Source: Bacteroidetes bacterium ADurb.Bin145
Lineage (GTDB): Bacteria > Bacteroidota > Bacteroidia > Bacteroidales > VadinHA17
Assembly (NCBI GenBank): GCA_002070505.1
Contig: MWDJ01000006.1
Span: 62,001 to 126,000, forward strand
Reading direction: 5' to 3'
Length of the DNA: 64,000 nt
In this document: positions 1 to 64,000 of the stretch, in pieces
Layout: every line of letters begins with the position of its first letter
How positions within the stretch are numbered: the first letter of the stretch is position 1
Made by a program: the position numbers and the translations under genes
Notes under the pieces: model-generated
Told to the model about the DNA's origin: nothing
Database searches by the model: none
Seen by the model: only the letters and a program-made list of their open reading frames with translations

Positions 1-993
1 CTTGTCCATCTGGGGTATAAGGCTGAAAATGATCCATCGGTACTGGACAGGAAAGCCTCCAGCAAAGAGGAAGCTGTCATTCTCGAAACACTGAAAGACC
101 TGCAGAAAACTGAACCGGGCAAATGGAAACGTGCCGTGAGTGAGCTTAAGGGTATTTCAGAAGAAACCACAACAGGTGTCCACAGACTTTACCAGATGCT
201 TGAAAATAATGAATTGCTGGTACCGGCAATAAATGTTAATGATTCAGTGACAAAATCCAAATTTGATAACCTCTACGGCTGCCGTGAATCTCTTGCCGAC
301 GGAATAAAGAGAGCAACGGATGTGATGATCGCCGGTAAGGTTGTTGTAGTGTGCGGGTATGGTGATGTAGGAAAAGGATGCGCGAAATCAATGAGATCTT
401 ACGGAGCCAGGGTGATCGTTACAGAAATCGATCCTATTTGTGCACTTCAGGCTGCAATGGAAGGATTTGAGGTTAAGACTGTTGAAGATACACTTGATGA
501 AGCAAATATCTTCGTTACAGCAACGGGGAACAGGGATATCATCACGGTTGATCATATGAAAAAAATGAAGGATCAGTCAATCGTATGCAATATCGGCCAT
601 TTTGATAATGAAATTCAGGTTGACAGACTTAACGCACTGAAAGGAGTACAGAAAATCAATATAAAACCTCAGGTTGATAAATACCTTTTTCCGGATGGAC
701 ATGCAATATTCCTGCTTGCAGAAGGACGACTTGTAAATCTTGGCTGTGCAACAGGTCATCCTTCATTCGTTATGAGTAATTCTTTCAGTAATCAGACTCT
801 TGCTCAGATCGATCTGTGGAAGAATGACTACAAGATCGGTGTATACCGTCTTCCAAAATACCTTGATGAAGAAGTTGCGAGGCTCCACCTTGACCAGCTG
901 GGAGTTAAACTCACTATCCTGTCGGAAGAACAGGCTGAATACATTAATGTACCACTGAAAGGTCCATATAAGCCAGATCATTACAGATATTGA
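1..993 (+). CDS. ahcY: Adenosylhomocysteinase (partial, 5' end outside window)
   Basis: This enzyme hydrolyses S-adenosylhomocysteine to adenosine and homocysteine in the cytoplasmic methyl cycle. The reading frame is open from base 1, so the N-terminal part is outside the window. The GTG at 136 is an internal valine codon, not the start. Visible family features are the [11 protein letters not shown] segment, the Rossmann NAD-binding loop [12 protein letters not shown], the ATGNRDII and [10 protein letters not shown] segments, and the family C-terminus ending KPDHYRY. The gene ends with TGA at 991-993. It is followed by a short CCCGA/TCGGG hairpin that belongs to a repeat also seen near 8.66 kb. 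Confidence 0.97.
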
Positions 994-1008
994 TTTTGTC
1001 TGAGAAGG

Positions 1009-1035
1009 GCTCTCCCGACAAATCGGGGTCGGTTC
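1009..1035. repeat. Short dispersed palindromic repeat, copy 1
   Basis: A 27-base stretch containing the small hairpin CCCGA-CAAA-TCGGG. It matches 8655-8681 at 25 of 27 positions by my alignment. It lies 15 bases after the ahcY stop and could weakly terminate that transcript, but no T-run follows. A related perfect palindrome, CCCGATAGCTATCGGG, occurs at 52345-52360. Confidence 0.6.
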
Positions 1036-1158
1036 TTCGCTCCTCCATATCTATAATCTTTTTAAATGATTGTCAATAACTTGTGGGGAAAGTTAAAATA
1101 TTTATCCTGATTGCTTTAACTATGGAGTTAAATTGGCTGAAACCATAATCGTTGAATT

Positions 1159-1551
1159 ATGAATAAGCTTTTCAATAAAAAGTTACTTTTCTGTTTACTG
1201 ATTTTTTCAATCACTCTTACAGTCTGTGAAGCTCAGTCATTTGACCGGCCGAGGGCTCACAGGCTCCAGAAGAATGTAAGTAAAAGACCCATGAGATCTA
1301 AAACAATTAAAGTAAGGGAACCAGGATCCAGGGAAAAGGCAAAAAAGAAAACCGAGGCTGCTGACAGAAAGAACAGAAGAGAATATGCAAAATATGTAAA
1401 AGACAATCAAAAGCGATCACTTGAGATACAGACACCTGTTGTTCGCGAAAGGATGAAGAAAAACATGAAGACTGCAAACGCCAATTATAAAGCTAAAAGA
1501 AAAATGGTGGCAAGAACAGGCAATAAATCGGGCAAAAAATACTCAAGATAA
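1159..1551 (+). CDS. Small, very basic secreted protein of unknown function
   Basis: A 130-residue protein with a hydrophobic signal peptide at about residues 5-25 (core LLFCLLIFSITLTV, likely cleavage after CEA). The mature part is dominated by Lys and Arg, with few hydrophobic residues. I do not recognise a domain. It stands alone between ahcY and greA, with about 135 bases between it and the greA start. The composition suggests binding to an acidic surface polymer or nucleic acid outside the inner membrane, but that is inference only. The signal peptide and the clean frame make it a plausible real gene. Confidence 0.7.
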   Translation: MNKLFNKKLLFCLLIFSITLTVCEAQSFDRPRAHRLQKNVSKRPMRSKTIKVREPGSREKAKKKTEAADRKNRREYAKYVKDNQKRSLEIQTPVVRERMKKNMKTANANYKAKRKMVARTGNKSGKKYSR

Positions 1552-1596
1552 GTCATAAAAATACTTTTAATGTAATCCACTTATTTTCAGGTTTAT

Positions 1597-1628
1597 TTTG
1601 TATTTTTAAAAATAATTTGCTATATTTG
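1597..1628 (+). promoter_or_regulatory. Bacteroidota-type promoter of greA
   Basis: TTTG at 1597-1600, a 20-base spacer, then TATATTTG at 1621-1628. This matches the Bacteroidota -33/-7 consensus (TTTG, 19-21 bases, TAnnTTTG) exactly. Transcription is expected to begin around 1633-1635, at the foot of the following hairpin. Confidence 0.8.
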
Positions 1629-1634
1629 TTAAAT

Positions 1635-1673
1635 GAAGAGTTCCGGAATCCCACGGAATTCTTCTTATTTTTT
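1635..1673 (+). terminator. Terminator-like hairpin in the greA leader
   Basis: An 11-bp stem (1635-1645 pairing with 1654-1664, one G-U pair) with an 8-base loop, followed by a T-rich tract at 1665-1673. It sits between the greA promoter and start codon. It would form at the very 5' end of the transcript and could attenuate greA or release a short RNA. Confidence 0.6.
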
Positions 1674-1688
1674 AACTAAACAGGAGAA

Positions 1689-2159
1689 ATGGGAGACGTT
1701 TTATATATCACAGAAGAGGGTCTTCAAAAGCTCAAGGAAGAACTTGAGAAGCTCAGGACTGTTGAAAGGCCCATGATTGCCAAGTTGTTAGCTGAGGCAA
1801 CTGACAAGGGTGACCTTACAGAGAATACTGAGTATTCAGCTGCCAAGGAAGCACAGGGCATGCTTGAAATGAAGATCGCTAAACTTGAGGATATCATTGC
1901 CAGATCCAGGATTATTGACGAATCAAAAATAGATAATTCGACGATAAGGATCCTGAACAAAGTGAAGATCAGAAATCTTAAAAGCAATACCGTAATGGAA
2001 TACCAGCTTGTCCCTGAAAGCGAAGCCGATCTGAAAAAAGGGAAAATAGCTGTAAACTCGCCCATCGCCAGCGGACTTATCGGAAAAAAGGTTGGAGATA
2101 CTGTAGAGATAAAGGTCCCTTCAGGAGTGATTCATGTTGAAATAATATCTGTTTCATAA
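1689..2159 (+). CDS. greA: Transcription elongation factor GreA
   Basis: GreA rescues backtracked RNA polymerase by stimulating transcript cleavage through the secondary channel. The 156 residues match the family length. An N-terminal coiled coil (about residues 8-75) carries the acidic tip motif GDLTENTEY; Asp42 and Glu45 correspond to the residues that hold the catalytic metal. The C-terminal FKBP-like domain ends in PSGVIHVEI. ATG at 1689 follows an AGGAGA-like sequence closely. The gene has its own promoter and a leader hairpin. The HIT gene follows 13 bases after its stop and is probably co-transcribed. Confidence 0.97.
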   Translation: MGDVLYITEEGLQKLKEELEKLRTVERPMIAKLLAEATDKGDLTENTEYSAAKEAQGMLEMKIAKLEDIIARSRIIDESKIDNSTIRILNKVKIRNLKSNTVMEYQLVPESEADLKKGKIAVNSPIASGLIGKKVGDTVEIKVPSGVIHVEIISVS

Positions 2160-2172
2160 TAATACTTTAATA

Positions 2173-2565
2173 ATGGCGACTATTTTTAGCAGAATCATAA
2201 AAGGTGAAATACCTTGTTATAAAATAGCAGAAGATGAAAGGTATTTTGCATTTCTTGATATTAATCCCCTCAAGGAAGGCCATACTCTGGTCGTCCCGAA
2301 ACAGGAGACGGATTATATATTTGATCTTGATGACGATCAGCTTGCCGGTTTAATAATATTCTCTAAAAAAATAGCAGCAGCCATTAAAAAAGCATTTCCA
2401 TGTAACAGGATCGGCATAGCCGTACTGGGCCTTGAAGTGCCTCATGCTCATATTCACCTGGTCCCGATGGATTCAATGGAGGATGTGAATTTCAGAAATC
2501 CTAAGCTCAAACTATCTCCCGGACAATTCCAGGAAATTGCAGAAAAGATCAGAGCAAAAATCTAA
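2173..2565 (+). CDS. HIT-family protein (histidine triad nucleotide hydrolase or transferase)
   Basis: A 130-residue member of the histidine-triad superfamily, whose Hint-type members hydrolyse nucleoside phosphoramidates and adenylates. The N-terminal FSRIIKGEIPCYKI segment and the triad HAHIH (His91, His93, His95), the family's nucleotide-phosphate binding site, are visible. Length and order fit a single HIT domain. It lies 13 bases after greA on the same strand. Its cellular substrate cannot be told from sequence. Confidence 0.92.
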   Translation: MATIFSRIIKGEIPCYKIAEDERYFAFLDINPLKEGHTLVVPKQETDYIFDLDDDQLAGLIIFSKKIAAAIKKAFPCNRIGIAVLGLEVPHAHIHLVPMDSMEDVNFRNPKLKLSPGQFQEIAEKIRAKI

Positions 2566-2595
2566 ATATACTTTCCGTACAGATCTGTTTCAGGA

Positions 2596-2622
2596 ATAAT
2601 TCTTTATCTTTAAAAGAATTAT
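2596..2622. repeat. Perfect 10-bp inverted repeat upstream of comF
   Basis: ATAATTCTTT (2596-2605) and AAAGAATTAT (2613-2622) are exact reverse complements around a 7-base loop, 9 bases before the comF start. It could be an operator or a weak leader hairpin. The loop includes a TATCTTTA that resembles a -7 element. Confidence 0.5.
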
Positions 2623-2631
2623 GCTCGCTGC

Positions 2632-3333
2632 ATGAATTATTTCCATGATCTGTTCGACGACCTGCTGAGTCTTCTATTTCCAAGGCTGTGTTACGGTTGC
2701 GGGAATCACCTGCTTAGAAATGAGAAGCTGTTATGTACGGAATGTTATGTTATGATCCCGAGGGCTACTTATCATCTTGAAAGGGGAAATCCTGTGGAAC
2801 AACTTTTCTGGGGAAGATGCAGAATAGAAAGAGCAGCAGCATTTTCATTCTATAACCGTGACAGCCGTATACGCAAAGTGATCCATAATCTTAAATATAA
2901 AGGGATACAGGAAATAGGAATTGAACTGGGAAGGATATACGGTAATATTCTGAACGCATCAGAATTTCTTGACGATATCGATCTTATAGTTCCGGTTCCA
3001 CTGCATATCTCAAAAAGAAGAGCCCGTGGATTCAACCAGAGTGACCTGATTTCCAGAGGCCTGTCAGAAGTTACCGGGCTGCCGGTCGATTACAGATCCC
3101 TGCAGAGGATAACAAAAACAGCAACCCAGACAAAGAGGTCGAGATATGAGCGGTGGGTTAATGTTGAGGGGATATTCACTGTAGCTGACCCTGAGGGAAT
3201 AAGGGGTAAACATGTTCTGCTTGTCGATGATGTTATAACAACCGGATCCACGATAGAGTCCTGCGCAAATGAGCTTCTTAAATCAGAAGGGGTGAAGGTA
3301 AGTGTTGTAGCAATTGCAGTGGCTGTGACATAA
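2632..3333 (+). CDS. comF: ComF-family phosphoribosyltransferase-like protein
   Basis: A 233-residue ComF/GntX-type protein. An N-terminal zinc-ribbon (Cys20, Cys23, Cys35, Cys38) precedes a type-I phosphoribosyltransferase fold with the PRPP loop VLLVDDVITTGST (about residues 195-207). Other family signatures are the VPVPLHISKRRARGFNQ segment and LKYKG. In naturally competent bacteria ComF is needed for DNA uptake across the inner membrane; elsewhere its role is unclear. It converges on ruvC, with only 10 bases between the two stop codons. Confidence 0.93.
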   Translation: MNYFHDLFDDLLSLLFPRLCYGCGNHLLRNEKLLCTECYVMIPRATYHLERGNPVEQLFWGRCRIERAAAFSFYNRDSRIRKVIHNLKYKGIQEIGIELGRIYGNILNASEFLDDIDLIVPVPLHISKRRARGFNQSDLISRGLSEVTGLPVDYRSLQRITKTATQTKRSRYERWVNVEGIFTVADPEGIRGKHVLLVDDVITTGSTIESCANELLKSEGVKVSVVAIAVAVT

Positions 3334-3343
3334 AAATCAACAG

Positions 3344-3904
3344 TCATTTGATCCTTTGAGGATTTTTATTCATGAAATCTTTCCAGCTGTTATATGTTTT
3401 GTGGCCGGAAGGTTTATTCGACTGAAAGAAATGACAAAGAGCCGCTGCCAATCCGTCGGTGGCATCAAGGATTATTCCCTGATCCTGGAAATTTAGCATG
3501 TTCTCAAGCATAGCAGCAACCTGTTCCTTTGATGCTGCACCCTGGCCGGTAATTGACATCTTTATCTTCCTGGGGGCATACTCAAAAATAGGCAGTGATC
3601 TGGATAAGGCTGCAGATATTGCAGCTCCCTGAGCTCTTCCGAGTTTAAGCATCGACTGAACATTCTTTCCGTAAAAAGGAGCCTCAATAGCCAGTTCATC
3701 GGGTTTATATTCATCTATAATACCTGTAACCCTGTCAAATATATGCTTCAGCTTAAGGTAATGATCATCAAATTTTGAAAGGTCGATAACGCCAATAGCC
3801 ATCATCTGAGGCTTTGAGCCGATCACTTTTATGATCCCGTAACCGGTCTTATTTGAGCCGGGGTCAATTCCCAGTATTATCTTTTCCTTAGTTTTTGTTT
3901 TCAA
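3344..3904 (-). CDS. ruvC: Crossover junction endodeoxyribonuclease RuvC
   Basis: RuvC cuts Holliday junctions after RuvAB branch migration. The 186 residues show the RNase-H-like catalytic acids in the right order: Asp14 in [10 protein letters not shown], Glu74 in [10 protein letters not shown], and Asp147/Asp150 in [14 protein letters not shown]. These match the D-E-D-D tetrad of Escherichia coli RuvC. The gene lies 20 bases downstream of the S41 peptidase on the same strand, so co-transcription is likely. No ruvA or ruvB is in the window. Confidence 0.96.
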
Positions 3905-3924
3905 ATGCCGGAGATAATTTCTGG

Positions 3925-5238
3925 TTAATAATTCTTTTCTATGATTGCGTTATCCATCAATGAATGTTTTTCAGAAAATATTTTTACCGGAGCAAATGGA
4001 AGAGTCTTTTTATCATCTGAAAAAGATCCGGTTTCAAGGTACCTGATAGCCTCACTCAGGCACATTTCCTTTCTGTCGTTAAAATCGTAAACAATATCAT
4101 CAAGAGCTTTTCCGTCAGGGGCAAAACCATCATAAAAATCCCCTTCTCCTTTCGAATTCACCATTCTGACAGTGATAAGATTGAACCAGTATTTTTTACC
4201 ACAAGGCCAACCGCTCGCACCTACCGGTTTTCCATATGTATTGTCACCTGTTGTAACAACACCTATAATTGGTTTCAGCCCGTTTATTATAGCTTCACTT
4301 GCAGAGGCTGTATAACGCGATGTAATCACCACAATCCTGGGAACCCCCAGGGAATAAGAGGTCATTAAAAAGTTAACTGTTGAATTATATATTGAATTTT
4401 TATTGTTATAAAGCAATCTGGAAAATACCATCCCCGCTTTGCTGTTACCGGCTATATAGCTGGCGAGCAGCTGGGCAATATTAAGATAACCCCCTGAATT
4501 ATACCTCAGATCGAGTATGAGTTCAGTTGCAGATTGGGCCTTTAGATATGTAAAAGCTGTTTCCAGTTCCTGTTTTGAAGCGTCGATAAAAGATTCAAAA
4601 ACTATATGGCCGGCCACTGCACCTGTTTTCAGACGGATAGTATCGCAAAGCAATACTGTATTAATGGAGAAACTTTGTTTCGTTGAAACTATAGTTACTT
4701 CTTTGCCATCGGGTTTCTTAAACAGGAATGTATTTGTAACTCCCGCTTCAGCCGGTCCGATAAGATCAGAATAGGCATTTCCACCGGTTATAAGCAGAGG
4801 AGCGACATCAACCCCGTTGATCTTTTCGACGATCCAGCCTCTTCTGACACCGGCTGTGTAAAGAGGAGAATTCTTGTATATCAGGGCTATCCTTGCCATG
4901 GAAGCAGTATCAATGCCGATCCTGTATCCATGACCAACAAATGTTCCGGCCATTTCGGCATTATAGTCGTCATAATCCGCTACAAAGCTCCACCTGTCAC
5001 GAGCTTTGTACCTTAGAGCTTCCAGGAGCTCGTATGGATCAGCATAATCCTCTTTGTTCACTGTGGGTAGAAGATCGTACCAGAGATACCACTGCTTCAT
5101 GAGGTCATTTAACGTATCCCTGGCCATTGCCGGAGTAACACCCGATGGTTCAGGCTCCGGATCAGGGTCCGGTTCACCCTTATTACAGGCGGTGAAAAGT
5201 GCAATAAATAATAAAAACGGTATATATAGTTTTTTCAT
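3925..5238 (-). CDS. S41-family serine peptidase, lipoprotein
   Basis: A 437-residue C-terminal-processing-type peptidase anchored as a lipoprotein. The lipobox ends at Cys18 (LFTAC) and is followed by an acidic-proline linker (about 21-31). A PDZ-like region (about 105-185) contains [14 protein letters not shown]. The S41 core has [11 protein letters not shown] (about 243-252) and the serine-containing TASASEAI (about 310-317). A lysine in the downstream TYGKPVGAS segment would complete the Ser-Lys dyad. It probably acts in the periplasm or on the outer membrane; the substrate is unknown. Similar Bacteroidota lipoproteins are common and are usually annotated simply as S41 peptidases. Confidence 0.9.
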
Positions 5239-5284
5239 TTACAGAAAACTGATAAGAAGGCTGCATGTTGTCAAAGATAGTAAA

Positions 5285-6175
5285 TTATCCTTTTACGGTT
5301 TTCCGGTTCTGGATCCATATACCGGCGATTATAAGCACTAATCCGATGGGAGTAGTAAAGTAGACCGGTTCATGAAGAATAAAATGAACAAAGATCAGGG
5401 AAAGAAAAGGAGCCAGGTAAACCAGGTTGCTTACTTTATCTGTTGAAGGAGCTGTTTGCAGAGCTTTCAGCCAGAAAAGAAAAGTTATGCCCATCTCAAA
5501 CAGTCCTATATAGACAGAAGCGGCGACGCCCTGTAAAGTATATACTGCAGAGGCCCATTTCCTTGTAATTATCATAGTGGCAATGAGGTACATGGAGCCG
5601 AAGAGGAAGTTCAGGAAGAGTTTTACTGTTTCATCTCTTTTGTCCTTTACGTTGAAGATGAAATAGAGAGCCCAGAAGAGAGAGCTGCCAAGTGCCAGAA
5701 GAACACCCTTCAGATCAGAATGACCAGGATTGAAAAGATTACCGCGGGAGGATATTACATAAACACCTGCAAAGCTTATTAAAAGGGCAACAAAACTTTT
5801 GCTTTTTATTTTCTGTCCAAGGATAGGCACGGAAAGAAATACAAGGATGATTGGCCAAACCATATTAAGAGGCTGGGCGATCTGGGCTGGCAGAAGCGAG
5901 TAGGCTTTCAGGAGGATAAGATAGTAGATGAAGGGATTAATTAGTCCAAGAAGTGCCGAAGCCGCCAGTTCCTTCGGCCGGGATAAAGCCAATAAACCTG
6001 TTTTCCGGGAAGAAAGGAGGATTATAAAAAGGACAGTTGCTGAGGTGAGTGAAGCAATTGTGAGCATGGGGAGGATATCCAGCCCATGCAATCCGATCTT
6101 AAAAGCTGTCGGGACCGTCGACCAGAAAAGGATCGCCAGAAGTGCATAGAGATATGGCCGGCGCGAGCTTATCAC
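5285..6175 (-). CDS. EamA/DMT-family transporter
   Basis: A 296-residue, strongly hydrophobic protein with about ten predicted membrane segments arranged as two EamA repeats. This is the layout of drug/metabolite exporters (RhaT/YdcZ-like fold). The N-terminal FWSTVPTAFKIGL is typical of the first EamA helix. It starts with GTG at 6175, immediately after the serS stop codon (TGAGTG on the coding strand), so it is probably translationally coupled to serS. The substrate is unknown; family members export amino acids, purines or other metabolites. Confidence 0.88.
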   Translation of the reverse strand: MISSRRPYLYALLAILFWSTVPTAFKIGLHGLDILPMLTIASLTSATVLFIILLSSRKTGLLALSRPKELAASALLGLINPFIYYLILLKAYSLLPAQIAQPLNMVWPIILVFLSVPILGQKIKSKSFVALLISFAGVYVISSRGNLFNPGHSDLKGVLLALGSSLFWALYFIFNVKDKRDETVKLFLNFLFGSMYLIATMIITRKWASAVYTLQGVAASVYIGLFEMGITFLFWLKALQTAPSTDKVSNLVYLAPFLSLIFVHFILHEPVYFTTPIGLVLIIAGIWIQNRKTVKG

Positions 6176-7450
6176 TCAGTCGATTATCGTAAACCCTGTA
6201 TATGGCACTAGTACTTCAGGCACTTTAATCCCTGATTCTGTCTGGTTATTTTCAAGGAGGGCGGCCACTATCCTTGGCAAAGCAAGGGCACTCCCGTTGA
6301 GGGTGTGAACGAGTTTTGTCTGCTTTTCTCCCTTTTCTTTAAACCGGCATTTAAGCCTGTTAGCCTGAAAAGATTCAAAATTGGACACGGAGCTTACTTC
6401 CAGCCATTTCTTCTGGGCGCCTGACCACACTTCAAAATCATATGTTAGAGAGGAAGTAAAAGACATATCACCTCCACAGAGCCGTATGATACGGTAAGGC
6501 AGATCTAAAGATTTTACAAGACCTTCGACATGAGCAACCATCTCATCAAGAGACTCATAGGAATGATCGGGGTGAGAGATCCTCACAATCTCAACCTTGT
6601 CGAACTGATGGAGCCTGTTAAGTCCTCTTACATGAGCTCCCCATGATCCGGCTTCCCTTCTGAAACAAGGTGTATAGGCTATATTTTTAATTGGCAATTC
6701 TTCTGCATCGAGTATTACATCCCTGTAAATGTTCGTGACAGGTACCTCGGCAGTAGGGATGAGATAGAATCCGTCAAGTGTTACATTATACATCTGGCCT
6801 TCTTTATCCGGGAGCTGACCCGTACCAAAACCGGAATCCTCATTTACAACGATGGGGGGCATTACCTCTTTATATCCTGCTTTTACTCCTTCATCAAGGA
6901 AAAAATTGATCAGGGCCCTTTCAAGTTTCGCACCTTTACCCTTATACACAGGGAATCCGGCGCCAGTGAGCTTTATTCCAAGTTCGAAATCGATTATATC
7001 ATATTTCTTTATAAGGTCCCAGTGAGGCAGGTTTTCATGATCCAGCACCGGCATTATACCGCCGGAACGCATCATAACATTATCTTCAGCTCCACGTCCT
7101 CTGTTCACGGATTGATGAGGCAGGTTGGGAAGGCGTATTATCTCATTTCTTAATTCTTCATCAAGCGGGATGAGTTTATCTGTAAGTGATTTTATCTCAT
7201 CTTTCAGTTTATAGGTCTTTTCCTTTGCCGCCTCAGCTTCAGCAAAATTCCTGCTCTTCATAAGAGCCCCGATCTCCCTGGATATCCTGTTCATGTCAGA
7301 TTGAAGCGCATCAGCCCTGGCCTGTATCTGACGCCGCGAAGCATCGATCTCTAATATCTTGTCAAGAATTTCTTCTGCGTTGAAATTTTTTATGCGGAGA
7401 CGTTCGGCAATAAAGTCCCTTTTTTCTCTTATAAGGTTTATTGTAAGCAT
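6176..7450 (-). CDS. serS: Serine--tRNA ligase
   Basis: SerRS charges tRNA-Ser and tRNA-Sec with serine. The 424 residues match the family. The N-terminal long antiparallel coiled coil (about 30-105) binds the tRNA long arm. The class II catalytic core shows motif 1 around LERALINFFLDE, motif 2 in YTPCFRREAGSWG, and motif 3 near LNGSALALPRIVAALLEN. PTAEVPVTN is also present. Tandem terminators lie between this gene and rpmA, so serS is probably transcribed from its own promoter. Confidence 0.97.
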   Translation of the reverse strand: MLTINLIREKRDFIAERLRIKNFNAEEILDKILEIDASRRQIQARADALQSDMNRISREIGALMKSRNFAEAEAAKEKTYKLKDEIKSLTDKLIPLDEELRNEIIRLPNLPHQSVNRGRGAEDNVMMRSGGIMPVLDHENLPHWDLIKKYDIIDFELGIKLTGAGFPVYKGKGAKLERALINFFLDEGVKAGYKEVMPPIVVNEDSGFGTGQLPDKEGQMYNVTLDGFYLIPTAEVPVTNIYRDVILDAEELPIKNIAYTPCFRREAGSWGAHVRGLNRLHQFDKVEIVRISHPDHSYESLDEMVAHVEGLVKSLDLPYRIIRLCGGDMSFTSSLTYDFEVWSGAQKKWLEVSSVSNFESFQANRLKCRFKEKGEKQTKLVHTLNGSALALPRIVAALLENNQTESGIKVPEVLVPYTGFTIID

Positions 7451-7452
7451 AG

Positions 7453-7491
7453 TAAAAAAATTAATAAAAAAGCAGGCTTTTCAGGCCTGCT
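7453..7491 (-). terminator. Intrinsic terminator (second of a tandem pair) after rplU-rpmA
   Basis: Stem AGCAGGC/GCCTGCT (7471-7477 with 7485-7491) followed, on the minus strand, by a long T-rich tract (7453-7470). It lies between rpmA and serS and would stop read-through from the ribosomal operon. Confidence 0.75.
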
Positions 7492-7502
7492 GTAAAAGTA
7501 TT

Positions 7503-7551
7503 AAAAAACTCCCTATAATTATTTCTCTCAGCTGAAAAGAATAAAGGGAGT
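7503..7551 (-). terminator. Intrinsic terminator (first of a tandem pair) after rpmA
   Basis: Arms ACTCCCT (minus strand, 7551-7545) and AGGGAGT (7514-7508) close a longer imperfect hairpin with further pairing inside, followed by a minus-strand T-run at 7507-7503. It sits 22 bases after the rpmA stop. Confidence 0.8.
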
Positions 7552-7573
7552 CTTAATCTCTTAAAGAAACAGT

Positions 7574-7831
7574 TTATTCTGCACTTTTAACGGATACGTA
7601 GATCTTGTTGTCTTTTTGTTTCCTGAATTCAATTTCTCCGTCAACAAGAGCAAAAAGAGTATGATCTTTTCCAAGGCCAACATTCTGGCCGGGGTTATGC
7701 TTTGTACCTCTCTGGCGTACAATAATATTGCCCGCTTTTGCATGCTGACCGCCAAAAAGTTTCACACCCAGTCTTTTACTGTTTGAGTCACGGCCATTTC
7801 TTGAACTGCCAGCTCCTTTCTTGTGTGCCAT
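7574..7831 (-). CDS. rpmA: 50S ribosomal protein L27
   Basis: L27 reaches toward the peptidyl-transferase centre of the 50S subunit. The 85 residues carry the full family sequence: N-terminal [37 protein letters not shown], and [14 protein letters not shown]. There is no cleavable N-terminal extension of the Firmicutes kind. It lies 31 bases downstream of rplU, the usual L21-L27 pair, and ends before two tandem terminators. Confidence 0.98.
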
Positions 7832-7862
7832 AATTATAATTTTTTAGTTCTTGATTACTTTA

Positions 7863-8387
7863 TCAGGCTTTCCCTTTGGTTGACTTTTTTTCTGCTGGTT
7901 TCTTAGCGGCAGGTTTCTTTTCTGAAACTTTCTTTGCCGGTTCTTTCTTGTCATCAGCTTTCCTGGCGACAGTTTTTCTGGATACAGCCTTTTTCTTTTC
8001 AACCGGTTCTGCTTCCTCAGGTTCAGTTGCTGCAACAGCAGCTTCTTTCTTCGGAGGTTTGGCAGGTTTTGTTTTCTTGCCGTTGATGCTTATGATCTCT
8101 ACCTGGGTAAACTGCTGACGGTGGCCATTCTTAACCCTGTAACCTTTTTTTCTTTTCTTTTTGAATACGATCACCTTGTCTCCTTTAACCTGATTGATGA
8201 CCTGTCCTTCTACAAAGGCTTCTTTTACAACAGGTTCACCAACAATGATCTTTCCTTCATCCTCGACAAGAAGAACCTGATCAAAATTGATCTTATCCCC
8301 TTCTTTCAGATCCAGCCTGTGAACAAAGATCTTTTTTCCTTCTTCAACTTTAAACTGCTGACCTGCAATTTCAACAATAGCGTACAT
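7863..8387 (-). CDS. rplU: 50S ribosomal protein L21 with a long Lys/Ala/Glu-rich C-terminal tail
   Basis: Residues 1 to about 103 are a complete L21 (MYAIVEIAGQQFKVEEG at the start, KKGYRVKNGHRQQFTQVEI near the end of the domain). L21 binds 23S rRNA. Residues about 104-174 add a low-complexity tail with repeated PAKK/PAEKK-like units, first acidic and then basic, resembling histone-H1-like tails. Some Bacteroidota L21 proteins are known to be extended this way. The frame is open to the natural stop, so this is not a sequencing fusion. A promoter lies about 95 bases upstream of the start. Confidence 0.96.
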   Translation of the reverse strand: MYAIVEIAGQQFKVEEGKKIFVHRLDLKEGDKINFDQVLLVEDEGKIIVGEPVVKEAFVEGQVINQVKGDKVIVFKKKRKKGYRVKNGHRQQFTQVEIISINGKKTKPAKPPKKEAAVAATEPEEAEPVEKKKAVSRKTVARKADDKKEPAKKVSEKKPAAKKPAEKKSTKGKA

Positions 8388-8480
8388 TCTGTTTTGTTAT
8401 TATGTTACTCCGTAAGGCGTATAGGATTTAAAATCTTATAACTTCGCTAAGCCCTGGCGGATTGATCCAAATTCGGACTG

Positions 8481-8510
8481 CAAAGATATATAAAATAGAT
8501 TATTTACAAA
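8481..8510 (-). promoter_or_regulatory. Promoter of the rplU-rpmA operon
   Basis: On the minus strand: TTTG (8510-8507), 18 bases, TATCTTTG (8488-8481). This fits the Bacteroidota consensus with a slightly short spacer. Transcription from about 8475 would give a leader of roughly 88 bases before L21, long enough to hold a ribosomal-protein leader structure. Confidence 0.65.
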
Positions 8511-8654
8511 TCAATCTGCTGATTTTTATAATTTCGATATCCTTCATTGAGATAGCCGGTCAAAAAGTACTTTATCCCCTGCAGGGAAAATATCTACCCT
8601 TTGTACACATCTGTTAATTCACTTCTGTAACAGGCTTGAGATTACCTTCGGTGA

Positions 8655-8698
8655 GCTCTCCCGACAAGTCGGGATCGGTTCCTCTCCCGATGAATCGG
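8655..8698. repeat. Short dispersed palindromic repeat, copy 2, with an adjacent related hairpin
   Basis: 8655-8681 is the second copy of the repeat at 1009-1035. It is followed directly by another small hairpin of the same kind, CCCGA-TGAA-TCGGG at 8685-8698. It is part of the 820-base gap between rplU and the bifunctional nuclease gene, in which I see no credible gene. Confidence 0.6.
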
Positions 8699-8701
8699 GA
8701 T

Positions 8702-8838
8702 CGGAATGACAAGGTGCTTTCTGGTGAATGGGGGAATGAGGCGGGGCGTTTTGTTGGAAAGTCGTTACAAGAAATTGAATTTGAATCAAAACGCCCCGCC
8801 TCATTCCCCCTTATCCCCATGGAGACCGTGTCATCCCG
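8702..8838. repeat. Composite palindrome with perfect 24-bp inner arms
   Basis: Inner arms 8730-8753 and 8787-8810 are exact reverse complements (24 of 24) around a 33-base AT-rich loop. Outer arms 8702-8715 and 8825-8838 match at 12 of 14. Inner arms are GC-rich, far richer than the surroundings. The form is that of a MITE-like or REP-like element or a very stable hairpin RNA. No transposase is nearby, and short frames across it are by-products of the palindrome. Confidence 0.8.
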
Positions 8839-8960
8839 AACGAGTTAATCCTGAGAGTTTACGAAGGATTAACGAGTGAGGGATCTCCTCCTTTCGGCAG
8901 AGAATAAAAGAAAGATGCGTATAAAGGGTAGGGGAAAATATCAAGGGGGGCGGCACCGGT

Positions 8961-9024
8961 TACAATACCGTAATCGCTGCGCGATATTTAGATAATAATT
9001 CGTAGTAGACGATACAGTATTGTA
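8961..9024. repeat. Imperfect inverted repeat in the rplU to nuclease gap
   Basis: TACAATACCGTAATCG (8961-8976) pairs with CGATACAGTATTGTA (9010-9024), with one mismatch and one bulge, around a 33-base loop. The 3' arm overlaps the first copy (8999-9027) of a 29-base degenerate direct repeat whose second copy is at 9075-9103. Function unknown. Confidence 0.45.
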
Positions 9025-9087
9025 GATTGAAGAGGAACCCTCATTATTTTTTTACCTCGTAGAGGTTAAAGGCAATTCGTCGCAGAC

Positions 9088-9103
9088 TATACGGAACCGT
9101 ATA
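9088..9103. promoter_or_regulatory. Operator-like palindrome upstream of the bifunctional nuclease promoter
   Basis: TATACGG (9088-9094) and CCGTATA (9097-9103) are perfect inverted repeats separated by AA. They lie about 30 bases upstream of the -33 region of the following promoter, a position that would suit a regulator site. No regulator is identified. Confidence 0.4.
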
Positions 9104-9132
9104 TGTAAACTGTAAAAAAAGCAATAAGATAA

Positions 9133-9164
9133 TCTGCGATTTCCTTGTATTATCTTTATATTTG
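9133..9164 (+). promoter_or_regulatory. Promoter of the bifunctional nuclease-thyA-folA operon
   Basis: TCTG (9133-9136, one base off TTTG), a 20-base spacer, and TATATTTG (9157-9164). Predicted start is about 9170, giving a 40-base leader. Confidence 0.65.
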
Positions 9165-9209
9165 TCGGAGGCAAGAAAAAAATGTACTATCGGCGCATAA
9201 ATAACTGAT

Positions 9210-9809
9210 ATGAAGAGAGTCAAGCTGAAAGTTATGGGTATATCATATAGCCAGACACAGTCGGGGGCTTATGCGCTGTTACTTATTGAAGAGAATGGCG
9301 ACAGGAGGATACCCATCATTATAGGCGGTTTTGAAGCACAGGCGATAGTCATCAAACTTGAGAATCTTGAACCACCCCGCCCCCTTACCCATGACCTTTT
9401 TAAAAAATTTGCAGATCAGTTCAATATTGCCATTATCGAAGTAATGATTGACAAGCTGGAGGAGGGAGTTTTCTTCTCCAAACTTGTATGCAATAACGGA
9501 GAAAAAGAATATCTGATCGACAGCAGAACTTCAGATGCTGTAGCTATTGCCCTTCGCTTCGGATGCCCTATTTACATCAATGAAGATATTCTGGAGAAGG
9601 CCCAACTGACAAACAGTCCCTCTGAGACTGAACTCTCATCGCCGAATGAGGCGGAGAACCAGGTTAAGGCAGGTTCGAAATATTCTTCTTTTTCCGATGA
9701 GGAACTCTATAAAATGATCGATGAAGCTGTAAAAACAGAAGATTACGAACGGGCTGCATCCATAAGGGATGAGATTGAACAAAGGAAGAAAAAGGGGAAA
9801 CAGAAATGA
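9210..9809 (+). CDS. Bifunctional nuclease (DUF151) family protein with C-terminal UVR motif
   Basis: Residues about 1-135 form the bifunctional nuclease (DUF151) domain; visible parts are [23 protein letters not shown], and [19 protein letters not shown]. After a polar linker, residues about 160-195 form a UvrB/UvrC-type interaction helix pair ([20 protein letters not shown] then RDEIEQ). The DUF151 family includes plant proteins with DNase and RNase activity; the bacterial role is uncertain, possibly linked to DNA repair through the UVR motif. It overlaps thyA by 4 bases (ATGA), so it is translationally coupled to DNA-precursor genes. Confidence 0.93.
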
Positions 9810-10600
9810 AGCAATATATTAACCTGCTTGACCATGTATTAAAGAACGGGAAAGAGAAGCACGACAGGACCGGCACCGGGACCATAAGTGTTTTCGGATA
9901 TCAGATGCGTTTTGATCTGTCTGAGGGATTTCCCCTTCTAACAACAAAGAAACTTCATTTAAAATCAATAATTCACGAACTTCTCTGGTTCATATCGGGG
10001 GATACGAATATCAAATACCTGAAGGACAATGGAGTAAGCATCTGGGATGAATGGGCTGACAAAGACGGTAATCTGGGGCCGGTGTACGGCTATCAGTGGC
10101 GTTCATGGCCCGCGGCCGACGGAAGGAAAGTCGACCAGTTGAAGGATGTGATTGAAGAAATCAGGAAAAATCCAGATTCCCGGCGGCTTATTGTCAGCGC
10201 CTGGAACGTTGGTGAAATACCCCGGATGGCACTGCCTCCATGCCATGTGATGTTCCAGTTTTATGTTGCAGAAGGCAGATTGTCATGCCAGCTTTATCAA
10301 AGAAGCTGTGATATATTTATCGGCATACCATTTAACATTGCATCATATGCGCTGCTGACGATGATGGTAGCTCAGGTAACAGGCCTTAAGCCAGGAGATT
10401 TCATACACACACTGGGAGATGCACATATCTATCTTAACCATATTGAGCAGGTAAAGCTTCAGCTGACGAGAGAACCTTACAAATTACCGGAAATGAAAAT
10501 AAATCCTTTGGTGGATGATATTTTCAAGTTCAGATTTGAAGATTTCACACTCGCTAATTATAATGCTCATCCTCATATCAAGGGCGCAGTAGCTGTATAA
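9806..10600 (+). CDS. thyA: Thymidylate synthase
   Basis: ThyA methylates dUMP to dTMP using methylene-tetrahydrofolate. The 264 residues match the family exactly, with the nucleophile Cys146 in [12 protein letters not shown]. The nucleotide-binding segment [20 protein letters not shown] is followed by [12 protein letters not shown]. The folate product, dihydrofolate, is recycled by FolA encoded 11 bases downstream. Its start overlaps the upstream stop by four bases. Confidence 0.98.
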
Positions 10601-10611
10601 TACTAAATGGA

Positions 10612-11100
10612 ATGATCTCAATAATAGTCGCTGTATCCGAAAACCTCGGGATTGGAAGGAATAATGAACTTTTATGGCATATCTCTGAAGATCTTAAGCG
10701 GTTTAAAAAGCTCACTTTCGGAAAAACTGTTATAATGGGTAAGAAAACCTGGGAATCACTTCCCAGAAGGCCCCTTCAGGGAAGAAAGAACATTGTGCTC
10801 ACTGATATTCCTGGTGAGACTTTTGACGGAGCGATAGCAGCTTATTCTGTTAAGGATGCTCTTGAAAAGTGCCCAGATGATAATGATATTTTCATTATTG
10901 GCGGAGGCAGCATCTACAGGCAGTTTATGCCTCTGGCTGACAGGCTCTATATAACCCTCGTCCATAAGAAAGCCAGGGCTGATGTGTTCTTTCCTTCAAT
11001 AGACCCTGCTGTATGGAAGGTTGTATGTGAGGAAGTATATGACCCGGGAAACCAGGAAGGAGTACCCTATACGTACTTTATTTACGACAGAAAGAAATAA
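10612..11100 (+). CDS. folA: Dihydrofolate reductase
   Basis: DHFR reduces dihydrofolate with NADPH. The 162 residues contain the family elements: MISIIVAVSENLGIG at the N-terminus, ELLWHISEDLKRFKKLT with the substrate-binding acid, VIMGKKTWESLP, and the NADPH-binding IIGGGSIYRQFM. It is the third gene of the nuclease-thyA-folA operon. ATG at 10612 is chosen because the preceding ATG (10607) is out of frame. It converges on clpX with a 44-base gap lacking a clear terminator. Confidence 0.97.
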   Translation: MISIIVAVSENLGIGRNNELLWHISEDLKRFKKLTFGKTVIMGKKTWESLPRRPLQGRKNIVLTDIPGETFDGAIAAYSVKDALEKCPDDNDIFIIGGGSIYRQFMPLADRLYITLVHKKARADVFFPSIDPAVWKVVCEEVYDPGNQEGVPYTYFIYDRKK

Positions 11101-11144
11101 TCCGGGAGTAAGATTCAGGGACCAGGTGCCGCTTTCTGAGAATA

Positions 11145-12362
11145 TCATGATGCTTTAAGCACCTTCATATCTATTCTCTCAAGTTTACGGCTGGCATAGT
11201 CGATTGTTATGACAAGCTCCTCTTTTTCAATTGATGGAGTTTCATACATGGCATCGAGCATAATGGCTTCGCATATTGATCTGAGTCCGCGGGCTCCAAG
11301 CTTGAACTCGACTGCCTTGTCAACAATAAAATCTAGCACTCCGTCTGCAAAGGTAAGCTCCACATTGTCCATTTTAAATAGCTTGGTATATTGCTTTACA
11401 AGAGCATTTTTAGGCTCGGTCAGAATGGCACGAAGAGCTTTCTTATCGAGTGGATCAAGATGAGTAACAATAGGGAGCCTGCCAATGATCTCAGGTATCA
11501 TGCCAAAGGCTCTGAGATCCTGAGGTGCCACATATTGAAGCAGGTTATCTTTATCGACTTTCTCCCTGTTCTTTGAAGCGCCATAACCTATGATCTGGGT
11601 ATTCAGGCGCTGGGCGATCTTCTTCTCAATACCGACAAATGCTCCGCCGCAAATGAACAGGATATTCCTTGTGTCGACAGGTATCATTTTCTGCTCAGGA
11701 TGTTTGCGTCCTCCCTGAGGCGGGACATTCACAATTGATCCTTCGAGCAGTTTGAGAAGTCCCTGCTGAACACCTTCACCGGAAACGTCTCTTGTTATTG
11801 AAGGATTATCTCCTTCTTTCCTTGCTATCTTATCTATTTCATCAATGAACACTATGCCTTTTTCTGCAGCTTTAACATCGTAATCGGCATTCTGGAGCAG
11901 GCGTGTCAGAAGACTTTCAATATCTTCGCCAACATAACCGGCTTCGGTCAGTACTGTCGCATCGACTATAGTGAAAGGAACGTGAAGCATCCTGGCAACG
12001 GTTTTGGCCAGCAATGTTTTTCCCGTACCGGTCTCTCCAACAAGTATGATATTGGATTTCTCAATTTCGACATCATCAGGATCGGGTTTCTGCATCAATC
12101 TCTTGTAATGATTATATACAGCTACCGAGATGACTTTTTTTGCCATTTCCTGACCTATGACATACTGGTCGAGGAAATTCTTTATTTCGGAAGGTTTAAG
12201 AAGGTTTATGCTGTCGAATGAAGATGTCTTTTTAACCCCAAGTTCCTCATTCATTATGCTGTAAGCCTGCTCAATACAGTGGTCACATATATGACCTTCG
12301 AGACCGGCTATAAGCATATTGGCCTCTTTCTTGGTTCTGCCGCAAAAAGAACACTTGTCCAT
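11145..12362 (-). CDS. clpX: ATP-dependent protease ATP-binding subunit ClpX
   Basis: ClpX is the AAA+ unfoldase that feeds substrates to ClpP. The 405 residues comprise an N-terminal zinc-binding domain (Cys4, Cys7, Cys26, Cys29) and the AAA+ core with Walker A GETGTGKT (109-116), Walker B FIDEIDKI, and sensor segments. The ClpP-docking loop reads IGYGA where the well-studied E. coli protein has IGFGA. It starts 5 bases after clpP stops, giving the standard tig-clpP-clpX order. Confidence 0.98.
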
Positions 12363-12367
12363 TTCCG

Positions 12368-13045
12368 TTAATGTTCGTTTCTATGGAGGATCTCGTCTAT
12401 CATCCCATATTCTTTGGCTTCCGTTGAAGTCATCCAGTGATCCCTGTCGGAATCAGCTTCAACTTTTTCAACCGGATTTCCTGAGTGATAGGCTATTATT
12501 TCAAAAAGTTCCCTTTTGATTTTCATTATCTCCCGGGCCTGAATTTCGATGTCAGATGCTTGTCCTTCAACGCCGCCCATAGGCTGGTGGATCATTATCC
12601 TGGAATGCTTGAGGGCTGATCTTTTACCTTTTGTGCCGGCAGTAAGGAGAACAGCTCCCATTGAAGCTGCCATTCCGGTACATATTGTAGCAATGTCAGC
12701 CGAGATGTACTGCATGGTGTCATAGATACCCAATCCGGCGTTTACAGAACCTCCCGGAGTATTAAAATATATCTGGATGTCCTTCCCGGGATCAGCAGAA
12801 TCAAGGTACAGAAGCTGTGCCTGGATAATATTAGCCACGTAATCATCAATGGGTAAACCAAGAAAGATTATCCTGTCCATCATCAAACGCGAGAAAACGT
12901 CCATAGATGCAACATTCAGCTGTCTCTCCTCAATGATTGTCGGAGATATATAACTTCCATAGATCGACGAATACCTGTGAAGGGTGAGGCTGCTTAGTCC
13001 AAATTTACTCCTTGCATATTTTCTGAAATCGTCACTGTTGCTCAT
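12368..13045 (-). CDS. clpP: ATP-dependent Clp protease proteolytic subunit
   Basis: ClpP forms the barrel-shaped serine protease that partners ClpX. I place the start at ATG 13045 (225 residues, [10 protein letters not shown]...). The frame is open further upstream, but the extra 25 residues are not ClpP-like and would lie upstream of the putative -7 element. The catalytic triad is visible: Ser128 in [12 protein letters not shown], His153 in MIHQPMGG, and Asp202 in SDRDHWM, with spacing equal to the E. coli enzyme. Confidence 0.97.
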
Positions 13046-13070
13046 ATGAATTTTTTTAGAAATTAAGGAA

Positions 13071-13078
13071 CAAAGATA
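13071..13078 (-). promoter_or_regulatory. Putative -7 element of a clpP promoter
   Basis: TATCTTTG on the minus strand between tig and clpP, about 26 bases upstream of the clpP start. It is a perfect TAnnTTTG -7 element, but no good -33 TTTG is found at the right distance. It may allow clpPX expression independent of tig. Confidence 0.4.
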
Positions 13079-13112
13079 CAAAATTAAGAAATATGATCTA
13101 ATTCTCTGATTA

Positions 13113-14462
13113 TTATTCAAAAAGCTTATTGAATTCTTCAGCTGTCACACTCTTTACTTCTATTTTAACGATCTCTTTGAGTATTTCTATGACTTTATTG
13201 TCCAGTATCTTATCGGCTATCCTCTTTGCGTCATCCTCTCTTTTAAGAGTTTCTTTGGCATAATTGGATATTTGTTCATCGGTAGCGTAGTAGAGCCCGT
13301 ACTGGCTGAACTGAAATCGTGTAATGTTTTCGGCTTCTTTTTGAAGCTCTTCTTCCGTTATCTTAATATTGTTATCTTTTGCGACCTTATTCTTGATCAG
13401 CTGCCATTTAAGATCCTTTCTGAAGGAATCGAAATCCTTATCGATCTGTTCGGGAGTGGCTTTATCAGTGACTTTGAGCAGCCATTTTTTCAGGAATTCT
13501 TCAGGGAATTTCATTTCGGTTTTGTCGATTGCCAAATCCTTGACATCGTGCATCAACTTATAGTTTGATTCGCGGCTCAAACTTGCCCTGATCTCCTCTT
13601 CGATCTTTTTGTTGAAATCATCTTCAGTTTTTACCACATCCTCTCCGTATATCTTATTGAAAAGATCGGGCCCGATTTCAGCCGGCTGGAACCTGGAGAT
13701 CTCCTTTATTGTAAACCTGAAATTATCCTGGATTTTTTCAACCTGATCTTTATCGATCCTGAGTAATCCAGCGATTTCATTATTATCCGGATAAGCTTTC
13801 CTGATGTTGAAATCGATTGTTTCGTCGATTTTCTTCCCTGTAAATGATTTCTTTATCTCTTCATCCTTAATAATATCTATTGCAAGGGAAGTATCTTCCA
13901 CAAGGGTACCTTCGGCACGAACCTCATTCTTTTCATCGAGTGATTCCAGTCTGCCCTTAAGAATATCTTTTTCCTCAGATACTTCTGCATTTATGAAATC
14001 GCCATAGCGGCGGGTATAATTTGATATGTAGTCATTTTTCATTTTATCGTCTATGACGATCTCATACTGATCTACTTTGTTTTTCTTACTCAGAGGAAGT
14101 TCGAAAACAGGGGCAAGGCCGAGATCAAAGGAGAATTTAAATTCATCCTGAGCATCGAAATCAATATTGTCAATTTCATCGGTTTTTGGCAAAGGATCTC
14201 CCAGTATTTCTATTTTCTCATCATAAAGGTATTTGTGTATGTTTTCAGATATTGTTTTATTGATTTCCTCTACCTTGACAGCTTTTCCGTACATTTTCCT
14301 TATTAAGCCTATTGGTACCATCCCGGGGCGAAATCCCTTGATATTTGCTTTTTTACGATAGTCTTTAAGAACACTCTCAACCTTTCCTTCGTAATCATTT
14401 TTTTCGATCTGTATATTCAGAACGGCATTCAGATCATCGATGTTTTCTTTGGTAATAATCAT
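13113..14462 (-). CDS. tig: Trigger factor (ribosome-associated chaperone)
   Basis: Trigger factor binds at the ribosome exit tunnel and shields nascent chains. The 449 residues begin with the ribosome-binding domain containing the signature-like [16 protein letters not shown] (about 42-57). A PPIase-like middle (about 150-250) and a long helical C-terminal domain follow. The sequence is diverged and Lys/Glu-rich, as in other Bacteroidota trigger factors. It is first in the tig-clpP-clpX cluster, 67 bases upstream of clpP. Confidence 0.95.
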
Positions 14463-14488
14463 TTTAATACAATTTATTATAGATCATA

Positions 14489-14529
14489 AAACCGCCAAAA
14501 CGCTGATATGATAAGGTTAAAGGCGGTTT
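14489..14529 (-). terminator. Possible terminator hairpin after tRNA-Leu
   Basis: Perfect 8-bp arms AAACCGCC (14489-14496) and GGCGGTTT (14522-14529) around a 25-base loop, followed on the minus strand by TTTAT. The large loop and short T-run make it a weak candidate. It lies between the tRNA 3' end and tig. Confidence 0.4.
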
Positions 14530-14539
14530 GTCAAGTTTG

Positions 14540-14622
14540 TGCGGATGAAGGGACTCGAACCCCCACGTCATTAAGACACAAGATCCTAAGTCTTGCTCGG
14601 CTACCAATTACGACACATCCGC
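14540..14622 (-). tRNA. tRNA-Leu (anticodon UAG)
   Basis: On the minus strand the acceptor GCGGATG (14622-14616) pairs with CATCCGC (14547-14541). The anticodon stem-loop CAAGA-CTTAGGA-TCTTG gives anticodon TAG, at 14588-14586. There is an extended class II variable arm and a standard TTCGAGTC T-loop. The CCA end is not encoded. It is 83 bases long including the discriminator A. Confidence 0.93.
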
Positions 14623-14675
14623 GAAAAAATCCCCGCAAAAGTATAGAAAATAAAGTAAATAACAAACAGAGGCGC

Positions 14676-15401
14676 TTATCTTCGCAATTCGAAGCTCTTG
14701 CCAAGATATACTTTTCTTACAAGCTCATCTTCAGCTAATTGAGATGCTGTGCCTGATTTCAGTATACTTCCTTCGAAAAGCAGGTAAGCGCGGTCGGTTA
14801 TTGAAAGGGTCTCATGAACGTTATGGTCCGTTATCAGGATCCCGATATTTTTATTTTTAAGATGAGATACTATGCTTTGTATATCTTCAACAGCTATCGG
14901 ATCAATGCCGGCGAAGGGTTCATCAAGCAGGATAAATTTTGGCTTTAACGCAAGAGCTCTCGCGATTTCCGTTCTTCTTCTCTCACCGCCCGAAAGCTGA
15001 ATACCTTTGCTTTTTCTTATCTTCTGAAGTCCGAATTCAGATAGAAGGGATTCAAGCCTTTCAGCCTGTTCAGCTTTTGAAAAGTCCGACATTTCAAGAA
15101 CAGCCTTCAGATTATTTTCCACAGAAAGATTCCTGAATACAGAAGCCTCCTGTGCAAGATATCCGATTCCTTTGCGGGCTCTCATATAAACCGGAAGAGT
15201 AGTAATTTCCTCATTATCAAGGAAGATCTTTCCTTCCCTGGGGCGGATCAGGCCGACTATCATATAAAAGGAAGTTGTTTTTCCTGCACCGTTAGGACCA
15301 AGAAGGCCAACTATCTCACCCTGTTCAACTTCAATTGAAACATGGTCGACAACTGCGCGATTGTGATATTTTTTAACCAGATTTTCGGTATAGAGTTTCA
15401 T
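14676..15401 (-). CDS. lptB: LPS export ABC transporter ATP-binding protein LptB
   Basis: LptB powers extraction of lipopolysaccharide from the inner membrane by LptFG. The 241-residue protein is closest in pattern to LptB among ABC ATPases: Walker [22 protein letters not shown]-loop region [10 protein letters not shown], signature [15 protein letters not shown], Walker [16 protein letters not shown], and the H-loop [10 protein letters not shown]. It lies 6 bases downstream of tatC on the same strand. The lptF/lptG partners are not in the window. Confidence 0.93.
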
Positions 15402-15407
15402 ACTTTA

Positions 15408-16307
15408 TCAGGTTGTTTCTTCTGCAGTCTCACCCTCAGATCCATCATCCATAAACTCTTTATGAGCCTTCTCCTTTTTTCTTATGACCCTGGCAGAAAT
15501 CCCAATGCTGACTTCATAAAGGAGAAGTAAAGGGATAGACACCAGCATCTGTGAGAACACATCAGGAGGAGTTATTATAGCTGCTACAATAAAGATCACA
15601 ACAATTGAATGTTTGCGGTATTTTCTCATGAAATCCGGAGTGATAATCCCTATTTTTGTAAGGAAGAAAGCGACTATCGGGAGTTCAAATATCAATCCGG
15701 TTGCGAGACATATTGATGTCAGCGTTCCGATATAGGATCTTACATTGATCTGGTTAACGACCTCTTCACTTATCTGGTAAGAGCCAAGGAAGTGTATTGA
15801 AAGAGGTGCCAGAATGAAATAGCCGAATAATACACCTGTAAAAAACAGCATGGAAGAGGCAAGGACAGCTCCACGCGCATGCCTTGCTTCATTTGCATGC
15901 AAAGCAGGTCTGAAGAAGGCCCAGAATTCACGTATCACAAAAGGGAATGCAATTATAAGTCCGGCAACAAGGGCAACTACTATATGAGTTGTTATCTGAC
16001 CGGCCATTTTAATGCTTATAAGGTTAAGCTCCTGTTTGTTGATGCAAAGGATCTCCGGATTACTGAAATTCAGTTTTGCGGCAAGAACATGACTAAATTC
16101 GCATAATAACCTGTTTGTGATGAATGAAGAACTTCTTGGCGCCAGTATGATTCTGTCGAAAAGCACGTTCTTAAAAACAAAGGCGACAAGCATAAAAACA
16201 ACTATCGCAATTAGTGATCGGATGATATGCCATCTTAATTCTTCAAGATGCTCCAGAAATGACATCTCCCCGTCATTTTTCTTCCCCTTTTTCCAACTAA
16301 ATGCCAT
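15408..16307 (-). CDS. tatC: Sec-independent protein translocase TatC
   Basis: TatC is the signal-peptide receptor of the twin-arginine translocase. The 299-residue membrane protein begins its TatC domain with MSFLEHLEELRWHIIRS, including the conserved Glu used in signal-peptide recognition. About six membrane segments follow, with FGYFILAPLSIHFL and the FELPIVAFFLTKIGI segment typical of the family. The insertion after the first membrane segment (about residues 50-95) is longer than in E. coli, as is usual in Bacteroidota. tatA is not nearby. Confidence 0.95.
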   Translation of the reverse strand: MAFSWKKGKKNDGEMSFLEHLEELRWHIIRSLIAIVVFMLVAFVFKNVLFDRIILAPRSSSFITNRLLCEFSHVLAAKLNFSNPEILCINKQELNLISIKMAGQITTHIVVALVAGLIIAFPFVIREFWAFFRPALHANEARHARGAVLASSMLFFTGVLFGYFILAPLSIHFLGSYQISEEVVNQINVRSYIGTLTSICLATGLIFELPIVAFFLTKIGIITPDFMRKYRKHSIVVIFIVAAIITPPDVFSQMLVSIPLLLLYEVSIGISARVIRKKEKAHKEFMDDGSEGETAEETT

Positions 16308-16518
16308 AGGACAAAATCGGATTCTGTTAAAAATTCAGCGTGTAAAGATGATAAATCTTCTTATGTAAAACAATATCAACATTATGATATGTTGAATAAA
16401 GAGGCACATTTTTGTTAATGATTATTAAATATTATATTATAATATGGAAAATTCTTATATTTATATGAATGAATAAAAAACATTACAGACAAATCAGAGA
16501 AACCGGGGAGATTTAGTG

Positions 16519-18699
16519 ATGGTAACTGATCAGACGATACATGAATATTTAAAAAAGTATTTTGGATTTGATACTTTTAAAGGCAACCAGGAACCGATAA
16601 TAAAGAATATTCTGGCAGGAAGGGATACATTTGTTCTTATGCCGACGGGCGGCGGTAAGTCATTATGTTATCAGCTGCCGGCAGTGATGGGGCAGGGGAC
16701 TGCCATAGTGATCTCGCCTCTTATTGCATTGATGAAGAACCAGGTTGATGCAATGCGTAACTTCAGTACCAATGATGATGTAGCTCATTTTCTTAATTCA
16801 TCTCTTACAAAAACTGAGATCGCAAGGGTAAAAAACGATGTACTGACCCAGGATACAAAGCTGTTGTATGTGGCTCCGGAATCCCTTACGAAGGAAGAGA
16901 ATATAGAATTCCTTAAAAATGTAAAGGTTTCATTCTATGCAGTGGATGAGGCTCATTGTATTTCGGAATGGGGACATGATTTCAGGCCTGAATACAGGAG
17001 GATCAGACCTCTGATCGATACGATAGGACGTTCTCCGATAATTGCTCTTACTGCAACAGCAACCCCGAAAGTGCAGCATGATATCCAGAAAAACCTCGGG
17101 ATACTGCAGGCTGACGTATTTAAATCGTCATTCAACAGGCCTAACCTCTATTATGAAGTAAGATCAAAACAGGATGTTACAAAGGAGATCATTAAATATA
17201 TAAAGAACAATCCGGGCAAATCAGGTATTATTTACTGTCTCAGCCGGAAGAAAGTTGAGGAGATGGCCGAGGTCCTGAAAGTAAATGGTATAAAAGCTTT
17301 GCCATATCATGCGGGGATGGATTCAGCAACAAGGACCCAGAATCAGGATAAATTCCTGATGGAGGAAGCTGATGTTATTGTAGCCACAATCGCGTTCGGA
17401 ATGGGTATCGACAAGCCTGATGTCAGATTCGTCATCCACTATGACATACCAAAAAGCCTTGAGGGATATTACCAGGAAACCGGCCGGGCAGGTCGCGACG
17501 GCGGAGAAGGGAACTGTATAGCCTATTACAGCTATAATGATATAGTAAAGCTTGAAAAATTCATGCAGGGCAAACCTATAGCTGAACAGGAGATAGGTAA
17601 ACAGCTTCTTCTTGAGACAGTCTCTTACGCTGAATCTTCAGTGTGCCGCAGGAAGCTCCTTCTTCACTATTTCGGCGAGGAATATGAAAAGGAGAACTGC
17701 GAAGCCTGCGATAACTGCCTGCATCCAAAAGATCAGTTCGAAGGAAGCGAAGCAGTTGTCAACGTTCTCGAAACAGTCCTGGCGGTGAAAGAGAAATTCA
17801 AGGCCGATCATATAGCCCATATCCTCTCAGGAAAAGTTACATCTGCGGTCAAATCCTACAAGCATAATAAACTTGAATATTTCGGAATCGGAGAGGATAA
17901 GGATGAGAAATTCTGGAACATGGTGATCAGGCAGGCACTGATAGCAAAATTCCTTACAAAGGACATTGAGAATTACGGACTCCTCAAGATCACCGATAAA
18001 GGAATGAAATTCATTGAGAATCCGTCTTCCTTCATGCTTGCCGAGGATCACGATTATGCCGACACAACAGATGAGGAAAATGCTTTTGGGGCAAAAACAG
18101 CTGCAGTTGACGAAGAACTTTTCAGCATCCTGAAAGATCTCAGGAAAAAGATCTCAAAGCTGAAGGATGTGCCTCCGTTTGTAATATTCCAGGACCCTTC
18201 GCTCGAAGACATGGCGATACAATATCCTGTTACACTCGACGAATTGCAGAATATTTCAGGGGTCGGAGCCGGCAAAGCTCAGAGATACGGAAAGGAGTTC
18301 ATAGAAATAATCAAAAAGTATGTCGAGGAAAAGGAAATAATAAGGCCACTCGATATGGTGGTGAAATCAGTTGTGAACAAATCGGGAATTAAGGTTTATA
18401 TCATCCAGAGCATCGACATGAAACGGCCGCTCGAAGATATTGCTGAGGCTAAAGGACTTGAAATAGCCGAAGTAATATCAGAGATAGAAGCAATAGTAAA
18501 TTCAGGCACAAGGCTTAACCTCGATTATTATATTAATACGGTTATAGACGAAGATCGTCAGCACGATATTTACTCGTATTTCAGGGAAGAAGCGGAATCA
18601 GATTCTCTTGAAGCTGCTATAAAGGAACTGGGAAACGAATTTGAAGAAGAGGAGATCCGGCTGATGAGGATCAAATTCCTTTCTGAAATGGGAAACTGA
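16519..18699 (+). CDS. recQ: ATP-dependent DNA helicase RecQ
   Basis: RecQ unwinds DNA during recombination repair. I use ATG 16519 (726 residues) rather than GTG 16516, because GGGGAG at 16505-16510 is then better spaced. Domains in order: helicase core with Walker A MPTGGGKS, motif II VDEAHCISEWGHDFRPEYR and motif VI QETGRAGRDG; RQC with zinc cysteines in CRRKLLLHYFG and CEACDNC; HRDC around ISGVGAGKAQRYGKEF (about 595-610). A C-terminal helical extension of about 110 residues is not found in E. coli RecQ but is usual in Bacteroidota. Confidence 0.97.
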   Translation: MVTDQTIHEYLKKYFGFDTFKGNQEPIIKNILAGRDTFVLMPTGGGKSLCYQLPAVMGQGTAIVISPLIALMKNQVDAMRNFSTNDDVAHFLNSSLTKTEIARVKNDVLTQDTKLLYVAPESLTKEENIEFLKNVKVSFYAVDEAHCISEWGHDFRPEYRRIRPLIDTIGRSPIIALTATATPKVQHDIQKNLGILQADVFKSSFNRPNLYYEVRSKQDVTKEIIKYIKNNPGKSGIIYCLSRKKVEEMAEVLKVNGIKALPYHAGMDSATRTQNQDKFLMEEADVIVATIAFGMGIDKPDVRFVIHYDIPKSLEGYYQETGRAGRDGGEGNCIAYYSYNDIVKLEKFMQGKPIAEQEIGKQLLLETVSYAESSVCRRKLLLHYFGEEYEKENCEACDNCLHPKDQFEGSEAVVNVLETVLAVKEKFKADHIAHILSGKVTSAVKSYKHNKLEYFGIGEDKDEKFWNMVIRQALIAKFLTKDIENYGLLKITDKGMKFIENPSSFMLAEDHDYADTTDEENAFGAKTAAVDEELFSILKDLRKKISKLKDVPPFVIFQDPSLEDMAIQYPVTLDELQNISGVGAGKAQRYGKEFIEIIKKYVEEKEIIRPLDMVVKSVVNKSGIKVYIIQSIDMKRPLEDIAEAKGLEIAEVISEIEAIVNSGTRLNLDYYINTVIDEDRQHDIYSYFREEAESDSLEAAIKELGNEFEEEEIRLMRIKFLSEMGN

Positions 18700-18728
18700 C
18701 AGAAAGCCCTGAAGAAGAATAAACGTGT

Positions 18729-19811
18729 CTAATTCCACCTGTTCCCTTTATAAAATGACAATGGGACAGTTACCAATACATATAATATAAAGAATAACTG
18801 CGATGGCAGGAACCATTTCATAAGGCCATTGACGCCATATCGTTCAGAAGTATTCATCAGTATCAGGGAATCGGGAATAGATTTCAGAATGAAGGCTGCA
18901 AAAAAAACTATCAGGAAAACAGGATTAAAAATTCCGGCGAGAAGCAAGCCAGGCAAAATCAGAATTGTAACAAATGTTACAAATGCCAGGATAATTGTAT
19001 GACTGTCGCGATAGGCTCCTGCCTTTGAGATCCACCGGGCTCTCTGCATAATAAATGAAGAAAGCTTCGGTGAAGTTGAGGTCGTTACTATTGCTTTCAT
19101 TGATTCAAGCCAGGAAATCATGCCTTTTCCTTCCCTGATACCGTGAAGGAGGAAAATATCATCTCCGCTGACTTTCTCCTCATGCATTCTGCGTGAATAT
19201 TTATTGTAAGCTTCTTTTGTAAATGCAAGATTGGCTCCGTTGCACATCACCGGATTTCCGGCAGCTGCAGTTCCGGCAGTAACACCCTGGAGAGCCAGAA
19301 ATTCAATCTCCTGGAACCTCTGGAGAAAACCACCCGAGCCTTTCATCGCAACAGGACATATGATCATTGCGGGCTTTTTTTCTGAATAAAAGGATGCTAT
19401 TGTACTGACCCATCCCTGCCCCGGTCTGCAATCAGCATCAGTTGTTACAACCAGCTCCCCTCTGCACTCCCCGATACCTGTTCTGATCGCTTTCTTTTTT
19501 CCGGTCCCCTTGTTCTTAATAGCCTTAAGATTTTTTATACCTGAGTTTAAGGCTGCAGTCTGCCATGTATTGTCGGTTGAATTGTCATCGACAATGATAA
19601 CTTCAAAAGAGTCCTGCGGATAATCCTGAGCAGCAAGGCATGAAAGAAGAACAGGAAGATTTTTTTCTTCATTCCTGCAGGCTACCAATACTGATACAAA
19701 TATATCTGACTGGTCTTGAGGGTGATATGTTCCGGTTTTTCGCAGAAAAAAATATATCCTTAACAGCAGATAAGCATATGGCAGTAACAATATGAGTGAA
19801 AGCCACTCCAT
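18729..19811 (-). CDS. Family 2 glycosyltransferase, membrane-bound
   Basis: A 360-residue inverting glycosyltransferase of the GT-A fold. An N-terminal membrane helix precedes the catalytic domain: VSVLVACRNEEKNLP, VDDNSTDNT, the metal-binding DAD, and a GDD segment near EEKVSGDD. The processive-type QRARW motif follows. Two or three C-terminal membrane helices (about 270-355) end the protein. This layout fits enzymes that extend polysaccharides or glycolipids at the inner membrane. It starts one base after the acetyltransferase stop codon, so the two are probably coupled. The acceptor is unknown. Confidence 0.9.
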   Translation of the reverse strand: MEWLSLILLLPYAYLLLRIYFFLRKTGTYHPQDQSDIFVSVLVACRNEEKNLPVLLSCLAAQDYPQDSFEVIIVDDNSTDNTWQTAALNSGIKNLKAIKNKGTGKKKAIRTGIGECRGELVVTTDADCRPGQGWVSTIASFYSEKKPAMIICPVAMKGSGGFLQRFQEIEFLALQGVTAGTAAAGNPVMCNGANLAFTKEAYNKYSRRMHEEKVSGDDIFLLHGIREGKGMISWLESMKAIVTTSTSPKLSSFIMQRARWISKAGAYRDSHTIILAFVTFVTILILPGLLLAGIFNPVFLIVFFAAFILKSIPDSLILMNTSERYGVNGLMKWFLPSQLFFILYVLVTVPLSFYKGNRWN

Positions 19812-19812
19812 T

Positions 19813-20262
19813 TCATTTCCTCATCCATTCATAAAAACTGTAATGCCCGGAGCTCATTCCAAGAGCCTCATAGGTTTTTTGAGCTGTTGAGTTTCTGGTT
19901 TCAACATAGAGCCTCAATCCTGCAATATCCTGTTCCTCGGCAAGATGTCTGATATAGCTGTACATTTTCTTAAATACGCCTTTTCGACGGAATTCCGGCA
20001 CCACATAAACCGACTGGAGCCACCACACATTGCAATTGCGCCAGTCGCTCCATTCATAGGTTATCAGCAGGGAAGCTATTCTGCGTCCTTTATCTTCTGC
20101 AATGTAGTACTGTCCTCTTGAGGGATCTTCGAAAACTGACTGGACCCCCTTTGTAACTATTTCAGGTACAAGCTTCATGGCCTCTGTTTCCCATGCCATA
20201 TTAATCTGGAAGTAGATAATTGTTTCTGCGTCTTCCCTTGTAGCTTTTCTTATTGAGATCAT
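19813..20262 (-). CDS. GNAT-family N-acetyltransferase
   Basis: I start the protein at ATG 20262 (149 residues, MISIRKATREDAETI); sequence upstream of this in frame is not GNAT-like. The acetyl-CoA binding loop VYVVPEFRRKGVFKKMYSYI and the C-terminal GLRLYVETRNSTAQKTYEAL with Tyr in GHYSFYEW are characteristic. The substrate cannot be deduced. Its stop is one base from the start of the glycosyltransferase gene, which suggests joint expression. Confidence 0.9.
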   Translation of the reverse strand: MISIRKATREDAETIIYFQINMAWETEAMKLVPEIVTKGVQSVFEDPSRGQYYIAEDKGRRIASLLITYEWSDWRNCNVWWLQSVYVVPEFRRKGVFKKMYSYIRHLAEEQDIAGLRLYVETRNSTAQKTYEALGMSSGHYSFYEWMRK

Positions 20263-20368
20263 AACAATATTATTAAAACCATTGATTACATTAAAAGCAG
20301 GATAACATGATAAACCGTGACCCGGCCATGATGCCGGCAAAGTAATTCAATTGCATTACTGTGATCTT

Positions 20369-21523
20369 TTATTGGCTATTTATATACTTATCAAGAAAGA
20401 CTCTTAATCCGCAGACTCTGAAGCCGCCTGATAGGAGGTAATCATCATCATCTTTTATTATAATATAGTTATGAGAAGTTTTAAGGGTTTGTACTGCTTC
20501 TGTGTTACCTCTTGTCGGTCGGGCATCTGATCCGTATTTTATTTCTATCGAAGCCACCGGACGATTGCCCCTGGTAACCACCATATCAAGTTCAGCTCCG
20601 TCGTGAGTTCGATAAAACCAGACTTTCCTGTTTACAGGCAACAGAGGAATAATCTGCTCAATAACAAAACCTTCCCATGATGCGCCCTGCTTGGGATGGC
20701 CAGTAAGTTGTTCCGGATTTTCAATGCCAGATAAATAATGCATAATACCTGAATCACGGATATATACTTTGGGAGATTTCACCAGGCGTTTTTTAATATT
20801 GGTATAAAAAGGTTCTATTATCCGTATTAGAAAAGCATTTCGAAGAAATCCTATATAACTTTTTATTGTGTTTATATTAAGCTCCAGACTTCTTCCAAGT
20901 TCGGCATAATTAAGCAGATTGCCGTGATAATGAGCCAGCATAGTCCATAGTCTTTCACCTGTCAGACTGTCGGCAGGAAATCCAAGATTGGGAAGGTCAC
21001 GCTCAAAGTATGTCTTGACATAATTGTTCATCCAGTTCAGCCAGTATTTGCTTTTCATCAGAGCATCGGGAAACCCTCCGTACATCCATACATTCTCGAT
21101 CTTAAAACTCTTCCCCAGCTCCGGCAAAAGAAAAGGGGTTAATTCGTGATAAGCTATCCTGCCTGCCAGTGACTCAGAACTGTTTCTTAAAAGGTCGGGA
21201 CTTGCTGAACCAAGTATCAGGAACCTGCCAGGGCGTCTGTTCAGATCAATGAGCGCACGAAGGGCAGGGAACAAATCCTTTTTCCTCTGAACCTCATCAA
21301 TGATTACAAGATGATTTTCAAATTGTCTGAGGTATGTCTCAGCATCTTCAAGCTTTAAATAGTCTTTTTGAAACTCAAGATCGAGATATGTTGAGAGTTC
21401 ATATTCTTTTTGGATTTTTCTTGCCAGGGTTGTTTTCCCAACCTGCCTGGGTCCTAATATCGCCACACAGGGAAATCCACTGAGCAAATCTTTCACTATT
21501 TTTTCTGAAATCCTCTCCTTCAT
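20369..21523 (-). CDS. AAA-type ATPase with C-terminal DUF4143 domain
   Basis: A 384-residue member of the widespread family with an N-terminal P-loop ATPase (Walker A LGPRQVGKTT, Walker B VIIDEVQRKKDLFPALRAL, arginine-containing GSASPDLLRNSSESLAGR). The C-terminal DUF4143 part ends in a nuclease-like fold segment (AELDMVVTRGNRPVASIEIK, resembling the D-x(n)-E-x-K arrangement of PD-(D/E)XK enzymes). These genes are common in Bacteroidota and archaea, often laterally spread, and their role is not established. It stands alone; the flanking islands are repeats. Confidence 0.88.
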   Translation of the reverse strand: MKERISEKIVKDLLSGFPCVAILGPRQVGKTTLARKIQKEYELSTYLDLEFQKDYLKLEDAETYLRQFENHLVIIDEVQRKKDLFPALRALIDLNRRPGRFLILGSASPDLLRNSSESLAGRIAYHELTPFLLPELGKSFKIENVWMYGGFPDALMKSKYWLNWMNNYVKTYFERDLPNLGFPADSLTGERLWTMLAHYHGNLLNYAELGRSLELNINTIKSYIGFLRNAFLIRIIEPFYTNIKKRLVKSPKVYIRDSGIMHYLSGIENPEQLTGHPKQGASWEGFVIEQIIPLLPVNRKVWFYRTHDGAELDMVVTRGNRPVASIEIKYGSDARPTRGNTEAVQTLKTSHNYIIIKDDDDYLLSGGFRVCGLRVFLDKYINSQ

Positions 21524-21710
21524 TTAGCAAAGATAGTGAATAAAACACAAAATATGTAATCAAATTACATATATTTAGTATTATCGAAAGAATTATGAAA
21601 GATCAGGAACAATGAAATGCCTTTATGCGGAGAACCTGTTTCTTCAATTATGCCTATATGCCGCAAAGCCATTACCCCTTTAAACCACTTCCGCTTTCCG
21701 CCATCGCGGA

Positions 21711-21728
21711 ATTCCGATTTCTCGGAAT
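21711..21728. repeat. Small hairpin in the repeat island after the TIR-TPR gene
   Basis: ATTCCGA (21711-21717) and TCGGAAT (21722-21728) form a perfect 7-bp stem with a 4-base loop. It sits in the 286-base gap between the DUF4143 gene and the end of the TIR-TPR gene, which otherwise holds only GC-skewed micro-repeats. Confidence 0.45.
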
Positions 21729-21773
21729 CTATGCTGCACTTTGTTCCGCTTCGATCTCCGCTTCGCTTCGAGC

Positions 21774-21819
21774 GCCGTTACGCCGTTACGCCGTTGAGCC
21801 GTTGTACCGTTATTTATAC
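21774..21819. repeat. 46-base repeat overlapping the TIR-TPR stop codon (copy 1)
   Basis: Matches 24085-24130 at 40 of 46 positions without gaps. The unit consists of tandem GCCGTTRC-type repeats running into ACCGTTATTTATAC. The last ten bases encode, on the minus strand, part of the final Tyr-Lys codons and the stop of the TIR-TPR gene. The other copy has the same relation to carB. Confidence 0.8.
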
Positions 21820-23798
21820 GGCAGCCCCATCTTCCGGGCTATCTCCTGGAAGCGGGATTCATCGCGAATAATATCAAAAATCGGCATTCTCAGATAAGGC
21901 AGGTTTGTTTCACGTATTTCGTAGGCCTTTTCCATATATTCCAGGGCTGGTTCTATGTTACCTGCTAAAATATACAGATTTGCCAGCACAAATGGATTGA
22001 CAAAAGTCGAATCCGCTGATATTTTAATAACTTCCGCAGCTTTGTTCAATGCAACAGCGTATCCTGTTTCATTAAAGTCCTGACTAAAATAGTTTCCCAA
22101 ACCTATTCCCCCGTAGTCTTTTTTAATTACTTTCCAGGCTTCATCGTATCTTCCTGTAATGTGCAAAGCCCACTCGAGCGCTGAAAGAGCTACCGGAGCA
22201 GTTGGTTCCATCCGCAAGGCTTTTTCAGCAGCTTTTATCGTTTCTTCGTAACGACGCTCAAATAGTAAATCAATACTGTACAGACTTATTATAAGAGGAT
22301 TATATGGATCCAGTTTCAGGGCTGTCTCAATCTCTGCCATTGCCTCTTCAGTTCTCCCCAATATGTTCAGGAGATGTGAGTAGTATGCACGTGCTTCCGC
22401 ATGATTGGGATTGATCTCAAGTGTCTTTTTAAATGCCGATTCTCCGGCTTCCCAATCCCAAAAACTCCATGTGTTCCCACATGCCTGTGCGAATAATACT
22501 TCAGCATTCGTGCTGTCAAGTTCAATGGCCTTCATTAGTGCATCTGTTCCTTGTCCGGCTTCTTCAGGGGAAATATGTCCCATTTGCACTAATCCACCCC
22601 AGACAAAAGAAATTCCGACATAGGCAGGGGCATATTCCGGGTCTTTTTCTATTGCCAGTTCGAAGTATTTCATTGCTGTTTCAAGGTCATTCGGGGTCAG
22701 TTTTTTCCAGTAAAACATACCTTTCAGCCATGCATCATAAGCTTCAGTGTTTTCTGTGGCCATTTTCTCAATAAGCTGCTTTTCTTCAGGGGATATTACA
22801 GCTTTAAGCTCATTTGCAATAGTCTGTGCCACTTTGCTCTGTATGGAAAAAATGTTGGACAGGTCGCTCAGATCACCGTCATATGTCTCTGACCAGAGAT
22901 GTGTGTCGTTTCTGGCGTCAATAAGCTGAACGGTTATTCTGACAATGTTCCCGACCCTTCTTACACTTCCCTCAAGAATGGCCCTGGCTCCCAGTTCTCT
23001 GGCTATCTCCCTTACAGAAAGCTCTGTATTCCTGTACCGCATGCAAGATGTGCGCGAGATAACCTTCAGATCGCCGATCTTGAAAAGACGGTCAAGGATC
23101 TCATCCATCATCCCGTCGCTGAAATACTGCTGGTCTGGATCAGGACTAAGATTTGTGAACGGCAGTACTGCAAGTGACTTGTCAAGTGGTCCCATCTGTC
23201 CCAGGAAATTCCTTCTGATAGATGGCACAAGAAACAGTACAGCAACCAGTAAAATAATTATTGAGGCCACCGGTACTCCCACCTTTACCCATGAGGATCT
23301 GTAACGATCCGTTCCCGAACCTGGTTTACCGGACTTTCCCAGCTTCAGGGTACCGGTTTTGATAGCTTTTTCAATTTCGTCATCCCTGACCTCATCCTTC
23401 GACAGCAGCATCTTAACCACTTTTGATAAACGGTTTATGTGTTGTTCAAGGGGAGGAGTGAATGCATCGAGCCAGTGGACATCGCTGATGTAATACTCGA
23501 GTTGCTTTGACATTGGCACATCCTCAAGGCGCAGGGTGATGACAGCCAATTTGTTATGCACTGCCCGGTCCACTTCCTTGACAACCTGCGGAGAGCTGTT
23601 CGAATTCTGGGTATAAACGAGGATAAAAACCTTAGCCTCTTTTATGGCATCGATAATGGCTTCAGCAAAGGGTACTCCCGGGGTGATGTCCCGCGGTGCT
23701 ATCCAGCACGAGGTGCCGTTTTGTTCCAGGATGGAACAGACAGTTTCAGCAGCTGTATTGTCGACGCTGGAGTAGCTTATAAAAACATCGTGTGCCAT
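21810..23798 (-). CDS. TIR domain, membrane-anchored TolB-like/TPR protein
   Basis: A 662-residue multidomain protein. Residues 1-130 are a TIR domain (HDVFISYSSVD, then WIAPRDITPG); Glu75 in VVKEVDRA sits where NAD-cleaving TIR enzymes have their catalytic Glu. A single membrane helix lies at about 170-192. Next comes a FlgO/TolB-N-like region (about 205-340; AVLPFTNLSPDPDQQYFSDG, ARELGARAILEGSVRR) often found with adenylate cyclases and CadC-type regulators. At least six TPR units (about 355-650) follow. The TIR part would be cytoplasmic and the TPR part periplasmic. No Thoeris or CBASS partner is adjacent. A role in signalling or stress is inference. Confidence 0.9.
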   Translation of the reverse strand: MAHDVFISYSSVDNTAAETVCSILEQNGTSCWIAPRDITPGVPFAEAIIDAIKEAKVFILVYTQNSNSSPQVVKEVDRAVHNKLAVITLRLEDVPMSKQLEYYISDVHWLDAFTPPLEQHINRLSKVVKMLLSKDEVRDDEIEKAIKTGTLKLGKSGKPGSGTDRYRSSWVKVGVPVASIIILLVAVLFLVPSIRRNFLGQMGPLDKSLAVLPFTNLSPDPDQQYFSDGMMDEILDRLFKIGDLKVISRTSCMRYRNTELSVREIARELGARAILEGSVRRVGNIVRITVQLIDARNDTHLWSETYDGDLSDLSNIFSIQSKVAQTIANELKAVISPEEKQLIEKMATENTEAYDAWLKGMFYWKKLTPNDLETAMKYFELAIEKDPEYAPAYVGISFVWGGLVQMGHISPEEAGQGTDALMKAIELDSTNAEVLFAQACGNTWSFWDWEAGESAFKKTLEINPNHAEARAYYSHLLNILGRTEEAMAEIETALKLDPYNPLIISLYSIDLLFERRYEETIKAAEKALRMEPTAPVALSALEWALHITGRYDEAWKVIKKDYGGIGLGNYFSQDFNETGYAVALNKAAEVIKISADSTFVNPFVLANLYILAGNIEPALEYMEKAYEIRETNLPYLRMPIFDIIRDESRFQEIARKMGLPYK

Positions 23799-23939
23799 CT
23801 ATGGATTTGTTAGGAATGGATTATTATTTTTCCCAGTAATATGTTAAAGGTAAGAAACAGATGGAAATAAGTCAAGAATATTTTGCCCGGAATTAAAGCC
23901 TGAAGTCGGAAATTGCAAGTCCGAAGTCATTTGCGGTTC

Positions 23940-24060
23940 GCCGTCATTCGCTTCGCTGTCATTGGGCCTTCGGCCGTCATTGGGCGCTGCGTGCCGTCAT
24001 TCATTGTCAAACAATTGAATGACCATCGAATGACCATCGAATGACCAAACCTTACCAACT
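23940..24060. repeat. GTCATT/AATGAC palindromic micro-repeat island
   Basis: Repeated GTCATT units alternate with short GC-rich hairpin segments and then reverse into three AATGACCATCG-type units. The centre (23996-24023) is a nearly perfect hairpin with a 3-base loop. This and the adjoining GCCGTTGC tandem repeat fill the 322-base gap between the TIR-TPR start and the carB stop. No gene is credible here. Confidence 0.7.
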
Positions 24061-24084
24061 GCCAATTATGGTCTGCGCCATTCC

Positions 24085-24130
24085 GCCGTTGCGCCGTTGC
24101 GCCGTTGCACCATTTTACCGTTATTTATAC
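24085..24130. repeat. 46-base repeat overlapping the carB stop codon (copy 2)
   Basis: Second copy of the element at 21774-21819, matching at 40 of 46 bases. It includes the stop codon (24121-24123) and the last codons of carB on the minus strand. Confidence 0.8.
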
Positions 24131-27100
24131 TCGTCCCAGCTCTTAATAGCCAGGTTATCGGCTCCCAGCCGGCAGAAAGCCAGGATAAACGCACTGGCCA
24201 GCCTGGCGTTGGTTATAAGCGGTACATTATAATCAACCGCATTCCTCCTGATTGAATAATCGTTATCAAGCTCCGACGCACTGAGATCTTTTGGTATATT
24301 GACTACAAGATCGACTTTCTTCGATCTTATCAGTTCAATAGTGTTCGGAGATTTATCCTCATCGGGCCAGTATGCGACATGAGCTTCAACTCCGGCGTTT
24401 TTAAGGAATTGCTGGGTGCCGCGGGTCGCGTACAGTTTATGACCTCTCTCGCGGAGAGCTTTTGCACTGTTGAGCAACTCCACTTTTGAACGGGCAGGAC
24501 CGGTTGAGAGGAGAATACTTTTCTCAGGGATCCTGTAACCGACGGAAAACATTGCTTTAAGGATAGCTTCATAGAAACCTTCCCCTATGCATCCCACCTC
24601 TCCGGTTGAGGACATGTCAACGCCGAGAACAGGATCGGCTTTAGCCAGGCGGGAGAAACTGAACTGGGGAGCCTTGACGCCTACATAATCAAGTTCAAAG
24701 ACTGATTTATCAGGTTTACCGGCGGGGATCCCAAGCATTACTTTCGTGGCCAGCTCGATCAGATTAGATTTAAGCACTTTTGATACAAAAGGCATGCTGC
24801 GGCTGGCACGCAGGTTGCATTCTATCACCTTGATATCGTTATCCCTTGCAAGATATTGTATGTTAAAGGGACCGGTTATTTTAAGCTCCATTGATATCTG
24901 CCTGGATATTCTCTTTATCCGACGCACTGTTTCAAAATATATCTTCTGAGGGGGAAATACTATTGTAGCATCACCGGAATGGACACCTGCAAACTCCACA
25001 TGCTCACTTATTGCGTAGGCAAGTATTTCTCCATCCCTGGCAACAGCATCCACTTCAATCTCCTTCGCATTCTCGATGAATTCGGATACAACAACCGGAT
25101 ATTGCTTTGAAACCTGGGCAGCCAGATCCAGGAAATGACTGAGCTCATTCCTGTTGGATACTACGTTCATAGCCATTCCCGACAATACATATGAAGGCCT
25201 TATAAGCACTGGAAACCCTATCCGGTCTACAAAATCATAAATATCCTGGACTGATGAGAGCTCTTTCCACCGGGGCTGATCGACCTTCAGTATGTCGAGC
25301 ATCTCTGAGAACTTATGCCGGTTCTCTGCCCTGTCAATTGAAAGGGGGGATGTTCCAAGCACAGGAACTTTTTCCCGGTGAAGCCTCATTGCGAGGTTGT
25401 TAGGGATCTGTCCGCCTACTGACAGTATAACTCCACGGGGTTTTTCGAGGTCAATTATGTCAAGTACCCTTTCAAAAGTTAGTTCGTCGAAGTAAAGCCT
25501 GTCGCAGGTATCATAATCTGTACTTACGGTCTCAGGATTGTAATTGATCATAATCGATCTGAATCCCTCCTTCCTTATAGTATTGACTGCATTCACTGAA
25601 CACCAGTCAAATTCGACACTGGAACCTATCCTGTAGGCGCCTGAGCCAAGGACTATAACAGATCTTCCGTCATTTTCATAATTAATATCATGTTCTGATG
25701 CACTGTAGGTTAGGTAGAGGTAGTTTGTAACAGCAGGATATTCAGCAGCAAGAGTATCGATCTCCCGTACATACGGTACTATACCGAGGGACTTCCTGTA
25801 TTTTCTCACCTTCATCAGGTCGTCGTCGATCTTTGAGGCAGGAGAATGGAGCACATGACGTGTTATCTGAAAATCGCTGAAACCGTGTATTTTAGCATGA
25901 GCAAGCAGATCAACGGGGATGCTTTCTATAGTCTTAAAGCAGGACAGATCATTCTTTATCAGAATAATATTCCTGAGTTTGTAGAGGAACCACTTATCGA
26001 TCTTCGTTAGTTCATAGATCCTATCCACCGGCATGCCTTTATCAAGAGCTTCAGCTATTGAGAATATTCTCATATCCGTAGGTTCGGAAAGTTCTTTTTC
26101 AATATCATCGAACTGTAATTCCCTGTTACCTGTGAAACCGTGCATACCCATTCCGATCATCCTGAGGCCTTTCTGGATGGCTTCTTCGAAGGTCCGGCCG
26201 ATGGCCATTACTTCGCCTACGCTCTTCATGCTGCTTCCAATGGCATGGGAAACCCCTTGAAATTTATTCAGGTCCCACCTTGGTATTTTACAGACCAGAT
26301 AATCAAGTGCAGGTTCGAAACAGGCAGTTGTTGTCTTTGTTACAGAATTCTTAAGTTCATGAAGCCCGTAACCTATACCAAGTTTTGCAGCGATGAAAGC
26401 AAGCGGATAACCGGTTGCTTTGGAAGCCAGAGCGCTGGAGCGGGACAATCGGGCATTCACTTCGATCACCCTGTAATCCTCCGAATCAGGAGAAAGTGCA
26501 TACTGGACATTACATTCTCCCACTATACCTATATGTCTGATTATCCTTATTGAAAGCTCCCTTAGTTTATGATATTCGTTATTTGTTAATGTCTGTGAAG
26601 GAGCGACCACAATGCTTTCTCCGGTATGTATCCCGAGTGGGTCAAAATTCTCCATATTACAGACTGTAATACAGTTATCATACCTGTCACGGACAACCTC
26701 ATATTCCACTTCCTTCCATCCTTTCAGTGACTCTTCGACAAGGACCTGGTTTGTATAGGAAAATGCCCTCGATGCAAGGGTTTTTAGTTCATCGGATGAT
26801 GAAGCGAATCCGCTGCCCTGGCCGCCAAGGGTAAACGCTGAACGGATTATCACAGGGTAGCCAAGCTCACCTGCAGCTTTAAGTGCATCATCAGTGTTGG
26901 ATACAGCAATGCTGCGGGGAGTCTTTACATCGATCTCATTGAGCCTTCTGACAAAGAGTTCCCTGTCCTCGGTGTCATTAATAGCCGATACCGGAGTTCC
27001 CAGAACTTTTACATTATATTCTTCAAAGATGCCTGCCCTGTAAAGTTCAGTACCGCAGTTAAGAGCTGTCTGCCCGCCGAATGAAAGAAGTATGCCGTCT

Positions 27101-27342
27101 GGTCTTTCTTTCTTTATTACCTGTTCGACATAGTATGGGGTCACGGGAAGGAAATAGATCTTGTCTGCAAGCTCCTCCGACGTCTGAACTGTAGCAATAT
27201 TCGGATTTATCAGAACTGTCTTTATTCCTTCTTCTCTCAGCGCTTTTAATGCCTGAGACCCTGAATAATCAAATTCTCCCGCCTCACCTATTTTAAGTGC
27301 GCCTGATCCCAGTATAACAACTTTTTTAATGTCGTCTCTCAT
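24121..27342 (-). CDS. carB: Carbamoyl-phosphate synthase large subunit
   Basis: CarB makes carbamoyl phosphate from bicarbonate, ATP and ammonia supplied by CarA, for both arginine and pyrimidine synthesis. I start at ATG 27342 (1073 residues, MRDDIKKVVILGSGALKIG); the open frame further upstream would cross the ARG-box region and is not CarB-like. Two homologous ATP-grasp halves are visible (GSGALKIGEAGEFDYSGSQA; GSGAYRIGSSVEFDWCS), and a C-terminal MGS-like allosteric domain begins near LLSTGPARSK. It diverges from argR, and carA lies 3.3 kb away on the same strand, with argR-argG-argH between. Confidence 0.98.
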   Translation of the reverse strand: MRDDIKKVVILGSGALKIGEAGEFDYSGSQALKALREEGIKTVLINPNIATVQTSEELADKIYFLPVTPYYVEQVIKKERPDGILLSFGGQTALNCGTELYRAGIFEEYNVKVLGTPVSAINDTEDRELFVRRLNEIDVKTPRSIAVSNTDDALKAAGELGYPVIIRSAFTLGGQGSGFASSSDELKTLASRAFSYTNQVLVEESLKGWKEVEYEVVRDRYDNCITVCNMENFDPLGIHTGESIVVAPSQTLTNNEYHKLRELSIRIIRHIGIVGECNVQYALSPDSEDYRVIEVNARLSRSSALASKATGYPLAFIAAKLGIGYGLHELKNSVTKTTTACFEPALDYLVCKIPRWDLNKFQGVSHAIGSSMKSVGEVMAIGRTFEEAIQKGLRMIGMGMHGFTGNRELQFDDIEKELSEPTDMRIFSIAEALDKGMPVDRIYELTKIDKWFLYKLRNIILIKNDLSCFKTIESIPVDLLAHAKIHGFSDFQITRHVLHSPASKIDDDLMKVRKYRKSLGIVPYVREIDTLAAEYPAVTNYLYLTYSASEHDINYENDGRSVIVLGSGAYRIGSSVEFDWCSVNAVNTIRKEGFRSIMINYNPETVSTDYDTCDRLYFDELTFERVLDIIDLEKPRGVILSVGGQIPNNLAMRLHREKVPVLGTSPLSIDRAENRHKFSEMLDILKVDQPRWKELSSVQDIYDFVDRIGFPVLIRPSYVLSGMAMNVVSNRNELSHFLDLAAQVSKQYPVVVSEFIENAKEIEVDAVARDGEILAYAISEHVEFAGVHSGDATIVFPPQKIYFETVRRIKRISRQISMELKITGPFNIQYLARDNDIKVIECNLRASRSMPFVSKVLKSNLIELATKVMLGIPAGKPDKSVFELDYVGVKAPQFSFSRLAKADPVLGVDMSSTGEVGCIGEGFYEAILKAMFSVGYRIPEKSILLSTGPARSKVELLNSAKALRERGHKLYATRGTQQFLKNAGVEAHVAYWPDEDKSPNTIELIRSKKVDLVVNIPKDLSASELDNDYSIRRNAVDYNVPLITNARLASAFILAFCRLGADNLAIKSWDEYK

Positions 27343-27387
27343 CTCTCTGATTTGGGGTAAAAATAGTATAAAAAATCTTAACAGCAT

Positions 27388-27417
27388 TTTGGCAGACAAA
27401 AAAAATGAATATATTTG
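27388..27417 (+). promoter_or_regulatory. Promoter of argR
   Basis: TTTG (27388-27391), 18 bases, TATATTTG (27410-27417). The predicted start is about 27422, giving a leader of only about 14 bases. The -7 element lies inside the first ARG-box-like site. Confidence 0.6.
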
Positions 27418-27440
27418 CAAAATTATTGAATAAATATGCA
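27406..27440. promoter_or_regulatory. Tandem ARG-box-like operator over the argR promoter and start codon
   Basis: TGAATATATTTGCA (27406-27419) and TGAATAAATATGCA (27427-27440) are near-identical, each a partial palindrome of the TGAATAnnnnTkCA type bound by ArgR proteins. Their 21-bp centre-to-centre spacing equals that of classical tandem ARG boxes. The first box covers the argR -7 element; the second overlaps the ATG. This implies autoregulation of argR-argG and probably control of divergent carB. Confidence 0.75.
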
Positions 27441-27936
27441 AAAAGCTAAACGTCTTTCCGTGATAGAGAAGTTAATTACGGATGAGAATATTTCTTCCCA
27501 GGATGTGCTTCTGAGAAAGCTTCGGGCGAGAAGTATAAGATGTACCCAGGCGACTTTATCGCGCGACTTACGGCAGTTGGGTGCAGGAAGAATAGTTGAT
27601 GGAAAGGGAGGATACAAATATGCAATAACAGACAATCCGGGCGGAAGAATTTCTATGCCGGCCAATATTCAGCTGCTACCTGTTATACGAGATATTGTTG
27701 ACGCTAAAGGGCTTATCGTGATCAGAACACTCCCGGGAAATGCCAGCAATACAGCTTTTTATATTGACAATACATCGAGATATGAGATTGCAGGGACGAT
27801 CGCGGGTGATGATACAATCCTCATAATTCCGAGAGATGGCATTTCAAATTCACAGGCACACACATGCCTTGAGATCATCCTGCCGGGACTGCATGAGCAG
27901 GTTAAGAAAAGCAAACCAGGATATGTGAACCAATAA
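27436..27936 (+). CDS. argR: Arginine repressor ArgR
   Basis: ArgR is an arginine-sensing hexameric repressor. The 166 residues show the winged-helix DNA-binding domain with recognition segment [15 protein letters not shown] (about 36-50). The C-terminal oligomerisation and arginine-binding domain carries the Asp pair Asp125-Asp126 in [17 protein letters not shown], matching the E. coli GDD. It is the first gene of argR-argG-argH, and its own start codon lies within an ARG-box-like sequence. Confidence 0.95.
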
Positions 27937-27964
27937 TTTTTTAACTATTAATACAATCAACAAA

Positions 27965-29197
27965 ATGAAAGAAAAAGTGATATTAGCCTACAGCGGAGGG
28001 CTTGATACTTCAGTGATTCTGAAATGGCTTATTGAAAAGGATTATGATGTGGTGGCCTATGTGGCTGATGTCGGACAGGCTGAGAATTTCGATGAGTGCA
28101 GGAAAAAGGCATTGCTTCTTGGAGCGTCAAAAGTGATAATATCTGATCTTAAAAAGGAATTCGTTGAGAATTATGTGTTCAAAGCCATTATGGCTAATGC
28201 TATTTATGAAGACAGGTACCTTTTGGGGACAGCTTTGGCAAGACCACTGATTGCCAAGAAACAGATCGAGGTGGCAAAGCAGGAGGGAGCAACTGCAGTT
28301 GCCCATGGAGCCACAGGCAAAGGCAACGACCAGGTGAGATTTGAACTTTGTTATTATGCTCTTATGCCAGGAGTAAAAGTCATTTCACCATGGAAGGACC
28401 GGGAATTTCTTGCCCAGTTCCAGGGAAGGACAGATCTGCTCAAATATGCTTCCGAGAAAAAGATTCCTGTAAAAGCAAGCATTGACAAGCCATACAGCGA
28501 AGATGAAAATCTGATGCATATCAGTCATGAAGCAGGTATCCTTGAGGATCCGATGTACACCCTTAATAAAAGCATGCTTCAGAAAATGGTCATGCCGCAG
28601 GACGCACCCGACAAAGAAACCCGGATAGTTGTGCATTTCAGGAACGGTCTTCCTGTTAAGTTAATAAACAAGGAGGACGGAACTGTCAAAGAGGATCCTT
28701 ATGAAATGTTTGTTTACCTTAATGAGATCGCCGGTAAAAATGGGATAGGATTGCTTGACATGGTAGAGAACAGATTCGTTGGGATCAAATCGCGTGGCGT
28801 CTATGAAACTCCGGCTGCAACAGTTTTGCATATTGCCCATAAGGACATTGAGGGCATTGCCATGGACAGGGAGGTAATGAGACTTGTAAGCATGCTGACA
28901 CCGAAATTTGCCGAACTAATTTATAATGGTTTCTGGTTCAGTCCTGAAATGGATTTTCTGATGGCAGCCATCCAGAAGAGCCAGGAGCTGATAGATGGAA
29001 GTGTTCATCTGTGTCTGTATAAGGGTAACGTGATAATCGAAGGAAGAGAATCACCTTCTTCATTGTATAACAGTAAGCTCTCAAGCATGGATATTGAAGG
29101 TGGGTTTGATCAGACTGACAGTAAGGGATTTATCAAGATCAATGCTATAAGGCTGATGGCCCACAGGGCTATTGTGGAAGAGAGCAAGGGGAGGTAA
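27965..29197 (+). CDS. argG: Argininosuccinate synthase
   Basis: ArgG joins citrulline and aspartate using ATP. The 410 residues carry the N-type ATP pyrophosphatase loop [16 protein letters not shown] at the N-terminus, [16 protein letters not shown], and [18 protein letters not shown]. It follows argR by 28 bases and is presumably under the same operator. A micro-repeat island starts immediately after its TAA. Confidence 0.97.
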
Positions 29198-29295
29198 GAA
29201 GGTTCAAGGTTCAAGGTTCAAGGTGCAGGGTGAGACAAACTCTAGGCACTCCAGGCACTCCGAACTTAACTTGCAACCTGCAACCTGCACCATTA
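29198..29295. repeat. AAGGTTC/GCAACCT micro-repeat island after argG
   Basis: Directly after the argG stop come three to four tandem AAGGTTC units, then a tandem pair of AGGCACTCC (29244-29252, 29253-29261), then tandem GCAACCT units. GGTGCAGG (29222-29229) and CCTGCACC (29284-29291) are perfect inverted repeats, so the island can fold on itself. It separates argG from argH. Confidence 0.7.
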
Positions 29296-29327
29296 AACAG
29301 TATTTACAATTTTAACATCATGGATAT

Positions 29328-30668
29328 ATGAAACTCTGGGAAAAAGGAATTAACCCTGAACCTGCTATAATCGAATTCACTGCAGGGCGGGACAGGAAAA
29401 CTGATCTTCATCTCACTAAATGGGATATAATAGGATCAATGGCTCATGTCATAATGCTTCATGATGTTGGGCTGATAGAAGCCGGCGAAAAAAATGATAT
29501 GCTAAAAGCCCTCCATTCCCTTTTCGTATGGGATGAAGAAGGAACTCTTGTAATAGAGAAGGATGTTGAGGATATTCATTCGCAGATTGAAAAGGAAATG
29601 GCTTCGATCCTTGGAACCACAGGTAAAAAAATACATACCGGCCGGTCCAGGAATGACCAGGTGCTTGTTGACATCAGACTATATACAAGAGAAGAGATTG
29701 ATACTTTGGCATCACTTATCAGCAGGCTTTTTAATAAACTGCAGTCGCTGAGCAACCAGTATAAGGAAGTACTTCTGCCGGGATACACGCATATGCAACC
29801 TGCCATGGTCTCATCATTTGGATTGTGGTTTGGTGCATATGCTGAATGTCTGTGTGACGACCTGCTGCTTTTAAGCGGAGCCAGAGCAATCAACAATACC
29901 AATCCGCTGGGTACGGCTGCAGGTTATGGGACGACGCTCCCGCTGAACAGGAAACTCACATCTGAACTGCTGGAATTTGACGAGCTTCTTTTCAATTCGG
30001 CCTATGCGAGCCTGAGCAGGGGAAAAGTGGAGATGGCCGTTGCCTCAGCACTTGCCTCTCTGGCTCAGACTCTCTCACGATTCTCAATGGATATATGTCT
30101 TTATATGAGTGCAGAATTCCGGTTCATCGATTTCCCTGACGAATATGTGACAGGATCAAGTATTATGCCTCAGAAGAGAAACCCGGATGTTTTCGAACTT
30201 ATACGCGGACGTTCAAATATTCTGCAGATGCTGCCCGGCGAGGTGGCAATGCTTGCATCGAATCTTCCATCGGGATACAACCGCGATCTTCAGCTGCTGA
30301 AGCAACTTATCTTCGATGCTTTTACCGATCTTAAAGAATCAATTGAGATCATGCTGCTGATGCTGAATAATATAAAGATCAGGAAGAATATCACCGATAA
30401 TCCTCTCTACAACACTATCTTCAGCACTGAAGAGGTGAACAGGCTCGTAAAGGAAGGGATCCCTTTCAGGGATGCATATAAAGCGGTGTCTGAGATGGTA
30501 AGGAATTCATCATTCTCAAAGACAGCAATAAAGGATTATGTTCATGAAGGAAGCATAGGGAATCTGTGCAATGAGGAGATAGCAAAGATATTCAACGAGA
30601 GATTGAAAGTTTTTAAAAACAAATCAGCAGCCGAGATGGCGGACAAGCTTATGGGATATGCGAAGTGA
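29328..30668 (+). CDS. argH: Argininosuccinate lyase
   Basis: ArgH splits argininosuccinate into arginine and fumarate, the last step of arginine synthesis. The 446 residues contain the fumarase/aspartase superfamily signature GSSIMPQKRNPD, the HTGRSRNDQ segment and the TPLSR-equivalent region NTNPLGTAAGYG. It follows argG after the repeat island and converges on carA with an 8-base gap. Whether it is transcribed with argG depends on read-through of the island. Confidence 0.97.
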   Translation: MKLWEKGINPEPAIIEFTAGRDRKTDLHLTKWDIIGSMAHVIMLHDVGLIEAGEKNDMLKALHSLFVWDEEGTLVIEKDVEDIHSQIEKEMASILGTTGKKIHTGRSRNDQVLVDIRLYTREEIDTLASLISRLFNKLQSLSNQYKEVLLPGYTHMQPAMVSSFGLWFGAYAECLCDDLLLLSGARAINNTNPLGTAAGYGTTLPLNRKLTSELLEFDELLFNSAYASLSRGKVEMAVASALASLAQTLSRFSMDICLYMSAEFRFIDFPDEYVTGSSIMPQKRNPDVFELIRGRSNILQMLPGEVAMLASNLPSGYNRDLQLLKQLIFDAFTDLKESIEIMLLMLNNIKIRKNITDNPLYNTIFSTEEVNRLVKEGIPFRDAYKAVSEMVRNSSFSKTAIKDYVHEGSIGNLCNEEIAKIFNERLKVFKNKSAAEMADKLMGYAK

Positions 30669-30676
30669 AGGGAACG

Positions 30677-31753
30677 TTAGCTTTTCCGGATATTCTCTAT
30701 AAATACCTCAAACAGATAAGCAGTATCTGTTGGCCCTCCTGATGCCTCAGGGTGAAACTGGGTTGAAAAGAAAGGTTTTGTCTTATGTTTCATCCCTTCA
30801 TTGGTCTTGTCATTGATGTTAATGAAAAGAGGATCCCAGTCTTTCCCGAGTGTCCTGTTGTCAACAGCGAAACCATGGTTCTGTGATGTTATGTAAGCCC
30901 TGCCTGTCGTCAATTCAAGTACCGGCTGGTTATGGCTTCTATGTCCGTATTTCAGCTTATATGTATCTGCTCCGGAAGCCAGGGCCATGAGCTGATTGCC
31001 AAGACATATACCAAACACAGGAATATCCCTTTCAAATGATCTTTTAATATTATCGATTGTCCTGCTGCACATCTTGGGATCGCCGGGTCCGTTGCTAAGG
31101 AACAATCCGTCATACTCAATTGTATGGAAATCATAGTCCCAGGGAACTCTTATGATTGTGGTATTATATCTCAGCAGGCTCCTGATAATATTATATTTAA
31201 CTCCGCAATCCACAAGAAGTATCCTGTATTTGCCTGATCCGTAAGTTTTTACTTCACGTGTACTGACCTCTGCCACCAGATTGACCTTATTCGGATCATA
31301 AAACGGGATCTCAGTATTTTCCGGTTCCAGCTTTCCGAGCATCGCACCTTTTTCCCGTATCCTTTTTGTAAGGGCTCTTGTATCTATCCCATAAACTCCC
31401 GGAACATTATTTCTTCTGAGCCATTCATCCAGACTCTCGGAAGCGTTCCAGTGGCTGTATTCAAAAGAATAGTCGGATACAATTAAACCAGCTATGTGTA
31501 TTGAAGATGATTCATAGAACCTGTAGAGATTGTTCTCCTCACTTTTAGCAGGAGCTCCGTAATTTCCAACCAGGGGATATGTAAGGCAGAGTATTTGTCC
31601 CCGGTATGAAGGATCGGTAAGGCTCTCGGGGTATCCGGTCATGGCTGTATTAAAAACTACTTCTCCTGCGACAGGAACCTCTGATCCAAATGATCTTCCG
31701 TAACAGACTGTCCCGTCTTCCAGCGTAAGCTTTACTTTTGTCCTGCTTTCCAT
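30677..31753 (-). CDS. carA: Carbamoyl-phosphate synthase small subunit
   Basis: CarA is the glutamine amidotransferase that supplies ammonia to CarB. The 358 residues begin with the CarA-specific domain (FNTAMTGYPESLTDPSY) and end in a class I amidotransferase domain with Cys250 in FGICLGNQ, His334 and Glu336 in TQFHPEASGGPTDT. The gene lies 14 bases downstream of the PatB/MalY gene on the same strand, probably as an operon, rather than next to carB. Confidence 0.97.
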   Translation of the reverse strand: MESRTKVKLTLEDGTVCYGRSFGSEVPVAGEVVFNTAMTGYPESLTDPSYRGQILCLTYPLVGNYGAPAKSEENNLYRFYESSSIHIAGLIVSDYSFEYSHWNASESLDEWLRRNNVPGVYGIDTRALTKRIREKGAMLGKLEPENTEIPFYDPNKVNLVAEVSTREVKTYGSGKYRILLVDCGVKYNIIRSLLRYNTTIIRVPWDYDFHTIEYDGLFLSNGPGDPKMCSRTIDNIKRSFERDIPVFGICLGNQLMALASGADTYKLKYGHRSHNQPVLELTTGRAYITSQNHGFAVDNRTLGKDWDPLFININDKTNEGMKHKTKPFFSTQFHPEASGGPTDTAYLFEVFIENIRKS

Positions 31754-31767
31754 CTGTATTAAAATTG

Positions 31768-32943
31768 TTATCTGATAGCTGCAACAGCTTTTTCTATCCT
31801 TGTCATAGCCTCTTCAACTTTATGTATTGATGTTGCAACGTTCATTCTCATAAATCCTTCTCCACCCGGGCCAAATTGCGATCCCTCATTCATTCCAACT
31901 CCTGCTTTATTTACGAAGAAATCCTGTATCTCCTTCGTGCCCATCGAAAGTTTTCTGCAATCAAGCCAGATCATATAAGTACCCTCAGGTCTTACCGGTA
32001 TTATCTCTGGTATCAGATCTTTACAGTAGCTGATCACGAATCCTGCGTTTCGGTTTATATAATCCATTAGTGCATCCACCCATTTATGACCATGCGTATA
32101 AGCCGCTATTGATGCTTCAGTACCAAAAATATTTCCGTTCCCGATATGCAGGTCGTCAATTTTCTTTTTGAAGTATTTTCTCAGCACCGGATTGGAAATT
32201 ATGACTGAAGATGTTGATAACCCTGCAAGATTGAATGTTTTGCTGGGAGCGATGCAAGTCACTGTAATATCAGAGATTTCTTCGGATATATTCGCTACAG
32301 GAGTATGCTTATAACCTTGAATGATCAGATCGTTATGTATCTCATCCGACAGGATTATTATCTTTTTTTCAAGACAAATCGAAGCAAGTTTCTTAAGTTC
32401 AGTGTCTGACCATACTCTTCCAACAGGATTATGAGGATTGGAGATCATTATCATCTTCGTTCTTTCTGTAATAGATGAAATAAGTCCGTCAAAATCCATT
32501 GTCCATCTGTCATCCCTGATTATCAGCTGGTTGTAAACAAGATTGCGGCCGTGGCTTTCAACAGCAGGGAAGAAAGGGAAATAAACCGGGGGCTGGACTA
32601 TTACTGAATCTCCGGGTCTTGTGAATGCAAGAGTGCATAGATTGAGAGCCGGAACAATGCCGGGGCTGAAGCAGATCCAGTCCTTCTCAATATTCCATTT
32701 GTGACGGTCTCTGAGCCATCTGACAATAGAATTAAAATATTCAGGAGAGCGGAAAGAATAGCCATATATCTCATGGCGGAGCCGGTCATTAAGTCTTTTA
32801 ACTATGAAATCAGGTGTTTTAAAATCCATATCAGCGACCCACATAGGAATGATATCATTCCTTCCGAAGATCTCCTGCCGGAGGTCGTACTTGACCGAAT
32901 CAGTTCCCTCCCGGTTGATAATCTCATCGAATTCCCAGTTCAT
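31768..32943 (-). CDS. PatB/MalY-type PLP aminotransferase or C-S lyase
   Basis: A fold-type I PLP enzyme of the MalY/PatB group, members of which act as cystathionine beta-lyases. I start at ATG 32943 (391 residues, MNWEFDEIINREGTDS), since this is the usual family N-terminus. Visible features are the IPMWVADMDFKTP segment, YGYSF, SNPHNPVGRVW, the Asp of LSDEIHNDL, and the PLP lysine in APSKTFNLAG. It precedes carA by 14 bases. The true substrate could be cystathionine, another C-S compound or an amino acid. Confidence 0.9.
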   Translation of the reverse strand: MNWEFDEIINREGTDSVKYDLRQEIFGRNDIIPMWVADMDFKTPDFIVKRLNDRLRHEIYGYSFRSPEYFNSIVRWLRDRHKWNIEKDWICFSPGIVPALNLCTLAFTRPGDSVIVQPPVYFPFFPAVESHGRNLVYNQLIIRDDRWTMDFDGLISSITERTKMIMISNPHNPVGRVWSDTELKKLASICLEKKIIILSDEIHNDLIIQGYKHTPVANISEEISDITVTCIAPSKTFNLAGLSTSSVIISNPVLRKYFKKKIDDLHIGNGNIFGTEASIAAYTHGHKWVDALMDYINRNAGFVISYCKDLIPEIIPVRPEGTYMIWLDCRKLSMGTKEIQDFFVNKAGVGMNEGSQFGPGGEGFMRMNVATSIHKVEEAMTRIEKAVAAIR

Positions 32944-33212
32944 CAGACCACCTTCGAAATCCGGGCCGAAGATATACAAAAATAACTAATGAAGATGAAG
33001 CCGGCATTCGATAAGACTCAATACTGTCTGAAAAACACAACCGGGTAATATAGATGTAGTCACTAAAAACTCAAGACACTGATCAGTTATTGATTACTTG
33101 ACCAGATTTTTCAGTGATTCTCCAAATATCATTATCCCGATTGTCTATATTTAATATTTATTATTACTTTTATGGAAGTTTTTTTGCGAATATTTAATTA
33201 AAAATAACCTAT

Positions 33213-34031
33213 ATGAAAAAGACGATTGCAGCAATATTACTTCCTTTTATGATGTTGGGAGTTATAAGTCTGAATTCCTGCAGAGGCAAGAAGGATAAAG
33301 AGATAAAAAAGGTCGAAATGGAGCAGAAAAAATCCATTGAAGGGCAGATAGAATCCAATGTTTATCCATTACCCTCATCTGCTGAAGTCATTCAAATGCT
33401 TACCCAGCTGGAAGTAGGATATATTTTTGGGATAACGAATCCTGTTGAAAATTCGAAGAAGTATTTCAGTAGCACTGCCAAGGCAACAAATCTGGGAGTC
33501 TATGGCGGCGATCTGAGCTATGCCACTCTTTACAATATACAACAGGAAGTAATAAATTATCTGGATGCCATCAGAGTCCTGGCTAATGAACTCAACATGT
33601 CGCAGATCTATGATGAAACACTATATGACAGGATCAAGCTGAATTTTGACAACAGGGATGAGCTGGTGAAGATCCTTACGGAAGCATTCGACAAAACTTA
33701 CGCATATCTCAGTGATAATGACCAGCAGACACTTGCATTGCTTGTAGTTGGAGGAGCCTGGGTTGAAGGGATGTACCTTACAACACATGTATCGGAAGCA
33801 GCTTATCAGGTTGCAGGTATCTCAAAGAACCTTCTCGAACAGAAAAAGTCATTTGAACTCTATCTCGAAGTTACAAAACCATATGAGAACGATCCGGTAA
33901 TAAAAGACTTCCTGACGAAGCTGGAACCTATCAAAACAGTATACAATACCCTTGGAACGAGTCTTACAGAACAGAATATCAAGGATATTACAAAAGCTAT
34001 CGAACTGGTACGGGCTCAGATTGTCGGGTAA
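33213..34031 (+). CDS. Lipoprotein of unknown function
   Basis: A 272-residue protein with a lipoprotein signal (lipobox ISLNSC, Cys at about residue 23) followed by a charged Lys/Glu linker. The rest is mostly helical, with no motif I recognise. An intrinsic terminator lies directly after it, so it is probably a single-gene unit. The transporter gene that follows starts after the terminator. Similar unnamed helical lipoproteins occur in Bacteroidota. Confidence 0.75.
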   Translation: MKKTIAAILLPFMMLGVISLNSCRGKKDKEIKKVEMEQKKSIEGQIESNVYPLPSSAEVIQMLTQLEVGYIFGITNPVENSKKYFSSTAKATNLGVYGGDLSYATLYNIQQEVINYLDAIRVLANELNMSQIYDETLYDRIKLNFDNRDELVKILTEAFDKTYAYLSDNDQQTLALLVVGGAWVEGMYLTTHVSEAAYQVAGISKNLLEQKKSFELYLEVTKPYENDPVIKDFLTKLEPIKTVYNTLGTSLTEQNIKDITKAIELVRAQIVG

Positions 34032-34048
34032 CAGTCAGGTAAAAATAT

Positions 34049-34083
34049 GACCGCACGGACTGTTTCTTTGCGGTCTTTTTTTT
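34049..34083 (+). terminator. Intrinsic terminator after the lipoprotein gene
   Basis: Perfect 7-bp stem GACCGCA (34049-34055) and TGCGGTC (34069-34075), a 13-base loop, then a run of eight T. It ends only 13 bases before the start codon of the next gene. Confidence 0.88.
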
Positions 34084-34095
34084 GTCAGTTATTTT

Positions 34096-37000
34096 ATGAG
34101 GGAATCAGTCTTATTGGCTTTGATCCATATTTTTGCCATTGTCTCGACGGTCAATCCGCTCGGGATCACATCACGTGGTAAAAAGATACTCCGCAGTTAT
34201 CTTAGAAGATATCTGAACCGGGAACTTGAAGAAGAGTATTACGCTCTTTTTGAGAACAATCTGGAGTTTTATTCAAATGAATTGAAGAGTGTCGATAAAT
34301 CGCAACTTGCTGATGAAGATTCATTAATATCATTTCAGATAACAAACATCTGCCGGCAGATAAAAAAAGGACTCTTCATCGAAGAAAGGATGCTCGTCTT
34401 CCTCCAACTGATGGAATTTGCCTATGAAGACGGACAGGTATCAGAGCAGGAAAAGACAATCATTGATATAGTTGTCAGGACATTCAATATCCCTAAGAAA
34501 GAATACAACAACGCAGCCGCATTTATGGTCGGAAGAAATTTCGATGATATTGCGACAGACTGCGTTCTTATAATCGAAAGCGATAATCCGGATCTGTCAG
34601 GAGCAGGGATCTATAAAAACTATGAAAAATGGCGTCACATAAGGATCAAGGGCTTCAAGGGACTGATTATTGTTCTCTATATTGAGAGTACCGGGACACT
34701 CCTCTTCACATACGACGGACCGCTGACACTTTATTTTAAAGGCAGGGATATTATTGCATGCAGGCCATACCTCCTTGAGAGAGGCGTCAATATCAAGGGT
34801 GTAGGCATCGATCCTATTTATTACTCGAGGATCTACAAAAAATTTGTTTCGAGAGGATTTTCTGATAAGGTCGTCTTCGAAGGACATGATGTTGAGTACC
34901 TCTTTAAGAACTCCGATAACGGAGTAAGAAAAATGAATTTCCGTGTCGAATCGGGAAACCTGATCGGGATAATGGGGGGAAGCGGTGTCGGAAAAAGTAC
35001 ACTTCTTAACCTCCTTCATGGCAAATGGAAACCTACGACGGGGAATATTTATATAAATGGCTATGATATTAACGCCGAATCGGAAGAAATAAAAGGATTG
35101 ATAGGGTATGTCCCTCAGGATGACATGCTTATTGAAGAACTTACAGTTTATCAGAACCTTTTTTACAATGCCAGGCTTTGCTTCGGAGATTATACTATTG
35201 AACAGATAAACAATACTGTCGAAAAAGTCCTTATAGATCTTGATCTGCTTGAGATAAAGGATCTTCAGGTGGGAGATGTACTGAATAAAAAAGTCAGTGG
35301 CGGACAACGTAAAAGGCTAAACATTGGACTGGAGCTAATGCGGGAACCCGTTGTACTGTTTATTGATGAACCTACTTCCGGACTCTCCTCATTCGATTCG
35401 GAAAAAGTGATGGCCCTCCTCAAGAATCAGGCATTGAGCGGGAAACTGATATTTGCAATAATTCACCAGCCATCATCAGATATTATAAAATTGTTTGACA
35501 GGCTCTGGCTGATTGATAAGGGTGGTTACATGATTTATGACGGTGACCCCGTGGAAGCCCTGGTATATTTTAAAACTGAAACATCCCAGGCTAATGCTTC
35601 AGAAAGTGAATGTCCCAACTGTGGTAATATTGAAACCGAAAGTATACTTCATATAGTCGAGGTAAAAGTAATTAACAATGAAGGATTACCCGGCAATGAA
35701 CGGCAGGTGAGCCCTACGGAATGGTACGACAAATACAGGAAAAAAATGATGCCTGTCTTAGATAAACCACCCGTAAAGTTGCCCGTTGTCAAGAGTAATT
35801 TTAAGGTTCCCGGGAAGTCGGACCAGATAATGACCTTCATCAAAAGGAACATAACGCGTAAGCTGGCCGACAAACAGTATATGATAATAAACCTTCTCGA
35901 GGCCCCTTTGCTGGCATTGATCCTTGGTTATATCTCGAGATACAGTGTGAATGGCTCATATCTTTTCTCCGAAAATATCAATTATCCGGTATTTCTGTTT
36001 ATGTCAATCATTGTTGCCCTGTTCATCGGCCTTACAGTAAGCGCTGAAGAAATTTTCAGGGACAGAAAGATCCTGGAAAGGGAAAAATTTCTTAACCTGA
36101 GCCGGCTAAGCTACCTCTTCTCAAAGATCAATTTTCTGTTTGCGCTATCTGCTATACAGACTCTTTCTTTTGTTATAGTAGCAAATTCAATACTGGAAGT
36201 CAGGGGTATGCTTTTCAGGCACTGGCTTATACTTTTTTCAACAGCCTGTTTTGGTAACCTTCTGGGACTGAACATATCTGCCGGTATGAGAACGGCAGTG
36301 AGCATATATATCCTCATACCTTTGCTGCTCGTTCCCCAGCTTCTGCTCGGCGGGGCTATGATAAAATTCGATGAACTGCCAAGGTATCTGAGCCGAAAAA
36401 TCTATGTTCCCGTAATAGGCGATGTCATGGCTACACGATGGGCTTATGAGTCTATTTGTGTAGAGCAGTTTAAAAGCAACCGTTTTGAAAGACCATATTT
36501 TGATCTGGAAATGGAAAAGAGCCAGTTCGACTGGTATTCCTCATTCCTTATTCCGACACTGAAGGTGAAGGTAAATCAATGTATCAGAGCGGGGAAAAAC
36601 CCTGATTACAGGGAGCAGTGTGAAATAAACCTGGCAAAACTGAATTACCATATTGATGAACTTTCCCAACTGGCGGGAATTGAACCGGGGAACTGGAGAA
36701 AAAGTATGGACTATAAGACTTTCAATGAGATTGCAGGTGATGATGCGAAGCTTTATCTTGACAGTCTGAACAGCTATTTCAGGTTATTAAGCAAAAAGAA
36801 ATCCGATTCCCGCGATTCCATTATCAGGATAAAAGAATCAGTGATCGGTAAAGAAGGTTTCTTAAAGCTTCGGGAAAGAGATTATAATGAACGCCTTGCT
36901 GATCACGTTCTCAACAGGCTGGCTACAAGCAAGATATACGATTCTGATTATCTTGACAGACTTATACAGAAAGCTGATCCGATCTTCATGAAGCCCGGAT

Positions 37001-37215
37001 CAAGATACGGGAGAGCACATTTTTTTGCGCCATATAAACAAATCGGAAATATTAAGATAAGCACTCTGATTTTCAATACTGTTATAATTTGGTTAATGAC
37101 AATTTTCCTGTTCATTACCTTATATTATAATCTGTTGAAACGTTTTATCGTCTTTCTCGAAACATGGAAAATCCCTATATGGCGAAAATTCGGAAGGGAA
37201 ATGCTGAGGATGTAA
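34096..37215 (+). CDS. ABCG-type ABC transporter with N-terminal TerB-like domain
   Basis: A 1039-residue fusion. Residues about 90-150 resemble the TerB family (MEFAYEDGQVSEQEKTIIDI). A beta-rich linker (about 180-255) leads to an ABC ATPase: Walker A GGSGVGKST (294-302), signature VSGGQRKRLNIG, Walker B VVLFIDEPTSGLSSFD, H-loop IIHQPSSD. A CPNC pair follows. An ABCG/ABC2-like membrane domain (about 600-760) is followed by a long hydrophilic segment (about 770-990) and a last membrane helix near the C-terminus. ATPase-first order and the GLSSFD motif fit ABCG half-transporters. Substrate unknown. rsmA follows 17 bases later. Confidence 0.88.
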   Translation: MRESVLLALIHIFAIVSTVNPLGITSRGKKILRSYLRRYLNRELEEEYYALFENNLEFYSNELKSVDKSQLADEDSLISFQITNICRQIKKGLFIEERMLVFLQLMEFAYEDGQVSEQEKTIIDIVVRTFNIPKKEYNNAAAFMVGRNFDDIATDCVLIIESDNPDLSGAGIYKNYEKWRHIRIKGFKGLIIVLYIESTGTLLFTYDGPLTLYFKGRDIIACRPYLLERGVNIKGVGIDPIYYSRIYKKFVSRGFSDKVVFEGHDVEYLFKNSDNGVRKMNFRVESGNLIGIMGGSGVGKSTLLNLLHGKWKPTTGNIYINGYDINAESEEIKGLIGYVPQDDMLIEELTVYQNLFYNARLCFGDYTIEQINNTVEKVLIDLDLLEIKDLQVGDVLNKKVSGGQRKRLNIGLELMREPVVLFIDEPTSGLSSFDSEKVMALLKNQALSGKLIFAIIHQPSSDIIKLFDRLWLIDKGGYMIYDGDPVEALVYFKTETSQANASESECPNCGNIETESILHIVEVKVINNEGLPGNERQVSPTEWYDKYRKKMMPVLDKPPVKLPVVKSNFKVPGKSDQIMTFIKRNITRKLADKQYMIINLLEAPLLALILGYISRYSVNGSYLFSENINYPVFLFMSIIVALFIGLTVSAEEIFRDRKILEREKFLNLSRLSYLFSKINFLFALSAIQTLSFVIVANSILEVRGMLFRHWLILFSTACFGNLLGLNISAGMRTAVSIYILIPLLLVPQLLLGGAMIKFDELPRYLSRKIYVPVIGDVMATRWAYESICVEQFKSNRFERPYFDLEMEKSQFDWYSSFLIPTLKVKVNQCIRAGKNPDYREQCEINLAKLNYHIDELSQLAGIEPGNWRKSMDYKTFNEIAGDDAKLYLDSLNSYFRLLSKKKSDSRDSIIRIKESVIGKEGFLKLRERDYNERLADHVLNRLATSKIYDSDYLDRLIQKADPIFMKPGSRYGRAHFFAPYKQIGNIKISTLIFNTVIIWLMTIFLFITLYYNLLKRFIVFLETWKIPIWRKFGREMLRM

Positions 37216-37231
37216 AACATTCAGCTTATCG

Positions 37232-38014
37232 ATGAATAAAATAAGACCTAAGAAAAATCTCGGCCAGCATTTCCTCAGGGACAGGAATATAGCTCAAAGG
37301 ATTGCAGGGACACTTACAGGAGAAGGCTATAATTCTGTACTTGAGATCGGTCCCGGAACAGGTATTCTCACTGAATTCCTACTGAAGCGAAATTTTCCCG
37401 ATTTCAGGGTCATCGAAATTGATAACGAATCATTTTATTTTCTCAGGGAAAAATATCCGGATATAAGGGAAATAATCAGAGGTGATTTTCTGTCTATGGA
37501 TATCGATTCATACTTCCCGGATAAACTTGCCATTATCGGGAATTTTCCTTATAACATCTCGAGCCAGATCCTGTTTAAAATTCTGGACCACCGGAACAGG
37601 GTAGTTGAGGTATGTGGTATGCTGCAAAAGGAGGTTGCAGAAAGGATCTGTTCTTCCCCGGGATCAAAAACATATGGTATATTAAGTGTCCTGATCCAGG
37701 CATTCTACAGTGCTGAATATCTTTTTACTGTAGATCCTGACGTGTTTATACCTCCGCCAAAGGTAAGATCAGGAGTCATAAGGCTTAGGCGGAATGATGT
37801 CTCTTCACTTGATTGCAATGAAAGATTGTTTATAAGAGTTGTCAAAGCCGGGTTCAACCAGAGGCGTAAAACCCTCAGAAATTCCATCAGATCGATGTTC
37901 CGGCTGAAGAACGAAGATTATAGAGATCTCATTTTGAGGCCCGAACAGTTGTCTGTAAGTCAGTTTGTTGAGCTTACAAATTGGGTGGAGGATAACATGA
38001 TCCTATCCGAATGA
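37232..38014 (+). CDS. rsmA: 16S rRNA (adenine(1518)-N(6)/adenine(1519)-N(6))-dimethyltransferase
   Basis: RsmA (KsgA) dimethylates two adenines near the 3' end of 16S rRNA. The 260 residues begin KKNLGQHFLRDRN, then show the SAM-binding LEIGPGTGILTEFLL and the catalytic NFPYNISSQILFKIL (NxPY motif). The C-terminal FNQRRKTLRNSI is characteristic. Its last 12 bases overlap the 3' end of the convergent permease gene. Confidence 0.97.
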   Translation: MNKIRPKKNLGQHFLRDRNIAQRIAGTLTGEGYNSVLEIGPGTGILTEFLLKRNFPDFRVIEIDNESFYFLREKYPDIREIIRGDFLSMDIDSYFPDKLAIIGNFPYNISSQILFKILDHRNRVVEVCGMLQKEVAERICSSPGSKTYGILSVLIQAFYSAEYLFTVDPDVFIPPPKVRSGVIRLRRNDVSSLDCNERLFIRVVKAGFNQRRKTLRNSIRSMFRLKNEDYRDLILRPEQLSVSQFVELTNWVEDNMILSE

Positions 38015-39253
38015 ATACCCGATAGCGTCGACGGGATTCATTTTTGCAGCAGAATATGCAGGTGCATAACCGGCAACGACACCAATGATCCCAGAGACAA
38101 AGATGGCCAGCAGGATATTCGAAAGAGTCAGGTGCATATTAAGGTCGTACAGGTAATTTATAAAGAGAGTTGCTATGAAAATAAGAAATAATCCAAGGAT
38201 CCCGCCCAGTACCGAGAGGATGACAGATTCAACAAGGAACTGCTGAAGGATAAAGAACCTTTTTGCTCCGAGGGCTTTCTGTATTCCGATAATATTTGTC
38301 CTTTCCCTCACAGACACGAACATAATATTCGCTATTCCGAATCCTCCTACAAGGATGGCAAATCCCCCGATCAGCCATCCGCCAAGCGTGATCCCTTTAA
38401 AAACAGCATCAAATCCCTGGGACAACATCGTTGCATTATTTACTGAGAAGTTAGTTTTTTCAGTAGGTTTCAATCTCCTGGAAGCCCTGAGTACCATAGT
38501 CACCTCATCCGAAAGCTCCTGTACGGGCACATCCGGTTTCGCCCTTATTATCATCTGGTTATCGGAAAACCGATTCCGCAGGTTAATGAATCCTGATCCA
38601 AATTTTATCGGGACAATTGTAATCTGATCCACGTTACTGAGAGAAATTGCACCCTGTCCCTCTTTTTTCAATACTCCTATTACCCGGGCTTTCCGTCCGG
38701 CAATTTTTATTTCCTTGTCAAGAGGATCAACATCTCCGAACAGATCTTCAGCAACTTCTGCTCCCATTACTGCAACATTACTCCCACTTGAATATTCATT
38801 AGGGGTGAAATATCTTCCCTTGTCTATTTCAAATGAAACAACTTTCTCCAGATCATCTGTAACCCCGGCCACAATAGCATCACTAGCTACATTGTTCCTG
38901 AATTTAATTCTCTCATTTTCACCAATTATAAATGAAACAGCTTCGGCTTTTACAGATTTATTTTTTACAGCCTGATAATCATTCATTGAAACTGGTGGCC
39001 ACCTCAGGATGTCCCAGTATTCAATATTACCATCGAAGGTCCAGGGAAATTTCTGAACGTAAATCACATTGCTTCCCATAGAGTCAATACTGTCGCGTAT
39101 TGATTTTTCAAGCCAGTCGAGAACAGTAAAGACAGATATTATGCAGAAAATCCCGATTGTTATGCCAAATAGTGATAGAAAGGTTCTCAGTTTATTGACT
39201 TTCACTGAGTTAATTGCAAATAAAAATCCTTCTTTGAAAAGTCTTAAAAACAT
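38003..39253 (-). CDS. MacB-like ABC transporter permease (FtsX domain)
   Basis: A 416-residue membrane protein with the MacB/FtsX layout: an N-terminal membrane helix (RTFLSLFGITIGIFCIISVF), a periplasmic MacB-PCD domain (about 45-270), then three C-terminal membrane helices of the FtsX domain (about 285-410). It includes VRERTNIIGIQKALGAKR, which is typical of MacB/LolC-type transporters. These act by mechanotransmission on outer-membrane partners, exporting peptides, siderophores or lipoproteins. No ATPase is adjacent. It overlaps rsmA tail to tail by 12 bases. Confidence 0.9.
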   Translation of the reverse strand: MFLRLFKEGFLFAINSVKVNKLRTFLSLFGITIGIFCIISVFTVLDWLEKSIRDSIDSMGSNVIYVQKFPWTFDGNIEYWDILRWPPVSMNDYQAVKNKSVKAEAVSFIIGENERIKFRNNVASDAIVAGVTDDLEKVVSFEIDKGRYFTPNEYSSGSNVAVMGAEVAEDLFGDVDPLDKEIKIAGRKARVIGVLKKEGQGAISLSNVDQITIVPIKFGSGFINLRNRFSDNQMIIRAKPDVPVQELSDEVTMVLRASRRLKPTEKTNFSVNNATMLSQGFDAVFKGITLGGWLIGGFAILVGGFGIANIMFVSVRERTNIIGIQKALGAKRFFILQQFLVESVILSVLGGILGLFLIFIATLFINYLYDLNMHLTLSNILLAIFVSGIIGVVAGYAPAYSAAKMNPVDAIGYSFG

Positions 39254-39432
39254 TCGTTCCGTTAATTATTCTGATTGGAAATCAAAGATAAGAAAAATCA
39301 TAAGACTCATAATTTAAAACTTTACAAACTGAATACCGCTACAATGATATTTTTATTTATTGGGGTTAATAAAAAAATATCTATTTTTATTCGCCCGGAG
39401 AAACTTTGTCTGGCAACCTTAATAATCAGGTA

Positions 39433-40956
39433 ATGAGTGAGAAAAAAATCAACAGTGCTTTAATTTCTGTATTCTATAAAGAAGGGCTCGACCAGGTCGT
39501 TAAAGTACTTCATGATCTTGGTGTAAAGATCTATTCAACCGGTGGGACATATAATTTCATTATGGAGCTGGGCATCCCGGCCGAAAAAGTGGAGGATCTT
39601 ACCACTTATCCTTCGATCCTCGGCGGCAGGGTTAAAACACTTCATCCTCTGGTTTTCGGAGGCATACTCGCAAGGAGAGGCAACAAGAATGATATGGAAC
39701 AGGTCTCAAGATACAAGATACCCCCTATAGACCTGGTGATAGTTGATCTTTATCCTTTCGAAGAAACAGTCAGAAACATAGACGATGAACAGGAGATCAT
39801 TGAGAAGATCGATATCGGAGGTATCTCACTTATCAGGGCCGCTGCAAAAAACTATGATGATGTTGTTATAATATCTAAAAGGGAACAATATCCCGGTTTG
39901 CTTAATCTTCTCAATGAGAAAAAAGGCTATAGCAATATCTCTGAAAGGCGCCATTATGCGGCGGAAGCATTCCTGGTTTCTTCGGGCTACGACACAGCCA
40001 TTTTCAAATATTTCAACCGCAGGGAAGGAATAACTGCTTTCAGGGAAAGCATTGATATTAATTACCCGTTAAGATACGGAGAGAATCCCCATCAGAAAGG
40101 TGTTTTTTTCGGTGATCCGGAACAGCTTTTTGATAAGCTCCATGGAAAGGAGATATCTTATAATAACCTTCTGGATATTGAATCGGGATTGAATCTGATA
40201 GATGATTTCGATAATACTACTGTTGTAATAATAAAGCATAATAATGCATGTGGTGTTGCTACCCGGGAAAACCTGCCGGATGCATGGCAGGCGGCTCTTG
40301 CATGTGATCCGGTTTCGGCTTATGGAGGGATAATTGTAACAAATGTTACAATTGATGAAGTTACGGCTGACCTTATCGATAAACTCTTTTTCGAAATTAT
40401 TATCACTCCCGGTTATTCTGAAAAGGCACTTGAAATCCTCAGGCATAAAAAGAACAGGATAATATTAAAAAGGAAGCTGCGGGTTGCAGGAGAATATAAC
40501 TTCAGGTCGTTGCTTAATGGTGTTCTCTGGCAGGAGAGGGACCGGGCCACTGAGACTTCGAAGGATATGAATCCCGTTACAGAGAGATTACCCGGTCCTG
40601 AGGAAATCGATGATCTTGTGTTCGCCAATAAAATAGTTAAACATAGTAAATCGAATGCCATTGTGCTGGCAAAGGATCTTCAGCTTTGCGCGAGCGGTAT
40701 AGGTCAGACCTCAAGGGTTGACTCTCTGAAGCAGGCGATCGATAAAGCAAGGCTTTTTGGTTTCAACCTCGAAGGGGCAGTGATGGCATCAGACGCATAT
40801 TTCCCTTTTGCCGACAGCGTTGAGATAGCACATAAGGCGGGAATCAAGGCTATAATCCAGCCCGGAGGCTCTGTACGGGATCAGGATTCGATAGATTACT
40901 GCTCGGCAAATGGTATCGCAATGGTATTTACAGGAATAAGACATTTTAAACACTAA
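39433..40956 (+). CDS. purH: Bifunctional AICAR transformylase/IMP cyclohydrolase
   Basis: PurH performs the last two steps of IMP synthesis. I start at ATG 39433 (507 residues, MSEKKINSALISVF), the usual family N-terminus; the in-frame TTG at 39406 is rejected. The MGS-like IMP cyclohydrolase domain shows STGGTYNFI, TLHPLVFGGILARR and IDIGGISLIRAAAKN. The transformylase domain shows LRYGENPHQKG, the catalytic lysine-histidine in VIIKHNNACGVA, and a conserved C-terminus. mreB follows 22 bases later on the same strand. Confidence 0.97.
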   Translation: MSEKKINSALISVFYKEGLDQVVKVLHDLGVKIYSTGGTYNFIMELGIPAEKVEDLTTYPSILGGRVKTLHPLVFGGILARRGNKNDMEQVSRYKIPPIDLVIVDLYPFEETVRNIDDEQEIIEKIDIGGISLIRAAAKNYDDVVIISKREQYPGLLNLLNEKKGYSNISERRHYAAEAFLVSSGYDTAIFKYFNRREGITAFRESIDINYPLRYGENPHQKGVFFGDPEQLFDKLHGKEISYNNLLDIESGLNLIDDFDNTTVVIIKHNNACGVATRENLPDAWQAALACDPVSAYGGIIVTNVTIDEVTADLIDKLFFEIIITPGYSEKALEILRHKKNRIILKRKLRVAGEYNFRSLLNGVLWQERDRATETSKDMNPVTERLPGPEEIDDLVFANKIVKHSKSNAIVLAKDLQLCASGIGQTSRVDSLKQAIDKARLFGFNLEGAVMASDAYFPFADSVEIAHKAGIKAIIQPGGSVRDQDSIDYCSANGIAMVFTGIRHFKH

Positions 40957-40978
40957 TAATAAATTAATTTCTCATTAG

Positions 40979-42001
40979 ATGGGACTATTTTCATTTTTAA
41001 CACAGGAGATCGCAATAGACCTGGGAACCGCCAATACAGTTGTAATACATAATGACAAGATCGTTGTTGATGAACCATCAATAGTTGCAATAGATAAAAA
41101 TACAGGGAAGCTCATAGCTATTGGAGAAACTGCACGGCAGATGCATGGCAAAACGCATGAGAACATAAAAACCATAAGGCCTTTGCGTGATGGTGTAATA
41201 GCTGATTTCAACGCAGCCGAACTGATGATACGGGGTATGGTAAAAATGATAAACAAGGGGCCAAAACTTTTTTCTCCCTCATTGAAAATGGTTGTAGGGA
41301 TCCCTTCCGGCAGTACAGAGGTTGAGATCAGGGCAGTGAGAGACTCGTCTGAACATGCCGGAGGGCGCGATATCTACATGATCTATGAACCAATGGCTGC
41401 AGCCATCGGGATAGGGCTTGATGTGGAAGCTCCGGAAGGATCAATGGTAATTGACATCGGAGGCGGTACGACTGAGATAGCAGTAATAGCGCTGGGGGGA
41501 ATAGTGTGCAACAAATCGATCAGAATAGCCGGTGATGGTTTTACCGCTGATATTCAGGCTTATATGAGGCACCAGCATAATATTAAAATAGGGGAGAAGA
41601 CAGCAGAAGATATTAAAATAGCTGTAGGTGCCGCTCTTCCTGACATCGATAATCCTCCGCCCGATTATATCGTCAGGGGTCCGAACATAATGACCGCCCT
41701 GCCTATTGAAATACCTGTATCGTACCAGGAAATTGCCTACTGTCTTGATAAGTCACTCTCAAAAGTTGAAGCAGCACTTCTGAATGTTCTCGAGCAGACT
41801 CCTCCTGAGTTATATGCCGACATAGTAAACAAGGGAATTTATATGGCAGGAGGAGGATCACTTCTCAGGGGATTGGATAAAAGACTGGCAGACAAGATAA
41901 ACATCAATTTCATTCTTGTGGAAGATCCGCTTCATGCCGTTGCCAGGGGAACAGCCGTTGCACTTAAAAATGTTGAAAAATTTCCTTTCCTCATGAGATA
42001 A
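40979..42001 (+). CDS. mreB: Rod shape-determining protein MreB
   Basis: MreB is the actin-like filament that guides lateral cell-wall synthesis. The 340 residues carry the actin-fold phosphate loops IAIDLGTANTVV and MVIDIGGGTTEIAVIALGG, and the adenosine segment AGGGSLLRGL. It opens the mreB-mreC-mreD-mrdA-rodA operon and lies 22 bases after purH, so a purine gene may share its transcript. The C-terminal membrane-interaction region is of normal length. Confidence 0.98.
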   Translation: MGLFSFLTQEIAIDLGTANTVVIHNDKIVVDEPSIVAIDKNTGKLIAIGETARQMHGKTHENIKTIRPLRDGVIADFNAAELMIRGMVKMINKGPKLFSPSLKMVVGIPSGSTEVEIRAVRDSSEHAGGRDIYMIYEPMAAAIGIGLDVEAPEGSMVIDIGGGTTEIAVIALGGIVCNKSIRIAGDGFTADIQAYMRHQHNIKIGEKTAEDIKIAVGAALPDIDNPPPDYIVRGPNIMTALPIEIPVSYQEIAYCLDKSLSKVEAALLNVLEQTPPELYADIVNKGIYMAGGGSLLRGLDKRLADKININFILVEDPLHAVARGTAVALKNVEKFPFLMR

Positions 42002-42014
42002 CCCGTTATCGTGA

Positions 42015-42836
42015 ATGAGAAATCTGTTAAATTTTCTCGCGAGGTTTAATAACCTGATTATTTTTCTTATACTCGAGGGCATAACACTTTATCTGTTAAG
42101 TACAGGTAACTCCTACCATAATACCCGTGTAGTAAAAACTACAAGGGGACTTGCTTACCGCCTTGAACAGATGGTGAACAATTCCAGGAATTATCTCCGC
42201 CTGAGAGAAATAAATCAGGTCCTGGCAATTAAAAATGCAAATTTGCTGAACAGCCTGGAAAATGTAATGAAGAACAGGGACTCGCTTTTTTTTTCAGTGC
42301 GCGACACAATCCATTTACAGCAATATGTGCATACATCTGCCCAGATCGTTAATAATACAATAAACAGGCAAAAGAACTTCTTCACTCTTAATAAAGGGAA
42401 AAATCAGGGACTGGGAGTTGACATGGCTGTTGTGGCAGATGACGGAGCAGCAGGAATAATAGTAGGATGTTCCCAGAATTTTTCGGTTGCAATGTCCCTT
42501 TTGAATATTGATTTCAGGCTTAGCGCACGAATTAAGTCAAACGGTTATTTTGGTTCACTTACCTGGGATGGGAACGATTATCGCTACGCTGTTTTAAGCG
42601 AGATACCGCAGCATGTTACCTTCGGCGTAGGAGATACAATTGAAACAACAGGGTATTCTGCTGTTTTTCCTGAAGGAGTTATGATAGGGACAATAAATGA
42701 TTTTGAAAGATCAGGGGGTGATTTCTACAGAATTAGGGTACTTCTGAAAACCGATTTTAAAAGACTTCATTATCTAGATGTAATCGGGAACCTGAAAAGA
42801 AATGAGAGACTAGAACTTGAAGAACAATTTCGATGA
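42015..42836 (+). CDS. mreC: Rod shape-determining protein MreC
   Basis: MreC is a periplasmic scaffold that activates PBP2. The 273 residues have one N-terminal membrane helix (LIIFLILEGITLYLL), a helical coiled-coil segment (about 50-110), and the beta-rich MreC core with NKGKNQGLGVDMAVVADDGAAGI and VTFGVGDTIETTGYSAVFPEG. Its stop overlaps the mreD start by four bases (ATGA). Confidence 0.95.
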   Translation: MRNLLNFLARFNNLIIFLILEGITLYLLSTGNSYHNTRVVKTTRGLAYRLEQMVNNSRNYLRLREINQVLAIKNANLLNSLENVMKNRDSLFFSVRDTIHLQQYVHTSAQIVNNTINRQKNFFTLNKGKNQGLGVDMAVVADDGAAGIIVGCSQNFSVAMSLLNIDFRLSARIKSNGYFGSLTWDGNDYRYAVLSEIPQHVTFGVGDTIETTGYSAVFPEGVMIGTINDFERSGGDFYRIRVLLKTDFKRLHYLDVIGNLKRNERLELEEQFR

Positions 42837-43339
42837 TCAACAATATTATAAGATATAGTGTAATATTAACAATTCTTATCCTGCTTCAGGTGTTGTTGTT
42901 CAATAATATACAGTTCAGCGGGTATGTCAATCCATACGTTTATGTAATGTTTATCCTGATCCTTCCGGTTGAAATACCATCATGGCTTCTGCTTCTGTTA
43001 TCCTTTATGACCGGAATAGTTATCGACCTCTTTTCGGGTACTCCGGGGATGCATTCTTCCGCAACAGTGCTGGCAGGTTTTGTACGTCCCTTTGCCCTAA
43101 GAATAAACTCACCAAGGGACGGTTATGAAGCAGGCTCCTTTCCTTCAATGTTCATCTATGGATTCAGGTGGTTCCTTGTTTATTCCATTACAATTGTATT
43201 GATACACCATCTGGCTCTTTTCTATTTAGAGGTATTCAGTTTTAAAGAATTTTTCCACACATTTCTGAGGGTATTATTAAGTTCACTTTTTACGCTTACC
43301 TTTATCCTGCTTCTGGAATTTATCAGAAAAGGAAGATGA
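42833..43339 (+). CDS. mreD: Rod shape-determining protein MreD
   Basis: A 168-residue inner-membrane protein with about five hydrophobic segments, whose place between mreC and the PBP2 gene identifies it as MreD. MreD sequences are poorly conserved; PYVYVMFILILPVEIP and the GIVIDLFSG segment fit the Bacteroidota form. It is translationally coupled to mreC through ATGA. Confidence 0.9.
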   Translation: MINNIIRYSVILTILILLQVLLFNNIQFSGYVNPYVYVMFILILPVEIPSWLLLLLSFMTGIVIDLFSGTPGMHSSATVLAGFVRPFALRINSPRDGYEAGSFPSMFIYGFRWFLVYSITIVLIHHLALFYLEVFSFKEFFHTFLRVLLSSLFTLTFILLLEFIRKGR

Positions 43340-43349
43340 ACGGAAGAGT

Positions 43350-45194
43350 ATGAAGGACAGATTCGCTAACCGGAGATATATAATTTCCATACTAATAATA
43401 GTCGCCGCCACGGCGCTTCTGATAAGACTATTCATTATTCAGGTAGTAAAAGATACTTACCGGCTGTCGGCTGACAATAATGTATTAAGATATATTACTC
43501 AATATCCGGCACGCGGTCTGATCTACGATCGCAACAGGAAACTCATTGTTTTTAACCAGGCAGCATATGACCTGATGGTTATACCGAACCAGACCGGGGA
43601 AATTGATACTGCGAAATTTTGCCTCGATTTGGGAATTACCAAAGATATCTTCAGGGAAAGAATCATGGCAGCCAGGAATTATTCCAGACGCATTCCTTCT
43701 GTTTTTCTGAAACAGATATCGGCAGAAACTTATGCAAAGTTCCAGGAGAAGATGTTCCTGTATCCGGGATTCTATGTGCAACCACGAACACTCAGGAAGT
43801 ACTCCCGCCCGGTGGCGGCTCATCTTCTGGGATATGTAAGCGAGGTTGATGAGGCTCTGATCAAAAAGGACAAATATTATAAACTGGGAGATTATATTGG
43901 TAAACTGGGTATAGAACAGGCATATGAAAAAGATCTGAGAGGGATACGTGGCGTCAGGATCTTTATGGTGGATGTTTATGGGAGGATAAAAGGTTCTTAT
44001 GCTGATGGAAGAATGGATACGATGGCTGTTCATGGTACAGATATCACTTCCACAATAGATCTCGATCTGCAGGAATACGGTGAGAATCTTATGAAGAATA
44101 AAACCGGCAGTATCGTTGCCATTGAACCGGCAACCGGAGAAATCCTTGCACTCGTCTCATCACCAGCCTATGACCCCGAATTGCTTGTCGGAAGGGTCAG
44201 ATCTGAAAATTATGCTAAACTGTCGGCAGATACAGCTCATAAGCCGCTGTTTAACAGGGCATTCATGGCTTCATACCCTCCCGGCTCTACCTTTAAACCT
44301 ATTAATGGTCTTATTGCGCTCCAGGAAAAAGTAATTACTCCGGGTACCGAATTTGGATGTGACCATGGATATCTTTTTGTTGCCTGTCATTCACATTCCT
44401 CGCCTCTCGATCTGCAGGGGGCAATCATGAATTCCTGCAATTCCTATTTCTGTCAGACCTACAGGAGAGTACTGGAGAATAAGAAATACAGCTCCATTTC
44501 CGAAGCTTATGAGAATTGGAGAAGTTATCTTAATGAATTTGGTTTTGGCAGGACATCTGGCAGTGAATTTGTGAATGAACTTCCGGGTTTTATACCTGCA
44601 TCATCATACTTTGACCGTTACCACGGAAAGAATAGATGGAAAGCCCTTACAGTTATTTCTATGGCGATAGGGCAGGGCGAGATCGGCACTACACCGCTGC
44701 AAATGGCAAATATGACAGCGGCCATAGCCAACAGAGGTTACTATTACATTCCGCATATTGTAAAGTCCTTAGGTAATGGGGGCAGTATCGATACAACTTA
44801 TACCATAAGGCATAAGATCAATATCGATCCTGATAATTTTGAAGCAGTTATAAAAGGAATGGAGGCTGCTGTAAACGGTGGAGCCGGGGCAACAGCACGT
44901 ATCGCAGCTATTGACAGTATAATAGTATGCGGAAAGACAGGAACAGCAGAGAATCCTCATGGAGAGGATCATTCAGTTTTCATTGCATTTGCTCCGAAAG
45001 ACGATCCAAAAATAGCAATAGCAGTATATGTCGAGAATGCAGGATTTGGTGCTACTTATGCTGCTCCTGTAGCAAGTCTTATGATAGAAAAATATCTTAC
45101 CGGGAAGATCTCCCGGATAAGCTCATGGAAAGAGCAACGTATGATGAACCTTAACCTTATTGATTCAATTCCTGATAATGAAACGCAGCGTTAA
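43350..45194 (+). CDS. mrdA: Penicillin-binding protein 2 (elongation transpeptidase)
   Basis: PBP2 cross-links peptidoglycan during elongation, working with RodA. The 614 residues include a membrane anchor (about 10-30), the pedestal domain, and a transpeptidase domain with all active-site motifs: Ser313-x-x-Lys316 in YPPGSTFKP, Ser362-x-Asn364 in NSCNSYF, and Lys529-Thr-Gly in CGKTGTAEN. The rodA start lies inside its last codons. Confidence 0.97.
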   Translation: MKDRFANRRYIISILIIVAATALLIRLFIIQVVKDTYRLSADNNVLRYITQYPARGLIYDRNRKLIVFNQAAYDLMVIPNQTGEIDTAKFCLDLGITKDIFRERIMAARNYSRRIPSVFLKQISAETYAKFQEKMFLYPGFYVQPRTLRKYSRPVAAHLLGYVSEVDEALIKKDKYYKLGDYIGKLGIEQAYEKDLRGIRGVRIFMVDVYGRIKGSYADGRMDTMAVHGTDITSTIDLDLQEYGENLMKNKTGSIVAIEPATGEILALVSSPAYDPELLVGRVRSENYAKLSADTAHKPLFNRAFMASYPPGSTFKPINGLIALQEKVITPGTEFGCDHGYLFVACHSHSSPLDLQGAIMNSCNSYFCQTYRRVLENKKYSSISEAYENWRSYLNEFGFGRTSGSEFVNELPGFIPASSYFDRYHGKNRWKALTVISMAIGQGEIGTTPLQMANMTAAIANRGYYYIPHIVKSLGNGGSIDTTYTIRHKINIDPDNFEAVIKGMEAAVNGGAGATARIAAIDSIIVCGKTGTAENPHGEDHSVFIAFAPKDDPKIAIAVYVENAGFGATYAAPVASLMIEKYLTGKISRISSWKEQRMMNLNLIDSIPDNETQR

Positions 45195-46602
45195 TATATG
45201 GAACCATCTTGACAAGGTCACTGTCCTGTTATTCCTGGTAATGATAATAATGGGGTGGTTCAATATTTACGCGGCAGTATATAATGAAGAGCATAAAGAG
45301 ATACTTGATCTGTCTCAACGGTATGGAAAACAATTCATATGGATAATTGCAACGATAATCTTGTCAATCTTTATCCTTATTATCGACAGCCGTTTTTATC
45401 TGTTTTTTGCATGGGTTATTTATGCAATAGTTATTCTAATGCTTATACTTGTCCTCGTACTTGGTACCGAGATCAATGGGGCAAGATCGTGGTTTGAATT
45501 CGGTCCGCTTGGTCTTCAGCCTTCAGAATTCGCTAAATTCGCCACAGCATTAGCGCTGGCAGCCTTCCTGAGCCGCAGGAATATTGATCTGACACATTTC
45601 TCGGACTTTCTCCAGGCTTCAGGTATAATACTGCTCCCGGCCTTCCTTACAGCTTTACAACCCGATATGGGATCAACAATAGTGTTCCTGGCATTCTACC
45701 TTGTGTTATTCCGGGAAGGGATGAGCCCTTTTATTTTTGTCTCCGGATTACTTATAGTGATACTTTTCTTCCTCACCTTACTTATAAATAACTTGTATCT
45801 TCAGCTTGCACTGATACTTGGAGCATTTATCCTGGCCTATTTTGCTACCCGCAAATGGAAATTATGTCTTGCCGGATTTGGGATTATGGCATTAACAGGA
45901 GGAGTGATCTTCATTCTCGACAGGTTCCTGCTGAAATCACTTGGCAATGATCTTGTTATTATAATCACGGTAATCCTTTCAGGTTTAGTATTTGCATACT
46001 ATATCTACCTGAAGAAAGCAATGGGAATATTGATAATATATCTTTTCCTTCTCGGGGGTATCATCTACATTAATTCAGTTGATTATGGTTTCAACCATAT
46101 TCTGAAGCCTCATCAGAAAGAGAGAGTAGAAATAATGCTTGGATTTAAATCTGACCCGCATGGGACAGGATATAATGTCAACCAGTCGATAATATCTATC
46201 GGTTCAGGTGGATTTACCGGGAAAGGGTATCTGCAGGGTACACAGACTAAATTCAAATTTGTCCCTTCACAGAGCACAGATTTCATATTCTGTACAGTCG
46301 GGGAGGAATGGGGCTTTCTCGGATCGGCCTTTGTTATAATGATTTACCTCTTCTTCCTTATAAGGCTTGTAAGGCTTGCTGAGAGACAACGGGCTGTTTT
46401 CACAAGGATATACGGATACGGAGTCATATCAATATTATTTATGCATTTCTTTATAAATATCGGGATGGCAATCGGATTGATACCTGTGATCGGTATTCCT
46501 CTTCCATTTTTCAGTTATGGGGGAAGTTCCCTTTGGGGTTTTACTATACTGCTTTTTATTTTCCTCAGGCTTGATGCCAGCAGGACGGAATACCTTGTCT
46601 GA
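45178..46602 (+). CDS. rodA: Peptidoglycan glycosyltransferase RodA
   Basis: RodA is the SEDS-family polymerase of the elongasome. I start at ATG 45178 (474 residues, MKRSVNIWNHLDKVTV), overlapping mrdA by 17 bases; an in-frame TTG at 45160 is less likely. About ten membrane helices are visible. Family motifs include GARSWFEFGPLGLQPSEFAK, LQPDMGSTIVF with the catalytic-region Asp, and FFSYGGSSLW near the C-terminus. Extra helices between about 175 and 285 make it longer than the E. coli protein, as in other Bacteroidota. Its TGA abuts the convergent acpH-like stop. Confidence 0.96.
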   Translation: MKRSVNIWNHLDKVTVLLFLVMIIMGWFNIYAAVYNEEHKEILDLSQRYGKQFIWIIATIILSIFILIIDSRFYLFFAWVIYAIVILMLILVLVLGTEINGARSWFEFGPLGLQPSEFAKFATALALAAFLSRRNIDLTHFSDFLQASGIILLPAFLTALQPDMGSTIVFLAFYLVLFREGMSPFIFVSGLLIVILFFLTLLINNLYLQLALILGAFILAYFATRKWKLCLAGFGIMALTGGVIFILDRFLLKSLGNDLVIIITVILSGLVFAYYIYLKKAMGILIIYLFLLGGIIYINSVDYGFNHILKPHQKERVEIMLGFKSDPHGTGYNVNQSIISIGSGGFTGKGYLQGTQTKFKFVPSQSTDFIFCTVGEEWGFLGSAFVIMIYLFFLIRLVRLAERQRAVFTRIYGYGVISILFMHFFINIGMAIGLIPVIGIPLPFFSYGGSSLWGFTILLFIFLRLDASRTEYLV

Positions 46603-47214
46603 TCAGAACGGAATTGTTATCCTGTGAGAGATCTCTATACCGAAATCCTTTTCTACATAGTCGATAAGCTCAGGGAAGAATTCCATAAAGTCATCCTGAA
46701 GAGAAAAATAGTTCTTCTTCAGGATACGCATCGCAAAACCAGTCTGTTTCGGCAGAGTAGTGTGAGAGCTTAATGTTTTCAATACGTGTTTAATACCATT
46801 CAGTGTCTGGTAAGATTCGATCCAGTTGTTTATTATGAAGAAAGGCATCATATCCCTCACTTTATCAGGGAGAATATCATAATTGTTTACAAGCGCCCTG
46901 TAAAAATTATAAGTTACGCTTTCAAGCGGCCTGCGTGAGAAGAAATTCCATTCCTTTGTAAGGAAATGATCATAAATTATGTCTGTAACAACTCCGGCAT
47001 ATTTATAATATTTTTTTGAAAAGAAAATTTTACTTCGATGAACGACAGGGTGCCGGTCAGTGAAACCATCAATATGCCTGTGAAGAATGATGCCTTTTCT
47101 GACCAGATCGGGATAATTCAGATAATCACGCCCTTTTACGTAATCGCCAATATAATTTCCAATAATGACTTTATCGGAATCACCTGAAAGATATATATGG
47201 GCAAGGACATTCAT
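46603..47214 (-). CDS. Acyl-carrier-protein phosphodiesterase-like protein (AcpH/DUF479)
   Basis: A 203-residue HD-like phosphatase of the AcpH family, which removes the 4'-phosphopantetheine group from acyl carrier protein. Visible family features are MNVLAHIYLSG, IGNYIGDYVKG, LHRHIDGFTDRHPVV, and VVTDIIYDHFL with metal-binding His and Asp residues. Its stop codon directly touches the rodA stop: TGA and TCA form the palindrome TGATCA at 46600-46605. It is apparently transcribed alone. Confidence 0.88.
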   Translation of the reverse strand: MNVLAHIYLSGDSDKVIIGNYIGDYVKGRDYLNYPDLVRKGIILHRHIDGFTDRHPVVHRSKIFFSKKYYKYAGVVTDIIYDHFLTKEWNFFSRRPLESVTYNFYRALVNNYDILPDKVRDMMPFFIINNWIESYQTLNGIKHVLKTLSSHTTLPKQTGFAMRILKKNYFSLQDDFMEFFPELIDYVEKDFGIEISHRITIPF

Positions 47215-47301
47215 TCATTTTATTGTAGGACAGCAAATAAGGCAAAAAGTTTTTAAACCTTAAAATCTTGCTGCATTTGTTTTATACATATTGGAGCATT
47301 G

Positions 47302-47339
47302 CAATTAAATAATTGTATTACAGACAGTTAATGCATTAA
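47302..47339. promoter_or_regulatory. Two AT-rich palindromes upstream of the cPGS-like gene
   Basis: CAATTA-AA-TAATTG at 47302-47315 and the perfect 12-base palindrome TTAATGCATTAA at 47328-47339. They lie 54-91 bases upstream of a -7-like TACATTTG (47393-47400) and could be regulator sites. AT-rich sequence makes chance palindromes fairly likely. Confidence 0.35.
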
Positions 47340-47392
47340 TCTGATGTTTATAAAATCCTTTCTAAAAACTCGGATTTCAGCAATGCAAATTA

Positions 47393-47460
47393 TACATTTG
47401 TTGATTCATTTTAAAATTAAACGGCTTTTCAAAATAAAAATTTTAATAACATACAGGAGG
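47393..47460 (+). promoter_or_regulatory. -7 element and strong Shine-Dalgarno of the cPGS-like gene
   Basis: TACATTTG (47393-47400) is a good -7 element, without a clear -33 TTTG. AGGAGG at 47455-47460 is a perfect Shine-Dalgarno four bases before ATG 47465, which is unusual for this genome. Confidence 0.5.
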
Positions 47461-47464
47461 ATTC

Positions 47465-48817
47465 ATGAAACGTAAGAATATAATCATAATTGGTGCTGCC
47501 GGAAGGGATTTTCATAATTTCAATACATGTTACAGATATAATGAAAATTATAATGTAGTCGCATTTACAGCTGCCCAGATTCCCGATATCGACGGAAGAC
47601 GTTATCCAAAAGATCTTGCCGGCAGGCTTTATCCAAAGGGAATACCTATATTTTCTGAAGAGGATCTTCCTGAATTGATTAAGAAGCACAAGGTTGATGA
47701 ATGTATCTTTTCCTACAGCGATGTTACTTATCAGAAAGTCATGTCTGTGAGTGCAATAGTAAATGCAGCCGGAGCCGATTTTGTTATACTTGGCCCGTCT
47801 TCAACAATGTTAAAGAGCACTAAACCAGTTATTTCTGTGGGAGCCATCAGGACGGGATGCGGTAAAAGTCAGACTTCAAGGAGAATTATTGAGATCCTTA
47901 TGTCAAAAGGATTGAAAGTTGTGGCAGTCCGCCATCCGATGCCTTACGGAAATCTGAGTGCCCAGAAAGTGCAGCGTTTTGCCAGGATCGGTGATCTGGA
48001 GAAGCATAATTGCACTATTGAAGAGATGGAAGAGTATGAACCTCATGTAGTCAGAGGGAATGTTATTTATGCGGGGGTAGATTATGAAGCAATCCTGCGC
48101 GCAGCTGAAAAAGATCCTTCAGGTTGTGACATAATTCTGTGGGACGGTGGAAATAATGATTTTCCTTTCTACAGAACCGACCTTATGGTTACTGTGACTG
48201 ATCCTCACAGAGCAGGGCATGAACTCAGATATTACCCTGGGGAGGTCACTCTCAGACTGGCTGATGTGGTTATTATAAATAAGATCGACAGTGCAGATCC
48301 TGATCTGATCCAGATCGTCAGGGAAAGCATCGCAAAAGTTAATCCGAAAGCTGTTGTAATTGACGGTGCATCTCCTATTAAAGTCGACAACACTTCACTC
48401 ATAAGAGGTAAAAAAGTCCTCGTGGTGGAGGATGGTCCGACACTTACGCACGGAGAGATGAAAATTGGGGCCGGAACTGTTGCCGCCAGGAAATTCGGAG
48501 CAGCTGAAATAGTAGATCCCAGGCCTTTTACAGTCGGAAAACTGACCGAAACATTCAGGCTTTATCCGGAAATAGGCACCCTGCTTCCTGCAATGGGTTA
48601 TGGAAAGCAGCAGTTGCTTGATCTCGAGAAAACAATAAACAATACAAAATGTGACAGTGTGATAATTGCCACTCCAATTGATCTTAACAGGATAATAAAG
48701 ATCAGGAAACCAAATATCAGGGTCTATTATGATCTTCAGGAAATTGGTGATCCCGATCTGTCTCAGGTACTTGATGAGTTCATTGTAAAACACAAGCTGG
48801 TCCGGAAGAAGAAATAA
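47465..48817 (+). CDS. Cyclic 2,3-diphosphoglycerate synthetase-like GTPase
   Basis: A 450-residue P-loop protein of the family named after archaeal cyclic 2,3-diphosphoglycerate synthetase. Features include the N-terminal Rossmann-like IIIIGAAGRDFHNFN, Walker A GAIRTGCGKSQTSRR (about 127-141), the GTPase-like VVIINKIDSAD (NKxD), and VEDGPTLTHGEMKIGAG. Methanogens use the product as an osmolyte and thermoprotectant; in mesophilic bacteria this family has no established reaction. A strong Shine-Dalgarno precedes it. It appears to be a single-gene unit. Confidence 0.85.
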   Translation: MKRKNIIIIGAAGRDFHNFNTCYRYNENYNVVAFTAAQIPDIDGRRYPKDLAGRLYPKGIPIFSEEDLPELIKKHKVDECIFSYSDVTYQKVMSVSAIVNAAGADFVILGPSSTMLKSTKPVISVGAIRTGCGKSQTSRRIIEILMSKGLKVVAVRHPMPYGNLSAQKVQRFARIGDLEKHNCTIEEMEEYEPHVVRGNVIYAGVDYEAILRAAEKDPSGCDIILWDGGNNDFPFYRTDLMVTVTDPHRAGHELRYYPGEVTLRLADVVIINKIDSADPDLIQIVRESIAKVNPKAVVIDGASPIKVDNTSLIRGKKVLVVEDGPTLTHGEMKIGAGTVAARKFGAAEIVDPRPFTVGKLTETFRLYPEIGTLLPAMGYGKQQLLDLEKTINNTKCDSVIIATPIDLNRIIKIRKPNIRVYYDLQEIGDPDLSQVLDEFIVKHKLVRKKK

Positions 48818-48833
48818 TCAGTCTTCTGGTCTG

Positions 48834-51167
48834 TTATTCAGACGATGACCGGTATTTTTCAGTCCGGGAATCCTTAATGATGCCGTTCCAGTTCAGACCA
48901 AATCCGAAATCGTAGGAATTTCCTTCTGAATCGGTATGGCATATCATATCAAAGGGTACATCTTCAAATTGCTTTTCGACAGTGCTCATATCTGAGGGCA
49001 TCTGAACAGGAAGGAGGCCTGAAGGTTCTGCATTTCCAGAAATTATTTCCATAATTGCCTGGTCCTGTACTCCAAAGGCGACGAGGATGGCTTCCACGAA
49101 TTCCTCGAACTCATTGAAAACCATAGGATTAGACATCCTGATCACAACCACTACCGGTTTGTCTCCCATGACCTGCTTTGTGTCAAGGACCATTTTAAGA
49201 TCAATTATATTTGAAGCAATAACCGATTTTCCCCTGTAGGTTCTGTTTGTAAATTTCTCAAGCGGATCACCACCGGCAATACTTGGGTCGCGTGCTTCAG
49301 CAGCATCATATGAAAGATACTGAAGACTTATCGGTACATACCCGTTCCCGCCCCGGCCGGCATCATTCCTGTCATATCCGTTTCCCGAAGAGGGACTATT
49401 GATGACTACAAGAGCGAAATCAGCCTCATCGGGGTTTTCGGTGAGGTTAAAATAGTTCTTAACAACGTTTATATTCACCGGATAAGCGAATGATTCCCTT
49501 GCTGACTCCATGAAGAAATTCCTTCCGGCGGGAGAAGGTCTTTTAGGAATATATACACTTTTATTTTTTGACAGTGGTAATGTTTTATTTCTATTCTTAA
49601 GCATAACGATCGATCTCAACTGAGCTTCGAACCCTGCTTTCATGAATTCACTGTTCCCTGTAACGCTTTTTGATTCCTCTGGATCCAGATATGGATTTTC
49701 AAAAAGTCCCACCCTGAAAATGTTCATCAGTATCCTCACAGCAGATTGTTCCATTCTTTGTCTCATAAACTTTTCCCCGTGTTCTGCAATACCCATCTTA
49801 TAAGCTTCGATTACAGGACTGGCATCATTATTCCCGCCGAACTGATCCACTCCGGCCATGATTATCTTATAGTGTCTCTCAGCTTCAGAAAGGGTTTCAA
49901 CACCCCAGCAGGTGGTCCCGAATCCGTCAACAGCTGTTTCATCGCGAGTTACTCCCCAGTCAGTGCAGATCACTCCATCGAAACCATATTTACCGCGGAG
50001 AAGGTCATTTATAATGTATTTGTTATATGCATTTCCGACATTTTCATTATTGACATTATCGATGTTGTAAGATATTGTATAATATGGCATTACTGCAGAT
50101 GCCATTTTTGTTTCCCCTTCAAGTTTAAGTGCTCCTTCTGTAAAAGGCAGCAGATGATCGTTGAAATTATTGCCTGGATATACTGCATATTTGCCAAAAG
50201 AATAGTGAGCATCCCTTCCCCCTTCTTCCGGTCCTCCGCCGGGCCAATGTTTTATCATAGCATTAACACTGTTGTAGCCCCAGCCTCCGCTGATTGCTTT
50301 TTCTCCCGATGAAGTCTGAAATCCGTCGACATATGCTCTTGCCATGTCTGCAGACAATTCCGGGCTTTCGCCGAAAGTGCCGCTAACCCTGCTCCATCTT
50401 GGTTCAGTTGCCAGATCGATCTGGGGTGACAGTGCTGTAGTTATTCCCAGAGCCCGGTATTCCTTTGAAGCTATATCGCCATACTGCTTTACAACAGCAG
50501 GATCGAATGTTGCTGCCAGTCCGAGTGATCCCGGCCACATCGAGATCTGTCCGGCAGATCCGACATTAAATTCAGCTGTTGAAACAGCCTGATGCCTTGG
50601 ATCGGAGCTGTTGTTGGCAGGGATCCCGAAACCCAGACTCTCGCATAATGCCTGTACATTATTGTTCCATATTGCAGCTGTCTCAGTACTCTGAACAGAT
50701 GTGATCAGTATATGACGAAGATTATCTTGAGCAAGGAATATTTTCTGCTGGTCGCTAAGATCTGATGGTTTTGCTCCGCTTTCACGGAATGATTTTCCGC
50801 CATAGGTTGAACCGCCAAAACGGGTTCCCGCAGCTGGAATCGACTGATGCGAGCTGTAAAGCATCAGTCCTGCGATCTGTTCGATGCTGAGCCGGGAAGC
50901 CAGATCCTTTGCTCTTTCTGTGGCGCTTAACCTCCAGTCCTCATAACGATCCAGCTTCCCGTTCCTGTTGAGATCCTTAAAAGCAAAGCCGCCTCTTGTT
51001 ATTATTTTAATGCCTGAAGTGGTATCACAACCTAAAGTCTGACCGCCTTTGTTCGATATTATTCTGACAGATCCCTTTTTGGTCTCACTCCATTTTTTAC
51101 ATGCAGGCAGGGATATAAATAAGAGTATTAACAGGATAAATAAAGTTGAGGAGCTGTATTTTTTCAT
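48834..51167 (-). CDS. Glycoside hydrolase family 3 protein, lipoprotein
   Basis: A 777-residue GH3 enzyme with a lipoprotein signal (lipobox LPAC, Cys23), so probably displayed on a membrane surface. An EF-hand-like calcium loop (DLNRNGKLDRYED, residues 65-77) precedes the (beta/alpha)8 domain, with KHWPGGGPEEGGRDAH and the nucleophile Asp403 in GFDGVICTDWG. The C-terminal alpha/beta sandwich domain (about 500-760) contains the usual IRMSNPMVF-like segment. Likely acts on beta-linked glucosides or xylosides. It lies 28 bases after the sugar kinase gene, in a probable operon. Confidence 0.92.
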   Translation of the reverse strand: MKKYSSSTLFILLILLFISLPACKKWSETKKGSVRIISNKGGQTLGCDTTSGIKIITRGGFAFKDLNRNGKLDRYEDWRLSATERAKDLASRLSIEQIAGLMLYSSHQSIPAAGTRFGGSTYGGKSFRESGAKPSDLSDQQKIFLAQDNLRHILITSVQSTETAAIWNNNVQALCESLGFGIPANNSSDPRHQAVSTAEFNVGSAGQISMWPGSLGLAATFDPAVVKQYGDIASKEYRALGITTALSPQIDLATEPRWSRVSGTFGESPELSADMARAYVDGFQTSSGEKAISGGWGYNSVNAMIKHWPGGGPEEGGRDAHYSFGKYAVYPGNNFNDHLLPFTEGALKLEGETKMASAVMPYYTISYNIDNVNNENVGNAYNKYIINDLLRGKYGFDGVICTDWGVTRDETAVDGFGTTCWGVETLSEAERHYKIIMAGVDQFGGNNDASPVIEAYKMGIAEHGEKFMRQRMEQSAVRILMNIFRVGLFENPYLDPEESKSVTGNSEFMKAGFEAQLRSIVMLKNRNKTLPLSKNKSVYIPKRPSPAGRNFFMESARESFAYPVNINVVKNYFNLTENPDEADFALVVINSPSSGNGYDRNDAGRGGNGYVPISLQYLSYDAAEARDPSIAGGDPLEKFTNRTYRGKSVIASNIIDLKMVLDTKQVMGDKPVVVVIRMSNPMVFNEFEEFVEAILVAFGVQDQAIMEIISGNAEPSGLLPVQMPSDMSTVEKQFEDVPFDMICHTDSEGNSYDFGFGLNWNGIIKDSRTEKYRSSSE

Positions 51168-51195
51168 AGTTTATGTATTTCAGTTACTATTATTC

Positions 51196-52275
51196 TTACC
51201 TGCGCACCCTGGCATTACCTTTCCATATGCTCCAGACCTGTTCTTCATCGGCAGGCTGTCCGTAATCGGTAACAACTGTTGTAGCAAGAGCTCCTGTGGC
51301 CCATCCGAACTGGATCCATTTTTCGGGCTCCCAACCTCTTAGTATTGCATATAATAAACCACCTACAAAACCATCTCCTCCTCCAATACGGTCAAGAATA
51401 TGTATTTCACGTGGTTCAACGACGTGCCAGTTATCACCTTCAGCCATGATGGCTCCCCAGAGATGTTCGTTTACGCTTATTACCTGGCGGAGGGTGGTTG
51501 CGTACACTGAAGCATTCGGGAAAGTCTTTTTTACGCGGGCTATCATCTCCTTGAAGCTTTCAATTTTTGTAGCAAGGTCTTTTCCGCCTTCCTCGGGGCC
51601 CTTAACGCCGAGGCAGAGCTGAAAATCTTCCTCATTGCCGACAAGTATATCAGAGATACCGGCAATTTCCCTGAAAGTTGCTGCCAGCTCTTTCTCACGG
51701 TTTTTCCAGAATGTTGCACGATAATTAAGGTCGAAGGATATCCTGGTTCCATATTTTTTAGCTGCCCTGGCAAGCTCCAGGCAGAAAGTGCTTGTTTCCG
51801 GTGACAGGGCAGCTATAAGCCCTGACATATGAAGTATCTGAACGCCTTCTTTCTCAAAAATCCTCACAAGATCAAAATCCTTTGCATTAAGTGTCCTGCC
51901 CACTTCGCCAGCACGGTCGTTATGCACTCTGGGTCCCCTCGGGCCTTGACCGGTATCAGCAATGTTGAACTGATGCCTGAATCCCCACGGACCGCCCTGT
52001 TCCACTTCAACTCCTTCATAATTCATATGCCTGCCTGCAAGATTATCCTTTATCATCCTTGCAATCGGACTGCCTTTTACAAAAGTTGTAAGCACCTTCA
52101 CAGGCAATCCGAGGTATGAAGAGATACTTGCAACATTTGTCTCAGCGCTTGTCACATGCATCATGAAAGTATCAGTGCAGTGAACAGGCTGACGGTTGAC
52201 CGGAGTTATCCTGACCCCCATGCTTGTAGGCACCACCATGGCCCATTTGAAATCTTTCTTAAGTTCTATTTTCAT
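51196..52275 (-). CDS. kdgK: PfkB-family sugar kinase, KDG kinase-like
   Basis: A 359-residue ribokinase-fold kinase. Features resembling 2-keto-3-deoxygluconate kinase are ISFDLNYRATFWKN, DILVGNEEDFQLCLG, and the catalytic region ILDRIGGGDGFVGGLLYAI, whose Asp is the general base (GGGD here in place of the more common GAGD). KDG kinase makes KDPG in uronic-acid and Entner-Doudoroff breakdown. It sits upstream of the GH3 gene, suggesting joint use of a sugar released outside. The specificity is inferred from pattern only. Confidence 0.85.
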   Translation of the reverse strand: MKIELKKDFKWAMVVPTSMGVRITPVNRQPVHCTDTFMMHVTSAETNVASISSYLGLPVKVLTTFVKGSPIARMIKDNLAGRHMNYEGVEVEQGGPWGFRHQFNIADTGQGPRGPRVHNDRAGEVGRTLNAKDFDLVRIFEKEGVQILHMSGLIAALSPETSTFCLELARAAKKYGTRISFDLNYRATFWKNREKELAATFREIAGISDILVGNEEDFQLCLGVKGPEEGGKDLATKIESFKEMIARVKKTFPNASVYATTLRQVISVNEHLWGAIMAEGDNWHVVEPREIHILDRIGGGDGFVGGLLYAILRGWEPEKWIQFGWATGALATTVVTDYGQPADEEQVWSIWKGNARVRR

Positions 52276-52344
52276 TGTTGATATTACTTTGTGTTTAATG
52301 TCATATTCAGGTATCAGGAGCGTGATTTTATCTTTTCCCGCAGT

Positions 52345-52360
52345 CCCGATAGCTATCGGG
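52345..52360. repeat. Perfect 16-base palindrome CCCGATAGCTATCGGG
   Basis: It lies between pgi and the KDG-kinase-like gene and resembles the CCCGA/TCGGG hairpins at 1013-1026 and 8660-8698. Probably a member of the same dispersed repeat family. Confidence 0.6.
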
Positions 52361-52370
52361 GTCGCAGATC

Positions 52371-52495
52371 ACCCTTTTACCCACTCACCCACTCACCCAC
52401 TCCCCCCTTCTCCCTTTCACCCCTTCACCTCTTCACCCCTTCACCCCTTCACCTCTTCAACCTTTTCAACCCCTTCAACCTTTCACCCCTTCAGC
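52371..52495. repeat. CCCACTCA and CCCCTTCA tandem micro-repeats at the end of pgi
   Basis: Three CCCACTCA units lead into many CCCCTTCA/CCTCTTCA/ACCTTTTCA units. The pgi stop codon (52483-52485) and last codons lie inside the array, so the end of the gene is itself a repeat unit. This strongly purine/pyrimidine-skewed tract fills most of the 207-base gap before pgi's neighbour. Confidence 0.8.
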
Positions 52496-53829
52496 CTCTC
52501 CCTCAGCTTCTTCCCCTCTTCTTCGAATCCCGGCTTATTGAGCAACGCAAACATATTCTTCTTATAGGCTTCTACCCCGGGCTGGTCAAAAGGATTGACA
52601 TCAAGAATATAACCGCTGATTGCACAAGCCATCTCAAAGAAGTAGATAAGCTGGCCAAGGTAATACTCATCAAGAACAGGGATATTGATTGTAATTACAG
52701 GTACATTCCCGTCGTTGTGAGCAAGAAGAGTTCCTTTTTCAGCGTTTAGATTTACCTCTGAAAGTCGTTTCCCGGCCAGGTAGTTCAGCTGATCTGAGTC
52801 ATCTTTTTCAGAAGGTATAGTGCACTTTTTTACCGGATTACGGACTGAGATCATGGTCTCAAAGAGAATTCTTTGTCCTTCCTGGATATATTGTCCGAGA
52901 GAATGCAGGTCTGTAGTGAATTCAACTGAGGCAGGGAATAAGCCCTTACCTTCTTTTCCTTCGCTTTCACCATAGAGTTGTTTCCACCATTCAAGGAGGT
53001 AATGAAGCTTCGGGGTGAATCCGACAAGGACCTCTATATGGCGGCCTGTCTGAAGGATAAGATTACGCGCAGCGGCATACATAAGTGATGGATTTGCAGC
53101 TGCGTTCCTGTTGTGCCTGGTAATACCTTCAGCTGCTTTTGCCCCAGTAATAATGGCTTTTATATCAAATCCGCCAACGGCTATGGGAAGAAGACCAACG
53201 GGGGTAAGTACCGAATAGCGTCCTCCCACGTTGTCGGGTATGTCAAAAGTATCATAACCGTTTAAATCGGCCAGGGACCTGAGTGCTCCCCTGGAGCTGT
53301 CGGTAATGGCAATTATTCTGTCAGCGGCGGCAGCTTTACCGACCTTTCGTTCGAGATGATCCTTCAATATCCTGAAAGCTATTGCAGGTTCAGTTGTTGT
53401 GCCGGACTTCGATATTACAATTATGGAGTAATTTCTGTCGTCAAGTATTTCAAGAAGATCAGCCAGGTAGTCTTCACATATATTCTGACCGGCAAACAGG
53501 ATGTCGTGGTGTTTCTTCCTCTGCATGTGAGAGAATGAATGTGAAAGGGCTTCAATCACGGCTTTTGAGCCCAGGTATGAACCTCCAATGCCGATTATCA
53601 CTGTTGTATCGGAGACACTTCTCAAATGCTTTGCAGCTTTTTCAATTTTGTCAAGCTGACTTATTATGTCATCAGGAAGGGAGAACCAGCCCAGGAAGTC
53701 ATTTCCCGCTCCATTTCCGGAATTAAGAGAATCGAGATGGATCACTGACCTTTGAGCAAGGGCAAATACTTCTTCATAGGCAACAAAGCTGCCTGTATTT
53801 TTCAGATCAATACTTAGATTTTCTTTCAT
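52483..53829 (-). CDS. pgi: Glucose-6-phosphate isomerase
   Basis: Pgi interconverts glucose 6-phosphate and fructose 6-phosphate. The 448 residues match the compact Bacillus-type enzyme. Signatures are IGIGGSYLGSKAVIEAL, VVISKSGTTTEPAIAFR-like sequence (IISKSGTTTEPAIAFRIL), and FPASVEFTTDLHSLGQYIQEG with the catalytic Glu/His region. The C-terminus ends within a micro-repeat array. A terminator for the upstream gene separates it from the head-GIN gene. Confidence 0.97.
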   Translation of the reverse strand: MKENLSIDLKNTGSFVAYEEVFALAQRSVIHLDSLNSGNGAGNDFLGWFSLPDDIISQLDKIEKAAKHLRSVSDTTVIIGIGGSYLGSKAVIEALSHSFSHMQRKKHHDILFAGQNICEDYLADLLEILDDRNYSIIVISKSGTTTEPAIAFRILKDHLERKVGKAAAADRIIAITDSSRGALRSLADLNGYDTFDIPDNVGGRYSVLTPVGLLPIAVGGFDIKAIITGAKAAEGITRHNRNAAANPSLMYAAARNLILQTGRHIEVLVGFTPKLHYLLEWWKQLYGESEGKEGKGLFPASVEFTTDLHSLGQYIQEGQRILFETMISVRNPVKKCTIPSEKDDSDQLNYLAGKRLSEVNLNAEKGTLLAHNDGNVPVITINIPVLDEYYLGQLIYFFEMACAISGYILDVNPFDQPGVEAYKKNMFALLNKPGFEEEGKKLRERLKG

Positions 53830-53868
53830 AGCTCAGGTTTTTTACAGGTTTGTTTCCTGATGTAAAGT

Positions 53869-53901
53869 TAAAAAAAACCGTCAGGTACTGGACCAGACGG
53901 T
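53869..53901 (-). terminator. Intrinsic terminator after the head-GIN gene
   Basis: On the minus strand, ACCGTC...GACGGT (53901-53896 with 53882-53877) with additional inner pairing, followed by a run of T corresponding to A's at 53869-53876. It lies 37 bases after the head-GIN stop and about 40 bases before pgi. Confidence 0.85.
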
Positions 53902-53938
53902 GATAAAATAATGATGGTAGATCTATGATGAGATCAAG

Positions 53939-54658
53939 CTATTTACGGTGCACTCCGCCTGCGCTTGATGAATGTGCATCAACATATTCAGGATTGCCTT
54001 TATAATTTATATCGCCGGCACTTGATGATCTGGCAGTCAGTTTTTCAGTTACATATATGTCTGCATCTCCTGCACTGGATGCTGATACCTCAGCCTCTCT
54101 TACCTTCAGGTTATATGCATTAAGATCGCCTGCGCTGCTTAAATCGGCTTCCATGAAATCAGCTTCACCGGTCAGGGTAATATCTCCGGAACTGCTTATA
54201 TTGATATCAATGTTCTTTGCATAAACTTCGAGCTTAATATCGCCGGCACTGCTTGCTGACAGTTTCAGGTTATCGCTTTTCACAGGTGTTTCTCCAAACA
54301 GATCACCTGCACTTGAACAGCTTATAGAATTTATTTCTTTAAGAGTGACGTAAACCTTTTTGCTTTCAGCCCTTCGTATGTTAGCGTCAGTATAGACATG
54401 CAGCATATCTCCATTTAATTCCGTAAGTATGTAATCATGAAGATTCTCATCTGCTTCGACCGACAGCTTAAAGTCGTTACCCTGCTTCAGGTAGACATCT
54501 ATTCCGGAGCTTACCCTTATGCCGGTAGCTTTAATTGCATTTCTTTCCTTCTTTACAACATCGCCATTCCCGTAGACTGTTCTGCGGAACTGGGCATCAG
54601 CACAGGCGCTGATACCTATGCAGAGAACGACGATCAATATTTGCCTCAGGTTTTTCAT
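53939..54658 (-). CDS. Head-GIN domain (DUF2807) secreted protein
   Basis: A 239-residue exported protein: signal peptide (about 1-22, cleavage near ACADA), then a DUF2807/head-GIN domain forming a right-handed beta-helix. The motif SSAGD or a variant recurs seven times at intervals of about 20 residues, each expected to be one coil of the helix. The family is common in Bacteroidota and annotated as putative adhesin or autotransporter-like; the function is not established. A good terminator follows. It is 98 bases downstream of the ABC permease. Confidence 0.9.
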   Translation of the reverse strand: MKNLRQILIVVLCIGISACADAQFRRTVYGNGDVVKKERNAIKATGIRVSSGIDVYLKQGNDFKLSVEADENLHDYILTELNGDMLHVYTDANIRRAESKKVYVTLKEINSISCSSAGDLFGETPVKSDNLKLSASSAGDIKLEVYAKNIDINISSSGDITLTGEADFMEADLSSAGDLNAYNLKVREAEVSASSAGDADIYVTEKLTARSSSAGDINYKGNPEYVDAHSSSAGGVHRK

Positions 54659-54756
54659 GGTACTTTTATTTATTTTCCGTTTAATTTCAAATAAAAGACA
54701 GGTAGAAATCCTTATTGTTGCACTTTCCGGAAACTTTTTTTAAATGAAGGAGGAGG

Positions 54757-55893
54757 TCAATGCCATTTGAAGATCTTCAGACCCGCACTGAAAAGAATTA
54801 TCCCTGTGACAGTCAAAATTACGATAGGTAAGCTTACTTCAGTCAGGCCGGCGCCTTCATTGAATATGCTTCGCATACCATCAGTCAGCATTGTGAGCGG
54901 CAATTTCCGGATCACAGGGATACTCCAGTCGGGGAAATTATGATAGCTGAAGAATATACCGGAAAGCACCATCATTGGCATCACGACAAAATTGACTATC
55001 CCGTTTCCTACTTCGGTATTTGAAGTATGGGAGGAAGATAATATGGCAATGCCTGCAAATGCAATGTTCCCGGCAAGGAAAAGTAATATCAGGGCGATGA
55101 TGCTGCCCTGGATTGTCATTTTGAATGCTATAACGGCGAAGATAAGCAGAACCAGCGCTTCAATGAAATTCATTATCACCCTCACAGAAATCAATGCTAT
55201 CAGGAAATGGGATTTTTTCATTGGGGTGGCAACAAACCGGCGCAACAGTTTTTTGGAACGTTTTTCAATTATACCATAGCTTATACCCCACATTGTAGAC
55301 ATCATTACGCCCATTGTAATAAGTCCGGGAACAAGAAAATCTATATATCTCGTTCCGGTTATTGTCAGCGGTTTTATTTCATCAGATCCTGATGCAGGAT
55401 AGATTATGCCTGAGCCTAAAATACTACTGATCTTCAGGTAAGATAATTCAGCGTCTGAATTCATAGGATCAAAATGATACTCTGTCAGGCCTTTTTCTGA
55501 AGTAAGTATCAGGTTCACTGTTCCCCTCTTCAGCAGAACCATTGCTTTGTCCCAGTCGAGTTCATAGAACAGGAAGACTGAATTTCCGAGCTTCTGATCC
55601 TTCAGTTCAAATTTCCATTTATAATCACCATCCTTGTTATTAGTGTTTTTTATACACTTATCGTTCAGAAAAACCTGAAGTGCAGATGAATCATTCCTGG
55701 CTGATCCGGAGGTATTGACAACAGCTATTTTGCGCAGTACATCACCTTTTTTTGTGAAAGCCAGTCCCAGTCCCAGTGCCATGAGGATAGGGAAGATTAT
55801 GCCCCAGAAAAGAACACCGGGTTCTCTCACGATCTCATGGAAGTGAGCACAGACAAGAAGCCATAGCTGATTCATCCGGTTCATCCTATTCAT
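54757..55893 (-). CDS. ABC-2 type transporter permease
   Basis: I start at ATG 55893 (378 residues, MNRMNRMNQLW), preceded by a strong AGGAGG; the ATG overlaps the ATPase stop (ATGAATAG). One N-terminal membrane helix (GVLFWGIIFPILMALGLGLA), a large extracytoplasmic domain (about 45-180), and five C-terminal helices give the ABC2-membrane layout of YhhJ/DrrB-like exporters. The start contains a threefold repeat of ATGAAY-type codons (Met-Asn-Arg). It is the last gene of the PorP/twin-SPOR/ABC set. Substrate unknown. Confidence 0.9.
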   Translation of the reverse strand: MNRMNRMNQLWLLVCAHFHEIVREPGVLFWGIIFPILMALGLGLAFTKKGDVLRKIAVVNTSGSARNDSSALQVFLNDKCIKNTNNKDGDYKWKFELKDQKLGNSVFLFYELDWDKAMVLLKRGTVNLILTSEKGLTEYHFDPMNSDAELSYLKISSILGSGIIYPASGSDEIKPLTITGTRYIDFLVPGLITMGVMMSTMWGISYGIIEKRSKKLLRRFVATPMKKSHFLIALISVRVIMNFIEALVLLIFAVIAFKMTIQGSIIALILLFLAGNIAFAGIAILSSSHTSNTEVGNGIVNFVVMPMMVLSGIFFSYHNFPDWSIPVIRKLPLTMLTDGMRSIFNEGAGLTEVSLPIVILTVTGIILFSAGLKIFKWH

Positions 55894-56605
55894 ATATCCT
55901 CCTTCCTGTGAGAGATACGAACAGATCGTCAAGCGATCGATGGTTATCAAGCAGTTGCCCGAGTGTTCCCTCTTTGAGAATGACTCCGTTATCCATTATG
56001 ACTATATGATCGCAGAGTTTTTCAGCCTCTTCCATATAGTGAGTTGTGAGGATCATTGAGGTTTCAGATGCTTCTTTAAGCTTTTTCAGGATATCCCATA
56101 TCTCACGTCGCGCATTTGGATCGAGCCCTGTTGTCGGTTCATCAAGAAGAAGTATTGCAGGAGTGTTGATCAGTGCAATCCCTATTGCCAGCCTTTGCCT
56201 CTGGCCTCCCGACAAATTGACAACATACGATTTCCTTTTATCCTGAAGCCCCACAAGGTCAAGTATCTCCTCAACCCGTGGTTTTCCCATGTTAAAGAAA
56301 CTGGCAAAGAGCCTCAGGGTTTCAGTAACCCGTAGTTTATCTATGAACCTTGTTTCCTGGAGAGAAAGCCCGATGATCCGGTGAAGCTCATCTTCATTGC
56401 CTTTCCAGTGCTTCCCCATGATTGTTATCTCACCCTTATCAGGTTTCTGGATACCTTCTATCATTTCGACAAGTGTCGTTTTCCCGGCTCCATTAGGACC
56501 CAGTAATGCAACGAATTTTCCTTTGGGGATATTCAGGTTAATGCCTTTTACTGCCTGAACAGTTTTAAATGACTTCCAGACATCCTTTACTTCAATGACC
56601 ATCAT
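55886..56605 (-). CDS. ABC transporter ATP-binding protein
   Basis: A 239-residue ATPase of the exporter type (CcmA/DrrA-like): Walker [19 protein letters not shown], signature LSGGQRQRLAIGIAL, Walker B ILLLDEPTTGLDPNARR, H-loop LTTHYMEEAEKLCDH. It begins at ATG 56605, overlapping the stop of the propeller/SPOR gene by four bases (ATGA), and its stop overlaps the permease start. The three genes are therefore translationally coupled. Confidence 0.95.
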   Translation of the reverse strand: MMVIEVKDVWKSFKTVQAVKGINLNIPKGKFVALLGPNGAGKTTLVEMIEGIQKPDKGEITIMGKHWKGNEDELHRIIGLSLQETRFIDKLRVTETLRLFASFFNMGKPRVEEILDLVGLQDKRKSYVVNLSGGQRQRLAIGIALINTPAILLLDEPTTGLDPNARREIWDILKKLKEASETSMILTTHYMEEAEKLCDHIVIMDNGVILKEGTLGQLLDNHRSLDDLFVSLTGRRIYE

Positions 56606-58599
56606 CTGAAAAGGGTGATATCCAGCGATCTGACATTATTTCTGAAAGCAGCAACGAAGGCTTGCGGATAACCCAGTTTCCGCATGGCGGACTGGAGCTC
56701 TCTTGCAGGTTCCAGGGTTGTAAATTCTCCGACAGTATAACGGTATTCCTTAAGATAGAAATATATATATGTACTGTATTGCCTTCCATTTACTGTAAGG
56801 CTTGGTATATTTTGCTGTTTTGTGCTCGAAAGGAATTGTACTCTGTACACTATAACATCTCTTAATTCTTCTCTTACCTCGGTAATTACTTTTACGGTAT
56901 CTACCCGGGCTTTTCTCGGCTCGGGCTGTTTAATTTCCTCTTTCTTGACTTCAGCCGGTCCGGGTTCTTCTTTCTTTATTTCAGGAAGTCGGGCTTCTTC
57001 CTTTCTGACTTCAGGTTTTGGTTCTTCCCGTGCAATAACAGGCGCCTGGGGCTGAGCGATTCGTGTGAACAGTGTAAGATCAAGTGTTCTCGTATTATTA
57101 CGGAATGCAGCTACAAAAGCCTGGGGATATCCGGTTTTTCTAAGAGCGAACTGCAGCTGCCTGGCTTCTTCCAGATTGGTGAACTCACCAACGGTATGCC
57201 TGTACTCTTTTTTGTAAAAATACACGTAGGTATCGTAGCTTTTCCCGTCGACAACAACCTTCCTTGAAGCCATCTGTTTTGCACTTGATAGGATCTGCAC
57301 CCTGTAAACAACAACATCCCGCAATTCTTCTCTTACCTGTGTAATTACCTGGATTGTATCAAGCTTAATATCTTTTATTTCTAAAGGTTTGACCTCTTCT
57401 TTTATTATTTCCGGAGCCTTGAATTCTTCAGCTTTTATCGCAGGTTGTTTTACCTCTTCCTTCTTCACTTCAGGAGGTGGGGTTACTTCTTTCCTTTCCT
57501 CGGGTTTTTTAATTTCCTCTTTTTTGACTTCCGGCATAACGATCTCAGCTATAAGCTTTTTATGAGGGAACGTAAGATCCGAGTAGGCAATATTCTGTAA
57601 AGCAACTGAAACATTTGAAATGTTATCAGGTGCTTTAAGATTTTCGAAATTGATTTTATATAATTGTTTTTGAGGATTGTTTGGTTTGTCAGTTGATGTA
57701 TAGAAACCAAACCTGCCTTTCTGCCTGTCGAGAGTCAACGCAACTTCGTCGCCGGGGGTGTTAATTATATTAGTAAGGTTATAGGGTTCTTCCCATCCTT
57801 TACCTGTGAACCTGCACACATATATGTCATATCCTCCAAATCCGGGATGACCGTCAGATGAAAAATACAGGTTATTTGCCGAATCCAGCGACGGGAACAT
57901 CTCGTTTGATTTTGTATTTATAATACTTCCCAGGTTTTCCGGATCCGACCATTTATCGCCTGACCTGCGTGTAAGGAAAAGATCAAATCCTCCCTGTGAA
58001 CCCGGCCTGTCAGATGAGAATATCATCATATTCCCGTCCATTGATACAGTAGGGTGAGTATATACAAAATTGCCAGTGCAAAATTCAAGCGGCGTAGTTC
58101 CGACTTTCCAGGTCCCTGTATTTTTCCCCGGTTGTGAGTAATTTGCCTGGTATATTTTCTCTGCAGGATCCTTTTCACTACGTTTAGTAAAATACATTGT
58201 AGTGAATTCTTTGTTGAAAGTAAGGGCATCGCAGGGATAATTGAAGGAAGGTGAAACCGGGAATACACGGGGATTAACAAGTACAGAGTCCTTGAGAACA
58301 GCATAATATGCCTGGATATTTCCAAAAGAGATATGAACAGGCACCATACGGCTGTAGTTCCTGGATCCGGAAAGGAAAATAATTCCGTCCTTATAAAGCT
58401 GAACACCTGATGAGGGAGGAACAATATTCACATCAAATGAATCAACTGCCACTAACTTTCTGCTCTTAACAGTATCAGGAACCTGGACTGGCAGGCAATA
58501 AGCAGAGGAGAAAAGATCCTCTTTTTCAGACAAAACAATGGTATCTGAATAGCAGTTTATCGAAAGGAGGAATAATATTAAGGCAGAAAGCTTTTTCAT
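56602..58599 (-). CDS. Periplasmic beta-propeller protein with two SPOR domains
   Basis: A 665-residue exported protein. Signal peptide (about 1-18); beta-sandwich-like region; PD40/WD40-like propeller (about 120-320) with repeats such as MMIFSSDRPGSQGGFDLFL and LYFSSDGHPGFGGYDIYV. A Lys/Glu/Pro-rich linker (about 355-415), SPOR-like domain 1 (416-512), a second such linker, and SPOR-like domain 2 (569-665) follow. The two domains are about two-thirds identical, an internal duplication. SPOR domains bind peptidoglycan lacking stem peptides. It lies 18 bases after the PorP gene. It resembles T9SS propeller-OmpA partners of PorP, but with SPOR as the wall anchor. Confidence 0.88.
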   Translation of the reverse strand: MKKLSALILFLLSINCYSDTIVLSEKEDLFSSAYCLPVQVPDTVKSRKLVAVDSFDVNIVPPSSGVQLYKDGIIFLSGSRNYSRMVPVHISFGNIQAYYAVLKDSVLVNPRVFPVSPSFNYPCDALTFNKEFTTMYFTKRSEKDPAEKIYQANYSQPGKNTGTWKVGTTPLEFCTGNFVYTHPTVSMDGNMMIFSSDRPGSQGGFDLFLTRRSGDKWSDPENLGSIINTKSNEMFPSLDSANNLYFSSDGHPGFGGYDIYVCRFTGKGWEEPYNLTNIINTPGDEVALTLDRQKGRFGFYTSTDKPNNPQKQLYKINFENLKAPDNISNVSVALQNIAYSDLTFPHKKLIAEIVMPEVKKEEIKKPEERKEVTPPPEVKKEEVKQPAIKAEEFKAPEIIKEEVKPLEIKDIKLDTIQVITQVREELRDVVVYRVQILSSAKQMASRKVVVDGKSYDTYVYFYKKEYRHTVGEFTNLEEARQLQFALRKTGYPQAFVAAFRNNTRTLDLTLFTRIAQPQAPVIAREEPKPEVRKEEARLPEIKKEEPGPAEVKKEEIKQPEPRKARVDTVKVITEVREELRDVIVYRVQFLSSTKQQNIPSLTVNGRQYSTYIYFYLKEYRYTVGEFTTLEPARELQSAMRKLGYPQAFVAAFRNNVRSLDITLFR

Positions 58600-58617
58600 A
58601 TTATCCGTAAAGTAATT

Positions 58618-59577
58618 CTACCAGTGGCTTTCTTTTTTAGTACTGAAGCGATCCACACCCAGATTGACCCCGATCCCTATTTCAGCCGTCAGTTCCTTTT
58701 TGTAAAATGGTATGTTTTTCGGTATTTCAAAGAATGTAGCCACATAGAATCTGGGATATTTATACTGGAAGAAAAAAGGTATTTTATCGAAATCCTGAAA
58801 ATATGTACCTACACAGAACTTGCCCATATAAAGTCTCAAACCCGGTTTGATCATTCCGGTAATCCCATCCATATCAAGTCTCAGGGTATCATCGGATGTA
58901 ATAATTACTGATGGTTCAAGTACAATATCAAGAGATCTGCTCAGAACGAATTTGTATCCGGCGTGAAAAAAATACTGCCTTGTCACAGGTATTGAATAAA
59001 GGCCAAGGGAGTCCCTGTCCTCAGGATTGCCGAGGATATTTGTAGCTGAGAATCCAACGTAAAAATTAGGATTGTAATAGTAAATGCCAGCGTCCAGGTT
59101 AGGTGACATAAGGTTCTTTTCAGGTCTGTCGAAAATTGTATCACCCGGGATGTGGCTGTAAATTCCCTTAGCTGAAACCCCCACAGAAATGAAGGAAAGC
59201 TCTTTTTCATTAAGTGCAATATGATAAGCTCCCGTAAGACTTACCCCCAGATTCCGGGTCAGTCCGTAAACATCGTTGAACATGGCCCCTCCGACACCTA
59301 TGTTAGAATACTTCCTGAGTTTCGGAGAAACAGTATAGCCCGGACCTTTACGCCATAACCTTGTATTTGCACTTGCTATCTGGGAATATGAATTATTCTG
59401 CATTGAGGCTATGAGGTCCACCGAAGTAAAATCCTTGCTGCCGGCTACGGCGGGGTTAAAGATAAAAGGAGTGAAAACCCTGTAAGAAATTGGTTGGTAA
59501 GGTGTTTCCTGCCCATTTAGTGCAATAGCCGGAATAAGAAAAAGAACTGATAAAAATATTTTGCTGAGGTTTGACAT
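58618..59577 (-). CDS. PorP/SprF family outer-membrane protein
   Basis: A 319-residue protein with a signal peptide (about 1-22) and a beta-barrel-like pattern. It contains family features of PorP/SprF, such as YQPISYRVFTPFIFNPAVAGSKD near the N-terminus and alternating aromatic strands. PorP/SprF proteins serve type IX secretion and gliding-adhesin export in Bacteroidota; many paralogues sit beside a propeller protein, as here. It is first in a four-gene set with the propeller/SPOR protein and an ABC exporter. Confidence 0.9.
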   Translation of the reverse strand: MSNLSKIFLSVLFLIPAIALNGQETPYQPISYRVFTPFIFNPAVAGSKDFTSVDLIASMQNNSYSQIASANTRLWRKGPGYTVSPKLRKYSNIGVGGAMFNDVYGLTRNLGVSLTGAYHIALNEKELSFISVGVSAKGIYSHIPGDTIFDRPEKNLMSPNLDAGIYYYNPNFYVGFSATNILGNPEDRDSLGLYSIPVTRQYFFHAGYKFVLSRSLDIVLEPSVIITSDDTLRLDMDGITGMIKPGLRLYMGKFCVGTYFQDFDKIPFFFQYKYPRFYVATFFEIPKNIPFYKKELTAEIGIGVNLGVDRFSTKKESHW

Positions 59578-59691
59578 GTTGAGTTTAGTATACTTTAAAT
59601 AAGGAACTTATATAAATTCAGAACATTGCTCTTGCTAATCATACCCGAAATTAACAAATTATCGAGAATTAACCTGCATTTGTAAGGTAAA

Positions 59692-61419
59692 TTATTCAGT
59701 CCACTTTTTTACATCTTCAGGAGACGGATTGGTTAGTCCCAGTTTATTTTTCTTATTATATCCGCACAGATCGTTGAATAATTTACCTGGTTTTACCTCT
59801 TTTAGTTTATCGCAACTGGTGAAACCCATCTTTCTGAGCGGCTCAATCCATTCTTCAGGAATACCTTTCGCAAGGTATTCTTCCTTTTTACTCTCAGTTC
59901 TTAACTTGTTGCTCTCAGGCTTCATTTGGGGGAATAAAAGGACGTCCTGAATGGATGGCTGGTCTGTCATAAGCATGGTCAGCCTGTCGATTCCCATCCC
60001 CATTCCCGACGTGGGCGGCATTCCGTATTCAAGAGCCCTGATAAAATCATGGTCGATAGCCATTGCTTCATCATCGCCTTTCTCAGAAAGCCGGAGTTGA
60101 TCCTGAAAGCGTTCCATCTGGTCGATAGGATCATTTAGTTCGGAATATGCATTTGCTATTTCCTTACCGTTTATCATTAGTTCGAATCTCTCTGTCAGTC
60201 CTGGTTTGCTTCGGTGCATTTTTGTCAGCGGAGAAGTTTCAACCGGGTAATCAATAATGAAAGTTGGCTGGATATAATGATCCTGACATTTTTCTCCGAA
60301 AATAAGATCTATCAGTTTTCCTTTTCCCATTGCCGGAGTATGCTGAATATCAAGCCTGTCACAGGCAGCTCTAAGATCCGTTTCGCTCATCAGTGAGATG
60401 TCAAGACCGGTATGCTCCTTTATCGCCTCAATCATACTTATTCTTTTATACGGAGGATTGAGATCAATTGTTTTCCCTTCGTAGATTATTTCTGTTTTAC
60501 CGTGAAGGTCCAGAGCTACTTTTTTTATTATCTCCTCAGTGAAACTCATCATCCAGTTGTAGTCCTTATATGCTATATAGATCTCCATTACAGTGAATTC
60601 CGGGTTGTGGGTTCTGTCCATACCTTCGTTACGGAAATCTTTGGCAAACTCATACACTCCTTCATAGCCTCCCACAATAAGACGTTTCAGGTACAATTCG
60701 TCGGCGATCCTAAGGTAGAGTGGTATATCAAGCGTATTGTGATGGGTGATGAAAGGTCTTGCAGCGGCGCCGCCCGGGATGGGTTGAAGGATAGGTGTTT
60801 CAACTTCAAGATAACCACGGGAATTGAATAATTCCCTCATCGATTGCATAACCCTGGTTCTTTTCCGGAATACCTCTCTTACATTAGGATTAACAATAAG
60901 ATCGACATAGCGCTGCCGGTAGCGCATCTCGGGATCGGTGACAGCATCGAAGTAAGTGCCGTCCTTCTCCTTTACGACAGGTAGCGGCCTGATTGACTTT
61001 GAAAGTATTGTAAATTCCTTTACATGGACAGTTGTTTCGCCCATCTGGGTTATAAATACAAATCCTCTGACGCCTATAATATCCCCTATATCAAGAAGCC
61101 GCTTAAAAACTGTGTTGTACATTGTTTTATCGTCGCCGGGACAAATATCATCGCGGCGGATATAGATCTGGATCCTTCCTGAAGAGTCCATCAGTTCGGC
61201 AAATGATGCATTACCCATTATCCTCCTGCTCATAATCCTTCCGGCAAGACAGACATCCTGAAAATTGTTCTTTTCGGGTGAATAATTATCAAGGATATCC
61301 TGTGCGAAGGCGTTGGTCTTAAATTCAGCGGCAGGATATGGATTTATCCCCAGTTTCCTCAGCTCTTCGAGGGAATTCCTTCTGATCTGCTCCTGTTCAC
61401 TCAATTGAATATTACTCAT
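59692..61419 (-). CDS. lysS: Lysine--tRNA ligase (class II)
   Basis: LysRS charges tRNA-Lys. The 575 residues contain the N-terminal OB-fold anticodon domain (about 55-170; AGRIMSRRIMGNASF) and the class II core with motif 2 in FRNEGMDRTHNPEFTVMEIY and motif 3 in GMGMGIDRLTMLM. After the usual end (about 505) a C-terminal extension of about 70 residues (KGIPEEWIEPLRKMGF...) follows, as known in Bacteroidota LysS. A TATATTTG -7 element lies about 20 bases upstream. Confidence 0.97.
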   Translation of the reverse strand: MSNIQLSEQEQIRRNSLEELRKLGINPYPAAEFKTNAFAQDILDNYSPEKNNFQDVCLAGRIMSRRIMGNASFAELMDSSGRIQIYIRRDDICPGDDKTMYNTVFKRLLDIGDIIGVRGFVFITQMGETTVHVKEFTILSKSIRPLPVVKEKDGTYFDAVTDPEMRYRQRYVDLIVNPNVREVFRKRTRVMQSMRELFNSRGYLEVETPILQPIPGGAAARPFITHHNTLDIPLYLRIADELYLKRLIVGGYEGVYEFAKDFRNEGMDRTHNPEFTVMEIYIAYKDYNWMMSFTEEIIKKVALDLHGKTEIIYEGKTIDLNPPYKRISMIEAIKEHTGLDISLMSETDLRAACDRLDIQHTPAMGKGKLIDLIFGEKCQDHYIQPTFIIDYPVETSPLTKMHRSKPGLTERFELMINGKEIANAYSELNDPIDQMERFQDQLRLSEKGDDEAMAIDHDFIRALEYGMPPTSGMGMGIDRLTMLMTDQPSIQDVLLFPQMKPESNKLRTESKKEEYLAKGIPEEWIEPLRKMGFTSCDKLKEVKPGKLFNDLCGYNKKNKLGLTNPSPEDVKKWTE

Positions 61420-61421
61420 GT

Positions 61422-61446
61422 CACAAATAAAATTTGTGCAAATATA
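61422..61446 (-). promoter_or_regulatory. lysS -7 element with adjacent initiation-region palindrome
   Basis: TATATTTG on the minus strand at 61446-61439, with no good -33 box. Immediately downstream, CACAAAT and ATTTGTG (61438-61432 and 61428-61422) form a perfect 7-bp inverted repeat ending 2 bases before the start codon, covering the expected transcription start. Confidence 0.45.
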
Positions 61447-61475
61447 GAAAAATCAATTGGAGGGGTATGAGGATA

Positions 61476-62327
61476 TTACCCTTTTAATACCTTTATCTCA
61501 GCGTCAAATTTCCCGCGCAGTAACCGGCTTACAGGTCCGGGGATCCCTTCTCCAACCTTCAGACCGTTTATTGATATTATAGGTACGATCTCAAATGATG
61601 TATTTGTGACAAAAGCTTCAGATACTCGGCTGAGCTGGTCCTCCCTCACCGCCTCCTCAATATAAGGTATCCCGGCCTCACGGGCAATACGAAGCACGTT
61701 TTTCCGGGTTACACCAGACAATATAAGTTCAGATTCAGGGTGAGTTCTCAGAACACCGTCCAGCACGAAAAAAACATTTGAATGGCAACATTCGGTAATG
61801 ATGTCATCTCTTGAAAAAATGCATTCATGGCAGTCATTTTCCTTTGCCTCCTGGAGGCTGAGGACATTCGGAAGGAGTGCTATAGTTTTAATATCACATC
61901 TTGTCCACCTGATATCTTTACGGAGAATTGTCCTTATCCCATTGTTGATCAGATTATTATCCGGACGAAAAGATCTTGCATACGCATAGACAGTCGGATT
62001 TACCGGGGGTGACGGGAAAGCATGAGAGCGTCTTGCCACACCTCTGGTAACCTGAACATAAACTATTGCAGGGCGGTCTTCGAGTGAGTTGATTTTTACC
62101 AGCCTTGCAGCTATCTCCGGAAATGTACCTGCTTCGGGCCAGGAGAGTCTGATCTCACCCATACTTCTTTTCAGCCGGGTCATATGACTATCCATATCGT
62201 AGAAGAAGTTCCCATACCACCTTATAGCTTCATAGATACCGTCGGCAAAAAGGAATCCGCGGTCGTCAGCGCTTATATTGATCTCATCTCCGGGAATATA
62301 CTTCCCGTTCAGGTACGAAATTTCCAT
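61476..62327 (-). CDS. Class IV aminotransferase, D-amino-acid aminotransferase-like
   Basis: A 283-residue PLP enzyme of fold type IV. ADDRGFLFADGIYEAIR near the N-terminus, the RWTRCDIKTIALLPNVLSLQ segment with the PLP lysine (KTIALLPNV is typical of D-alanine aminotransferase), and ILSGVTRKNVLRIAREAGI are visible. D-amino-acid aminotransferases make D-Ala or D-Glu for the cell wall; branched-chain aminotransferase is an alternative, less fitting at this motif. It lies between fucK and lysS on the same strand, with 56 bases to lysS start. Confidence 0.88.
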   Translation of the reverse strand: MEISYLNGKYIPGDEINISADDRGFLFADGIYEAIRWYGNFFYDMDSHMTRLKRSMGEIRLSWPEAGTFPEIAARLVKINSLEDRPAIVYVQVTRGVARRSHAFPSPPVNPTVYAYARSFRPDNNLINNGIRTILRKDIRWTRCDIKTIALLPNVLSLQEAKENDCHECIFSRDDIITECCHSNVFFVLDGVLRTHPESELILSGVTRKNVLRIAREAGIPYIEEAVREDQLSRVSEAFVTNTSFEIVPIISINGLKVGEGIPGPVSRLLRGKFDAEIKVLKG

Positions 62328-62364
62328 AATCTTTGTTTTTAATGATTATTATTTTTTCAGTGAA

Positions 62365-63783
62365 TCACCTGGTTCCCGGCTCAACAATTTCCGTTTTATA
62401 ATTGATTGCTTTTCCTGCTTCTTCCGGTGATGATGCGTTACCGCATGCTGCCTGGACAAACAATGAAGCACCAAGGACCGTCGTCTCTTTCTGATCGATT
62501 ATTTTTACAGGAACACCTGTATAATCAGCTCTCAGCCTGTTCCACAGGCGGTTCTTTGAACCACCTCCCACGCATAGAATACTTTCTGCCCGGAACCTTC
62601 CTGCTTTTTCAAGTACCTCTTTCCCATCTGCAAGTCTCTGTGAAAGAGATTCAAGTATTGCACGATATATCTCATCGCGGGTCGACTCAAGTGTCAGGCC
62701 TGTAATCCTGCCCTCAGGTTTTCCTTTCAGTTCCTCATAGAACTTAGGTACAACTTTTACTCCGTTACATCCTGCCGGGACCTTTTCAGCGCCGGAGATC
62801 ATTGTTTCGTAAACATGCTTCTTAATATCCCCAAAAAGGGTTTTCCTTGCCCACTCTATTATTCCCGAAGCGATCCACTGGCAGCCTATATCATATAAGC
62901 CCGGCCGTGAATCAAGTTCAGTTGTAATAGATAAGTCAAGCTGTTCTTTCCCCGATTCAAAATTCTCTGAGCGTACCATAAGTATCTCCCATGTTCCGGA
63001 ACTGAGAACCGGCTGATTTTTCTCAGCGCCCGATCCGAAGATCGCGAACTGAGTGTCGTGCCCTGTTGCGACGACAGGAGTGCCGGCTTTGATACCTGTT
63101 TCCAATGAGGCTTTTTTACTGATAGTTCCAGTCAGAGTGCCTGGTTCGACAATCCTTCCGAACTTTTCAGCCGGAAACCCGATCCTGTCAAGCACTTCAA
63201 CTGAGAACTGCCTTGAAGGAAGCTCCGTAAGCATTGATGTCCCTGCCATAGTCGTGTCATTAATCATCTCGCCTGTAAGGAAATAACTGAAGATGGATGG
63301 CATGAAAAGAAACATGGAGCTCTTTTCCGTCAGGTCAGGTTTATTTTCTGTAAACCAGATAATCTTGTTTATAGTGTTAAAAGTAAACGGGAGCACGCCC
63401 GTTATTTTATACAGATCAACAAGGGGGATATATTTCCCGATATTTTCCATTACAGGGTTTGTCCTTTCGCACTGCCATGAGATAACCGGGTATAGCATCT
63501 TACCGTTTTTATCAAAAAGGGTTCCGTCAACGCCAAAAGTCGTTACGGTGATCCCTGCTATGTTTCCTTTATTTATCCTGCTTACGACTTTCCCTGAAGC
63601 AATGCACATCTTTTTCCATATCTCTTCGACGTTCCATATCCTGTAGGCAGGGTAGAACGGATCGGGCGAAGGAGAGTTAGGAAGTGATTCTGAAGCAATT
63701 ACCGATCCCTTGCTGTTGATAGCAATAGCTCTTACATTTGTTGCACCGCAATCAAAAACAATTACTATATCTCCTTTCGGCAT
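62365..63783 (-). CDS. fucK: FGGY-family carbohydrate kinase, probable L-fuculokinase
   Basis: I start at ATG 63783 (472 residues, MPKGDIVIVFDCGATNVRAI), 16 bases after the fucI stop; the open frame upstream overlaps fucI and is rejected. FGGY features are the N-terminal phosphate loop FDCGATNVRAIAI, GITVTTFGVDGTLFD with the catalytic Asp region, VATGHDTQFAIFGSG, and the C-terminal adenosine loop LCVGGGSKNRLWNRLRA. Linkage to fucI indicates L-fuculose phosphorylation rather than rhamnulose. Confidence 0.9.
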   Translation of the reverse strand: MPKGDIVIVFDCGATNVRAIAINSKGSVIASESLPNSPSPDPFYPAYRIWNVEEIWKKMCIASGKVVSRINKGNIAGITVTTFGVDGTLFDKNGKMLYPVISWQCERTNPVMENIGKYIPLVDLYKITGVLPFTFNTINKIIWFTENKPDLTEKSSMFLFMPSIFSYFLTGEMINDTTMAGTSMLTELPSRQFSVEVLDRIGFPAEKFGRIVEPGTLTGTISKKASLETGIKAGTPVVATGHDTQFAIFGSGAEKNQPVLSSGTWEILMVRSENFESGKEQLDLSITTELDSRPGLYDIGCQWIASGIIEWARKTLFGDIKKHVYETMISGAEKVPAGCNGVKVVPKFYEELKGKPEGRITGLTLESTRDEIYRAILESLSQRLADGKEVLEKAGRFRAESILCVGGGSKNRLWNRLRADYTGVPVKIIDQKETTVLGASLFVQAACGNASSPEEAGKAINYKTEIVEPGTR

Positions 63784-63799
63784 AAAGTGTAGAATGGAT

Positions 63800-64000
63800 T
63801 TATTTATACAGAGGTCCGTAAGCCTGACAGGCACGATAATCAGCGCTTTCTTTTTCCATTCCGAAGGCATTCCATGAACTTGGCCGGAATATCTTTTCTT
63901 CAGGCAGGTTATGCATGCATACCGGAATTCTGAGGATTGAAGCAAGGGAGATCAGGTCGGCCCCGATATGTCCATAGCTTGAAGCTGAGTGGTTTGCCCC
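63800..64000 (-). CDS. fucI: L-fucose isomerase (C-terminal 66 residues; rest outside window)
   Basis: The minus-strand frame is open from the window edge (64000) to TAA at 63802-63800. It reads [19 protein letters not shown], then [20 protein letters not shown], and ends YGPLYK, which is the characteristic C-terminus of L-fucose isomerase. FucI converts L-fucose to L-fuculose; FucK follows 16 bases later. Only the tail is present. Confidence 0.92.

Follow-up and report, generated by a model that had tools for sequence, protein, structure and literature searches.

Two unrelated genes on the minus strand of the window, the 64-kb stretch of DNA analysed here, which comes from an uncultured Bacteroidales genus, have nearly the same 3' ends, and this raises the question of how such a likeness between neighbouring gene ends arose. 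An initial annotation reported a gap-free match of 40 in 46 bases between positions 21774-21819 and 24085-24130, and direct alignment reproduced it at exactly the coordinates given beforehand. The first gene encodes a TIR-TPR protein of 662 aa (21810..23798, minus strand; Pfam TIR_2 and TPR) ending in GLPYK-stop. The second is carB (24121..27441, minus strand), encoding the large chain of carbamoyl-phosphate synthase, a protein of 1106 aa identified by Pfam CPSase_L domains together with MGS and ending in IKSWDEYK-stop.

Structure of the two arrays

The initial annotation described the final ten bases of each block as the stop codon with the preceding Lys and Tyr codons, and the remainder as a tandem repeat. 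Both descriptions hold: the ten bases, TTATTTATAC, are stop, Lys, Tyr and one further base in both minus-strand ORFs, and the remainder is an octamer array. The 46-base block as a single repeat does not hold, however, being composed of approximately five 8-base units plus ten bases from the coding ends of both genes. The plus-strand unit is RCCGTTNN, and each minus-strand gene thus reads stop and then (AACGGYNN)n. On the plus strand, the first array is GCCGTTAC GCCGTTAC GCCGTTGA GCCGTTGT ACCGTTA and the second is (GCCATTCC) GCCGTTGC GCCGTTGC GCCGTTGC ACCATTTT ACCGTTA, the second beginning one unit earlier than the annotated block, at 24077. The final A in both completes TTA, the reversed stop codon of the minus-strand gene. 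Read in gene sense, the array at the TIR-TPR stop (21774..21812, minus strand) is TAA followed by CGGTACAACGGCTCAACGGCGTAACGGCGTAACGGC, the first unit sharing the AA of the stop codon, and the array at the carB stop (24077..24123, minus strand) is TAA followed by CGGTAAAATGGTGCAACGGCGCAACGGCGCAACGGCGGAATGGC; both stops are flush with their arrays. A four-unit pattern with up to three mismatches gave 5 matches in the 64-kb window, all within the carB and TIR-TPR arrays, and 0 matches in 100 shuffles of the window.

Two other arrays in the window are of the same general kind and obey the same stop-side rule. One, (AAGGTTC) x3.7 at 29199..29224 on the plus strand, starts one base past the stop (29195-29197) of ORF 27965..29197. 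The other, at 52369..52493 on the minus strand, has 15.4 copies of the gene-sense unit AGGGGTGA and overruns the stop of the minus-strand ORF 52483..53829 by 11 bases. A hairpin or intrinsic terminator was considered for the carB and TIR-TPR arrays and found no support. Both fold worse as RNA than shuffled sequences (z +1.3 and +1.5), which argues against a hairpin terminator, and of 3 terminator-like sites between 21500 and 24300 not one coincides with an array. G tracts in these two arrays are GG at most.

Distribution of the octamer

The source genome comprises 3.95 Mb in 218 contigs. Three exact units of RCCGTTNN gave 22+4 matches in it, and the reversed pattern gave none. Three units of GCCGTTNN, with up to three mismatches, gave 56+20 matches compared with 2+4 for the reversed control; these matches fall at 32 separate places, as counted by hand from the list. 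Under a strict rule, 15 octamer arrays were recognised in the stretches of this genome that were read. The exact octamer pattern is present in 31 of 57 other genomes of the genus, in none of 40 genomes from the order's other families, and, as a single match, in one of 394 other genomes of the phylum, while the reversed-pattern control gave one match each in 3 of 98 genomes. The octamer word is therefore nearly limited to the genus. A stricter octamer pattern is also matched by 8 stretches on 7 viral contigs. The broader sense unit AANGGYNY was found, at a threshold of 21.5, in 5 arrays of the source genome, 2 of the genus sample and 2 outside the genus, numbers too small for statistics. By eye, the looser sense forms of AACGGYNN include AAAGGCGT, AAGGGTGC and AATGGCAT.

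The longer block behaves differently from the octamer. Exact copies of its tail, CCGTTATTTATAC, occur in the source genome at the two window sites only, and allowing one mismatch raises the total to 7 places, below the 22 found for the reversed control; the 46-mer is therefore not a dispersed element, and it is the octamer array that is dispersed. The same two exact sites, together with the variable phase of the junction, rule out a fixed 46-mer unit.

Position and polarity relative to stop codons

A preference of octamer arrays for stop codons was found, as the check put forward in the initial annotation anticipates. A set of 47 octamer arrays was assembled from the source-genome stretches around pattern matches and from, mostly, one 3-kb locus per relative, with all gene calls made by a home-made longest-ORF rule; the search pattern required three units, and the distribution of array lengths is biased by this. 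The placement test omitted 11 of the 47, five with a missing flank and six inside a called ORF. A sense stop lies no more than 6 bp from the start of the array in 17 of the 36 testable cases; random placement in the same gaps predicts 2.8, and a count of 17 was reached in 0 of 50,000 simulations. In the opposite polarity, one of 36 lies within 6 bp of a stop (1.5 expected). With the two window arrays removed, the count is still 15 of 34. Some sites are orthologous to each other (L080 to L097, and L137, in the window, to L140), and when both window arrays, L140 and L097 are dropped the count is 13 of 32, with 2.6 expected. About half of the testable arrays are thus at, or within 6 bases of, the stops of genes that are unrelated, and the strand richer in G is then the sense strand.

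Across all 47 arrays, oriented as RCCGTT, the right edge is within 12 bp of the stop of a gene running toward the array in 19 and the left edge in 3, one array having both. By the longest-ORF calls, 28 of the 47 have no sense stop within 12 bp, and for 18 of the 47 the neighbour on the sense-stop side is a start codon. Proximity to a start codon (6 bp or less) was seen for one of the 36 testable arrays. A scan of 22 loci whose arrays are without a sense stop found 3 tRNAs in 2 of them, none within 60 bp of the array.

The 17 stop-anchored arrays occupy co-directional (12) and convergent (5) gaps, and stop-flush arrays leave up to 389 bp free on the far side. The genes to which they are anchored are unrelated by Pfam; they encode CarB, the TIR-TPR protein, an EPSP-synthase-family (MurA-type) enzyme, QueA, a succinate dehydrogenase flavoprotein-type protein and a tRNA methyl transferase-type (MnmA-like) enzyme, and the Pfam-named genes share no obvious theme. 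Junction phases vary (TAACGG, TAA-AACGG, TAG-AACGG, TAAACGG and TAG-A-AACGG), and one copied junction is therefore not the cause. At L093 and L099 the array extends into the final codons; encroachment of arrays on coding ends does happen, though the carB and TIR-TPR ends are not cases of it. The arrays are not in general a stop trap in every frame, as units such as AACGGCGC and AACGGTGC contain no stop codon. The placement of the arrays points to something happening where translation ends.

Short-unit arrays in samples not chosen for repeats

The sample of the source genome covered 578 kb, and the window was left out of it since it had been chosen for the octamer finding. In this sample, a stop is found 10 bp or less from 12 of 41 intergenic short-unit arrays, against 6.1 expected (P 0.001), and a start is equally close to 5 of 41, against 5.1 expected. 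The sense strand carries more G than C in 13 of 16 near-stop arrays and in 3 of 11 far ones. Including the window, 16 of 46 arrays are near stops, and G exceeds C in 17 of 20 near and 4 of 12 far arrays. In the genus sample, 6 of 21 arrays are near stops (1.4 expected) and none near starts (1.2 expected); G exceeds C in 5 of 7 near-stop arrays, with one tie, and in 7 of 11 far ones, and the contrast between near and far arrays fails there. The sample from outside the genus (L174-L246 and L287-L306, so placed by CarB identity or family labels) has 18 of 49 arrays close to stops, where 8.6 are expected, and 13 close to starts, where 7.5 are expected, with G exceeding C in 15 of 20 near-stop and, with one tie, 6 of 23 far arrays.

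Periodic windows, scored over the first 48 bases, were found in the source genome without the window after 11 of 169 stops, before 1 of 227 starts and at 5 of 118 mid-gap positions. The corresponding counts are 4 of 195, 2 of 265 and 1 of 130 in the genus sample, and 11 of 282, 6 of 316 and 1 of 178 outside the genus. Since short-unit arrays outside the genus also favour stops, the positional trend is not peculiar to the genus, in contrast to the octamer word, which is nearly confined to it.

Different words at orthologous stops

The 3' flanks of carB were compared at 30 loci, namely those of the source genome, 27 genus relatives, and L169 and L170, which were taken as genus members by identity. 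Within the first 50 bases, 11 of the 30 are periodic (1.2 expected from shuffles), with a mean sense-strand purine content of 0.77 and with units that include GATAAAA, AAGGTT, AGACAAA, GAGGGCGT, AGGCGAC, GGTGAGT and others. Outside the genus, 6 of 74 carB loci are periodic compared with 0.3 expected. For MurA (best 30 of 52 genomes, 29 ends read) periodic flanks number 8 of 29, own included, with a mean purine content of 0.60, and for QueA (best 30 of 53, 30 read) they number 7 of 30, own included, with a mean of 0.61. A few periodic flanks, at L342 and L378, are pyrimidine-rich (purine below 0.5). Several MurA and QueA flanks carry, by eye, the looser octamers AAAGGCGT, AATGGCAT and AAGGGTGC. 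The C-termini of QueA are AML-x-x or close to it throughout, and those of MurA differ by one or two residues.

The octamer is absent after the carB stop in 29 of 29 relatives, searched up to 90 bases past the stop (two shortened by contig ends), and the post-stop sequences of these relatives are very dissimilar. Alongside the observed place, strand and dispersal of the arrays, orthologous stops thus carry differing words, looser octamers or no array. As the periodic flanks of carB, MurA and QueA have differing units, orthologous stops keep or regain periodic arrays even as the words are exchanged.

Origin of the arrays

The explanation that best accommodates these observations, and for which the chances of being right or wrong seem about equal, is that the two blocks are members of a family of nearly genus-limited octanucleotide satellites, born by slippage and held at the 3' ends of genes. 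Arrays would be born and renewed by replication slippage of 7-9-base units just past the stop, in a stretch that may be transcribed, is untranslated and would start at the stop codon itself. Growth upstream would be blocked by coding selection, and growth beside start codons would be disfavoured by promoter and translation-start signals. The orientation could come from transcription, in that the nascent RNA beyond the stop would carry no ribosomes, and naked G-rich RNA could re-pair with the template and so promote slippage of the G-rich-sense orientation. Transcription beyond the last ribosome is thus put forward as the best candidate cause of the polarity; alternatively, C-rich RNA past the stop may be selected against. 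Some observations run against the slippage and transcription account, namely the 28 arrays that have no sense stop within 12 bp, the 18 with a start codon as neighbour on that side, three arrays within 12 bp of a stop of the opposite polarity, the excess of G over C in far arrays of the genus sample, and the tendency of short-unit arrays outside the genus to lie near starts as well as stops. Against a purine or G rule stand the MurA and QueA purine means and the pyrimidine-rich flanks L342 and L378.

A possible, if not a probable, alternative is that the arrays are functional 3' RNA elements, with GG every eight bases in the untranslated tail. The GG run would be bound by a protein, or would mark or protect the end of the mRNA, and any suitable G-rich array would be interchangeable. 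Polarity and stop anchoring are consistent with this, as are the periodic flanks at the same MurA and QueA stops across species, and, by eye, GG is constant in arrays whose other positions vary. Moreover, a relative (G056) has a TIR-TPR gene with both the PYK-stop end and an octamer array flush with the stop. Compared with the TIR-TPR gene of the window, its last 150 coding bases show 109 matches and its array is alike at 30 of 38 positions, and the sequence beyond agrees at 15 of 60, which is chance level, a pattern that would fit joint inheritance of the gene and its array. Nevertheless, columns with a G majority are barely better conserved than those with C (0.74 compared with 0.67 at one threshold, 0.69 compared with 0.59 at a looser one), and extra conservation of G columns was not decisive as a sign of function. 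In addition, none of the 29 carB relatives has the octamer, the Pfam-named genes are without an obvious common theme, and periodicity was seen in 67 of 493 stop flanks, as compared with 5 in shuffled sequences, most genes being without such an array.

It is improbable that passive accumulation alone is responsible, with repeats arising anywhere in non-coding DNA, selection clearing them from genes and promoters, and the survivors being left near stops. Short-unit arrays do avoid genes, 70 of 105 being intergenic, in a sample that includes the window, though approximately 90% of bases are called coding, and loci outside the genus show a similar trend. However, octamer arrays flush with a stop and with up to 389 bp free on the opposite side are far above what random placement gives, and filtering alone does not predict strand polarity.

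The shared coding ends

The initial annotation suggested that the repeat might impose the Tyr-Lys ends, and that it might be a mobile micro-repeat copying into 3' ends or the product of gene conversion between neighbouring ends. The first suggestion is rejected on the C-termini of relatives. CarB ends in YK-stop in 28 of 29 genus relatives (best 30 loci, own included, of 57 genomes matching), and these lack the octamer. The TIR-TPR family was read from the best 30 loci, own included, of 24 genomes matching, 24 of the 30 being aligned in the last 200 residues; after exclusion of the source genome's own gene, a duplicate and a truncated end, 21 ends could be read. PYK-stop is found in 8 of these 21, among them a paralogue in the same genome (on contig C35) without an array. 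As such ends occur in relatives without an array, the ten coding bases that the genes have in common derive from the independent ends of the two proteins. Comparison of these termini suggests that the Tyr-Lys ends of CarB and the TIR-TPR protein are most likely older than the arrays, and that their agreement is most likely a coincidence.

Mobility or conversion remains attractive in some respects, in that unrelated genes share an array and the same octamer is found at dispersed sites. Furthermore, an in-register comparison of 171 pairs starting at the stop codon puts the carB and TIR-TPR arrays in joint second place (0.83), and three pairs of the same phase follow closely (0.81). When shifts are allowed, however, the pair ranks 35th of 105 among own-genome pairs, and gene conversion between the neighbouring ends is not needed. 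A mobile element that targets 3' ends finds no support and is unlikely because junction phases and array lengths both differ, and the C-termini are alike in relatives without an array; mobility and conversion together are considered highly improbable. That the shared 46 bases reflect chance or an assembly artefact is scarcely credible. The ten common coding bases may indeed be a coincidence of two Tyr-Lys-stop ends that are present in relatives too, but the octamer pattern has no match in 100 shuffles and exact arrays of it in 31 other genomes of the genus already contradict this reading.

Relation to known repeats

Short intergenic tandem words are familiar from the STRR sequences of cyanobacteria, which are heptamers. 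Set beside REP and MITE mobile elements, for which inverted repeats or a palindromic unit would be expected, the arrays described here consist of direct octamers, and the RNA of the two window arrays folds worse than shuffles. They differ from CRISPR arrays in that 8-base units follow one another head to tail with no unique spacers between repeats. The closest known kind is the GGGNATC heptamers of Rehm et al. 2015 (PMC4692102). According to the accessible text of that report, a single family of words makes up these tandem repeats, which are scattered over the genomes of Xanthomonas and Nostoc, mostly between genes. Copies downstream of a gene are mostly found on its coding strand at 0-50 bp from the stop codon, which some of them overlap. 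A preference for four units per array is among their traits, and they are described with G-quadruplex-forming power, no function having been found. The likeness lies in stop proximity (below 50 bp there; 17 of 36 within 6 bp here) and in the G-rich strand being the coding one (G exceeding C in 13 of 16 near-stop arrays here). In contrast to what is described for GGGNATC (PMC4692102), the unit here is 8 bases, the word AACGGYNN is unrelated and belongs to another phylum, and array starts fall within 6 bp of the stop in about half of the testable cases. Moreover, the window arrays contain GG only, with no G tracts of at least three, and the quadruplex account of that report fits them poorly.

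Heptamers of the TAACTGA type occur as intergenic arrays in Beggiatoaceae, Cyanobacteria and some Bacteroidetes, and their spread is given as unexplained in the accessible part of the description (MacGregor 2015, PMC4679880). In the same text, 13 sets overlap the stop of the upstream gene, those in the main genome lie mostly just before start codons, and the repeat provides stop codons in all frames (PMC4679880). The present arrays resemble TAACTGA as there described (PMC4679880) in being intergenic, of short units and in some cases overlapping a stop; unlike TAACTGA, they follow stops, with 1 of 36 within 6 bp of a start, and the unit AACGGCGC is without a stop codon. High repeat density in Bacteroidota is noted in the accessible portion of a 2025 survey of short tandem repeats (PMC12699852). 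Among the papers listed in text searches of mainly open-access literature, none describes stop-anchored octamers in Bacteroidales.

Biological meaning

The feature is real and tightly patterned, and what is new is the presence of stop-proximal bacterial satellites with an octamer word in another phylum. Finding a similar rule of place and strand in that phylum for a word with GG only weakens the quadruplex account, and GG-only arrays on the stop side direct attention to the point at which ribosomes come off the mRNA. Since the orthologous carB, MurA and QueA stops carry other words in other species, a mutational process and an RNA function can be tested against each other by comparison. A bolder proposal, and a rather unlikely one, is that one-way G-rich octamer and heptamer arrays arise again and again at the stop codons of this genus and act as a sequence-tolerant 3' RNA signal. 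If this is true, a GG beat every 7-8 bases just behind the last ribosome would be what matters, and species would swap words while keeping the beat and the strand.

At two of the collected loci (L093 and L099), the gene takes its stop codon and the final codons before it from the octamer array itself, the gene at L093 ending in Lys-Lys-Ala-stop within the array. In the set of viral contigs, a stricter octamer pattern was found in eight stretches (L330-L337) on seven putative viral contigs, which may be either phage or mis-sorted host DNA.

The remaining part of the spacer between carB and the TIR-TPR gene (window positions 23926-24047) is made up of other short repeated phrases, the first of which is a AATGACGGC phrase with small palindromes, followed by 2.8 copies of GAATGACCATC. 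Elsewhere in the window, a 30-base repeat is present in 2.7 copies at 56935-57015, within the ORF at 56602..58599.

TIR-TPR proteins have expanded in parts of the genus, with matches in 24 of 58 genomes (own genome included) and at least 20 scored matches in one relative, G031. Outside the window, the own genome (G000) carries a TIR-TPR gene on contig C35 (21118-23109) and a second carB-like gene on contig C9 (17264-20431), the latter with 41% identity to the window's CarB.

A phrase of the type CCTTCGCTA...AAAGCTTCGG is common to a relative's TIR-TPR locus L140 (genome G056) and to locus L118 (genome G017), lying directly past the stops. The genes that carry it in their 3' flanks, in two different species, are unrelated, and the phrase looks like a REP-like dispersed palindrome.
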